Below, one piece after another: positions 1 to 43,350 of a DNA stretch of 43,350 nt. Origin of the DNA: Campylobacterota bacterium (GTDB lineage Bacteria; Campylobacterota; Campylobacteria; Campylobacterales; Hydrogenimonadaceae). The DNA lies in NCBI GenBank assembly GCA_013153475.1, contig JAADEJ010000041.1:1-43350 (forward strand), written 5' to 3'. The notes beneath the pieces were generated by a model, which did not search any database, was not told where the DNA came from, and worked only from the letters and a program-made list of their open reading frames with translations. Positions within the stretch are counted from its first letter, which is position 1. Every line of letters begins with the position of its first letter. Made by a program: the position numbers and the translations under genes.

Positions 1-354
1 GGGCAGAAGGTCGTCGACGGCGAAGCGGTTAAGCGTAATCAGCGTGTTCAGGGGAATCTCCTCATTCACGGCGGCGTAGGCGATGCCGGAGATCAGTGAG
101 CGGTCCGAGAGGATCAGCCGGTGGCGGTTGGGGCGAATTACGCGCTCGGTATGTTCGGCCCGGTCGGCCAGAAAGAGAAGGGCTTCGCTTCTGGGATGCA
201 GACCCCCCTCTTCCAGTAAAATGGCCCGCAGTTTTGTCCCAAGGGGCGTGCCGCCCGGCTCTTTGGTTACCACGCAATCGCCCAGGCGTAGGGCCAGCGC
301 CTCGATCTGGGTGCTTTTGCCGGCGGTATCGACCCCCTCAAAGGCTATGTACAC
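1..354 (-). CDS. tmk: Thymidylate kinase (partial, C-terminus beyond window)
   Basis: Reverse-strand translation from GTG at 354: (M)YIAFEGVDTAGKSTQIEALALRLGDCVVTKEPGGTPLG..., with the P-loop EGVDTAGKST of dTMP kinases. Overlaps the coaD 3' end; synteny tmk-coaD-ubiX-flgA. Confidence 0.9.
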   Translation of the reverse strand, partial: MYIAFEGVDTAGKSTQIEALALRLGDCVVTKEPGGTPLGTKLRAILLEEGGLHPRSEALLFLADRAEHTERVIRPNRHRLILSDRSLISGIAYAAVNEEIPLNTLITLNRFAVDDLLP

Positions 355-824
355 GGATGCTCCTTTTGGATCAACGCGGCCACTTCCGGGGGGACAAGAT
401 GGCTGTAGCGCCCCCCGTGGGCCAGAATGGCCCGCACCACCGAAGAGCTGATGAAGGCGTTTTGCAGGCTTGGCATGAGGTAGAGGGTCTCAATCTCGGG
501 ATCGAGAGAGGCGTTGGCGTAGCCCATCTGCAATTCATACTCAAAATCGCTGACGGCCCGCAGGCCCCGAATGACAATATGGGCGTTGGCGGTGTGACAA
601 AAGTCGACCAGCAGACCCGAAAACCCCTCGACCCGGACGTTGGAGAGGTTTTTGCAGGCGGCCTCGGCCATGGCGACGCGCTCGGCGTGGCCAAACATGG
701 GCCCTTTCGATTCGGAGGCGGCTACGGCGACAATCACTTCGTCAAAGAGGCGGGCGGCCCGGGTAATGATATCCATGTGGCCGTTGGTGATGGGGTCAAA
801 GGTTCCGGGATAGATGACACTCAT
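345..824 (-). CDS. coaD: Phosphopantetheine adenylyltransferase
   Basis: MSVIYPGTFDPITNGHMDIITRAARLFDEVIVAVA...; YPGTFDPITNGH is the CoaD nucleotidyltransferase motif, plus ISSSVVR near the C-terminus. Confidence 0.97.
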   Translation of the reverse strand: MSVIYPGTFDPITNGHMDIITRAARLFDEVIVAVAASESKGPMFGHAERVAMAEAACKNLSNVRVEGFSGLLVDFCHTANAHIVIRGLRAVSDFEYELQMGYANASLDPEIETLYLMPSLQNAFISSSVVRAILAHGGRYSHLVPPEVAALIQKEHPCT

Positions 825-1348
825 ACTTCCTCGATTCTCCAGCGTTGATAGAGGTTATGCTCGATGCCCAGCAGATCATACCACTTGCCTATCACAAACC
901 GCTCCATCGCCTCCACGCTGTCGTGTTCGGCGTAATAGCCCATGACCGGCGGGGCGATGATAACGCCTAAGCGGGAGAGTTTGAGCATATTCTCCAAGGC
1001 GATGGCTGAAAAGGGCATCTCCCGCGGCGCCAGCAAAAGCGTGCGCCGCTCTTTCAGGGTGACCGCCGCGGCCCGGGTGGTCAGGTCGTCGGCGATGCCG
1101 CAGGCGATCTTGGCCAGTGTGTTCATACTGCACGGTATGACGGCCATGGCGTCGACGGGAAAGGAGCCCGACGCCGGCGGCGCGGCGATGTCCTTTTCGT
1201 CAAAGACCCGTTTCTCTTCATAACGCAGCACCTTGCGGGCGTTTTCGGAAAGAATCAGGTAAGGCGTGACGTTGGGGGGCAGAAGCTGAAGAAAACGCTC
1301 TCCCACGCCTGCACCGCTCGCGCCCGTGATCGCTATGGCCAGTCTCAT
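821..1348 (-). CDS. ubiX: UbiX family flavin prenyltransferase
   Basis: [23 protein letters not shown]... and C-terminal APPVMGYYAEHDSVEAMERFVIGKWYDLLGIEH, typical of UbiX/Pad1. Confidence 0.93.
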   Translation of the reverse strand: MRLAIAITGASGAGVGERFLQLLPPNVTPYLILSENARKVLRYEEKRVFDEKDIAAPPASGSFPVDAMAVIPCSMNTLAKIACGIADDLTTRAAAVTLKERRTLLLAPREMPFSAIALENMLKLSRLGVIIAPPVMGYYAEHDSVEAMERFVIGKWYDLLGIEHNLYQRWRIEEV

Positions 1349-2001
1349 CGAATCTCCACTTCGTTTTTGCCGACAACCACGCCCCTGAGGGTTTTGCCGT
1401 CATCCCTGCGCAGGGTGATCATGTCGCCTTTTTTACCGCTTTGCAGGGCGGTGGCGTCAAACTCCACCGTCACGGCGCCGTCTCGATAGACGCAACGGAT
1501 CCTTTCGTGCTTGACGACACCGGGAACGGGGCCGGCGATGCGTGCGGTCAATACCCTGCCTTTGGCGATATTGCAATGGGCCAGGTACCTTTTTGCTTCG
1601 TCGAACAGAAGCGGCGGGGCACCGAACCGTTTGAACGGAACGGTCGCGGCCGTCGTGTCGTTTGGTGTAATGATTCTATCTTTTTTTATTTGATGAATCG
1701 CTTTATATACCCCGATTTTCCCTTTGATACGGTAACGGTAGAAACGGGTGCGGTGCCCGCACTGAAGAATGACGGAACCGTGGTTGTTGCGAAGGTTTCG
1801 GGGATTGAGTCGTATTTGGCAGGTATCGTTTTTCTTGAAAGAGTCGGAATGAGGCGGCGCCTGCAGGATAATGGTATCGATGTGTAACGAGGGGTAGCGT
1901 TGAAGATAGGATGTTCGTAACTTTTGGCGTATCGTTTCGTCAAAATGATTGGCCGAAAAGAGGGGTTTGGTTAAAAAAAAGATGAAAGATAAAAGAGTCA
2001 A
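1345..2001 (-). CDS. flgA: Flagellar basal body P-ring formation protein FlgA
   Basis: C-terminal SAF/FlgA-like region ([52 protein letters not shown]...), N-terminal signal peptide. The ORF-track start (2067) lies inside tRNA-Gly; the most plausible start is TTG at 2001. Confidence 0.85.
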
Positions 2002-2006
2002 AAAGA

Positions 2007-2081
2007 TGGAGCGGGAGACGGGGGTCGAACCCGCGACCCCAACCTTGGCAAGGTTGTGCTCTACCACTGAGCTACTCCCGC
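2007..2081 (-). tRNA. tRNA-Gly (GCC), CCA encoded
   Basis: Reverse complement GCGGGAGTAGCTCAGTGGTAGAGCACAACCTTGCCAAGGTTGGGGTCGCGGGTTCGACCCCCGTCTCCCGCTCCA folds as a cloverleaf with anticodon GCC. Confidence 0.97.
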
Positions 2082-2097
2082 ATATGAGTTACAATTA

Positions 2098-2184
2098 TGG
2101 TACCGAGGGCCGGACTCGAACCGGCACGGGCTAACGCCCATCAGATTTTGAGTCTGACGTGTCTACCAGTTTCACCACCCCGGC
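2098..2184 (-). tRNA. tRNA-Leu (CAA), CCA encoded
   Basis: Reverse complement GCCGGGGTGGTGAAACTGGTAGACACGTCAGACTCAAAATCTGATGGGCGTTAGCCCGTGCCGGTTCGAGTCCGGCCCTCGGTACCA; long variable arm, anticodon loop CTCAAAA. Confidence 0.96.
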
Positions 2185-2262
2185 GACTGGTACCCCATCG
2201 CTTTTCGACCCGAATTGTAAAGCTTGGTACCTTAAACACCTATTAAATTCTGGTGTTTGCGT

Positions 2263-2295
2263 AAAAAAGCGGCCCTTATTTGGCGACCGCTTCTT
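2263..2295 (-). terminator. Possible intrinsic terminator of the HU gene
   Basis: On the - strand AAGCGG-(14 nt)-CCGCTT followed by TTTT, overlapping the HU stop codon. Confidence 0.4.
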
Positions 2296-2551
2296 TGAGT
2301 TTTTTACCCACTTTGAATTTGACGGCGCGGGTAGCGGGAACATCGACCACTTTGCCGGTACCGGGAACTTTGGCTTTGCGGGCGGCGCGCTCGGCAGTGG
2401 TGAAGGTGCCGAAACCGATAAAGCTCACGCTTTTGCCGGCGGCGAGCGCTTCGGTAATGGTTTCGATGGCGGCGTCAAGCAGGGCTTCGGTATCTTTTTT
2501 GGACAGTCCCGCTTTTTCGGCGACCGCCTGAACGAATTCGGCTTTTTTCAT
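2276..2551 (-). CDS. hup: HU family DNA-binding protein
   Basis: MKKAEFVQAVAEKAGLSKKDTEALLDAAIETITEALAAGKSVSFIGFGTFTTAERAARKAKVPGTGKVVDVPATRAVKFKVGKKLKEAV; classic HU/IHF fold signature. Confidence 0.97.
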   Translation of the reverse strand: MKKAEFVQAVAEKAGLSKKDTEALLDAAIETITEALAAGKSVSFIGFGTFTTAERAARKAKVPGTGKVVDVPATRAVKFKVGKKLKEAVAK

Positions 2552-2792
2552 TAGGCTATCCTTATGGTAGATTTACGCGCTCATTGTACAATGTTTTATT
2601 TCAAAATGCAAGAAAACAGTAAGAAACACAATTTACAATTGTAGAAAATTGTTAAAAAAGTAACAGTGAAAAGTTGAAAGGTGTAAGGAAACTACTCCGT
2701 GAAAAGAACGAGGCGCCTGAGCGCTTCAGATGCCGGGAAATGGGATTTCAGGCTATCCGGGGTCTCTGAATGGGGAGGGGTGGAGAGTGTGA

Positions 2793-2798
2793 TATAAT
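2793..2798 (+). promoter_or_regulatory. Sigma70-type -10 element (TATAAT)
   Basis: TATAAT in gtgtgaTATAATctt, 38 nt upstream of the NifU-like start codon. Confidence 0.5.
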
Positions 2799-2835
2799 CT
2801 TCTTTTCAGAAATTCAAACCGTAAAGTGTATACGA

Positions 2836-3315
2836 ATGTCAACCATGGAACAAAACGAACTGTACGACCTGACGCTGGAGCACATGATGCACCCGCGCAA
2901 CTACGGCAAACTGGAAGAGGCCGACGCCACGGGCATAGGCAAAAACCCCGAAAACGGGGAGATGGTGATTGTCTACCTGAAGGTAGAAGGTGACAAAATT
3001 GTCGATATCGCGTTTCAGGCCAAAGCCTGCATGACCACCATCGTAGCCGGCTCCATCTTTACCGATACCGTCAAGGGTGTGGAGGTGGAAGAGGCCAAAG
3101 AGCTGACGCGGATCATGCTCTCCAAGCTTGACAACGTGCCCCCTGAGGAGGCGGCCTGTACCGAATTGGTGGCCGAAGCCTTTTACGCCGCCCTGGAGCA
3201 TCTCGAAGCCAAAGCGGATGATCCGGACGCGGTGGTGCCCACCCGTATGATCACCCAGCGTTGCGACCCCGAGGCGATGGGCAAGCAGATTTTTGACAAT
3301 ACCCAGGAAGGATAA
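2836..3315 (+). CDS. NifU/IscU-like iron-sulfur cluster scaffold protein (divergent)
   Basis: N-terminus LYDLTLEHMMHPRNYGKLEEADATGIGKNPENGEMVIVYLKV...FQAKACMTTIVAGSIFTDTVKG aligns by eye with IscU (HYENPRNVG...GAPACGDVM...YGCGSAIASSS); first ligand Cys absent. Start taken at ATG 2836. Confidence 0.8.
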   Translation: MSTMEQNELYDLTLEHMMHPRNYGKLEEADATGIGKNPENGEMVIVYLKVEGDKIVDIAFQAKACMTTIVAGSIFTDTVKGVEVEEAKELTRIMLSKLDNVPPEEAACTELVAEAFYAALEHLEAKADDPDAVVPTRMITQRCDPEAMGKQIFDNTQEG

Positions 3316-3318
3316 ACG

Positions 3319-4140
3319 ATGGCCAAACGACTTTTTGTCTCCATTCACGAGGGGTGGCTTCGGCTGCTCTTTGCCTCTTTTGCGGCGGAAGAGAGGGCAT
3401 GGGGCGAGACGCTTTACGATTATGCCGAGATTCTCTACCGCCACCTGCGCTTTGTGGAGGATATGTTTGTCAAACGGGGCATCGAATACAGTTGGGAACG
3501 GCCCGGTATCCGTTTGCGGTTTGCCACCGAAGGGGAAGCGGCCCGTTTCTGTGACGAGGCGCTGGCGCGGATTGAGGTGCAATTGAGCGACGACGGCGAC
3601 CCGCTGGCCAAACGGATGCTGCATGATCTTGGGTTTATCCGCAAGGAGCTGGCCGGTGCGTTTGAAAGAGAGACGAAAATCGGCGCGTTCGATCGCTCCA
3701 TGACGGTTGACGGTGTGAGCTTTTCGCAGGAGGCGTTGGCGGCGCTGATGCTCTTTTTGTTCGAGGAAAGCTACAAGGAGTATGAGCTGATTGTCATCTA
3801 CTCCTATGCCCAGACGCGGGTGGAAGACAAGCGTTTGCACGAGATTTTCCAGATCCTGATTGATGAGTCGAAGTTTCACCTCAAGTCTTTTGCCCGAATC
3901 ATGGCCAAGATGGGGATCCTTTCGGTACCCAGGATGGTCACAAGTGAGATCTACCGCTTTGACTCACTCAAAAAGTTCCTTGAAGAGGGCATTGAGGAGG
4001 AAAAAGGGGCCAAGGAGCAGTGCCGGGCTTTGGCCGAAGCGGTGGACGAGGAGAGTTTTCAGCGCTTTTTCAACTTTATCAACTACCAGGAAGATTACCA
4101 CATTACCCTGATGGAAGAGGCGCTGGAGAGGATTCAGTAA
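3319..4140 (+). CDS. Uncharacterised all-helical protein, possibly ferritin-like
   Basis: Long ORF immediately downstream of the NifU-like gene; predicted helices with acidic/His clusters (LFEESYKEYE, LIDESKFHLKSF, QEDYHITLMEEAL with one ExxH). The family is not recognised with certainty. Confidence 0.6.
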   Translation: MAKRLFVSIHEGWLRLLFASFAAEERAWGETLYDYAEILYRHLRFVEDMFVKRGIEYSWERPGIRLRFATEGEAARFCDEALARIEVQLSDDGDPLAKRMLHDLGFIRKELAGAFERETKIGAFDRSMTVDGVSFSQEALAALMLFLFEESYKEYELIVIYSYAQTRVEDKRLHEIFQILIDESKFHLKSFARIMAKMGILSVPRMVTSEIYRFDSLKKFLEEGIEEEKGAKEQCRALAEAVDEESFQRFFNFINYQEDYHITLMEEALERIQ

Positions 4141-4968
4141 ATGGCCGGGCATATCACCAACACGATCTCCCGCTGGTTCGGGGCGTTTGCCGATCATGCC
4201 TTCCCTTCCTCCCTGCAAACACTTATCAACCGCACATACGTGAATGTGATGGGGTTGGATATGCGCGAGTTCGCGCCCCCTGAAACCTACCCCACGCTCA
4301 ACAAGCTCTTTACCAGGGAACTGCGCAAAGAGCGACCCGTTGACAGGGCATCGGAGGCTTTTATCTCTCCGGTTGACGCGTTGGTTACCGAGTGCGGGAG
4401 ACTCAAAGAGGATCAGGCCCTGCAGATCAAAGGGATGAGCTATTCGGTGGAGGCGCTACTGACCGAAACCTATGAAGAGGGGGCCGGGCGTTTGCGTAAA
4501 GGCAGTTACATCAACTTCTACCTCTCTCCTAGAGATTATCACCGCTACCATGTGCCCTGCCGAATGCGGGTGCTTTCGGCCCTGCATCGGCCCGGGGCGC
4601 TCTATCCGGTCAATATGCCCTCATTGCGCAAGCGCAAAAACCTCTTTGTGGAGAATGAGCGGGTGATTTTGGAGTGTCGCACAGACAAAGGCGGGACGTT
4701 TTTTATGGTGTTGGTAGGGGCGCTGAATGTGGGTAAGATGACCCTGCGGTTCGATCCGCGCATTCACACCAACGCCCAGGCCGAGTCGCCCACGCTCTAC
4801 CGATACGATGACAAGCCGGTGATATTGGAAAAGGGCGAGGAGCTCGGTATGTTCAAAATGGGCTCAACGGTGCTGGTTTTCGCCGAACCGGGCCTGCTGG
4901 ATGTCGAGGTTGCCAGAGGCAGGAAAGTACGCTTTGGCGAGCGGGTCGGGCGGTTGACGGAGCGCTAA
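4141..4968 (+). CDS. psd: Phosphatidylserine decarboxylase proenzyme
   Basis: NKLFTRELRKERPVD..., INFYLSPRDYHRYHVPCRMRV..., and FKMGSTVLVFAEPG (MGST variant of the LGST self-cleavage motif). Start abuts the upstream stop. Confidence 0.94.
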   Translation: MAGHITNTISRWFGAFADHAFPSSLQTLINRTYVNVMGLDMREFAPPETYPTLNKLFTRELRKERPVDRASEAFISPVDALVTECGRLKEDQALQIKGMSYSVEALLTETYEEGAGRLRKGSYINFYLSPRDYHRYHVPCRMRVLSALHRPGALYPVNMPSLRKRKNLFVENERVILECRTDKGGTFFMVLVGALNVGKMTLRFDPRIHTNAQAESPTLYRYDDKPVILEKGEELGMFKMGSTVLVFAEPGLLDVEVARGRKVRFGERVGRLTER

Positions 4969-4969
4969 G

Positions 4970-5509
4970 ATGCGGGTGGCGGGCCTCTCTTTCCATGGCG
5001 CGGGACTTAGCAACGGGACGGATCTGCTCGCGCAACAGAAAACCGAAAAAACGGAGCTCCTTCGTCAGGCGGGAAAAGAGGTTGCGCGAAACGCCGACGA
5101 TCTGGACGCGGCCCAGCGGGCCGAAGTGGCCCGGCTACAGGCCAGGGATACCCAGGTGCGCTCTCATGAGGCGGCCCACCTTGCCGCGGCGGGCGGGATC
5201 GCGACGGGAGGGGCCAGTTATACCTATCAGGAGGGGCCCGACAAGAGACAATACGCCGTCGGCGGCGAGGTGCCTATTGCCGTGTCGCCCGGCAAAGACC
5301 CGGAAGAGACGGTCAGAAAAATGCGACAGGTCGCCGCCGCGGCCATGGCGCCCGCCGATCCCAGCCCTCAAGATTATGCCGTAGCGGCATCGGCCCGGGC
5401 CGAAGAGCTCAAAGCGCTCCAGGAGCTTCGCAAGCTTCAGAATGAGAGCGCGAAGCAGGAGGGGTTGAAAGTTTATGAAACAGCGGCCCGGGATGCGGCG
5501 GGCGCTTAG
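4970..5509 (+). CDS. SprA-related putative metalloprotease
   Basis: ARLQARDTQVRSHEAAHLAAAGGIATGGASYTYQEGPDKRQYAVGGEVPI: HExxH (HEAAH) within the conserved core of the SprA-related family, with YxxGPDxxxYAVGGEV. Confidence 0.85.
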   Translation: MRVAGLSFHGAGLSNGTDLLAQQKTEKTELLRQAGKEVARNADDLDAAQRAEVARLQARDTQVRSHEAAHLAAAGGIATGGASYTYQEGPDKRQYAVGGEVPIAVSPGKDPEETVRKMRQVAAAAMAPADPSPQDYAVAASARAEELKALQELRKLQNESAKQEGLKVYETAARDAAGA

Positions 5510-6609
5510 ACGTTGAAGCGAAAGTGCATGACGTCGCCGTCCTGTACCACGTAATCTTTGCCTTCCAGGCGCATTTTCCCCGCCTCTTTGGCCCCTTGTT
5601 CCCCGCCGTATTTTATGAAATCTTCATAAGCGATCACTTCGGCGCGGATGAAACCTTTTTCAAAATCGTTGTGAATGACCGACGCGGCTTTGGGGGCCTT
5701 CCATCCTTTGTGGATGGTCCAGGCCCGTACCTCTTTGACGCCGGCGGTAAAGTAGCTGATCAACCCCAGTCGATCAAAAGCGGTGCGGATGATCTTGTCC
5801 AACCCCGACTCTTCAATGCCCAGCTCTTTTAAAAACTCTTCCGCCTCCTCGGGTTCGAGCTGAACCAGCTCCTCTTCTATTTTGGCGCAGAGTTTAATCA
5901 CGTCCGCCCCGACTTTTTCGGCGTGTTCCTTGACCGCTTTGACGTAGGCGTTGTCCTCCAGCAGGCCCTCTTCGTCCACGTTGGCGCCGTAGATGACCGG
6001 TTTGTTGCTTAAAAAACGAAGCTCTTTGTCCAGCTGCACGAAAGCTTCGTTCTTGCGGTCGGCAAAAGTAGAGACGGGTTGAAGCTCTTCCATGTGCTTC
6101 ATCAGCGCCTGGGCCACTTCCAGTACGGCACGGATCTTCTTGTCGCCGGTTTTGGCCTGGCGGGCCAGACGGTCGATCTTTTTCTCCAACTGCTGAATGT
6201 CGGCGAAGATCAGCTCGCTTTCGATGATCTCGATATCACGCAAAGGGTCGATAGAGCCTTCCACGTGGGTGATGTTGCCGTCGTCAAAACAGCGCACCAT
6301 GTGCAGGATCATCTCCGTTTCGCGGATATTGCTTAGAAACTGGTTGCCCAGCCCCTCGCCCTTGCTGGCCCCTTTGACCAGGCCGGCGATGTCCACGAAG
6401 TCGATGGTGGAGTGCTGGATGCGCTCGGGATTGACGATTTTGGCCAACTCCTCAAGCCGGGGATCGGGAACGGGCACCACCGCTTTGTTGGGTTCGATGG
6501 TGCAGAAAGGGTAGTTGGCGCTTTCGGCGTTTTGCGCTTTGGTCAGCGCGTTGAAAGTGGTCGATTTGCCTACGTTGGGCAGGCCGACGATGCCGACGGG
6601 AAGACCCAT
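5506..6609 (-). CDS. ychF: Redox-regulated ATPase/GTP-binding protein YchF (Obg family)
   Basis: [41 protein letters not shown]...; NVGKST P-loop, [24 protein letters not shown]. Start re-set to 6609 from ORF start 6672. Confidence 0.97.
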
Positions 6610-6643
6610 GTCAGACTCCTTGGGTAATGAGTGAAATGGGGGG

Positions 6644-6649
6644 ATTATA
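6644..6649 (-). promoter_or_regulatory. -10 element for ychF
   Basis: TATAAT on the - strand (ATTATA on +), about 35 nt upstream of the ychF start. Confidence 0.45.
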
Positions 6650-6682
6650 CCAAAGAGGAGGGGTGAAATCAACCGGGACGAT

Positions 6683-6943
6683 TTAGCGATAAAGACGCGA
6701 TGCCGTTACCGTGCGCATCGGTTTTTGGCGCCGCACGACTCTCAGAAAGCGGGGAAGACAGGAGAGAAAAAAGTAGAGTGAGAGTATGATGGTCACGATT
6801 TGGGTGATCGTCTCGATCCGCAATGTTTTGAAGATATCGAGAATCAGGAGTAGCAAAACGGCTTCCAGCGCCAGATAGAAGAGCGGTATCAGGATGCCGC
6901 GGCTTCTTCTTTTCTCTTCCCACTCTTTTTCCATATCAGCCAC
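6683..6943 (-). CDS. Small two-TM membrane protein of unknown function
   Basis: MADMEKEWEEKRRSRGILIPLFYLALEAVLLLLILDIFKTLRIETITQIVTIILSLYFFLSCLPRFLRVVRRQ...; two hydrophobic segments with basic flanks. Start GTG 6943 or ATG 6934. Confidence 0.6.
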   Translation of the reverse strand: MADMEKEWEEKRRSRGILIPLFYLALEAVLLLLILDIFKTLRIETITQIVTIILSLYFFLSCLPRFLRVVRRQKPMRTVTASRLYR

Positions 6944-7065
6944 CGTTGTCGATCAGAATTGATAGATTCTCCATAATATAGCTGAAGCAGTTTGAAAAAA
7001 TGTTTAAAAAAGTTAAATTTAAGTAAAAAAAGGGGAAAAGAGAGGGGGAGATAACGGGCTTATGG

Positions 7066-7071
7066 TATGAT
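7066..7071 (+). promoter_or_regulatory. Extended -10 promoter (TGG TATGAT) of the 31-aa small ORF
   Basis: tTATGGTATGATcgc, 30 nt upstream of the ATG at 7101. Confidence 0.45.
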
Positions 7072-7100
7072 CGCAAAATCTTTTGCTCCAAGGAGTCAAT

Positions 7101-7196
7101 ATGCAGGACGAGTGGATTCGGATCGGTCTTCTGGCGGTGGTGGTAATTGTGATGGTTGTGGTATTGAAGATGCCCAAAAAGGGCAGAAAGGAGTAA
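7101..7196 (+). CDS. Single-TM microprotein, 31 aa, unknown function (not in supplied ORF track)
   Basis: ATG...TAA encodes MQDEWIRIGLLAVVVIVMVVVLKMPKKGRKE; RBS AAGGAG at the expected distance; upstream -10 and immediate downstream terminator hairpin. Confidence 0.7.
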   Translation: MQDEWIRIGLLAVVVIVMVVVLKMPKKGRKE

Positions 7197-7197
7197 C

Positions 7198-7220
7198 CGG
7201 CCCCTAATGGGCCGCTTTTT
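7198..7220 (+). terminator. Rho-independent terminator
   Basis: CGGCCC-CTAAT-GGGCCG followed by CTTTTT, 1 nt after the stop codon of the 31-aa ORF; overlaps the pepA 3' end on the other strand. Confidence 0.75.
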
Positions 7221-8676
7221 GGCGCTCCCTGACACTTTGCTCCAGCCACTTGACACACATGCGTACCCCCGCGCCGCTGGCGCCGGAGGGGTTGTAGCCC
7301 CAGGTTTTCTCCACATAGGCCGGCCCGGCGATATCCAGGTGGAGCCATTTCTCTTTCATCTCCTCCTCAACGAAACGATCCAAAAAGAGCGCGGCGGTAA
7401 CAGCGCCGCCGTAGCGGGATGAGGCGATGTTGCACACATCGGCCACCTCGCTTTTAAGGAGTTTGGCCAGATGGCGGTTAAAGGGGAGGGTGCAGGTGAA
7501 CTCCCCGGCGTTGGCGGCCGCTTTGGAGAAGCTGTGCTTGAGGGCGCGGCTGTGGCCCATGACGCCGGTGGTGTACTCGCCCACGCCCACCACGCACGCG
7601 CCCGTCAGGGTCGCCAGATCGAGCAGGTAGTCGGGTTGTACCTTATCCTGGGCGTAGCAGAGGCAATCGGCCAGCACCAGGCGTCCCTCGGCGTCGGTGT
7701 TGCGCACCTCGATGGTGGTGCCGTTTTTGGCCTTGAGCACGTCGTCGGGTTTGTAGGCGTCGCCGCCGATCATGTTCTCCGTGGCGCCGGCAATGGCGTG
7801 CACCTCTACCGGCAGGCCCAGTTCGCTGACGGCTTTGATGATGCCAAGTACCGCGCAGGCGCCTGACTTGTCGGCTTTCATGGTGACCATAAAGTCGCTG
7901 GGTTTGAGGCTGAGCCCCCCGCTGTCGTAGGTCAGCCCCTTGCCCACCAGCGCCACCTTAAAGAGCGGATCGGCCGGTTTGTAGGCCAGGTGGATGAGCC
8001 GGGGCGGGTGGGCACTGGCGCGGCTGACGGCCAGGAAGGCCCCCATGTTTTCGGCTTCCAGCCCTTTTTCGTCCAACACGGTACACTCAAGCCGGTTGGT
8101 TTCGGCCAGGGCTTCAGCCTTGCGGGCCAGCTCGGCGGGGGTCATCTCGTCGGGCGGGGTGTTGACGAGACTGCGGGTGTAGTTGACCGCCTCGGCGACA
8201 ATGGCGGCGCTTTGGACGTAGCTGTTTGCCTTTTGCGCGTCAACTGTTTTGTCGTTGAAATCTTCGGCGGCGATGATCACCTTTTGAATTGGGTGTTTGG
8301 CCTTTTGGCTCTTGTAGGCGTCATAGACGTAATCGCCCAGTATCAACCCCTCGGCGGTCGCTTTGATGTTCTGGGCCGAGCATTTGCCAAGATAGAGTCC
8401 GGTTTTGATCGTTTGCAGAGGGGTTTCGCGCAGGGCACGGACGGCCGCGGCGTAGGCGCTGCGCACCAGGTCGTGTTCGAGTGACTCCACACCGACATAC
8501 AGGCGCCGCTTTTCGGGCAGAAAAGAGGTCTCGTCCTGCTCCGCCTGAAAGCCCGCCAGTGTCAGTAGCTCTTTGTCTTCGATCCAGGGGTGATCGAAAT
8601 CTTTGCCCACGACGCAGACAATCTCCGCGTCGGCCTGGATATCGGCGCGTTTTTGGTCGACTACCGTGATTTGCAT
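7204..8676 (-). CDS. pepA: Leucyl aminopeptidase (M17 family)
   Basis: VGKGLTYDSGGLSLKPSDFMVTMKADKSGACAVLG and NTDAEGRLVLADCLCYA (M17 signature). Start MQITVVDQK at 8676. Confidence 0.97.
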   Translation of the reverse strand: MQITVVDQKRADIQADAEIVCVVGKDFDHPWIEDKELLTLAGFQAEQDETSFLPEKRRLYVGVESLEHDLVRSAYAAAVRALRETPLQTIKTGLYLGKCSAQNIKATAEGLILGDYVYDAYKSQKAKHPIQKVIIAAEDFNDKTVDAQKANSYVQSAAIVAEAVNYTRSLVNTPPDEMTPAELARKAEALAETNRLECTVLDEKGLEAENMGAFLAVSRASAHPPRLIHLAYKPADPLFKVALVGKGLTYDSGGLSLKPSDFMVTMKADKSGACAVLGIIKAVSELGLPVEVHAIAGATENMIGGDAYKPDDVLKAKNGTTIEVRNTDAEGRLVLADCLCYAQDKVQPDYLLDLATLTGACVVGVGEYTTGVMGHSRALKHSFSKAAANAGEFTCTLPFNRHLAKLLKSEVADVCNIASSRYGGAVTAALFLDRFVEEEMKEKWLHLDIAGPAYVEKTWGYNPSGASGAGVRMCVKWLEQSVRERQKAAH

Positions 8677-8713
8677 GCTCTTTCTCTCCGCGTAAAAAAT
8701 TTGGGCAATTGTA

Positions 8714-11700
8714 TCATACCTTTTTGCGGTTGGCCGGGTCGGTGACGTAGGCAAAGAGCGGCACGTAGATGAGGGTCAGCAGGGTACCCACCACCAGGCC
8801 GCCGATGGCCACGTCGGCCAGGGGACTTAGACGCTCCAGCCCCACCGCCTGTTCGGTGGCGATGGGAATCATGCCGGCAATGGTGCCAAACGCCGTCATC
8901 ATGACGGGCCGAAAGCGCACCCGTACGCTCTCCAGCGCCGCCTCGAAGGGGGCTTCTCCCTCTTTTTCGTAGTTTTTGTAAAAGTCTATGAGCAAGACGG
9001 CGTTTTTGATGATGATGCCAAACAACAGCAGTACGCCGATGAGGCTGGGCATACAGCTGGGTTTGTCAAAGAGCAGCATTCCCCACGCCCCGCCGATCAT
9101 GGAGAGCGGCAGTACCAGGATCATCACCAGCGCCAGGCGGACCGATCGGTAGATGGAGATCAGCGTCATGAGCAAAATCACCACCCCGATGGCGATCGAT
9201 TTGATCATGCGGGCGAAGCTGTCGTCGAGCTGTTTGATGTCCCCTTCCTGGGAGATCAGCACCCCGTCGGTGGAGACCTTTTTGAGCGCCTCGATGGCGT
9301 CGTCGGTGATATGGGTGACGGGTCGTTTGCTCCGGTAACCGCCCACGTCGATGCTGTAGAGCATCTGGTCGCGCTCGATTTTGGCGGGGGTGAGACGGAA
9401 GTTGACGTGGGCCAGTTCCGCCAGCGGTACGGTGCCTTTGGGGGTGGTGATAGGAAAGAGGCGCAGGGCCTCAATATTGCCGGTATACCTCTTCTCAAGG
9501 TAGAGGCGCACCGGCTGGGTGTTTAAGGAGGCGTATTTGGAACCCAGCGCCGTGATCTGGCCCCGTACCGGCAACTGCGCCGCAATCTGCAGAGGCGTGA
9601 TACCGTAGAAAAGCGCCTTTTGGGTGTCGATCTGCAGGGCGATCTCCTGGAAGTTGTTGTCCCAGCTTTGGTAGATGGAGGTCAATCCCCGGACATCTTT
9701 GAGTGCCTCGAGCACCTCGTGGGCCTTGGGAGGAAGGTTCTCCCAGCGATCGGAACGGATGCGCACATCCAGCGGCGCCTTGATGCTCGAAAGCGCCGTG
9801 GCGCCGAAATCGAAGACATCCAGGCGGGTGACGCCCCGGAGTCGGGCCAGTTTGTCACGGATGATCCCCTCCAGTTCCCAGATGCTCTGTTTGCGCTCAA
9901 AGCGGTTGACGGCGTTGATGGTGAGTGTGGCCTCGGCGGGCAGGTTGCCGTTGCCCATGGAGAGAACCCCCGGCTCGGTACCCACGGCCACGGAGCTCAT
10001 GCGTACCCACGGTTGACTGTGGAGCCAGGCAAGAAAGGGTTTGAGCCGTTGTTGGGCCGTCTCGACCGTGTCGTTGGCGCTAAAGGCGACCTGGGCCTTG
10101 ATGATGCCCGTATCCATCGGGGGCATGACATCCCGGCCGATGGTAGGCATGATCTGGCGCAGACTGCCGCCCATCAGCACCAAAACCGCGATAGTCAAAA
10201 AGGCGACGCGAAGCCAATGCCGTCCGCCCCGGGAAAAACGCAACACGCTTTCATAAGGGGCGATGAGCCGTCCGGCGGTGTTTTGATAGAAGCGCTCGAA
10301 CCACGCCTCTACCCGGGTCTTACCCGTTCCGTTGCGATAGAGCCAGCTTGAGAGGTGGGGAATGAAGGTGATCGAGAGAAACCAGCTGACAAAAAGGGCG
10401 ATAATGAGCGTTTCGATGAGGGGACGGAAGATCTTTTCGGGAAAATCGCCCACGAACATCAGGGGAAAGAGGATCGCCGTGGTGGCGATGGTACCGGCAA
10501 AAACAGGCCCCAACACCTCTTTGGTACCGTTGGTGATGGCGGTTTGGAGACTCTCGTGCTCTTCGGTCAGGTGGCGCTCGATATTCTCCAGCACCACCAC
10601 CGCGTCGTCGATGAGCATACCGAGCGCCAGGATGATGCCGGTGTAGACAACGGTGTTAAGTTCACCGCCGGTGAGCCAGATGATGGCCATGGTGGCGAAA
10701 AAGACCATGGGAATGGAGAGCCCCGCGGCGATAATGGCCCGGAAATTGCCCAGAAAGAACATCAGCACCAGCAGGGTAAAGACAATGGCGTCTCTTAAGG
10801 CTTCGAGCATATTGGTGTTGGCGGTTTCGATGATGTCGCGCTGGGTGTCGGCGATGGTGAAACCGATATTGGGATAGCGGGCCTCCAGCTCCTTCATCGC
10901 TTTTCTGGCCGCGTCGGAGACCGCCAGTACCGCGCCGCCGGGGGCGCGTTGGACGGCCAGGGCCACCGCCTCCCTGCCGTTGCCCAGATACCCGCTCATG
11001 CGGTCCTGATGGCTCCAGGTGATGTGGGCGATATCGCCCAGGCGCACATTGGGGGCGACGGGCAGAGCCTCCAGGGCGCCCACGCGGCTCTTTTCACCGT
11101 AGAAGGTGAGGGTGTAGTAGTTGTTGTCGTTTTTCAAAAAGCCGATGGGCAGGTCTTTGTCGAGTGATCGGATTTTGTTGATGAGCGTATCGACAGAAAG
11201 ACCGTAGGCTTTGGCCTTGAATGGGTCGACCTCGACACGGATAGCGCTTTGGTAGCCGCCGAAAACCTCTACGTTGCCGATGGCGGGGTTGGCCAACAGG
11301 TAGGGCTTGATGAAGTTGTCGGCGATTTTGCGTATCTCATCCAGCGAAAGATCGCCGTTTTTGGGATAGACGGCGATAACGTCGGCGGGCAGGGTGAAGT
11401 CGCCGGCGGTATAGATGGAGGGGTTGACCCCTTCGGGCAGTCGCCCTTTGGCGATGGAGAGGGCGTTGGCTACGTCCACCGCCGCGTCGGCCAGGGCTTT
11501 TTTGTACTCAAACTCGGCGCTGACGATGGAGAAGTTGGCCACGTTGATGGAGCTGACGTCGCGCACGAATCCAAGCCGGGAGACCTCCTCCTCGATCGGT
11601 TTGGAAACGGTGTTGGCCACGGTCTGGGCCGTGGCGCCGGGAACCTGTGTTATGACGATCACCTGGGGACGGTTGGCGTCGGGGAAGAGGTTTTTGGGCA

Positions 11701-11788
11701 GATCCACCAGTGCTACGATGCCCAGGAAAAAGAAGGCGGCAATAAGGCTATACAGGGTATAGGGACGCTTGTAGAAAAACTCGAACAT
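8714..11788 (-). CDS. Efflux RND transporter permease (HAE1/AcrB-like)
   Basis: 1024 aa, 12-TM RND architecture, GMLIDDAVVVLENIERH in TM4, GIIIKNAVLLIDFYKN in TM10. Operon with adaptor and TolC genes. Confidence 0.95.
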   Translation of the reverse strand: MFEFFYKRPYTLYSLIAAFFFLGIVALVDLPKNLFPDANRPQVIVITQVPGATAQTVANTVSKPIEEEVSRLGFVRDVSSINVANFSIVSAEFEYKKALADAAVDVANALSIAKGRLPEGVNPSIYTAGDFTLPADVIAVYPKNGDLSLDEIRKIADNFIKPYLLANPAIGNVEVFGGYQSAIRVEVDPFKAKAYGLSVDTLINKIRSLDKDLPIGFLKNDNNYYTLTFYGEKSRVGALEALPVAPNVRLGDIAHITWSHQDRMSGYLGNGREAVALAVQRAPGGAVLAVSDAARKAMKELEARYPNIGFTIADTQRDIIETANTNMLEALRDAIVFTLLVLMFFLGNFRAIIAAGLSIPMVFFATMAIIWLTGGELNTVVYTGIILALGMLIDDAVVVLENIERHLTEEHESLQTAITNGTKEVLGPVFAGTIATTAILFPLMFVGDFPEKIFRPLIETLIIALFVSWFLSITFIPHLSSWLYRNGTGKTRVEAWFERFYQNTAGRLIAPYESVLRFSRGGRHWLRVAFLTIAVLVLMGGSLRQIMPTIGRDVMPPMDTGIIKAQVAFSANDTVETAQQRLKPFLAWLHSQPWVRMSSVAVGTEPGVLSMGNGNLPAEATLTINAVNRFERKQSIWELEGIIRDKLARLRGVTRLDVFDFGATALSSIKAPLDVRIRSDRWENLPPKAHEVLEALKDVRGLTSIYQSWDNNFQEIALQIDTQKALFYGITPLQIAAQLPVRGQITALGSKYASLNTQPVRLYLEKRYTGNIEALRLFPITTPKGTVPLAELAHVNFRLTPAKIERDQMLYSIDVGGYRSKRPVTHITDDAIEALKKVSTDGVLISQEGDIKQLDDSFARMIKSIAIGVVILLMTLISIYRSVRLALVMILVLPLSMIGGAWGMLLFDKPSCMPSLIGVLLLFGIIIKNAVLLIDFYKNYEKEGEAPFEAALESVRVRFRPVMMTAFGTIAGMIPIATEQAVGLERLSPLADVAIGGLVVGTLLTLIYVPLFAYVTDPANRKKV

Positions 11789-12892
11789 CTACTCGTCCTT
11801 TTGGGTACGTACCGACAGGCCCGTGGTGAGTTTGAGCAAAACGTCGGGTTTGGCCACGGCGACGGGCCGGCCGATGAGATCGGGGGCGTCTACCAGGTAG
11901 CCTTCCACCCCTTTGGCCAAAATCCTGACCTCCGTCGGGTGGGCCTGCACGTTTTCAATCACGAAAGCGCGTGTCCGGCCCCCCTGGCGCAGCAGGGCGT
12001 CGGGGGGTAAAAGCAAGCCTTTTCCCCGGTAGGTGACGATGTCGACATTGACAAAACTGTCCGCCGCCAATCCCAGGCCCAAAACGGGGGTTCGGTAGCG
12101 TAGAAGGCCGTTTTGGGTTCCTTTAAGCGGTGTCAGGGGATAGCTCTTTTGTTCATAGCGCAGTGCCAGCGGTTTGACGTTCATGGGAAGCCGAACCAGC
12201 AGGTAATCCCCTTTGGCGGAACGGATACGCATGAGGGGTTTGCCCGGCAACGTCATATCGCCCGGGTTGAGGTAGGTTTTTGAGACGATGCCTTCCACCG
12301 GGGCGCGCAAAAGGGTATAGTCGCGCTGTTGCGTCACGGCGGTCAGGGAAGCCTCGAGGCTCTGGCGTTTGGCCGATATCTCGGCCACCCGGCTTCGCGC
12401 TTCGGCGATTTTGGCCTCTTCGGCCTCAAAGGTCTCGCGGGAGATGCCGTTGACCTTCATCAGCTTTTCGCTGCGGGCGTGGCTGGCCAGCAGGGTTTTA
12501 AGAGAAGTTTGCGCCGCCTCCATCTGGCGCTTTGTCGCGGCGATTTCGTGGCGGAGCGCCTCGGCTTTGGCCTGAAGGTCTCTCTCGTCCAGCGTGGCGA
12601 CCACCTCGCCCTTGCGTACTTTCGAGCCTTCGGGTTTGCAGGTAAGCAATCTGGCGGATACGCGGGTCGAAAGGGCCACGTCACGGTCGTTGCCCACCTG
12701 CGCGACGAAGGGGAGGGTGAGGGTGACGTTTTGGGGTTGGGGCCGCAGGGCTTCGACGGTGACGGCGTAGGTTTTGGCCGGGGGGATGCGGGTGTCGGCC
12801 TCGCGCTTGTGTTTGAGGGTACGAACTCCCAGCGCCACCAGTGCCGCGACGGGGATGATCCAGATAAAACGTTTAATCATTCGCATAGTCAT
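11789..12892 (-). CDS. Efflux RND transporter periplasmic adaptor subunit (MFP)
   Basis: N-terminal TM, GSKVRKGEVVATLDERDLQAKAEAL lipoyl-like half motifs, long coiled coil, LLRAPVEGIVSKTYLNPGDMTLPGKPLMRI. Confidence 0.94.
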   Translation of the reverse strand: MTMRMIKRFIWIIPVAALVALGVRTLKHKREADTRIPPAKTYAVTVEALRPQPQNVTLTLPFVAQVGNDRDVALSTRVSARLLTCKPEGSKVRKGEVVATLDERDLQAKAEALRHEIAATKRQMEAAQTSLKTLLASHARSEKLMKVNGISRETFEAEEAKIAEARSRVAEISAKRQSLEASLTAVTQQRDYTLLRAPVEGIVSKTYLNPGDMTLPGKPLMRIRSAKGDYLLVRLPMNVKPLALRYEQKSYPLTPLKGTQNGLLRYRTPVLGLGLAADSFVNVDIVTYRGKGLLLPPDALLRQGGRTRAFVIENVQAHPTEVRILAKGVEGYLVDAPDLIGRPVAVAKPDVLLKLTTGLSVRTQKDE

Positions 12893-12902
12893 TCCTTCCA
12901 GG

Positions 12903-14195
12903 TTATTCGACCAGTTCGGCCAGGTCGTTGCCGTAGATGACGGCCAGTTGCGCCAGGGTCTGCCATTGCAGCGCTTCGGCGCGGGCTATCTTGCTTTGCG
13001 CCTCCATCAGCGCCTCCTCGTATCTCAAATACTCCTCTTCGCTGATGCGGCCGGTTCGGTAGGCCACTTTGGCGTATCGCAGCAGTTTGCGCTGGGCCGC
13101 GCTCTCTTTTTTGGCCAGTTCGGCGGCCCGTCGGTGCAGCGAGAGGTTTTTTTGCAGCGCTTCGGCCCTGGCCGTGAGCTCCTGCTCCTCTTTCTGAAGG
13201 GCGTAACGCTCTTTCTGCCAGGCGATTCTGGCCTGTTCGATGGCGGTGTAGCGGCTCTTTTCAAAAAGGGGAATAGAGAGGTTGAAGGCGTAACTACCAT
13301 ACCCGCGGTGCACATCGTCGGCGCTTCCGGGTTGGTAGGCGACGGCGTTTTGTCCGTAATTTTCGCTCCAGGTGGCCTTGGCTATCAGTTTGGGATAGAG
13401 GCGGTCTTTCTGGGCATCCAGCTCTTTGCGTTTGGCTTTCAGGGTGTGGCGCAGCGGATCGAGGGCGAAGAGTTTCTCTTCTTTCAAAGAGGCGGAGGCA
13501 CGGCGGTGAAGTGCCACGGGATTTTGCAGGCGTATTCCGGTCAGGGCCGTCAGGCGGCTTTTGATCCCGTTGACGGCGATATCGAGGTCGTTGGCGCCGT
13601 TTTGAAGCCGCAAGAGCGCCGCTTCCAGTTTATCTACCCGAATACCCGGCGCTTTGCCGCTCTGTACGGCGATTCGGGCGTCCTCCAGACTCTTTTGGAT
13701 GGAGTGGATACGGGCGTCAATCGCCTGACGGCTCGCCACAAGATAGAGCCATTGGGCGTTGTCTCCCAGAATCGTCGCCTCGTTTTGCAGGAAGTTGAGC
13801 CGTTTTTTGGCCCGGGCGCTTTGCATACGGGCTTTGGCCGCTTCGGAGAGGCTGAAGAGCTCTTTGACAAAAAGGGGCATCTGCACATCCGCGCCGATGC
13901 GCTCGATGGTGGTGGCGAAGGGGAGCGGTTCGTTGCTCTTGCCCAGGGCCAGGCTCTCGGTCGGGGAGAGAGGCCGCAGGTTGGTGGGGGCGTTGTAGTG
14001 CTCGTATGTCGCAAAGAGTGTGGCGGTCGGATAGAAAGCGTCCCGCACTTTGCGCGACGCCAGCTTGGCGTAACGGCTCTGCATCTCGTCCAGCCGGGTT
14101 TGCGGCTGATGCCTGAGGGCTTGAAACAGGTCGTGAATGGTCGCGGCCTGAAGTAGAACGGAAAAACAGAGAAGAGACCCGATGGATCTTTTCAT
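12903..14195 (-). CDS. TolC family outer membrane efflux protein
   Basis: Signal peptide then paired coiled-coil repeats; position in the RND operon. Confidence 0.9.
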   Translation of the reverse strand: MKRSIGSLLCFSVLLQAATIHDLFQALRHQPQTRLDEMQSRYAKLASRKVRDAFYPTATLFATYEHYNAPTNLRPLSPTESLALGKSNEPLPFATTIERIGADVQMPLFVKELFSLSEAAKARMQSARAKKRLNFLQNEATILGDNAQWLYLVASRQAIDARIHSIQKSLEDARIAVQSGKAPGIRVDKLEAALLRLQNGANDLDIAVNGIKSRLTALTGIRLQNPVALHRRASASLKEEKLFALDPLRHTLKAKRKELDAQKDRLYPKLIAKATWSENYGQNAVAYQPGSADDVHRGYGSYAFNLSIPLFEKSRYTAIEQARIAWQKERYALQKEEQELTARAEALQKNLSLHRRAAELAKKESAAQRKLLRYAKVAYRTGRISEEEYLRYEEALMEAQSKIARAEALQWQTLAQLAVIYGNDLAELVE

Positions 14196-14812
14196 GTCGG
14201 CTCCTTTTGAACGGCTAAGAGGATATGGTGGGATAAGAGTCGGGCGATGCCCTGGATATTGGGTACGGGCGGAAGGTGAAAAGACTTCTCGATACGGGAA
14301 GCCACCCGCTTTCTCAGTTTGTCGGTCGTCTGGTGAACGATCAGGGTGGAGACGATCATCATCTGGATGACGATGGGGTTTTTGATGGCGAAAACCCCCT
14401 GTTCGACCCCGTCGTTAAGGATGGCCGTGAGGGTTTGCAGGATATTCGCGAGAGCGTCGGCGGCGCTTTCGGGGAGTTGGGTACCGTTGTCGGCGAACTC
14501 GTGGGAGAGGATGGCCGCGAAACAGGGATGGGTCTCCAAAAAAGAGCCGAAGGTCTCGATGTAGCGTCGAAGACGCACCTGCGGGGTATCGGCCGTGTCG
14601 GAGACGGTTTCGACATCCCAGGCCAACTGGGAAAGCCTGTCGGTCAGGACCGCTTCGTAGAGGTCGGATTTGTCTTTGAAATGGTAATAGATGGCCGGCT
14701 TGGTCACGCCCGATTCGGCCGCGATCTCCTCCAGTGAGGCGTTGGCGTAGCCGTAGCGGGAAAAGTGCCGTGCCGCGATGTTGAGAATTTTCCCCTTTTT
14801 GTTTTCCCTCAC
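14192..14812 (-). CDS. TetR/AcrR family transcriptional regulator
   Basis: KGKILNIAARHFSRYGYANASLEEIAAESGVTKPAIYYHFKDKSDLYEAVL, TetR N-terminal HTH. GTG start; overlaps the tolC-like gene by 4 nt. Confidence 0.95.
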   Translation of the reverse strand: MRENKKGKILNIAARHFSRYGYANASLEEIAAESGVTKPAIYYHFKDKSDLYEAVLTDRLSQLAWDVETVSDTADTPQVRLRRYIETFGSFLETHPCFAAILSHEFADNGTQLPESAADALANILQTLTAILNDGVEQGVFAIKNPIVIQMMIVSTLIVHQTTDKLRKRVASRIEKSFHLPPVPNIQGIARLLSHHILLAVQKEPT

Positions 14813-14820
14813 GCCTTTTC

Positions 14821-14840
14821 CTTACTTAACGATCAGTAAG
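14821..14840. promoter_or_regulatory. Candidate TetR operator (inverted repeat)
   Basis: CTTACT-TAACGATC-AGTAAG: perfect 6-bp arms with 8-nt spacer, 8 nt upstream of the TetR start; also ACTTA..TAAGT. Confidence 0.55.
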
Positions 14841-14961
14841 TATAGCGGCGCCAAACTTAAAAGAGGGAAAATGACGGAAATTAACATCATCATCGGGCCG
14901 ATCGAGGTGAAAGGGGATGGCGGAAAACGGTATCGCTTCCGCCGTTGCTCTCAGGAGGGGA

Positions 14962-15522
14962 CTATTTTCGGTCGGGAAAGGTAGAGAGTACTTTTTGGGC
15001 CACTTTTTTGATGAACGCGGCACGCTCTTCGGGTGATTTGAAGGCTTTGAGGCGGTCGGTCATCTTGGCGTTCCAGAAGACCAGGTTGTCCGCTTTGGGA
15101 TCGATGGCTTCGACAATGATCTTTCCCTCCCGGGCGGTGGTGGACTGGGTGGAGGGCGCGACCATGTAGTGGTAGCCGTAGTGGCCGTAGTGGGGGCTGA
15201 AATAGGTGGGGGCGATGCCGATGACACGGTAGTCGTTGGAGAGGTGGCGGGTGTCGGTGACGCCCAGGTGGTAGGTTAACAGAAAGTCGGCCTTGCTGCG
15301 GTCGCCAACCACACTGTAGCCTTTTTGCTCAAGGGTCTGGGCAAAGGCTTTGTCAAAGAGTTTCTGGGCGTTTCGCGTGGCCGCGTCATCGATGTCGGGG
15401 TGAATGACGGCGACGGTTTTGAGTTTGGCAAAATCGTAGTTTTCGTGCCGGGCGCTTTCGTAGGTTTTGTGGCTACAGCCGACCAGAAAGAGGGCGGCGG
15501 CAAGTATCAATCGCATGATCAC
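14962..15522 (-). CDS. DUF4136-like lipoprotein (paralogue 1)
   Basis: Lipobox LFLVGC; YDFAKLKTVAVIHPD...LEQKGYSVVGDRSKADFLLTYHLGV...; shared ending (F.SPEERAAFIKKVAQKVLSTFP). Confidence 0.82.
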   Translation of the reverse strand: MIMRLILAAALFLVGCSHKTYESARHENYDFAKLKTVAVIHPDIDDAATRNAQKLFDKAFAQTLEQKGYSVVGDRSKADFLLTYHLGVTDTRHLSNDYRVIGIAPTYFSPHYGHYGYHYMVAPSTQSTTAREGKIIVEAIDPKADNLVFWNAKMTDRLKAFKSPEERAAFIKKVAQKVLSTFPDRK

Positions 15523-16082
15523 GGACGGTCTCCTTTGGATGGTTTGGGGGGAAATTTGGCGAGCACTTCGTTGACGACGCGCTGGATATAGGCCCGACGT
15601 TCCTGCGGGGTATCGAAGTCATGCAGGCGGTCGACGGCGATGCCCCGCCAGAAGATGGTGTTTTGACGTGGGGTGACGGCATCGAGAATGAAGCGCCCCT
15701 CGTTCCAGGTGTATTCCCGCTCCACGGGAACGGCCATGCCGTACCCGTAGAAGGGCCGGTAGGGATAAAGACCGATCATCTGGTAGTCGGTTACCACCTG
15801 TCGTTTTTCCGTGATGTCCAGGTGGAAAACCATAAAGAAGTCGGCATGTTCCCGATCCGTGACGCGGTATCCTTTGGCCTTCATAGTCTCTTCGATGGCC
15901 CGTTTGAAGCGCTGTTGCGCCAGGGAAAGGATGTCGTTGTCGCTTTTGGGATAGAGCACGGCCACCGAATGGAGTTTCCCGAAAGGGAAGTCGGGATTGT
16001 AGTCGCTTTTGACCTGCAGGGTGGAACATCCCGTCGCAATGAGCAGGATGAAAACAAAAAAGAGGGTGTAAAGTCTGGACAT
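15519..16082 (-). CDS. DUF4136-like lipoprotein (paralogue 2)
   Basis: Lipobox LIATGC; DYNPDFPFGKLHSVAVLYPKSD...MKAKGYRVTDREHADFFMVFHLDI...DTPQERRAYIQRVVNEVLAKFPPKP. Confidence 0.82.
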   Translation of the reverse strand: MSRLYTLFFVFILLIATGCSTLQVKSDYNPDFPFGKLHSVAVLYPKSDNDILSLAQQRFKRAIEETMKAKGYRVTDREHADFFMVFHLDITEKRQVVTDYQMIGLYPYRPFYGYGMAVPVEREYTWNEGRFILDAVTPRQNTIFWRGIAVDRLHDFDTPQERRAYIQRVVNEVLAKFPPKPSKGDRP

Positions 16083-16092
16083 GGCCTCTCCT

Positions 16093-16620
16093 TTAGGGTT
16101 TGGGCGGAAATCGCCGCAACAGTTTTTCGACCGCTTGATAGAAAAAACGGGCCCGCTCCTCGGGCGTTTTGAAATCGGGCAGCTTCTCGAAAAGCGAGGC
16201 GCTCCAGAAGATACGGCGATGACGGTTGTCGATCATATCAAGACGCAAAGAGAGCTTGTCTTCGGTGGGGGTGACGGAGGTGCCCAAACCGCCCCCGCCG
16301 TGGGGACCGTAACTGCCGACGCCGAACCCGAAACTGATATGTGACGGAACGTCCTGCACGATCATCCCGTCGATACGGGCGGTGAAGTCGCCGGGAGGAT
16401 CGGGTCGGTAGCCCTTCTCTTTAAGCAGTACCGTGACCGCCCGCCGAACCCGGCGCATATCGAGAGGAGGGAGTTTCGCGTCGAGTTTCTCGGTTACGGT
16501 GAATGTCGCGACCGATTCGGGACGAAAAGCGGGATCGTAATCGACATCGACCTGCGGTTTGGCGCAACCGCTTATCATCAGCAGAATCGTGGTGGCGGTT
16601 AAAAGGATTTGGACAAACAT
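16093..16620 (-). CDS. DUF4136-like lipoprotein (paralogue 3)
   Basis: MFVQILLTATTILLMISGCAKPQVDVDYDPAFRPESVATFTV...LLKEKGYRPDPPGDFTARIDGMIV...FKTPEERARFFYQAVEKLLRRFPPKP. Confidence 0.8.
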   Translation of the reverse strand: MFVQILLTATTILLMISGCAKPQVDVDYDPAFRPESVATFTVTEKLDAKLPPLDMRRVRRAVTVLLKEKGYRPDPPGDFTARIDGMIVQDVPSHISFGFGVGSYGPHGGGGLGTSVTPTEDKLSLRLDMIDNRHRRIFWSASLFEKLPDFKTPEERARFFYQAVEKLLRRFPPKP

Positions 16621-16626
16621 GGGCGT

Positions 16627-16632
16627 ATTATA
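16627..16632 (-). promoter_or_regulatory. -10 element placing the TSS at the ATG of paralogue 3
   Basis: Minus strand GGATATAATACGCCCATG: TATAAT ends 6 nt before the ATG. Confidence 0.45.
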
Positions 16633-16634
16633 TC

Positions 16635-16922
16635 CTACCCTCCGAACCTGCCGCGACTCATCCATATCTCCGTTTCGATATCCCCGTAGCATCGGTCATA
16701 TCCGTTGTGCCACCCCTCTTTGTAGAGAGGGTCGTCTTTTAGGGTTTTATCCAAAACCTTATAGTCGGCCAGGTTGTTCTCCCACCACTTTTCGGCGCTT
16801 CGACAACCGTCCCGATACCCTTTGGCGTAATGGGGCGGCTGCGCGTCGAGCCACTGCCGGGAGTGGGCACATCCGCCAAGCAGGAGAGTGAATAGCGCTG
16901 TATTTATGATAATTTTTTTCAT
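16635..16922 (-). CDS. Small lipoprotein of unknown function
   Basis: MKKIIINTALFTLLLGGCAHSRQWLDAQPPHYAKGYRDGCRSAEKWWENN...; lipobox LLGGC. Confidence 0.75.
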   Translation of the reverse strand: MKKIIINTALFTLLLGGCAHSRQWLDAQPPHYAKGYRDGCRSAEKWWENNLADYKVLDKTLKDDPLYKEGWHNGYDRCYGDIETEIWMSRGRFGG

Positions 16923-16955
16923 GAAGTAATTATACGCAAAATTGTTAGCGAATGG

Positions 16956-17783
16956 TTAACGGGATAAAAGGGCACGCAACCCCTCCAGGCCCCCCAGGGG
17001 GATACCCGCGCCGAGTTGGGGGTCGATCTGCGGTTCACGGGGATTGATGCGAATCAAAAAGGCCCCCAGGCGCTCGGCGATCGCCTCGCCGGTATGCCGC
17101 ACCGTGGGCACGGCGGTGCCCGCGCCGATCTCCACGATACACAGGCGCAGGTTTTCGTCGGCGACCCGGCGCAAAAAGGCCTCAAAGCGGGCCTCCTGCG
17201 CTTGCGTTCGGCTTGCGTCCCACCCCCAGTCGCCAAACATCAGGATATTGGGGCGGGCGGTGGCGCCGCATTGGGGGCAGTGGGGCCAATCCAGGGCCCT
17301 GAAGCGCGCCATGTCAACGGGAACCGTCACCCCGTCGGCGCGCCAAATGCCGGCGTCACAGCGTGTACATTGAAGGTGGTGAATGGAGCCGTGGCACTCG
17401 ACAATCCGATCCTCGTCAAAGCCCGCCTTTTGAAACTGGCCGTCGACGTTGGAGGTAAAGAGAAACCACGCCTGGCGCTTTTGGGCCTGTTGCAAAAGGA
17501 GACTAAACCCTTCGTGGGGTTGAGTAGTACGGTAAAGGTGGAGGCGGTGGCCGTAAAAGGCCCAGGCCAGGGCGGGGTCTTCCTCAAACCAGCGGGGGTT
17601 GGCCAACTCCGCGAAGCTCAGCCCCAGCCGTCTGGCTTCGGGGTAGGCCCGCCAGAACCCTTCGTTGCCGCGAAAGTCGGGCAGGCCCGAGTCGACACCC
17701 ATGCCGGCGCCGGCGGTAATCAGCAGGGCGTCGGCTTGTAAAAAACGCCTTTTGACCTCTTGGGGTATCTTCATGGTTTGCAT
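16956..17783 (-). CDS. Sir2 family NAD-dependent protein deacylase
   Basis: LITAGAGMGVDSGLPDFRG, TSNVDGQFQKAGF, ECHGSIHHLQCTRC...CPQC, ARPNILMFGD: sirtuin motifs with catalytic His and zinc-binding Cys pairs. Confidence 0.93.
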   Translation of the reverse strand: MQTMKIPQEVKRRFLQADALLITAGAGMGVDSGLPDFRGNEGFWRAYPEARRLGLSFAELANPRWFEEDPALAWAFYGHRLHLYRTTQPHEGFSLLLQQAQKRQAWFLFTSNVDGQFQKAGFDEDRIVECHGSIHHLQCTRCDAGIWRADGVTVPVDMARFRALDWPHCPQCGATARPNILMFGDWGWDASRTQAQEARFEAFLRRVADENLRLCIVEIGAGTAVPTVRHTGEAIAERLGAFLIRINPREPQIDPQLGAGIPLGGLEGLRALLSR

Positions 17784-17814
17784 AACTTGATTGTAGCATA
17801 AACTTAAATTTTTC

Positions 17815-17843
17815 TTGACACCTTGGGTAAAAAGGGGTAAAAT
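17815..17843 (+). promoter_or_regulatory. Sigma70 promoter upstream of amrS
   Basis: TTGACA (17815-17820), 17-nt spacer, TAAAAT (17838-17843). Confidence 0.7.
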
Positions 17844-17883
17844 TGAGTGGAGTAATATAAAGAAAATTTACAAGGTTGTTGAA

Positions 17884-18873
17884 ATGAGATATTTCAAAAA
17901 GGAGGAGAACGGGCGGATTGTCTGTCTGCTTTGCCGCCACTACTGCCGCTTGAAAGAGGGGCAGACGGGTCTATGCGGCGTCAACAAAAACGACGGGGGC
18001 GCGCTGGAAAACCTCGTTTACGGCCATCCGAGCGCGCTGAATGTCGACCCGGTGGAGAAAAAACCCCTCTACCACTTTCTACCCGGCTCCGCCACGCTCT
18101 CGTTTGGGACCGTGGGGTGTAACTTTCAATGCCCCTTTTGCCAAAACTGGCAGATCTCCCAGACGGCGCGGGTGGATGAGGAGGTGAGGGTTTTGCCCCG
18201 ACAGATGGTCTCTTTGGCCCTGGCGCACCGTTGCGGGGTCCTGGCCTATACCTACAACGAGCCCACCGTTTTTTACCCCTATGCCAGGGATGTGGGGTAC
18301 CTGGCCAAAGAGAAGGGGCTCAAAAACATTTTTGTCACCAACGGTTTTGAGAGCGTGGAAGTGTTGGAGGATATGGGCGGCTGGGTAGACGGGGCCAACG
18401 TGGATCTCAAATCGTGGGATGAGGGGTACTACAAACGTCGGCTCAAAGGGGGGCTTGAGGCGGTCAAAGAGAGCCTGCGCAGAATGGTGGCGGCGGGCAT
18501 CTGGGTGGAGGTGACCACCCTGTTGATCGAGGGGGTGAATGACGATGAGAAGAGCCTGGAAGAGATGGCTGATTTTATCGCCGGGGAGCTGGGACGGCAC
18601 GTGCCGTGGCACTTGAGCGCCTTTCACCCCGATTACAAGATGACCGACCGTCCCGCCACCGCTTTGGCTACTTTGCAAAAAGCCGAAGAGATCGCCAAAA
18701 AGGCGGGGCTTTACTATGTCTATTTGGGTAACGTGCCCGTATCGGCGCATACCGACTGTCCCGGGTGCGGAAAAAGGGTGATAGAGCGGCGCGGATTTAG
18801 AGTGGAAACCAACCGGCTGGCAGACGGGTGTTGTCCGCACTGCGGCCGGAAAATCGAGGGGGTATGGTCATGA
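17884..18873 (+). CDS. amrS: AmmeMemoRadiSam system radical SAM enzyme
   Basis: LLCRHYCRLKEGQTGLCGVN..., GCNFQCPFCQNWQISQ (CxxxCxxC radical SAM motif), C-terminal zinc-ribbon-like cysteines. Confidence 0.92.
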   Translation: MRYFKKEENGRIVCLLCRHYCRLKEGQTGLCGVNKNDGGALENLVYGHPSALNVDPVEKKPLYHFLPGSATLSFGTVGCNFQCPFCQNWQISQTARVDEEVRVLPRQMVSLALAHRCGVLAYTYNEPTVFYPYARDVGYLAKEKGLKNIFVTNGFESVEVLEDMGGWVDGANVDLKSWDEGYYKRRLKGGLEAVKESLRRMVAAGIWVEVTTLLIEGVNDDEKSLEEMADFIAGELGRHVPWHLSAFHPDYKMTDRPATALATLQKAEEIAKKAGLYYVYLGNVPVSAHTDCPGCGKRVIERRGFRVETNRLADGCCPHCGRKIEGVWS

Positions 18874-19673
18874 ACGCAAGACGCGAAGCCGTGGTGGCCG
18901 GGCAGTTCTACCCGGCCGATGAGAAGGAACTTCAACGCTATTTTGAGACCTTTAACGACTGGTTGCGAAAGCGGGTGCCGTCCGCCAGGAAGCTGGCTAT
19001 CAAAACCCGGGCGGTCTTGGTGCCCCACGCGGGGTACGTTTACAGCGGTTTTACCGCCAACGCCGCCTACCGACTGCTCAAAAACGCCGATTTGAAGCGG
19101 GTGCTGGTGATCGGCCCCAGCCACCGGGTCTATCTGCCGGGTACCAGCGTGGGTATGTTTGACGCCTACGCCACGCCGCTTGGGGCGCTCAAAGGCGACA
19201 CGGCGCTGGCTAAAGAGATAGCGGAGCGGTTCGGTTTGGGGTTTTATCCCGACGCCCACGCCGAGCACAGTACCGAGACGCAGTTTCCCTTTTTGAAATA
19301 TTACCTGCCGGATGTGAACACGGTGGAGCTGGTCTACGGCGATGAACGGCCCCAAAAGCTGGCCGACGTGATTGGCTGGGCCCTGCGAGATGAGAAGACG
19401 GGCGTGGTGATCAGTACCGACCTAAGCCATTTTTATTCTCTTGCCGAGGCCAAACGGCTTGACGGCGTCTGTCTTGAGGCGGTGGCTGAGCTGGATGTAA
19501 CCAGACTGCGTGAGGGGTGCGAGGCGTGCGGAAAGATCGGCATGGAGGCGATGATGGAAGCCGCCAAAGCGCTTGGCATGGAGCCGCTGGTACTCGACTA
19601 CCGCACCAGCGCCGACGCAAGCGGCGACGAAAGCAGGGTGGTGGGGTATATGAGTGCCGCTTTTTTAGGGTAG
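18870..19673 (+). CDS. amrB: AmmeMemoRadiSam system protein B (Memo-like)
   Basis: REAVVAGQFYPADEKEL..., VPHAGYVYSGFTANAAYRLL, VIGPSHRVYLPG, STDLSHF. ATGA overlap with amrS. Confidence 0.93.
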   Translation: MNARREAVVAGQFYPADEKELQRYFETFNDWLRKRVPSARKLAIKTRAVLVPHAGYVYSGFTANAAYRLLKNADLKRVLVIGPSHRVYLPGTSVGMFDAYATPLGALKGDTALAKEIAERFGLGFYPDAHAEHSTETQFPFLKYYLPDVNTVELVYGDERPQKLADVIGWALRDEKTGVVISTDLSHFYSLAEAKRLDGVCLEAVAELDVTRLREGCEACGKIGMEAMMEAAKALGMEPLVLDYRTSADASGDESRVVGYMSAAFLG

Positions 19674-19697
19674 AATAGAGGCAAAAAAGGAGCGAAG

Positions 19698-20030
19698 ATG
19701 AGACGCGTGTTGATAGGGTTGATAGCGATCATGATGGCGGGCCAGTTGTGGGCGGACCGGCTTAGAAGCACCACCGTCGCCTGCCCCGATGTCAAAACCC
19801 TCAAGGCGTTGGAGCGGCTGTCGGGCGATTTCAAGGCCAAAAACCTTTTTATCCTTCAGCACGGGTGCGAGGTGCTCACCCCCAAAGACGCCATTCATGT
19901 TTTGGAGCCGGATGATACCTGTTGCGGGGTCTACTACCGTATCCAGGTGGACGCGTCGGGCGATATTTTGTATGTCAAGAAGTTCTCGGTGATCGTGGAG
20001 CAGTCCGACGGCAACGTAATCCGCTTTTAA
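19698..20030 (+). CDS. Small secreted protein of unknown function
   Basis: MRRVLIGLIAIMMAGQLWADRLRSTTVACPDVKTLKALERL...; signal peptide, four Cys in the mature part, RBS aaaggag upstream. Confidence 0.7.
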   Translation: MRRVLIGLIAIMMAGQLWADRLRSTTVACPDVKTLKALERLSGDFKAKNLFILQHGCEVLTPKDAIHVLEPDDTCCGVYYRIQVDASGDILYVKKFSVIVEQSDGNVIRF

Positions 20031-20674
20031 ATCTCGCCCAGCAGGCGGCGCACGGCCACGGAGCAGAGGGTCAGCCCGAAGGCGCCCGTGACGGCCACGA
20101 AGCTCCCTTTTGTCGTGCATCGCGGCGTTTCGGGGCTGAAAACCGCCGGGTAGCGCCCCTTGAAACGGCGCTTTTTGAGCTCATTGCGGATTTTGCGCGC
20201 AAAAGGATCGCCGTGGGTCTTGAAGATGGGGGCCACCTCAATGAGGGTGGGGTCCACTTTTTTGGCGCTTCCGGTGGCGCTGATGAGTTTGGGCCACACC
20301 TTTTGGGCCAGGGCGATCTTGGCGCCGATATCGTCGATGGCGTCAATGACAAGATCGTACGGCGTAAAGTCAAACCTCTCCACCCACGCCGGGTCGATTT
20401 TGGCCTCCAGGGGCGTGACGCCGGGGTAGCGGTCGGCCAGGTGCGCCGTTTTGCTCTCGCCAATCGCTTCGGCGCCGATCTGGCGGTTTTGGTTGGTCTC
20501 ATCAAACGTGTCGTAATCGACGATGGTGATGTCGGTGACGCCGGAGCGGTAGAGGCAGTCCAGGCAGAAACCGCCCACGCCCCCGACACCCAGCAAAAGA
20601 ACCTTGGCCTTTCGCAGGCGCGCGAACGCCTCGTCGCCCAAAAGCTCACGGCACCGGGCGTATCTCACAGCCAC
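20027..20674 (-). CDS. tcdA: ThiF/HesA family tRNA threonylcarbamoyladenosine dehydratase (TcdA-like)
   Basis: LLLGVGGVGGFCLDCLYRSGVTDITIVDYDTFDETNQNRQ; TcdA-like length and context. Confidence 0.85.
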   Translation of the reverse strand: MAVRYARCRELLGDEAFARLRKAKVLLLGVGGVGGFCLDCLYRSGVTDITIVDYDTFDETNQNRQIGAEAIGESKTAHLADRYPGVTPLEAKIDPAWVERFDFTPYDLVIDAIDDIGAKIALAQKVWPKLISATGSAKKVDPTLIEVAPIFKTHGDPFARKIRNELKKRRFKGRYPAVFSPETPRCTTKGSFVAVTGAFGLTLCSVAVRRLLGEI

Positions 20675-21447
20675 GCCTCAAGAGACTCAAGGTCTGTGTA
20701 ACTGGTTAGATCGAGTTGGATGGGGGTCAGGCTGACATATCCGGCCTTGATCGCCTCAAAGTCGCACATCATCTCTTCATCCTTGACCCAACGAAGCGGG
20801 TGCAGGCCCAGCCAGTAGTACTCTTCGCCCCTGGGGTTGCGGTGAACCTGCGCGTCGTTGCCGTAGAGCCGAAAGCCCGCTTTGGTAACCTTGACCCCCC
20901 GGCACTCGGAGGGTCTCAGCGGCGGGACGTTGATATTGAGAAAGCGGCGCTCTGGCAGGGGAAAACCGCCCTCAAGGATCTTTTTACACACCCTAAAAGC
21001 GGTCTCTTTGGCCAGCTCATACCCCAACTCGTCCACCTGCCGGCAACCGTGCGAGCCGCACACCTGGCTGACGGCCACGGCGGGGATACCCTGCAAGACT
21101 GCCTCCATCGCCGCTGAAGCGGTGCCGGAGTAGGTGATATCCTCGCCCATGTTGGCCCCTTTGTTGATGCCGCTGACCACCAGGTCGGGCAAAGAGCGCT
21201 CGTCAAAAAGGGCGTGTTTGGCCAGGTAGACGCAGTCGGAGGGGGTGCCGTCGTCAAGCTTGAACCAGTCATCGTCCACCGCCACGAAGCGCAGGGGTCG
21301 GGTGAGGGTGAGGCTGTGGCCGCAGGCCGATTTCTCGGTAGAGGGCGCTACTACCGTCACGTGCCCCAATGGGCGTAACGCCTCTACCAGGGCCCGCAGT
21401 CCCGCCGATTCATAGCCGTCGTCGTTGGTTACCAGAATTCTTTTCAC
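20665..21447 (-). CDS. surE: 5'/3'-nucleotidase SurE
   Basis: (V)KRILVTNDDGYESAGLRALVEAL...GTPSDCVYLAKHALF...DLVVSGINKGANMGEDITYSGTASAAMEA. GTG start at 21447 rather than the ORF start 21774. Confidence 0.96.
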   Translation of the reverse strand: MKRILVTNDDGYESAGLRALVEALRPLGHVTVVAPSTEKSACGHSLTLTRPLRFVAVDDDWFKLDDGTPSDCVYLAKHALFDERSLPDLVVSGINKGANMGEDITYSGTASAAMEAVLQGIPAVAVSQVCGSHGCRQVDELGYELAKETAFRVCKKILEGGFPLPERRFLNINVPPLRPSECRGVKVTKAGFRLYGNDAQVHRNPRGEEYYWLGLHPLRWVKDEEMMCDFEAIKAGYVSLTPIQLDLTSYTDLESLEAWL

Positions 21448-21474
21448 GCCTCTCTCCCCAAAACGGTTTGCGCA

Positions 21475-21503
21475 ATTATAGCGAAGGGGAGGGTGGGTAT
21501 AAT
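21475..21503. promoter_or_regulatory. Divergent promoter pair (surE / NHL-repeat gene)
   Basis: ATTATA at 21475-21480 (TATAAT on -) and TATAAT at 21498-21503 (+). Confidence 0.55.
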
Positions 21504-21510
21504 AGCGCTT

Positions 21511-22743
21511 ATGGTAAGAACCCCCGACATTGATGAGTGTATCGATCTTTATACCCGCAGGCCGCTGGGCAAAAGCCCCAAAAAGCGCCTTGTGCACTTT
21601 ATGACGGGCGGGTGTGTCAACTGCGCCCGACTGCTCCGCAAACTGCGCGCTTTCGCCCTGCCCGATGATGTGGAGGTCGTGACGGTGCATACGGCCAAGT
21701 TTGACGCCGAGGCGCGGGAGGATTATGTTCGGCGGTTGGCCCAAAATTACCGGATTGACACCCCTCTGATCCATGACGCCGAGCGCAAACTGGCCGACGC
21801 CTTTGCTTTAAAAGCGTGGCCCACGCTGGTGCTCGTCTCGCCCGACGGGTACGAGTTGGGGCGTGCCGCGGGAGAGGATGCGCCCGAAAAGCTCTTTCAA
21901 AGGGATTGCGAAACGCCAAAGAGCGCTTTGCGTGAGGGCGTGGTTTGCGCCGTGACGGCCTGGGAGGAGGGGTTGGCGGTAGGGTACGGCGGCGGGGTGG
22001 TCGTGCTTGATAGCGCCGGGCGAAGGCTTTTTGCGTTGGAAGGGTTCGCGGAGCCGGGCGGTTTGGCGGTGGCGGGCGGACGGCTTTATGTGAGTGACCG
22101 CGCGGAAGGTAGCGTGACGGCGGTGGATTTGGCCACAAAATCACGGCGCCTTCTGGCCCGCCATCTTCGCTCACCGGCGGGATTGACACACGCGGGCGGG
22201 GCGCTTTTTGTGGCCGAGTCGGGCGCGCACCGGATTGTGCGGGTGGAGGCGTCGGGCGCGCGTGTCTATGCCGGTTTGGGGTTTGAGGGGCTTAGGGAAG
22301 GATCTGCCCTGGGTGAGGCCCTTTTTGCCCAGCCCGAAGACGTGGCGTGGCTGGACGGGGCGCTCTGGACGGTCGATGCCGAAGGGAGCGCTTTGCGAAA
22401 AATTGAGAACGGGCGGGTGAGCACGCCGGTGGGATGGGATCTTTTTACCTGGGGCGACAGAGACGGCGTGGGCGAGGAGGTTTTGCTTCAGCATCCCCAG
22501 GGGCTTTGCGCCGGGGTAGGGGGGTGCGGCAACCACCGCCTCTTTATCGCCGATACCTACAACGGCAAGATCAAGGCTTACGACCCCTTGACCGGCCGGG
22601 TGATGACGGTGGCCAAGGATCTGGCCTATCCCGTGGGCGTGGCCAAACGGGGGTGTTCGCTCTATATCGCTCTATCCGCGCACAGGGAGATCGCCCGCCT
22701 GGATCTTGCCACATTCCAATTAGAAAGGATCAGACTGCCGTGA
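21511..22743 (+). CDS. Thioredoxin-like domain plus NHL-repeat beta-propeller protein
   Basis: N-terminal HFMTGGCVNCARLLRKLRAF...LIHDAERKLADAFALKAWPTLVLVSPDG (Trx-like, CVNC), then repeated propeller blades (GGLAVAGGRLYVSDRAEGSV, AGLTHAGGALFVAESGAHRIVRV, HRLFIADTYNGKIKAYDPLTG). Confidence 0.82.
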   Translation: MVRTPDIDECIDLYTRRPLGKSPKKRLVHFMTGGCVNCARLLRKLRAFALPDDVEVVTVHTAKFDAEAREDYVRRLAQNYRIDTPLIHDAERKLADAFALKAWPTLVLVSPDGYELGRAAGEDAPEKLFQRDCETPKSALREGVVCAVTAWEEGLAVGYGGGVVVLDSAGRRLFALEGFAEPGGLAVAGGRLYVSDRAEGSVTAVDLATKSRRLLARHLRSPAGLTHAGGALFVAESGAHRIVRVEASGARVYAGLGFEGLREGSALGEALFAQPEDVAWLDGALWTVDAEGSALRKIENGRVSTPVGWDLFTWGDRDGVGEEVLLQHPQGLCAGVGGCGNHRLFIADTYNGKIKAYDPLTGRVMTVAKDLAYPVGVAKRGCSLYIALSAHREIARLDLATFQLERIRLP

Positions 22744-23771
22744 GAATTTTGGTCAGCGCGTTGGAACCCTCTGCCAACCTGCATCTAAACTATCTGCTCA
22801 AAAAGCTGGAGGGGGTTGAGATTACGGGTATTTTCGACAGGGCCTTTGGGGAGCCGCTTTACGGCATGGAGACCTTTTCGGTCATGGGCATCGCGGACGC
22901 GGCGGGCAAATATTTTGTGGCCAGGGAGGCGATGGCGCGCATGGTGGAGGAGGCTGACGGGTGTGAGAAGGTTCTGCTTATTGATGCCCCCGCGTTTAAC
23001 CTGCCGCTGGCCAAAAAGCTCAAGCGCCGTTATCCTAATAAAGAGATCATCTACTACATTCTGCCCAAGGTGTGGGCGTGGAAAAAGAGGCGGGCCAAAG
23101 AGGTGGCCCGTCGGTGCGACGTACTGGCCGCCGTTTTTCCTTTTGAGACGCGCTTTTACCCCACGGCCGAGTATGTGGGCAACCCCCTGCTGGATGAGCT
23201 TCACGTCCGCCGCTTGCCGCAGGCGGGAACGACCGCTTTTTTGCCCGGGAGCCGACGTAGCGAGATTACCCGCCTTATGCCCGTCTTTCGGGAGACGGCC
23301 AGGCGGCTACCGGGTAAAAAGGTGTTGGCGATTCCCGCTTTTATGGATGATGCGCGCATTGCGGAGTGGTACGGTGATATTGGCGCGTTTGAGGTGGTGC
23401 GCGACACGCAGGAAGCCGTGGCCAAGGCGGAGTTCGCGTTTGTCTGTAGCGGGACGGCGACGCTGGAGACGGCGCTGATCGGCACCCCTTTCGTGATGGT
23501 TTACATTGCCCGCTCCTGGGAGTACGCTCTGGCCAAACGGCTGGTCAAAATTCCCTACAAAGGGCTGGCCAACATTATTCTGGATTTTGAGGGCGAGGGG
23601 CCCATGCACGAGGAGCTTTTCCAGGAAGAGGTCAATTGCGAGAGGCTTTTGGATCTTTATGAGACGTTGGATCGGGAGGCTTTTGGGCAAAAGAGCCGGC
23701 GGCTTTGGGAGATTTTGGGGCATGGAAGCGCCGAGAGGGTCGCACAGCTGGTGCGAAACGGGTATAATTAA
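22740..23771 (+). CDS. lpxB: Lipid-A-disaccharide synthase
   Basis: (V)RILVSALEPSANLHLNYLLKKL...YYILPKVWAWKKRR...FLPGSRRSEITRLMPVF...CSGTATLETALIGTPFVMVY. GTG start overlapping the upstream stop. Confidence 0.94.
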   Translation: MRILVSALEPSANLHLNYLLKKLEGVEITGIFDRAFGEPLYGMETFSVMGIADAAGKYFVAREAMARMVEEADGCEKVLLIDAPAFNLPLAKKLKRRYPNKEIIYYILPKVWAWKKRRAKEVARRCDVLAAVFPFETRFYPTAEYVGNPLLDELHVRRLPQAGTTAFLPGSRRSEITRLMPVFRETARRLPGKKVLAIPAFMDDARIAEWYGDIGAFEVVRDTQEAVAKAEFAFVCSGTATLETALIGTPFVMVYIARSWEYALAKRLVKIPYKGLANIILDFEGEGPMHEELFQEEVNCERLLDLYETLDREAFGQKSRRLWEILGHGSAERVAQLVRNGYN

Positions 23772-23798
23772 CCAAAAATTTCTCAAAAGAGGCAGTCT

Positions 23799-24290
23799 AT
23801 GCAAAAAGAACCGATGACCGAATACGGATACAAAAAACTGGCCGATGAACTGGAGTATCTCAAATCGACCGCCCGTCCGCAGGTGGCCGAAGAGATCCAA
23901 AAAGCAAGGGAATTGGGCGATCTGAAAGAGAACGCCGAGTACCACGCAGCCAAGGAGAAGCAGGGCCATATGGAGGCCAGGATCGCGGAGTTGGAAGATA
24001 TTCTAAGCCGCGCGCAGGTGGTAGACCCCAGTACCCTGCCGCACAAGCGGGTGAGCTTCGGCTCCACGGTGACGCTGGTGGATTTGGACAGCGACGAGGA
24101 GGTGACCTACACCATCGTGGGCGCCAGCGAGGCCAATCCGGACAGGGGGCTGATCTCCTACCATTCGCCTTTGGCCAAGCAACTGATCGGCAAGGAGCCG
24201 GGTGACGAGGTGACGGTACGCCTGCCCGGCGGCGAGAAGGAGTATGAGATCGATACGGTCTGCTATGAGGAGATCTGCTTTGAGAAATAG
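23799..24290 (+). CDS. greA: Transcription elongation factor GreA
   Basis: MQKEPMTEYGYKKLADELEYLKSTARPQVAEEIQKARELGDLKENAEYHAAKEKQGHMEARIAELEDIL...; canonical GreA. Confidence 0.98.
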   Translation: MQKEPMTEYGYKKLADELEYLKSTARPQVAEEIQKARELGDLKENAEYHAAKEKQGHMEARIAELEDILSRAQVVDPSTLPHKRVSFGSTVTLVDLDSDEEVTYTIVGASEANPDRGLISYHSPLAKQLIGKEPGDEVTVRLPGGEKEYEIDTVCYEEICFEK

Positions 24291-25299
24291 CGCCATTCCC
24301 GTCGCCGTCATCGGGGCCAGCGGGTATACGGGGCTGGAGCTGTTGAAGCTTTTGTCGGCCCACCCGGTTTTTGAGATTGTCTACGTGGCCACCAGCGAAG
24401 GGGGCGGTGATACGGCGGCATTGCACGGGGCGCTGGAGGGGGTGGCGGTTCTGCCCGTTGAGAAAGCCGATGCCGAGGCGGTGGCCCAAAAGGCGGAACT
24501 GGCCTTTTTGGCCCTGCCCCACAAGACCGCCATGGGCTTTGCCGCAGGCCTGCGGGTGCGCGGGGTGAAGGTGGTGGACCTGTCGGCGGATTATCGGCTG
24601 GAGCGAAAGACCTACGAGGCCCACTACTGCCCCCACGAAGACCCCGGCCGATTGGATGAGGCGGTCTACGGCCTGCCGGAGTTTTACCGTGAGGCGTTAA
24701 AAGATGCCGAGTTGGTGGCCAACCCCGGGTGCTACCCCACCGCCACCCTGCTGGGCCTGTTGCCCTTTGTGCCCTATCTCAAAGCCGGTGCGCCGGTTTT
24801 CGTGGACGCCAAAAGCGGTGTCAGCGGCGCGGGCAAGAAGCTCTCTGAAACCACCCATTTTGTTACGATCAACGAAAACCACTTCGCCTACAACCCCTTC
24901 AAGCACCGCCACGCCCCGGAGATCGCCGAAAAGGTGCGCCATGTGACGGGGCGGGAGGTGGCGGTGCGTTTTGTGCCCCATCTTCTGCCGGTTACACGGG
25001 GGATGCTGTGCGACATCTATGTGCAGACCGAGGGCGATTTTGATCCCCTGGAGGTATTGCGAAGACGTTATGAGAAGGAGCCCTTTGTGCGGGTGCGCGC
25101 CCGCCCCGTGGATATCAAGAGCGTCTCGGGTACCCACTTTTGCGATCTATTCGCCCTCAAAGAGGGGGATACCCTGCTCATCTCCTCGGCCATCGACAAC
25201 CTGCTAAGAGGTGCGAGCTCCCAGGCGGTGGCCAACGCCAATCTCCTGTGCGGGCTGGATGAGCGCACGGGCCTGCCCGTGCTGGCCTATGTCCCCTGA
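24265..25299 (+). CDS. argC: N-acetyl-gamma-glutamyl-phosphate reductase
   Basis: IPVAVIGASGYTGLELLKLLSAHP..., VANPGCYPTATLLGLLPF, KSGVSGAGKKLSE, HRHAPEI. Start ATG 24265 or TTG 24280; overlaps greA. Confidence 0.95.
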   Translation: MRRSALRNSAIPVAVIGASGYTGLELLKLLSAHPVFEIVYVATSEGGGDTAALHGALEGVAVLPVEKADAEAVAQKAELAFLALPHKTAMGFAAGLRVRGVKVVDLSADYRLERKTYEAHYCPHEDPGRLDEAVYGLPEFYREALKDAELVANPGCYPTATLLGLLPFVPYLKAGAPVFVDAKSGVSGAGKKLSETTHFVTINENHFAYNPFKHRHAPEIAEKVRHVTGREVAVRFVPHLLPVTRGMLCDIYVQTEGDFDPLEVLRRRYEKEPFVRVRARPVDIKSVSGTHFCDLFALKEGDTLLISSAIDNLLRGASSQAVANANLLCGLDERTGLPVLAYVP

Positions 25300-26056
25300 C
25301 CTTCGGCTTCGGGAGGGGGCGTGGCTCATAGCCGACGCCCACTACGCTCCCGCGCGTCCCCAACTCTATCACACCCTCCTGCTTGCCCGCAATAAGGGGC
25401 TGCTGCCCGATCAGATCATACTTTTTGGCGATATTTTTGACCTGCTTTTCGGTGATGCCCCCGTTTCGATTGAACCGAATCGCAAAATGGTCGATCTACT
25501 TATAGAGATTGCCCGGGAACGGGAAGTGATCTATCTGGAGGGCAATCACGACTTCGGTCTGGCCCCTCTTTTTGGCGACGTGATGCGGGTGGTGCCCCGA
25601 ACGGCCCAGCCGCTGATAGCCGAATGGGCCGGAAAACGGTGGGGCTTGCACCACGGCGATCTGTTGGAGGGAAAGGGGTATGAGCTCTATACGGCCCTGA
25701 TACGCAGTCGGGGCGTGGTGCGGGGGCTCAATATCCTGGATCGCCTGACGGGCGGGTCGGTCATGAAAAGATTGAACCGTTACAATCTGGGAAAACAGCC
25801 GTGCAGGAAAATCGTGCGTTTTTATGAGAAGCAAAAGCAAAAAATGGATATATTAATGAGGAAGTACGAGATCGACGGTTGGATAGAAGGCCACTCCCAT
25901 CAGGATATTCAATGGGAGTATGGTAATATAATGTATGTCAATCTCCCGGCTTTTATGTGCGGCGGCGGTATCGGACGGCTTGGCGGTCGTGAAGAGACGG
26001 TTGTCGAACGGATTACGATGAGGGAGGAAAAGGGTTCACATGGCGTCGAAAAATGA
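25289..26056 (+). CDS. Metallophosphoesterase, LpxH-like (UDP-2,3-diacylglucosamine pyrophosphatase candidate)
   Basis: LIADAHYAPARPQL...LFGDIFDLLFGD...LEGNHDFGLAPLF...LHHGDLLEGKGYEL...WIEGHSHQDIQW: metallophosphoesterase motifs. Confidence 0.78.
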   Translation: MSPDLRLREGAWLIADAHYAPARPQLYHTLLLARNKGLLPDQIILFGDIFDLLFGDAPVSIEPNRKMVDLLIEIAREREVIYLEGNHDFGLAPLFGDVMRVVPRTAQPLIAEWAGKRWGLHHGDLLEGKGYELYTALIRSRGVVRGLNILDRLTGGSVMKRLNRYNLGKQPCRKIVRFYEKQKQKMDILMRKYEIDGWIEGHSHQDIQWEYGNIMYVNLPAFMCGGGIGRLGGREETVVERITMREEKGSHGVEK

Positions 26057-26990
26057 TGTATTGCAGGTAGGAACCAACGAACTGGAGCTGGTGGACTTCC
26101 GGATCTTCAAGGAAGAGAACGGCAAGGTCTACGAAGGCATCTACGGGATCAATGTCTCCAAAGTGCGAGAGATCATCAAATATCCCAAACTGACGGAGTT
26201 GCCCGGGGTGCCCGACTTTATCGAGGGGATTTTCGATCTTCGGGGGGTGGTGATTCCGGTGGTCAATCTGGCCAAATGGATGGGGATCAAGACGCCGGAG
26301 AACAAAGAGATCCATCCGCGGGTCATTATCGCCGAGTTCAACAATATTCTCATCGGATTCGTGGTGCATGAGGCCAAGCGGATCCGGCGGATCAGCTGGG
26401 CCGACATCGAGCCCGCCTCCTTTACCTCGGGACAGGGAGTGTTGGACAAGAGCAAGATTACCGGCGTGACGCGGATTGAGGATGACGAGGTTTTGCTGAT
26501 TCTGGATCTTGAGAGCGTGGTGGAGGACCTGGGATTCTACCAACCCGACGTGGACGCGGAGATCAAGATCGACAAATTCAACGGCATGGCGATGGTGCTG
26601 GACGACAGCCTGACGGCCCGCAAGATCGTCAAGGACGCCCTGCAGAAGATGGGTTTTCACGTGGTGGAGGCCAAAGACGGGCAGGAGGCGCTGGAGAAAC
26701 TCAACGAATTGTACGAGCAGATGGGCGATCGCCTGAGCGAGGAGCTGAAGGTGATTGTCTCGGATGTGGAGATGCCCCGGATGGACGGCTTTCACTTTGC
26801 CGCCAAGGCCAAAGACGACCCCCGCTTTTCAAAGATTCCCATTGTCTTCAACTCCTCCATCAGCGATCATTTCAGCGAGGAGCGGGGCAAAGAGGCCGGC
26901 GGCGAGGGCTATATGGTCAAGTTTGACGCCAACGTTTTCTATTCGGAGATCGCCAAGGTCGTCCGGACCCATCACAAGGCGGAAGGATAA
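26040..26990 (+). CDS. cheV: Chemotaxis protein CheV (CheW-REC)
   Basis: N-terminal CheW-like domain (GINVSKVREIIKYPKLTELPGVPDFIEGIFDLRGVVIPVVNLAKW) and receiver domain (VLDDS...SDVEMPRMDGF...MVKFD). Confidence 0.95.
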   Translation: MASKNDVLQVGTNELELVDFRIFKEENGKVYEGIYGINVSKVREIIKYPKLTELPGVPDFIEGIFDLRGVVIPVVNLAKWMGIKTPENKEIHPRVIIAEFNNILIGFVVHEAKRIRRISWADIEPASFTSGQGVLDKSKITGVTRIEDDEVLLILDLESVVEDLGFYQPDVDAEIKIDKFNGMAMVLDDSLTARKIVKDALQKMGFHVVEAKDGQEALEKLNELYEQMGDRLSEELKVIVSDVEMPRMDGFHFAAKAKDDPRFSKIPIVFNSSISDHFSEERGKEAGGEGYMVKFDANVFYSEIAKVVRTHHKAEG

Positions 26991-26999
26991 GGAAGAGCC

Positions 27000-29489
27000 A
27001 TGGATGAATTTGATGAAATATTAGAGGATTTTCTGGTCGAAGCCTTCGAGATGCTCGAGCAGCTCGACAATGACCTGATCGAGTTGGAGTCATCGCCCGA
27101 CGATCTTGATCTGCTTAACCGGATTTTCCGGGTGGCCCATACCATCAAGGGTTCAAGCTCTTTTTTGAATTTTGATGTCCTGACCCACCTGACCCACCAT
27201 ATGGAGGATGTGCTCAACAAGGCCCGCAAAGGCGAGTTGACCATTACCCCTGAGATCATGGACGTGGTGCTGGAGTCTACCGACAAAATGAAAGCCCTGC
27301 TGGAGCACATCCGCGAAACCGGCAGTGACCAGGGGGCGGTCGACGTGGCGCCCACCGTCAGCCGTCTCGAAGCGATTCTGGGCGGCGGTTCTCCCGCGGA
27401 AGCCGCCGCACCGGCCCAGGAGCCGGCGCCTTCTGCACAGCCCGAACCTGAAGCTGAACCCGAAGAAGAGGAGAAAGATCTCTCCGAGATGAGCGAAGAG
27501 GAGATCGAGGCGGAGATCGAGCGTCTGCTCAAACAGCGCCAGGAAGAGGACCGCAAACGCCGTGAGGCGAAGAAGAAGGCCCAGGAGGCGGGCGAGACGG
27601 TTGAAGAGAGCGGCGAGAAGGATATCTCCGAGATGAGCGAAGAGGAGGTGGAAGCGGAGATCGAACGGCTCCTGAAAGAGCGCCAGGAGGAGGATCGCAA
27701 GCGTCGTGAGGCCAAGAAAAAGGCGCAGCAACAGGCCGCCGCGACCCAGCCGGCGGAGCAAAAGCCCGCTCCCGCTTCCCAACCCGCCGCATCAACGCCG
27801 AAGCCGGCGGCCCAACCGGCCAGAAATACGCCCAAACCCGCCGCCAAAGAGCGCAAGAGTACGGTAGAACAGACTATCCGGGTCGATGTCAAGCGGCTGG
27901 ATGATTTGATGAACCTGATCGGTGAGCTGGTTTTGGGCAAGAACCGCCTGCTCAAAATCTATGATGATGTGGAGGAGCGGTACGAGGGCGAACAGTTTCT
28001 CGAAGAGCTCAACCAGGTGGTCAGCTCCATCTCGCTGGTAACGACCGATCTGCAGATCGCGGTCATGAAGACCCGGATGTTGCCGATCGGCAAGGTCTTC
28101 AACAAATTCCCCCGCATGGTGCGCGACCTGGCCAGGGAGTTGCACAAAGAGATCGAGCTGGTCATCAGCGGGGAAGAGACCGAACTGGACAAGTCGATCG
28201 TCGAAGAGATCGGCGATCCGTTGGTACATATTATCCGCAACTCCTGCGACCACGGTATCGAACCGCCCGAAGAGCGGGTGGCCGCCGGCAAACCGCCCAA
28301 AGGGACGGTGCAACTCAAAGCCTACAACGAGGGCAACCACATTATCATCGAGATTGTCGATGACGGCCGGGGTATGGATCCGGACGTGCTGAAGATGAAA
28401 GCGGTGGAAAAAGGGGTCATCAGCGAGAAAGAGGCGGATCAGATGAGCGACAAGGAAGCCTTTATGCTCATCTTCAAACCCGGTTTCTCCACCGCCGCCA
28501 AAGTGACCAACGTCTCGGGCCGGGGCGTGGGTATGGACGTGGTCAAATCCAATATCGAAAAGCTCAACGGGATTATCGAGATCGAGTCCGAAAAGGGCAA
28601 AGGTACCACGCTCAAGCTCAAGATTCCCCTGACACTGGCCATTATCCAGTCACTGCTTGTCAGCGTGCAGGAGGAGTATTACGCCGTGCCGCTGGCCTCC
28701 GTTCTGGAGACGGTGCGCATCACCCCCGACGAGATTCAAAGCGTCGAAGGGCGCAGCGTGCTGCGGCTGCGTGATGAGGTCTTGCCGCTGGTGCATCTGG
28801 CCGATCTCTTTGACGTGGAGCGGGTCTTTAGTATGGGTGAGCACGCCTACGTGGTCATTATCGGGCTGGCCGAAAGCAAGCTGGGGCTCATTGTCGATTC
28901 GCTGGTGGGCCAGGAAGAGATCGTTATCAAGTCGTTGGGTGAGTATCTCAAAGGCATCGAGGGTATTGCCGGCGCGACCATCCGGGGCGACGGCCGGGTG
29001 ACGCTCATTGTGGATGTGGGGGCTTTGATGGATATGGCCAAGAGCGTCAAAAGCGGTATGCAGAATCTCGACGCCGCCGATGTCAAGACCGAAAAGACCA
29101 AGCCTTCCGATTACAATATTCTGATTGTCGATGACTCCAAAACCGACCGGACCATCATGCGCAAATCGCTGGAGCCTCTGGGCGTGACCATTACCGAGGC
29201 GACCAACGGGGTGGAAGCGCTCAATATTCTCAAAGACGGCAGTACGATTTTCGACGCGGCGTTGGTGGATATCGAAATGCCGCGCATGGACGGCTATACG
29301 CTGGCCAGTGAGATTCGGAAATTCAACAAGTTCAAGCAGATGCCGCTCATTGCCGTCACCAGCCGTACCAACCGAAGTGACAGGCTGCGGGGTGTGGAAG
29401 TGGGCATGACCGAGTATATCACCAAGCCCTACACCCAGGAGTACCTGATGAACGTGGTGGCACGCAATATCAATCTGAATGTGGAGTAG
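27000..29489 (+). CDS. cheA: Chemotaxis histidine kinase CheA fused to C-terminal receiver domain
   Basis: P1 Hpt (RVAHTIKGSSSFL), P3/P4 (DPLVHIIRNSCDHGIE, VSGRGVGMDVVKSNIEKL), P5 CheW-like, C-terminal REC (ILIVDDSKTDRTIMRK...VDIEMPRMDGY). Confidence 0.97.
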   Translation: MDEFDEILEDFLVEAFEMLEQLDNDLIELESSPDDLDLLNRIFRVAHTIKGSSSFLNFDVLTHLTHHMEDVLNKARKGELTITPEIMDVVLESTDKMKALLEHIRETGSDQGAVDVAPTVSRLEAILGGGSPAEAAAPAQEPAPSAQPEPEAEPEEEEKDLSEMSEEEIEAEIERLLKQRQEEDRKRREAKKKAQEAGETVEESGEKDISEMSEEEVEAEIERLLKERQEEDRKRREAKKKAQQQAAATQPAEQKPAPASQPAASTPKPAAQPARNTPKPAAKERKSTVEQTIRVDVKRLDDLMNLIGELVLGKNRLLKIYDDVEERYEGEQFLEELNQVVSSISLVTTDLQIAVMKTRMLPIGKVFNKFPRMVRDLARELHKEIELVISGEETELDKSIVEEIGDPLVHIIRNSCDHGIEPPEERVAAGKPPKGTVQLKAYNEGNHIIIEIVDDGRGMDPDVLKMKAVEKGVISEKEADQMSDKEAFMLIFKPGFSTAAKVTNVSGRGVGMDVVKSNIEKLNGIIEIESEKGKGTTLKLKIPLTLAIIQSLLVSVQEEYYAVPLASVLETVRITPDEIQSVEGRSVLRLRDEVLPLVHLADLFDVERVFSMGEHAYVVIIGLAESKLGLIVDSLVGQEEIVIKSLGEYLKGIEGIAGATIRGDGRVTLIVDVGALMDMAKSVKSGMQNLDAADVKTEKTKPSDYNILIVDDSKTDRTIMRKSLEPLGVTITEATNGVEALNILKDGSTIFDAALVDIEMPRMDGYTLASEIRKFNKFKQMPLIAVTSRTNRSDRLRGVEVGMTEYITKPYTQEYLMNVVARNINLNVE
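27471..27731 (+). repeat. Tandem duplication within the cheA linker (two ~39-aa units, 144-nt offset)
   Basis: EKDLSEMSEEEIEAEIERLLKQRQEEDRKRREAKKKAQE (27471-27587) and EKDISEMSEEEVEAEIERLLKERQEEDRKRREAKKKAQQ (27615-27731); 35 of 39 residues identical. Confidence 0.95.
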
Positions 29490-29492
29490 ACC

Positions 29493-29990
29493 ATGAGCAC
29501 GCAACTGGAACAGGTCCTCAAAAAGCAGCAGGAGCAGCAGAAAACGCCGCTGGAAAACGAGATCGAAGAGGTGATCCAACTGGTCGGCTTCATGGTCGGC
29601 GACGAGGAGTTCGCGGTGCCGATTTTGGATATTCAGGAGATCATCAAGCCCATCGAATATACCCGGGTACCCAAAACGCCCGATTACGTATTGGGGGTTT
29701 TCAATCTACGGGGCAGCGTTTTGCCGCTGATTGATCTGCGTATGAAATTTGGGCTTTCCAAATCGAAAGAGAACGAAGATACCCGGTATATGGTCATCAA
29801 ATACAATGACGATATCGCGGGGTTCGTGATTGACCGTTTGACGCAGGCGATGCGGATTCCCGAGCGCTCTATCGACCCGGCCCCCGAAACGATTCACGAC
29901 GAGCAGAACCTGATTTACGGCGTGGGTAAACAGGAGGACAAACTGGTCTCCATTCTCAACGTGGAAGCGTTGCTCAAACGCGACTTCTGA
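29493..29990 (+). CDS. cheW: Chemotaxis coupling protein CheW
   Basis: FMVGDEEFAVPILDIQEIIKPIEYTRVPKTPDYVLGVFNLRGSVLPLIDLRMKFGL; downstream of cheA. Confidence 0.96.
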   Translation: MSTQLEQVLKKQQEQQKTPLENEIEEVIQLVGFMVGDEEFAVPILDIQEIIKPIEYTRVPKTPDYVLGVFNLRGSVLPLIDLRMKFGLSKSKENEDTRYMVIKYNDDIAGFVIDRLTQAMRIPERSIDPAPETIHDEQNLIYGVGKQEDKLVSILNVEALLKRDF

Positions 29991-30008
29991 TTTCTGTTTC
30001 TCCCGTTG

Positions 30009-30926
30009 TCAGGGAGAAGCGAGAAGTTTTTTGGCCAGCGTGAAGCGATTGGCCGTCATCATGTGGATTTTGGGATGCTCGTCCAAAAGCTTCTCATAAA
30101 GATGTCGACTCAACTCCAGTCCCGCTTTCTCCTCCTCTTTTTCACCCTGTTGGTGCGCTTCATAGAGCCGGTCCAGCCAGCTTTTGGGTACGTGAATGCC
30201 CGGGACATGGGCTGAGAGAAACTGGGCGGTTTTGAGGCGTGTGACGGGAAAGATCCCCAGAATCAGCGTAGCTTCCGATTTCCCGCTCTCTTTTTTGGCC
30301 TTTTCGAAAAGCTCAAGCAGCATGTGGGCGTTTTCCAGCTCGAAAACCGGTTGGGTAATGACGCCCAGCGCTCCGTGCTCCAGTTTTTTGACAAATTTTT
30401 TCAGCAGGGTTTCGGGCCGTTTGGCGTAGGCGTTGGAGACGGCGAAGGGATAGACGGGTTTGGGTTTGACGCCAAATTCACGTCCGGCGTAGTCGATGCC
30501 GGCGTTAAAGCATTTGATGATATCCAGCAGCATGGTGCTGTCCGCCTCGAAAACCCCTTTGGCGCCGGGCTGGTCGCTGATTTTGGCCGGATCGCCGGTG
30601 AGGGCCAGAATGGCCCGCACGTCGATGCCGTTGGCGCCCAGCAGGTCGCTTTGCAGGCCAATTTTGTTGCGGTCTCTCATGCTCATGGTCGCCAGCACCG
30701 GCTTTTTGAAGCGCTCCTGCAACTGCATGGCGGCGATGACGCTGTTGAACTTGAGTTTGGCCAGCGGATTGTCGGTGGTGCTGAAACCGTCTACCAGATC
30801 GGCCAGACCCAGTTTGGCGATCTGGTCTATGACCGGCTTGAAACTGGCGTCGTGACCGGGGGTGGTCTCAAGGGTGACATAACGCTTTTTGGGGTCGTGA
30901 AGCTTGGCGATCAGTGTGTCGAACAT
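30009..30926 (-). CDS. Methylenetetrahydrofolate reductase family protein
   Basis: KKRYVTLETTPGHDASFKPVIDQIAKLGLADLVDGFSTTDNP...ILALTGDPAK...GALGVITQPVFE...LILGIFPVT: MTHFR-type TIM-barrel motifs. Confidence 0.82.
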   Translation of the reverse strand: MFDTLIAKLHDPKKRYVTLETTPGHDASFKPVIDQIAKLGLADLVDGFSTTDNPLAKLKFNSVIAAMQLQERFKKPVLATMSMRDRNKIGLQSDLLGANGIDVRAILALTGDPAKISDQPGAKGVFEADSTMLLDIIKCFNAGIDYAGREFGVKPKPVYPFAVSNAYAKRPETLLKKFVKKLEHGALGVITQPVFELENAHMLLELFEKAKKESGKSEATLILGIFPVTRLKTAQFLSAHVPGIHVPKSWLDRLYEAHQQGEKEEEKAGLELSRHLYEKLLDEHPKIHMMTANRFTLAKKLLASP

Positions 30927-30997
30927 ACAAAATCCGTTATCTCGTTGTTATTTTGGTTGGGGTATTATATCAAGTTCAAAACGGCCAAGGAGCGTGC

Positions 30998-31621
30998 GTG
31001 AAACTGGTAGTCTTCGATTTCGATTCCACCCTGATGGACGGGGAGACCATCGACTTTCTGGCGGAGCCTCTGGGTTTCAAGGAGAGGGTGGCGGCCATTA
31101 CCGAGCGGGCCATGCGGGGAGAGTTGGATTTTTTTGAGAGTTTGGTTGAGCGGGTTTCGCTGCTCAAAGGCTTGCCCAAAGAGGAGGTAGAGGCGATTTG
31201 TGCCCGACTGCCGATGATGCCGGGTGCCGAAGAGACGGTGCGGAAACTGAAAGAGCGGGGCTACAAAGTGGTGGTCTTTAGCGGCGGTTTTCGCAGTGCC
31301 ACCCGGCCCGCCGCCGAGAAACTGGGTCTGGATGCCGATTTCGCCAATGTCCTACACGACAAAGAGGGGGTGCTGACGGGCCTGGTGGGCGGCGACATGA
31401 TGTTTGGCTTCTCCAAGGGCGAGATGCTGACGCGCCTGCAAAGTTTGCTTGGCGTGAGCGCCGCCGATACCGTCGCCGTGGGTGACGGGGCGAATGATTT
31501 GAGTATGTTCGCCCACGCCGGCACCCGTATCGCCTTTTGCGCCAAAGAGGTGCTCAAAAAGGAGGCGACGGCCACGGTCGATGAAAAAGACCTGACGCGT
31601 GTGTTGGAGCTGGTGGGATAA
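30998..31621 (+). CDS. serB: Phosphoserine phosphatase (HAD family)
   Basis: (V)KLVVFDFDSTLMDGETIDFLAEPLGFKERVAAITERAMRGELDFFESL...VVFSGGFRSAT...VGDGANDLSMF. GTG start. Confidence 0.93.
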   Translation: MKLVVFDFDSTLMDGETIDFLAEPLGFKERVAAITERAMRGELDFFESLVERVSLLKGLPKEEVEAICARLPMMPGAEETVRKLKERGYKVVVFSGGFRSATRPAAEKLGLDADFANVLHDKEGVLTGLVGGDMMFGFSKGEMLTRLQSLLGVSAADTVAVGDGANDLSMFAHAGTRIAFCAKEVLKKEATATVDEKDLTRVLELVG

Positions 31622-31624
31622 CCC

Positions 31625-33412
31625 TTGGCGAAACGGCTGACCTTCTCTTCGCTTTATCGACGTATCAAAGCCCATAAACGGGCGTTGATCGCGGGCAACG
31701 CGGTAGCGCTGTCGGCAACGCTTGTGAGTGTGCCCACGCCGCTCTTGATTCCTGTGTTGGTGGATGAGGTGCTGTTAAAAAAATCGCACACCCTCACCCG
31801 CTGGATCGATACCCACCTCTTTGCCATGGATACGGCCGGGTATGTGGTGACGGTGTTGATCGTCGTGCTTTTGTTGCGTATGATGTATGCGGGGTTGGGC
31901 ATTTGGCAGACCCGCATTTTCATGGGCATATCCAAGGCGGTCACTTACGATATTCGGCGCGAGGCCCTCTCTCATCTCAAGCGCGTGCAGATGAAAGGGT
32001 ACGAAAACGCCCAAACCGGTTCCATCGCTTCCAAACTGGTGACGGATGTCGAGACGATCGACGCCTTTATCGCCTCTACGGTCAGCCGGCTGATCGTGTC
32101 GGTTTTGACTCTTGTGGGGATCGCGGCGGTTCTTTTTTGGATCCATTGGGGTTTGGCCCTTTTTATCGTGGTGCTCAACCCTTTGGTCATTGCCCTCACC
32201 ACCCGTTTGGCAAGGCGGGTCGCGCGGCTTAAAAAGGAGGAGAACCGGGCCGTTGATGCGTTTCAGTCGGCTCTTATTGAAACGCTGGAGCTTTTTGGGC
32301 AGATTCGCGCCGCCAACCAGGAAGGGCGCTTTTTTGAACGGCTCAACCGCAAAGCGGCCGACTTGAGAGACAAAAGCGTGGCGTTTGGCTGGCGAAGCGA
32401 CGCGGCGGGAAAGGTGAGTTACCTTGCCTTCTTGGGCGGCTACGAGGTGTTTCGGGCGGCCAGTATTCTGGCGGTGGCCTACAGCGATCTGAGTGTTGGG
32501 ATGATGCTGGCGGTATTTGGCTACCTTTGGTATATGGTAACGCCGGTGCAGGATATTTTGAATATCCAGTATGCCCTGCATAACGCCCGCTCAGCCATGG
32601 AACGTATCAACGAGATTTTCGCCCTGCCCACGGAGCCCGAATATCCGACTTTGGAAAACCCCTTTGGGCGGGAGAGGGTCGGGGTCGCTTTGCGGGGGGT
32701 CTCGTTTGGATACGAAGCAAACCGTCCTGTTTTAAAAGGGGTCGATTTTGTTGCCGAGCCCGGCAAAAGGGTGGCGCTGGTAGGCGCCAGCGGGTCGGGC
32801 AAGACGACGTTGGCGCGGCTGATCGTGGGGTTTTATCTGCCCGATAGCGGTGAGATCGTCTTTGGCGGGGTGCCGGTGGAGCGGATCGGGCTTTCGCGGG
32901 TGCGTGCGCACGTGAACATGGTGCTTCAAAGTCCCAAACTGTTTCACGATACGGTGCGCTTTAACATTACGTTGGGGCGGAAAGTGGATGACGAGACGAT
33001 CTGGCGGGCGCTGGAGACGGCCCAGATGAGAGAGACGGTAGAGGGGTTTGAGAAGGGGTTGGATACGCCGGTGGGTAAAGAGGGGGTCAAGCTCTCCGGC
33101 GGTCAGCGCCAGCGTATCGCCATTGCCCGCATGATCGTGGCCGATCCGAAGATCGCCATTTTGGACGAGTCCACTTCGGCGCTGGATGTGCATACCGAAG
33201 CCAGGCTCTACGAGGCGCTGGAGCCCTTTTTCGCGACACGCACGACCATCATGATCGCCCACCGGCTCAGCACGATCCGCCGGGCCGATTATATCTACGT
33301 ACTCGAAAACGGTCGGATCGTGGAAGAGGGAACACACGAAGAACTGCTACAAAAAGAGGGGGTGTATATGGGTTATATCGAACAAAGCGGAGAGTGCCAT
33401 GAGCCTGTTTGA
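31625..33412 (+). CDS. ABC exporter, fused TM/ATP-binding (MsbA-like)
   Basis: Six-TM exporter domain plus NBD: GASGSGKTTLARLI Walker A, LSGGQRQRIAIARMI signature, AILDESTSALD Walker B. TTG start. Confidence 0.93.
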   Translation: MAKRLTFSSLYRRIKAHKRALIAGNAVALSATLVSVPTPLLIPVLVDEVLLKKSHTLTRWIDTHLFAMDTAGYVVTVLIVVLLLRMMYAGLGIWQTRIFMGISKAVTYDIRREALSHLKRVQMKGYENAQTGSIASKLVTDVETIDAFIASTVSRLIVSVLTLVGIAAVLFWIHWGLALFIVVLNPLVIALTTRLARRVARLKKEENRAVDAFQSALIETLELFGQIRAANQEGRFFERLNRKAADLRDKSVAFGWRSDAAGKVSYLAFLGGYEVFRAASILAVAYSDLSVGMMLAVFGYLWYMVTPVQDILNIQYALHNARSAMERINEIFALPTEPEYPTLENPFGRERVGVALRGVSFGYEANRPVLKGVDFVAEPGKRVALVGASGSGKTTLARLIVGFYLPDSGEIVFGGVPVERIGLSRVRAHVNMVLQSPKLFHDTVRFNITLGRKVDDETIWRALETAQMRETVEGFEKGLDTPVGKEGVKLSGGQRQRIAIARMIVADPKIAILDESTSALDVHTEARLYEALEPFFATRTTIMIAHRLSTIRRADYIYVLENGRIVEEGTHEELLQKEGVYMGYIEQSGECHEPV

Positions 33413-34163
33413 CGCATTGATACTGGGTGTTGTGGAGGGGGTGACGGAGTTTTTGCCCGTCTCATCCACGGGGCATCTGATTTTGGCCAGTAAACTCATG
33501 GGCCTGCCCCAGACCGATGTGCACAAAACCTTTGAGGTGGTGATTCAGCTTGGCTCCATTTTGGCGGTGATCTTTGCCTTCAGGGAGCGGATTTTCAAAG
33601 ATTTCGAGCTTTGGAAACGGTTGATCGTGGGCTTTATCCCCACGGCGGTGCTGGGGCTGACGCTCTATAAGATCATCAAGTCGCTTTTTGCGCCCGAGAC
33701 GGTGGCGTATATGCTGATTGCGGGCGGGATCGTCTTTTTGGTCGTGGAGCGCTTTTACAAGGAAAAGGCGCACCACGTGGAGGATGTGGGGGAAATCAGT
33801 TACAAACAGGCCTTTTTGATCGGCCTGTTTCAATCTCTTGCCATGGTACCCGGCACCTCCCGTTCGGGGGCGACGATCATCGGCGGGTTGCTGATTGGAT
33901 TAAAACGCAAGGCGGCGGCGGAATTCAGCTTTTTGCTGGCAGTACCCACGATGTTGGCGGCCACGGCTTACGATATTCTCAAACACCGCGATGAGTTCAG
34001 TTTTGATGATGTGCAGGGACTGGCCGTGGGGTTTGCGGTGGCCTTTTTGGTGGCGCTGGCCATTGTGAAATGGTTTTTGGGCTATATCAAAAAACATACC
34101 TTCGTGCCCTTTGGCATCTACCGCATTGTGGCGGGGTTGGTCTTTTTGATCTTTGTATTGTGA
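33399..34163 (+). CDS. uppP: Undecaprenyl-diphosphatase
   Basis: LILGVVEGVTEFLPVSSTGHLILA and FQSLAMVPGTSRSGATIIGGLLIGL: BacA/UppP signatures. Confidence 0.97.
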   Translation: MSLFDALILGVVEGVTEFLPVSSTGHLILASKLMGLPQTDVHKTFEVVIQLGSILAVIFAFRERIFKDFELWKRLIVGFIPTAVLGLTLYKIIKSLFAPETVAYMLIAGGIVFLVVERFYKEKAHHVEDVGEISYKQAFLIGLFQSLAMVPGTSRSGATIIGGLLIGLKRKAAAEFSFLLAVPTMLAATAYDILKHRDEFSFDDVQGLAVGFAVAFLVALAIVKWFLGYIKKHTFVPFGIYRIVAGLVFLIFVL

Positions 34164-34180
34164 CAGATAAGGGGAACAAC

Positions 34181-34873
34181 ATGAGCAGATACTTTGAGAT
34201 GGCGGCCGACCTGTACCAAAAAGGGGACAAGGTTTCGGCCTTCAACGCCTTTTTGGAGCTGGCTTTGGACGGCGAGGCGGACGCCCAGGCGATGGTGGGC
34301 TATATGCTTGAAAACGGCGAAGGGTGTGAGCAAAACCTGCAGGAGGCGATCAGCTGGTATGAAAAGGCGGCCGATCAGGGGCAGCCGATCGCGCTATTCA
34401 ACCTGGGGCAGATCTACAAGACGGGCAAAGGGGGTGCCGTCAACGAGTCGGCGGCTTTTGAGTGCTTTGTCAAAGCCAGCCGCGCGGGCAATCCCCACGC
34501 CATGTTCGAAGCCGCCCGCATGGCCGAGGCGGGGGCCGGGTGCGAGAAAAACGTACGCCGCGCCGCCAACTGGTACGAAACCGCCGCTACCCTGGGCCAT
34601 GTGGAGGCGCAAAACTCCATTGGCGCCATGTACCAGGAGGGTCAGGGGGTGGCGCAAGATTATCAAAAGGCCAGAGAGTGGTATGAAAAGGCGGCCGAGC
34701 AGGGGCATCCCAGGGCTATGTACAACCTGGGTATGCTTTATGACAAGGGCTGGGGCGTGGAACAAGATCACGAAAAGGCCCTGGCGTGGTGCCGCAAAGC
34801 CGCCCACGCGGGACACGAAAAGGCCAAAGAGATCATTCGCCGCCTCCAGGAGGAGGGAAAGATTGTCTTTTAG
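34181..34873 (+). CDS. Sel1-repeat protein
   Basis: Repeated ~36-aa Sel1 units: A.SWYEKAADQGQPIALFNLGQIYKTGKG, AREWYEKAAEQGHPRAMYNLGMLYDKGWGVEQD, etc. Confidence 0.92.
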   Translation: MSRYFEMAADLYQKGDKVSAFNAFLELALDGEADAQAMVGYMLENGEGCEQNLQEAISWYEKAADQGQPIALFNLGQIYKTGKGGAVNESAAFECFVKASRAGNPHAMFEAARMAEAGAGCEKNVRRAANWYETAATLGHVEAQNSIGAMYQEGQGVAQDYQKAREWYEKAAEQGHPRAMYNLGMLYDKGWGVEQDHEKALAWCRKAAHAGHEKAKEIIRRLQEEGKIVF

Positions 34874-37515
34874 AGGCCGGGCCGCCAGGCCAGCCACTTC
34901 TTTTTGGGCTCGTTATAGAGTCTAAAGAGCGTGCCCTCCTCGGCTACCGGGCCCGGTTTTTCGGGAACCGCCAGCCCGATGCCGCCGCGAATGAGGGTCT
35001 CGAGCGTCTCCGTTTTGATCTTGATACCCGTCAATCCCACATCCATACCCAACGCACCGGCAATGTAGAATCTGCTTTTTTGTCGAACCAGGTGGGCGTA
35101 TCGGGGTTCTATGTAGATTCCGATGCGCACGTACTTTCCGTCGTCGGAGAGGCGATAGCTTTCCACCGATCCGATGGGAACCTGGCGGTAGTAGACCGGC
35201 GCGCCGGGAGAGAGGCTGCTGAGTCTGTCTCCCTCAAGCGTGACGCGTAAACCCGGTTTGCCGTAAGTCGGGGGCGGCGGGGAAGAGAGCAGAAAGCTGT
35301 GCTCCCTGCCTTCGGCACGGCCGGGGGTGATAACCAGCGCCGGACCTTTAAGAAGGGTATCGGTGTTTTTGACCCCTTCCAGATCGGCCTGAAAAGTTTT
35401 GAGCCAGATCTTGCTGTCGGGACGCAATAGGCGGGTATAGGCCTTTTGGATAAGCATATCGAAGCGGATAATGTTGTTGGCCAGCGTCACCCGTTTGACT
35501 TTGCCTACGGCAAACCCTTTGTAAAGCAGGGGGGTACCTTCACGTATATCGTGTCGCTCCGGGCTCCAGACCTCGAAAGCGGCGTAACGTTCTTTCTCCT
35601 CGATTTGAGGGGTAAAGAGTCTGAAACGGTGGCCGTCGGGAACTTTGGCGGCTTTGGGATCGGGGGTCGTGAAGGTAAGTCCTCCGGCGAGAATACTCTT
35701 CAAAGATCCCGCCTTGACAGTGAGATCGGGAAAATTGAATCGCATCTCCACCCCGCTGACATTCTGGAACCGGGTAGAGGCGTTGATGCGCTCTTTGAAA
35801 TTTTTTTGAATGAAGACCAGCACGTCGACGGCGTCTTTTTCGGGAAGATAGCGGCAGGCTATCACTTCACCCGCCTTCATCTTTTTGTAAAGAACGGGTG
35901 AACCTTTGGAAAGAGAGCCCAGCTCTTTCATGACCACGTGGTAACGGGCGCCGCCCGATTTGAGATAGCGGGCTTTTTGGTAGGTTTTGTGGTCTTTGTA
36001 AAGGAAAAAGCGGTGTTTTGTTCGCGGGGCGCTTTTATCGAGTGTCACCATCGCCACACCGCCGACTACCAGGGTCTCCAGGGAGCCGCTGTTGATATGC
36101 AGTTCGGTCAGGTCGGCTTCGACCTCCACCCCGCTTTTGACGTAAAACATGGAGGAGTCGTTGAGGAAATCCTTATACCGTTCGTAGATGACCGCTTCGA
36201 TATCCAGGCTTTTACGACCTGGAAGCAGTGAGATTTTCGTAATCTGCCCGACGGGAATATCTTTGTAAAAAATGGCCGTTCCCTCTTTGAGCGATTCGGC
36301 GTAGATGGCCGAAAGATGGATTTTGTGTCCTTTGATGGGCATGGGGTTTTCATGGAGCCGGAAACGGTGTTTCGGCGCCGCTTCGACGGTATGGGTGTCT
36401 ACCGCGATATAGGGGCCGGAGATGATGGCGTCCAGCCCCTTGACCTGGCGGATGCCGATGACGGGTTTGACAATCCAGAACCACGCCTTTTCGTTGGCCA
36501 GGTGGGCGAACCTTTTGGAGAATTTGATTTTGAAAACGGTTTGGGAAGTTTCGGGATCGTATCGCAACGAGACGATTTTGCCTACCTTGAACCCTTTGTA
36601 GATCACGCTGGAAAAGGCCGGGTCGATGTTGTAGGCTTTGTCGGCGATCAGGGTGACGGTATCGTTGCTTAAATCGGTGTCGAGCTTGGAAGGGAAGAGG
36701 GTATAGGTCTCTTTGGGTTTGCTTGTGGTGTTGAGGTCGGGGGTGTCGAAGGCGATACCGCCGGCCATCAGGGTGGCGAGGGAGTCCATTTTGACCTTCA
36801 CGCCCGCCAGTGTGGCACGCAGATCAACCCCGTTGATTTTCCAAAATCTTGTGGTGGCGTTGACCAAAGAGCGGTAGCGCTCTTCGATAAAAGCGGTGTA
36901 GTAGAGGCGGCGGTTTTTAAGATGTTTGTCCACCACTTTTCCGACGATAAAACCTTTGTAAAGAACCGGTGCGTTAAGACTCACTCCCGCCTCTTCCGCT
37001 TTGAGGGTGACATATAACCCTTTTTCATACCGTTTGGGCGGGTAGTGCTCCATGCCCGTAAAATGAAAACGTTCCGGCTTGGAGAGAATCTCTTTTTTGG
37101 AGCGTCCCGCCGGATAGAGATCTATGTAAACCCCCGTGAGAATCGTATCGAGGCCCGTGATTTCGGTGAGAGAGATTTTGGGTTCGACCTTGATGAATTT
37201 GGTGCCTTTGCGGGTGACGTAGGGGGCGGCTTTGGGGTCGACGGTGATGATGGCCCGCACTTTGTAGAGGTCGTTGTCGTCTATGCGGACTTTGGAGACG
37301 GTGCCGATTTTGATCCCCTGGTAAATCAGCGGGGTTTTGCCCGCCTCCAGCCCTTTGCCGCTTTCGAATGTCACGACAATCTCTACCCCTTTGTCCAGGT
37401 AGTGCTGGTAGATGAGCCAGCCGGCCATCAGCATGGCGGCCAGGGGAACCAGCCAGACCAGCCAGAGGGTGCCCCGCTCCTTTTCGACCGCCTTGTGGGC
37501 GTGGGATTTATCCAT
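34870..37515 (-). CDS. Seven-MCE-domain intermembrane transport protein (LetB/YebT-like, PqiB family)
   Basis: 881 aa, one N-terminal TM, at least seven repeats of [LIYQG/VLYKG/VIYKG/IFYKD/VLYKK/LLYKG/VYYRQ]-x-VG-x-V MCE cores; next to two PqiA-like genes. Confidence 0.9.
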   Translation of the reverse strand: MDKSHAHKAVEKERGTLWLVWLVPLAAMLMAGWLIYQHYLDKGVEIVVTFESGKGLEAGKTPLIYQGIKIGTVSKVRIDDNDLYKVRAIITVDPKAAPYVTRKGTKFIKVEPKISLTEITGLDTILTGVYIDLYPAGRSKKEILSKPERFHFTGMEHYPPKRYEKGLYVTLKAEEAGVSLNAPVLYKGFIVGKVVDKHLKNRRLYYTAFIEERYRSLVNATTRFWKINGVDLRATLAGVKVKMDSLATLMAGGIAFDTPDLNTTSKPKETYTLFPSKLDTDLSNDTVTLIADKAYNIDPAFSSVIYKGFKVGKIVSLRYDPETSQTVFKIKFSKRFAHLANEKAWFWIVKPVIGIRQVKGLDAIISGPYIAVDTHTVEAAPKHRFRLHENPMPIKGHKIHLSAIYAESLKEGTAIFYKDIPVGQITKISLLPGRKSLDIEAVIYERYKDFLNDSSMFYVKSGVEVEADLTELHINSGSLETLVVGGVAMVTLDKSAPRTKHRFFLYKDHKTYQKARYLKSGGARYHVVMKELGSLSKGSPVLYKKMKAGEVIACRYLPEKDAVDVLVFIQKNFKERINASTRFQNVSGVEMRFNFPDLTVKAGSLKSILAGGLTFTTPDPKAAKVPDGHRFRLFTPQIEEKERYAAFEVWSPERHDIREGTPLLYKGFAVGKVKRVTLANNIIRFDMLIQKAYTRLLRPDSKIWLKTFQADLEGVKNTDTLLKGPALVITPGRAEGREHSFLLSSPPPPTYGKPGLRVTLEGDRLSSLSPGAPVYYRQVPIGSVESYRLSDDGKYVRIGIYIEPRYAHLVRQKSRFYIAGALGMDVGLTGIKIKTETLETLIRGGIGLAVPEKPGPVAEEGTLFRLYNEPKKKWLAWRPGL

Positions 37516-38146
37516 CGCTGCTCCTTTGGTTTTCATGATCGAACATCAGCCTCGGGTCGAAAGCCTCCGTGGCGAAAATGGTGGTCACCACCGCCAGCAT
37601 GAACGCGATGGCGGCGGGCCCGGTGACAATGGTGGCCAGGTTTTTGAATTGTACCAATCCTACCATCAGGGCCACCACGAAGATATCCAACATCGACCAT
37701 TTGCCGATAAAGTGTATCAGACGGTAGAGTTTAAGTCCCAGTCTCGCTTTTGCATGGCGGTGAAAACGGACGATCCAGAGAAGATAAAAAAGTACCGTCA
37801 GTTTGAAAAAAGGGACAAAGACGCTGGCGACGAAAATCACCACCCCGATCCACGCTTCCCCATGTTCGAGAAAATAGATCACCCCGTCCATAATGGTACC
37901 CGCGTCGTCACCCACAAGGGAGTGGACGATCATCATGGGGAGCAGGTTGGCCGGAATGAGTAGCAAAGTGGCGGCCAGGGCGAGACTGAATGTTTTGGCC
38001 AGGGCGTGAGGTTTGCGCTGGAAGAGGGGAGAGCCGCACCGATCGCACCGTTTGCGCTCCAGCGGATGTAGTTTGCGACAATGCAGACAGAGCTGCACGC
38101 CGGCGTCGATATCAGTTTTCCAGCGCATCGTCCAGCCAGATGTCAT
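37508..38146 (-). CDS. PqiA/LetA family membrane protein, second half-like (start likely 38128)
   Basis: Zinc ribbon CLHCRKLHPLERKRCDRCG then TMs (SLALAATLLLIPANLLPMMIV..., GKWSMLDIFVVALMVGLVQFKNLATIVTGPAAIAF), PqiA motifs. Confidence 0.88.
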   Translation of the reverse strand: MTSGWTMRWKTDIDAGVQLCLHCRKLHPLERKRCDRCGSPLFQRKPHALAKTFSLALAATLLLIPANLLPMMIVHSLVGDDAGTIMDGVIYFLEHGEAWIGVVIFVASVFVPFFKLTVLFYLLWIVRFHRHAKARLGLKLYRLIHFIGKWSMLDIFVVALMVGLVQFKNLATIVTGPAAIAFMLAVVTTIFATEAFDPRLMFDHENQRSSDG

Positions 38147-38720
38147 CCGGGTTGAACCAGACGGTGGTAATGAAAAAGGTCAGGAAAAAGAGAATGAATA
38201 TATAAAATCCGGGGCCGATATGCAGGGTTCCCATGCCGTGGAGCTTGACCATGGAAACCACGATGGAGATGAGGTAAACCTCCGCCATGCCCCACTCCCG
38301 CATCGTTTCATAGAGACGGTAGGCATGGCGTATCCAGTGGGGACGGTGCCCGAAATGGATAGGCAGCAGAATGGCAAGCAGAAGAACGAGCATGGCGACG
38401 GGGGCGAGAATCCCGGTCCAGAGGGCAAGAAGGGCTATCAGATAATAACCGTCTTTGTAGACGACCCAAAACGCTTTGAAAAGGGTGGCGCTGTTCTCTT
38501 GCCCCATGATATTCAGATCCAGAATGGGAAGAAACAGCAGGGGAAGAAAGAGCGTCAACGCGGCCAGGGCCATTACGATAACGTGAGAGAAGGGTTGGCC
38601 CCGTCGGTAGAGCAACCCTTCGCACCGCGGACACCGGTATTGTCCGATACCAAGATGCAAAGGGACCGATACAAGCACGCCGCACTCTTTGCAGGCGGTG
38701 GTTTCGCTCTTTTTCGCCAA
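38112..38720 (-). CDS. PqiA/LetA family membrane protein, first half-like
   Basis: Zinc ribbon CKECGVLVSVPLHLGIGQYRCPRCEG then TM helices with REWGMAEVYLISIVVSMVKLH. TTG start at 38720 with RBS AAAGGAG rather than ORF start 38771. Confidence 0.85.
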   Translation of the reverse strand: MAKKSETTACKECGVLVSVPLHLGIGQYRCPRCEGLLYRRGQPFSHVIVMALAALTLFLPLLFLPILDLNIMGQENSATLFKAFWVVYKDGYYLIALLALWTGILAPVAMLVLLLAILLPIHFGHRPHWIRHAYRLYETMREWGMAEVYLISIVVSMVKLHGMGTLHIGPGFYIFILFFLTFFITTVWFNPDDIWLDDALEN

Positions 38721-38786
38721 CGATTTCTCCTTTGATCTTAAAGTATAGTAAAAGTCGGCTGATGGCGGCATTATGGCAAAATGGGA

Positions 38787-38792
38787 TATAAT
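38787..38792 (+). promoter_or_regulatory. -10 element (TATAAT) of the GGDEF/EAL gene
   Basis: gggaTATAATgg, 29 nt upstream of the GTG start. Confidence 0.5.
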
Positions 38793-38821
38793 GGATTCTA
38801 TATCTGTGATAAAGAGGGTTT

Positions 38822-41800
38822 GTGGAACGCACGAAAAACTTGAAACTGAAACTGCTTCTGATCTTTCTGTTTCCCGCCGTCGGTATGCTCTATTTCTCTT
38901 TTGATTATGTCCATAACAAGTTTGAGCAGTATCAGAAGACGGTCTATCTGGAGGAGGCCTCCGTTTATGTCGATGCGGCCACGCATTTGATCAAGGAGTT
39001 GCAAAAAGAGCGGGGGTTGAGTGTCGCCTCTTTGACGAGTCAGGATTATTTCTCCAAAAAACTGGTGACTCAAAGAGAGTTGAGCGACAAAGCCTACAAT
39101 CGCTTCTCGAAGCTCTTTCCCAGAGTCAAAGACGCTTTTCAGGCGGATCTTCTCAAACGATTCATCGAACGTTACCGTGAAATTACCATTATCAGAAAAA
39201 AGGTCGATGCGGGTGAGCTGGATGTATTCGGTATTCTCAACTACTATAGCTCCTTGGTCGAAAAGCTCATAGGAAGCGCCTCTATCTTGAAGAACGTTTT
39301 TGTCAATGAACGCTTCTACAAACTCTCCAACGGATACGATATGCTGCTCAATCTTGCCGAGAACAACGGGAGAGAACGGGCGCTGATCTCATGGTTGTTG
39401 GTGGAGAAAAAGGACAACAAAGCCATACGGCAATATCTGTACGATCTGGAGATTCAGACCGCCGGATTGAGCGTTAGAATGGAAAAAGAGGGGGTACTCA
39501 CCATCGCCCACCTGTACCAACAATATGTGCCCAAGGATATGGAAGAGGCGTATACGGCATTGAAGAAACGGATTATCTTCGATCGGGATTTAAGCGGTGT
39601 GAGCGGTGAACACTGGTGGCAACTGGCGACGCAATATATCAACGCCATCTATCAGGTCAACGGGCAGATTATACGCACAATGTGGCAATTGAGGGACAAG
39701 TTGAAAGAGGAAGCCTATCGGGCTTTGGTTTTGAGTCTTGTACTTTGGATCGGCGCTTTGGCCGCTTTGTATGCGCTGGTTCTGATTTTCACCCGGATTA
39801 TCAACGCCTACGGACGGCAGGTTTCCAAAACCATTGAACAGAAAAAGCTGTATCGCGCCTTTTCCGAGTACTCCGAAGTGTTGATTTATAACGAAGACGA
39901 GCAGGTTCTACTGGGAACGATGTGTGTGATTTTGATGCAGACAGAGAAGTTTGACCATCTTTGGATCGCCAAAGTGGATCGGGAAGGGAAAATCGAACCG
40001 GTGGTAACGGAAAATATCGCTTCCGTTCTGATAACGCAGGCTTTCGAGAAGGGGGACCGGGCCTCTGCCCGTCTCAAGAAAGCCATTCGCCAATTGGGAG
40101 GAAGCGGCAAATATGAGATTCTGCTTCGCGGCGTGGAAGCCTCCGCGCTTTACGATCAGGTGGAGTCGTTTGGGCTTTTTTCGCTGTTTGAAAAAGACAA
40201 TGCCTCGTATGTCCTGGTGGCCGGTGCGAAAAAGAATGACGAGTTGAATGCCTGGACCATCGACCTGTTGGGACGGATGGTCGGGGGCTTGCGTTACGCG
40301 ATGGAAAAGATCGCCCTCAAGCGGGAAGATGAAGAGTTGAAAGCCTCTTTGAAAGTGATGGCGTCGGTTTTTGAGACCCATGAGGCTATCACCATTACCG
40401 ACGCATTCGGGAAAATTGTCAAAGTCAACCGGGCGTTTACCCGTATCACCGGATATGAACCCGAAGAGGTGATCGGCAAGAATCCGAGCGTGCTGAAGTC
40501 GGGTGAACACGACAAGGCATTTTACAACGAGATGTGGGACGCCATTCGGAAAAAAGGCTTCTGGAAAGGTGAGATTATCAATAAGCGAAAGAACGGGGAG
40601 ATCTATCCCGAGATGCTTTCGATCAGTGCCGTCAAAAATGAAAAAGGCGAAATCACCCACTATGTGGCCCACTTTTTCGATATTACCGACCTCAAAGCCG
40701 CCCAGAGACAGGCGGAGTATCGGGCACAGCATGACCCCCTGACCGATCTTTACAACAGGCAGAAGCTTCTTGAAGAGCTTGAACGGATATACGAAAAAGG
40801 GCGGCAGGACGGCTATTACAGCGCCTTTTTGTTTTTTGATCTGGATAATTTCAAACAGATCAACGACTTTTACACCCACGAGATAGGGGATAAAGTGCTT
40901 GTACGCGTGGCGGAACGGTTACGGTCGTTCGCGTTTGAAAACGATATCGTGGCGCGTATCGCGGGAGATGAGTTTGCATTTATCGCCGTGGATATTGACA
41001 AACAGCGTACCGAAGCCATCAAAAAAGTTTCGATTCTGCTTGAGAAAATCAGAAAAAGTTTTGAGCGTACCATGGAGGTGGACGGTCATGAAGTGGAAAT
41101 CTCTTTCAGCATCGGGGTCAAGATATTCCCGGATGATGAAAAAAGCGCGCAGGATGTGGTTGTAGACGCCGATGTGGCCATGTATCACGCCAAACGAAAC
41201 GGAAAGAATCAATACAAATTTTTTGACGAACGGCTCGACCTGGAAGCCAAACAGTTTATCGTTTTGAAAAACGAGTTTACAAAAGCGCTGGAGAGAGGAG
41301 AACTGCTGGTTCATTACCAGCCGCAGGTCGAGATAGGTACCGGAAGGATTTGCGGATTGGAGGCGATGGTACGTTGGCGGCATCCCGAACGCGGTTTGCT
41401 CTATCCCGACAGTTTCATTCACGTGGTAACTTCCAACCGTCTCAATTTCGCTTTGACCGTTTATGTGTTGAAACAGGTCGCGGTTGATCTGAAAAAGTGG
41501 AAAAAAGTTCTCAAAGAGTTTCCTCTCCGTATCGCCATCAACATTTCCGGCGGACAGTTCAATCAGAAAGATTTTGAGAAAAAGATTCTCGATGTCATTC
41601 GGGAGATGGAAATTGAGCCGAAGGCGCTGGAATTCGAGATTGTCGAAGATATTCTCATGAAAGATATCGACCATTCGGTCGAGATGATTCGGCGATTCAA
41701 ACAATACGGTTTCAGTTTCAGCATTGACGACTTTGGAACGGGGTATTCTTCCATCAACTACCTCAAACGTTTACCGGTGGACAGTTTGAAAATAGATAAA

Positions 41801-42019
41801 AGTTTTGTGCTGGAGAACAGTGAAGGCAATTCTGTAGAGATTGTGAAAATGATTATTCAGACCGCCAAAATTTTCGGACTCAAAAGTATCGCGGAAGGGG
41901 TTGAAGATGAAGAGACCCTGCAAATGCTGGCCTCGTTTGGATGCGACTGTTACCAGGGATACCATTTTTCACCGGCAGTGGATGCGGACCGTGTGGTCGC
42001 GTTGTTGAAAGGGCAATGA
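38822..42019 (+). CDS. NIT-PAS-GGDEF-EAL bifunctional c-di-GMP signalling protein
   Basis: N-terminal TM and NIT-like sensor (LIKELQKERGLSVASLTS), second TM, PAS (TDAFGKIVKVNRAFTRITGYEPEEVIGKNPSVLKSGEHD), GGDEF (RIAGDEFAFI), EAL (LEAMVRWRHPERG...DDFGTGYSSINYLKRLPVDSLKID...EGVED). Confidence 0.94.
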   Translation: MERTKNLKLKLLLIFLFPAVGMLYFSFDYVHNKFEQYQKTVYLEEASVYVDAATHLIKELQKERGLSVASLTSQDYFSKKLVTQRELSDKAYNRFSKLFPRVKDAFQADLLKRFIERYREITIIRKKVDAGELDVFGILNYYSSLVEKLIGSASILKNVFVNERFYKLSNGYDMLLNLAENNGRERALISWLLVEKKDNKAIRQYLYDLEIQTAGLSVRMEKEGVLTIAHLYQQYVPKDMEEAYTALKKRIIFDRDLSGVSGEHWWQLATQYINAIYQVNGQIIRTMWQLRDKLKEEAYRALVLSLVLWIGALAALYALVLIFTRIINAYGRQVSKTIEQKKLYRAFSEYSEVLIYNEDEQVLLGTMCVILMQTEKFDHLWIAKVDREGKIEPVVTENIASVLITQAFEKGDRASARLKKAIRQLGGSGKYEILLRGVEASALYDQVESFGLFSLFEKDNASYVLVAGAKKNDELNAWTIDLLGRMVGGLRYAMEKIALKREDEELKASLKVMASVFETHEAITITDAFGKIVKVNRAFTRITGYEPEEVIGKNPSVLKSGEHDKAFYNEMWDAIRKKGFWKGEIINKRKNGEIYPEMLSISAVKNEKGEITHYVAHFFDITDLKAAQRQAEYRAQHDPLTDLYNRQKLLEELERIYEKGRQDGYYSAFLFFDLDNFKQINDFYTHEIGDKVLVRVAERLRSFAFENDIVARIAGDEFAFIAVDIDKQRTEAIKKVSILLEKIRKSFERTMEVDGHEVEISFSIGVKIFPDDEKSAQDVVVDADVAMYHAKRNGKNQYKFFDERLDLEAKQFIVLKNEFTKALERGELLVHYQPQVEIGTGRICGLEAMVRWRHPERGLLYPDSFIHVVTSNRLNFALTVYVLKQVAVDLKKWKKVLKEFPLRIAINISGGQFNQKDFEKKILDVIREMEIEPKALEFEIVEDILMKDIDHSVEMIRRFKQYGFSFSIDDFGTGYSSINYLKRLPVDSLKIDKSFVLENSEGNSVEIVKMIIQTAKIFGLKSIAEGVEDEETLQMLASFGCDCYQGYHFSPAVDADRVVALLKGQ

Positions 42020-42025
42020 TTAAAT

Positions 42026-42043
42026 GTACAAATCGCGTACAAA
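42026..42043 (+). repeat. Direct repeat GTACAAA x2 with 11-nt period
   Basis: GTACAAATCGCGTACAAA: copies at 42026-42032 and 42037-42043. Confidence 0.85.
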
Positions 42044-42087
42044 TGCAATCTGCTTGATCCAAAATGCCGATTTTAAGGGGTTTGAAG

Positions 42088-42104
42088 TGGCGGACAGGGA
42101 GGGA
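42088..42104 (-). mobile_element. tRNA-Ser 3'-end fragment: candidate att site / left end of a genomic island
   Basis: Minus strand TCCCTCCCTGTCCGCCA: end of T-arm, acceptor CCTGTCC, G73, CCA, as in tRNA-Ser; no tRNA body present; coincides with the change to AT-rich sequence. Confidence 0.6.
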
Positions 42105-42198
42105 AGCCATTATAAAAACAAATAAAACAAACAAAAGACCATAAAATCGGGCTTTCGTAACTCTGTCAAAATCTCATCAATGTGTATTTTGTGGCATT

Positions 42199-42219
42199 TT
42201 TGGGCACAATTTGGGCACA
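42199..42219 (+). repeat. Direct repeat TTTGGGCACA x2 with 11-nt period
   Basis: TTTGGGCACAATTTGGGCACA: copies at 42199-42208 and 42210-42219. Confidence 0.85.
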
Positions 42220-42275
42220 GTAATGTAGACAACATTTTAGTATTGCTGATGCTATATAAGGATATTTGATTATAT

Positions 42276-43350
42276 ATGACAATTGAAGAAGCCATCAAAC
42301 AGCTGCAAAACTCCATTCTCCCCAAATTGAGTCAATGTATACCCGATCCATCCCATAAAGAAAAGTTCAACAATACAATGAGCTTTTTACTACCCAAAGA
42401 AACTTTGGGCTATCCGGATAGTCAAACATTTTTGAATGAAAAAAGACTTTTACCCTTTGATATCGCTTTGATGTCAATAACCTACTGTATGCCCGATTTG
42501 GATAAAAAAAGAAAAAGACAACTGGCTTCTTATTTTGTTCCTTTCGCGTCCAACTTGAGTTTGCGAGTAGACAAAGTTACTAACCAAACAATTTATAAAG
42601 AAGTTGTTTTGATCCTTGAATATGTCAAAAAAATCCTTGTGCTTTTGGATGAGTTCCCAAAATATTGGAACAATTACCAGGGAACGAAGTTTCGATCCAG
42701 TAGTGAGAAAAATCTTATCAAAGCCCAGTTGGCATCATTGAAAGATCGGTTAGAACATCCCTGTTTCCCAGTGACATGCCAGGAGGAGATTGAAAAAACA
42801 AAGCTTTTGATTAACTTTATTGAGATGCTTTCAAAACCAGAGAATCGGCATATTCCAGAGTGGATTGCATTTGTAAATAATTTCTCTTCAATTGAAATAT
42901 TGCACAATTTTGGATTAACGAAAATCGAATTAGATGTTCTTAAACAGTCAAGCAACTTTTTTAATGGTATCCGTACCCAAAAGCATGAAGTTATCAAAAG
43001 TGTTGGAATCTATATACAAATACAGATTTCCAGGAAACCATTGACTTCAAAAGACAAGAGGGCCTATGCGGAAGCTATTCAGGATATTCTTGAATATTTT
43101 TTTAAAAAGCGTTATCCTGATGAGTTAAACAGAAAGGGGATGTGTTTTACAGCCAAAAGCTTCAATAAGACTCCGATGATAAAGACACATCTGGATGAAA
43201 CTCCTCTTTTCAGATATCAAACTTCGTCACGGCAGATTGATCCTTTAACGCGATGTTTTATCGAATTTATTGAAACGATGACAGAAATTAATGATGACAG
43301 TTCAGAAGAAATTTCTGGATATATATTTGCAAAGAATCTCTTAAAAGAGC
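42276..43350 (+). CDS. Uncharacterised protein of a putative genomic island (partial, runs off window)
   Basis: ATG at 42276 and no in-frame stop to 43350 (358 codons read): MTIEEAIKQLQNSILPKLSQCIPDPSHKEKFNNTMSFLLPKETLGYPDSQTFLNEKRLLPFDIALMSITYCMPDLDKKRKRQLASYFVPF...; family not recognised. AT-rich codon usage. Confidence 0.8.
   Translation, partial: MTIEEAIKQLQNSILPKLSQCIPDPSHKEKFNNTMSFLLPKETLGYPDSQTFLNEKRLLPFDIALMSITYCMPDLDKKRKRQLASYFVPFASNLSLRVDKVTNQTIYKEVVLILEYVKKILVLLDEFPKYWNNYQGTKFRSSSEKNLIKAQLASLKDRLEHPCFPVTCQEEIEKTKLLINFIEMLSKPENRHIPEWIAFVNNFSSIEILHNFGLTKIELDVLKQSSNFFNGIRTQKHEVIKSVGIYIQIQISRKPLTSKDKRAYAEAIQDILEYFFKKRYPDELNRKGMCFTAKSFNKTPMIKTHLDETPLFRYQTSSRQIDPLTRCFIEFIETMTEINDDSSEEISGYIFAKNLLKE

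Follow-up and report, generated by a model that had tools for sequence, protein, structure and literature searches.

The distribution of attachment-site repeats between two contigs indicates that positions 42084-42104 of the window, the 43,350-nt stretch of DNA analyzed here, are very probably the left attachment site (attL) of a small integrative element inserted into the 3' end of a tRNA-Ser(GCU) gene. The integrase and excisionase genes and the right attachment site (attR) would lie on a second contig, C48, and a gap between the contigs would hold two further genes, p86 and p447. The window is the entire contig C82 of a 1.76-Mb assembly with 107 contigs, and therefore the assembly contains nothing to the right of it. 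Judged from its sequence features, which are tRNA 3' repeats, an adjacent integrase, and unoccupied sites in relatives, the element is a tRNA-targeting tyrosine-recombinase integrative element.

The two ends of the element

The sequence-only reading of this DNA had proposed that the minus strand at 42104-42088 reads TCCCTCCCTGTCCGCCA, the last 17 nt of a tRNA-Ser without a tRNA body, and had predicted that an intact minus-strand tRNA-Ser ending in the same 17 nt and a tyrosine recombinase would be found with it. All of these proposals are borne out. The 17-mer is present, and there is no tRNA body at 42088-42104. With up to one mismatch allowed, a search of the entire 1.76-Mb assembly finds it at two places only, 42088-42104 and C48:1332-1348. 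At the second place it forms the 3' terminus of an intact tRNA-Ser(GCU) gene (C48:1332-1422, minus strand). The exact repeat is longer than the 17-mer. It consists of 21 bp, GAAGTGGCGGACAGGGAGGGA, and is found at 42084-42104 (minus strand; tRNA part 42088-42104) and at C48:1328-1348, so that the attL core comprises the tRNA 3' end and 4 additional nt. The outer flank of attL (42062-42083, plus strand) aligns imperfectly with sequence adjoining the tRNA-Ser at the other end, and a repeat search shows that it forms an inverted repeat (77%) with 42134-42155.

A tyrosine recombinase gene adjoins the C48 tRNA-Ser on the side facing the element. It encodes an integrase of 356 amino acids (C48:184-1254) with Arm-DNA-bind_2 (PF12167), SAM-like (PF14659), and Phage_integrase (PF00589, E 4e-20) domains, and it ends 78 bp from the tRNA 3' end. 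An HTH_17/excisionase-like open reading frame overlaps the integrase gene from upstream and is open at the start of C48. The closest integrases among annotated phages are those of Nitratiruptor phages NrS-1 to NrS-5, with about 31-34% identity. However, these are phages of 37-43 kb, and relatives of p447 were not found among phage records. The integrase has no relatives in viral_contigs, and genome_contigs gave only one distant match, from Prevotella.

Two contig ends are linked by a second repeat in addition to the core. Positions 42020-43350 of the window and C48:1-1500 share exactly two words of at least 12 bp, each 21 bp long and in the same orientation. One is the core, and the other is an arm repeat with the tandem structure TTTGGGCACA-A-TTTGGGCACA, located at 42199-42219 (plus strand) and identical over 21 bp, TTTGGGCACAATTTGGGCACA, to C48:1259-1279. 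Across the 1.37 Mb of genome sequence sampled, the tandem pair is found nowhere but at these two ends. The two copies of TTTGGGCACA inside each end are spaced by 11 bp and are likely to be arm-type binding sites for the integrase. Shuffling the sequence 200 times gave shared words of up to 15 bp, compared to 21 bp for these repeats. It is extremely improbable that coincidence, or the decay of a tRNA pseudogene that never took part in integration, accounts for the 17-mer, since the 21-bp core and the 21-bp arm repeats occur together, an integrase and an intact tRNA accompany them, and relatives have empty sites.

Base composition also changes near attL. The GC content is 0.57 in positions 1-38800, 0.48 (0.476) in the EAL-domain gene at 38822-42019, and 0.34 to the right of 42104. 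The sequence-only reading described a sharp change after 42019; the fall in GC is real, but it takes place in two steps rather than one. Within the 1.37 Mb sampled, no contig end other than the right end of the window has less than 40% GC. The ends of C82 and C48 do not overlap, and in a contig-end comparison they match nothing else in the assembly.

A further observation concerns the sequence that separates the arm repeats from the end of the tRNA. A CC..TAAAAT..GGGG-like stretch is found there at several loci with different tRNAs (L003:1308-1330, L205, L207, L208, and L219), and it is perhaps a terminator provided by the element for the tRNA gene.

The tRNA-Ser locus in related genomes

Three relatives from the same genus (G007, G004, and G016) have unoccupied sites, as was expected if an element had inserted here. 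In these genomes the genes of the window's left flank (30914-38771) abut tRNA-Ser directly, including those at 34870-38771 (minus strand), an MCE-like and two PqiA-like open reading frames that we take to be pqi genes. Synteny and the junctions in relatives mark these genes as chromosomal flank. Beyond the tRNA-Ser are pyrF-like and acs-like genes, as on C48. Because the left flank and the C48 genes border a single tRNA-Ser in the relatives, C82 on the left and C48 on the right would be adjacent if the insert were removed.

Other relatives have remnants or different insertions at this position. In G011, the closest of the compared relatives by protein identity, the pqi genes adjoin the tRNA-Ser with a stretch of 126 bp kept between them. 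This stretch (L050:1245-1400) is 78% identical to C48 and takes in a single arm repeat along with the 3' end of the integrase gene. A relative of the window's element was most likely present here once and left it as a scar. Scar-like sequences are also found at the tRNA-Ser of G015 and G017. These lie to the left of the tRNA (L045 and L049, respectively) and contain remnants that resemble arm repeats and integrase ends, suggesting that elements have been gained and lost repeatedly at this tRNA-Ser. G009 has an insert of about 36 kb between a tRNA-Ser 3' fragment and an intact tRNA-Ser (L053/L054, G009:C4:53846-90031). Its own integrase lies beside the tRNA and is a related one, with 28.5% identity; this is a different element in the same hotspot. 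The tRNA-Ser locus as a whole looks like an insertion hotspot.

The gene immediately to the left of attL has a separate history. It encodes a NIT-PAS-GGDEF-EAL protein (38822-42019, plus strand) and lies outside the element, between the pqi genes and attL. The gene is absent from the site in G007, G004, G016, and G011, so the sequence directly to the left of attL was also added locally, possibly as an older acquisition. Orthologs with 47-52% identity are found elsewhere in four relatives. Membership of this gene in the element was considered and ruled out, since the attachment core lies to the right of the gene, and neither inspection by eye nor the 17-mer search found a second tRNA-Ser fragment to its left.

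Compact relatives and the missing interior

The first gene of the element, ORFX, connects it to two compact elements in the same order. ORFX (42276-43350, plus strand) runs off the contig end after 358 of an expected 410 or so amino acids. It matches no known family or domain, including those of Pfam, and its single-sequence fold model is unusable (mean pLDDT 37.7). A known defence gene was considered as its identity and rejected, as there was no PADLOC or Pfam match. No relatives were found in the genus or in genome_contigs, viral_contigs, plasmids, and IMG/VR. The order has two homologs, in G261 (413 amino acids, about 34-35% identity) and in G273 (411 amino acids, about 31-32%). Each belongs to a compact block consisting of a tRNA, an integrase gene (int), an HTH gene, a gene for 447 amino acids, a gene for 86 amino acids, and the 411- or 413-amino-acid gene, so that both elements have the order ORFX, p86, p447, xis, int. 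The window's element has homologs of ORFX, xis (38% and 64% identity to G261 and G273, respectively), and int (41% and 49%) in the same relative positions, while p86 and p447 would fall in the assembly gap.

Both template elements have definable ends. The G261 element is bounded by 18-bp repeats of a tRNA-Arg 3' end 5977 bp apart (about 6.0 kb) and carries two further small lipoprotein-like open reading frames. The G273 element has 16-bp tRNA-Asn 3' repeats about 7456 bp apart (about 7.5 kb), and its extra cargo is a reverse transcriptase gene together with that of a partner. The arm repeats of both elements have the same 11-bp spacing. The cargo of G273 (L194:10987-12833) is composed of an RVT_1 reverse transcriptase and an upstream gene for 308 amino acids, and this pair looks like a retron-type or other reverse transcriptase defence system.

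Since int, the HTH gene, and ORFX are all homologous to those of G261 and G273, the unassembled gap should hold the end of ORFX, p86, and p447, in about 2 kb. On this template the element is most likely about 4.6 kb long if it has no further cargo. The sequence-only reading had envisaged a genomic island extending to the right. An insert does run rightward from attL, but it is most likely a miniature element of this size and not a large island. We infer the content and size of the gap from the relatives because C82 and C48 have no sequence join and a profile search did not find p447 in the window's own assembly (G000).

It is also conceivable, but quite improbable, that the insert is a prophage or genomic island of tens of kb in the tRNA-Ser, that most of it is absent from the assembly, and that the small elements are not an applicable template. 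The large insert of G009, at the same locus and with a related integrase beside the tRNA, speaks for this reading. Low-GC contigs that could be missing parts of an island were looked for and none were found, as all other contigs in the 1.37 Mb sampled have more than 51% GC; the same fact allows that pieces with low GC dropped out in binning. Against a large island, ORFX belongs to the compact module of G261 and G273 with the same int and xis partners, and the arm motif and the int-xis arrangement agree with the compact elements.

A small element is thus the preferred reading, and its parts suggest how it may work. It would run rightward from attL through the gap and end on C48 with the excisionase-like gene, the tyrosine integrase, and, at the intact tRNA-Ser, attR. 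From this anatomy, the integrase would be guided by the tandem arm sites with 11-bp spacing at both ends and would recombine attP with the tRNA 3' end, leaving the tRNA whole. The p447 protein may then copy the excised circle as a rolling-circle initiator, with p86 as its single-strand DNA-binding partner. ORFX could be a swappable accessory gene, perhaps with a role in phage defence or in interaction with a helper. No transfer gene is recognised, and for this reason movement between cells is probably by way of a helper phage or conjugative element.

The p447 family and its possible functions

Elements with p447 are found across the phylum. A p447 profile detects the protein in 36 of 398 genomes (about 9%), representing 16 of 68 genera. 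An integrase gene adjoins p447 in 29 of the 30 loci read, and a p86 homolog is on the opposite side in 19 of the 30. Where the sequence reaches far enough, several of these elements have sites at tRNA 3' ends, including those of tRNA-Asn, tRNA-Met, and tRNA-Ser(GGA). For example, the element of G080 (L219) lies in tRNA-Ser(GGA), and it has an arm pair identical to that of the window and an integrase with 66% identity. The position occupied by ORFX is variable. Its 26 sequences form 10 groups without detectable mutual similarity, and single members match DrmD or nSTAND-like models; these were taken from loci ending about 1.5 kb past p447, so some of the open reading frames may fall outside the element.

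The replication functions of p447 and p86 are suggested by low-scoring matches and by gene position. Six of 27 p447 members match Rep_trans (PF02486) at residues of about 150-270 in the members shown, with a best value of 1.1e-4 that is below the curated Pfam cut-off, and one member weakly matches Phage_CRI (G2P). The member from L205 matches two small Paenibacillus plasmids (E 3e-5 and 2e-4), at one place annotated as a 'replication initiation protein'. Similarly, 4 of 19 p86 proteins weakly match Putative_G5P (best 0.0069). These weak matches and the gene positions make it probable that p447 initiates rolling-circle replication as a protein of the Rep_trans type, and that p86 is a small protein binding single-stranded DNA. 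Neither reaches the cut-off of a Pfam, PHROGs, or NCBIfam model, and PDB profile searches gave no meaningful match. Searches of viral_contigs, phages, and plasmids with the p447 protein of G261 gave no match, nor did a search of IMG/VR with an alignment of the p447 pair. A literature search on such elements in Campylobacterota, Arcobacter, and Sulfurimonas found nothing on the p447 family. The family therefore consists of small integrative elements that are unnamed in the phage, plasmid, IMG/VR, and domain libraries searched.

The pairing of p447 with p86 resembles a feature of filamentous phages. Integrated filamentous phages and satellites (Inoviridae) have a Rep_trans/G2P-like initiator beside a small G5P-like protein, and p447 and p86 would be a similar pair. 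The difference is that the complete G261 element has no recognised Zot/pI or coat genes, while it has a dedicated tyrosine integrase and an excisionase. An inovirus prophage was rejected as the identity of these elements, because no Zot or coat gene is recognised in the complete G261 element and Zot has no match at the element loci of 18 genomes. One form compatible with the small-element reading is a satellite of a phage, or what is left of a filamentous phage once only its replication module is kept, packaged by a helper phage. This form is plausible, with less than an even chance of being correct. The Rep_trans/G2P-like and G5P-like pair favors it, as does an integrase nearest, among named phages, to those of Nitratiruptor and Helicobacter phages. 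In addition, the small size and single accessory slot resemble the PICMI satellites of Vibrio (PMC10803314). On the other hand, no phage structural gene is recognised in the 5977-bp G261 element, and the Zot profile is unmatched at the element in the 18 genomes.

The resemblance to PICMI extends to a minimal gene set of integrase, HTH regulator or excisionase, one replication protein, and an accessory slot (PMC10803314). PICMI are phage satellites of Vibrionaceae that encode a DUF3987/DUF5906 primase and are located next to fis (PMC10803314), in contrast to the Rep_trans-like protein and the tRNA 3' ends found here. Membership in PICMI was rejected, as p447 members have no primase domain and the sites are tRNA 3' ends and not fis.

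Another form compatible with the small-element reading, although a rather unlikely one, is an integrative and mobilizable element (IME), in which p447 would be a MobT-like relaxase and the circle would use a conjugative system. MobT relaxases are related to Rep_trans, which p447 weakly matches, and IMEs with tyrosine integrases are frequent in tRNA 3' ends (PMC5704250). Rep_trans/MobT IMEs such as IMESag-rpsI share with the elements described here a tyrosine integrase, insertion in a gene 3' end that leaves the gene intact, a Rep_trans-type initiator (putative in p447), and small size (PMC5704250). However, they are from another phylum, and p447 and p86 are not called by the domain libraries. 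The Phage_CRI match of one p447 member and the G5P matches of p86, weak as they are, point instead to phage- or plasmid-type replication.

Overall it appears that the anatomy of the window's element is of a known kind, while none of the libraries searched has a name for its replication and accessory genes. There is about an even chance that these elements are an undescribed, phylum-wide family of miniature tRNA-integrated elements, each with int, xis, a diverged Rep_trans protein (p447), a G5P-like protein (p86), and one swappable accessory gene but no recognised transfer genes, and that they represent a new minimal satellite or hitchhiker that trades phage-defence genes in its slot. Dependence on a helper and the accessory function would be part of this picture. 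The case also illustrates how a metagenome-assembled genome may retain both junctions of an insert with low GC content although the inside of the insert is lost. From a 17-nt scrap of tRNA, the analysis has arrived at an element whose two ends are both known and which can be tested. Should p447 prove to be a rolling-circle initiator, the minimum number of genes for an integrative element, and its carrier between cells, become questions that this family may help to address.
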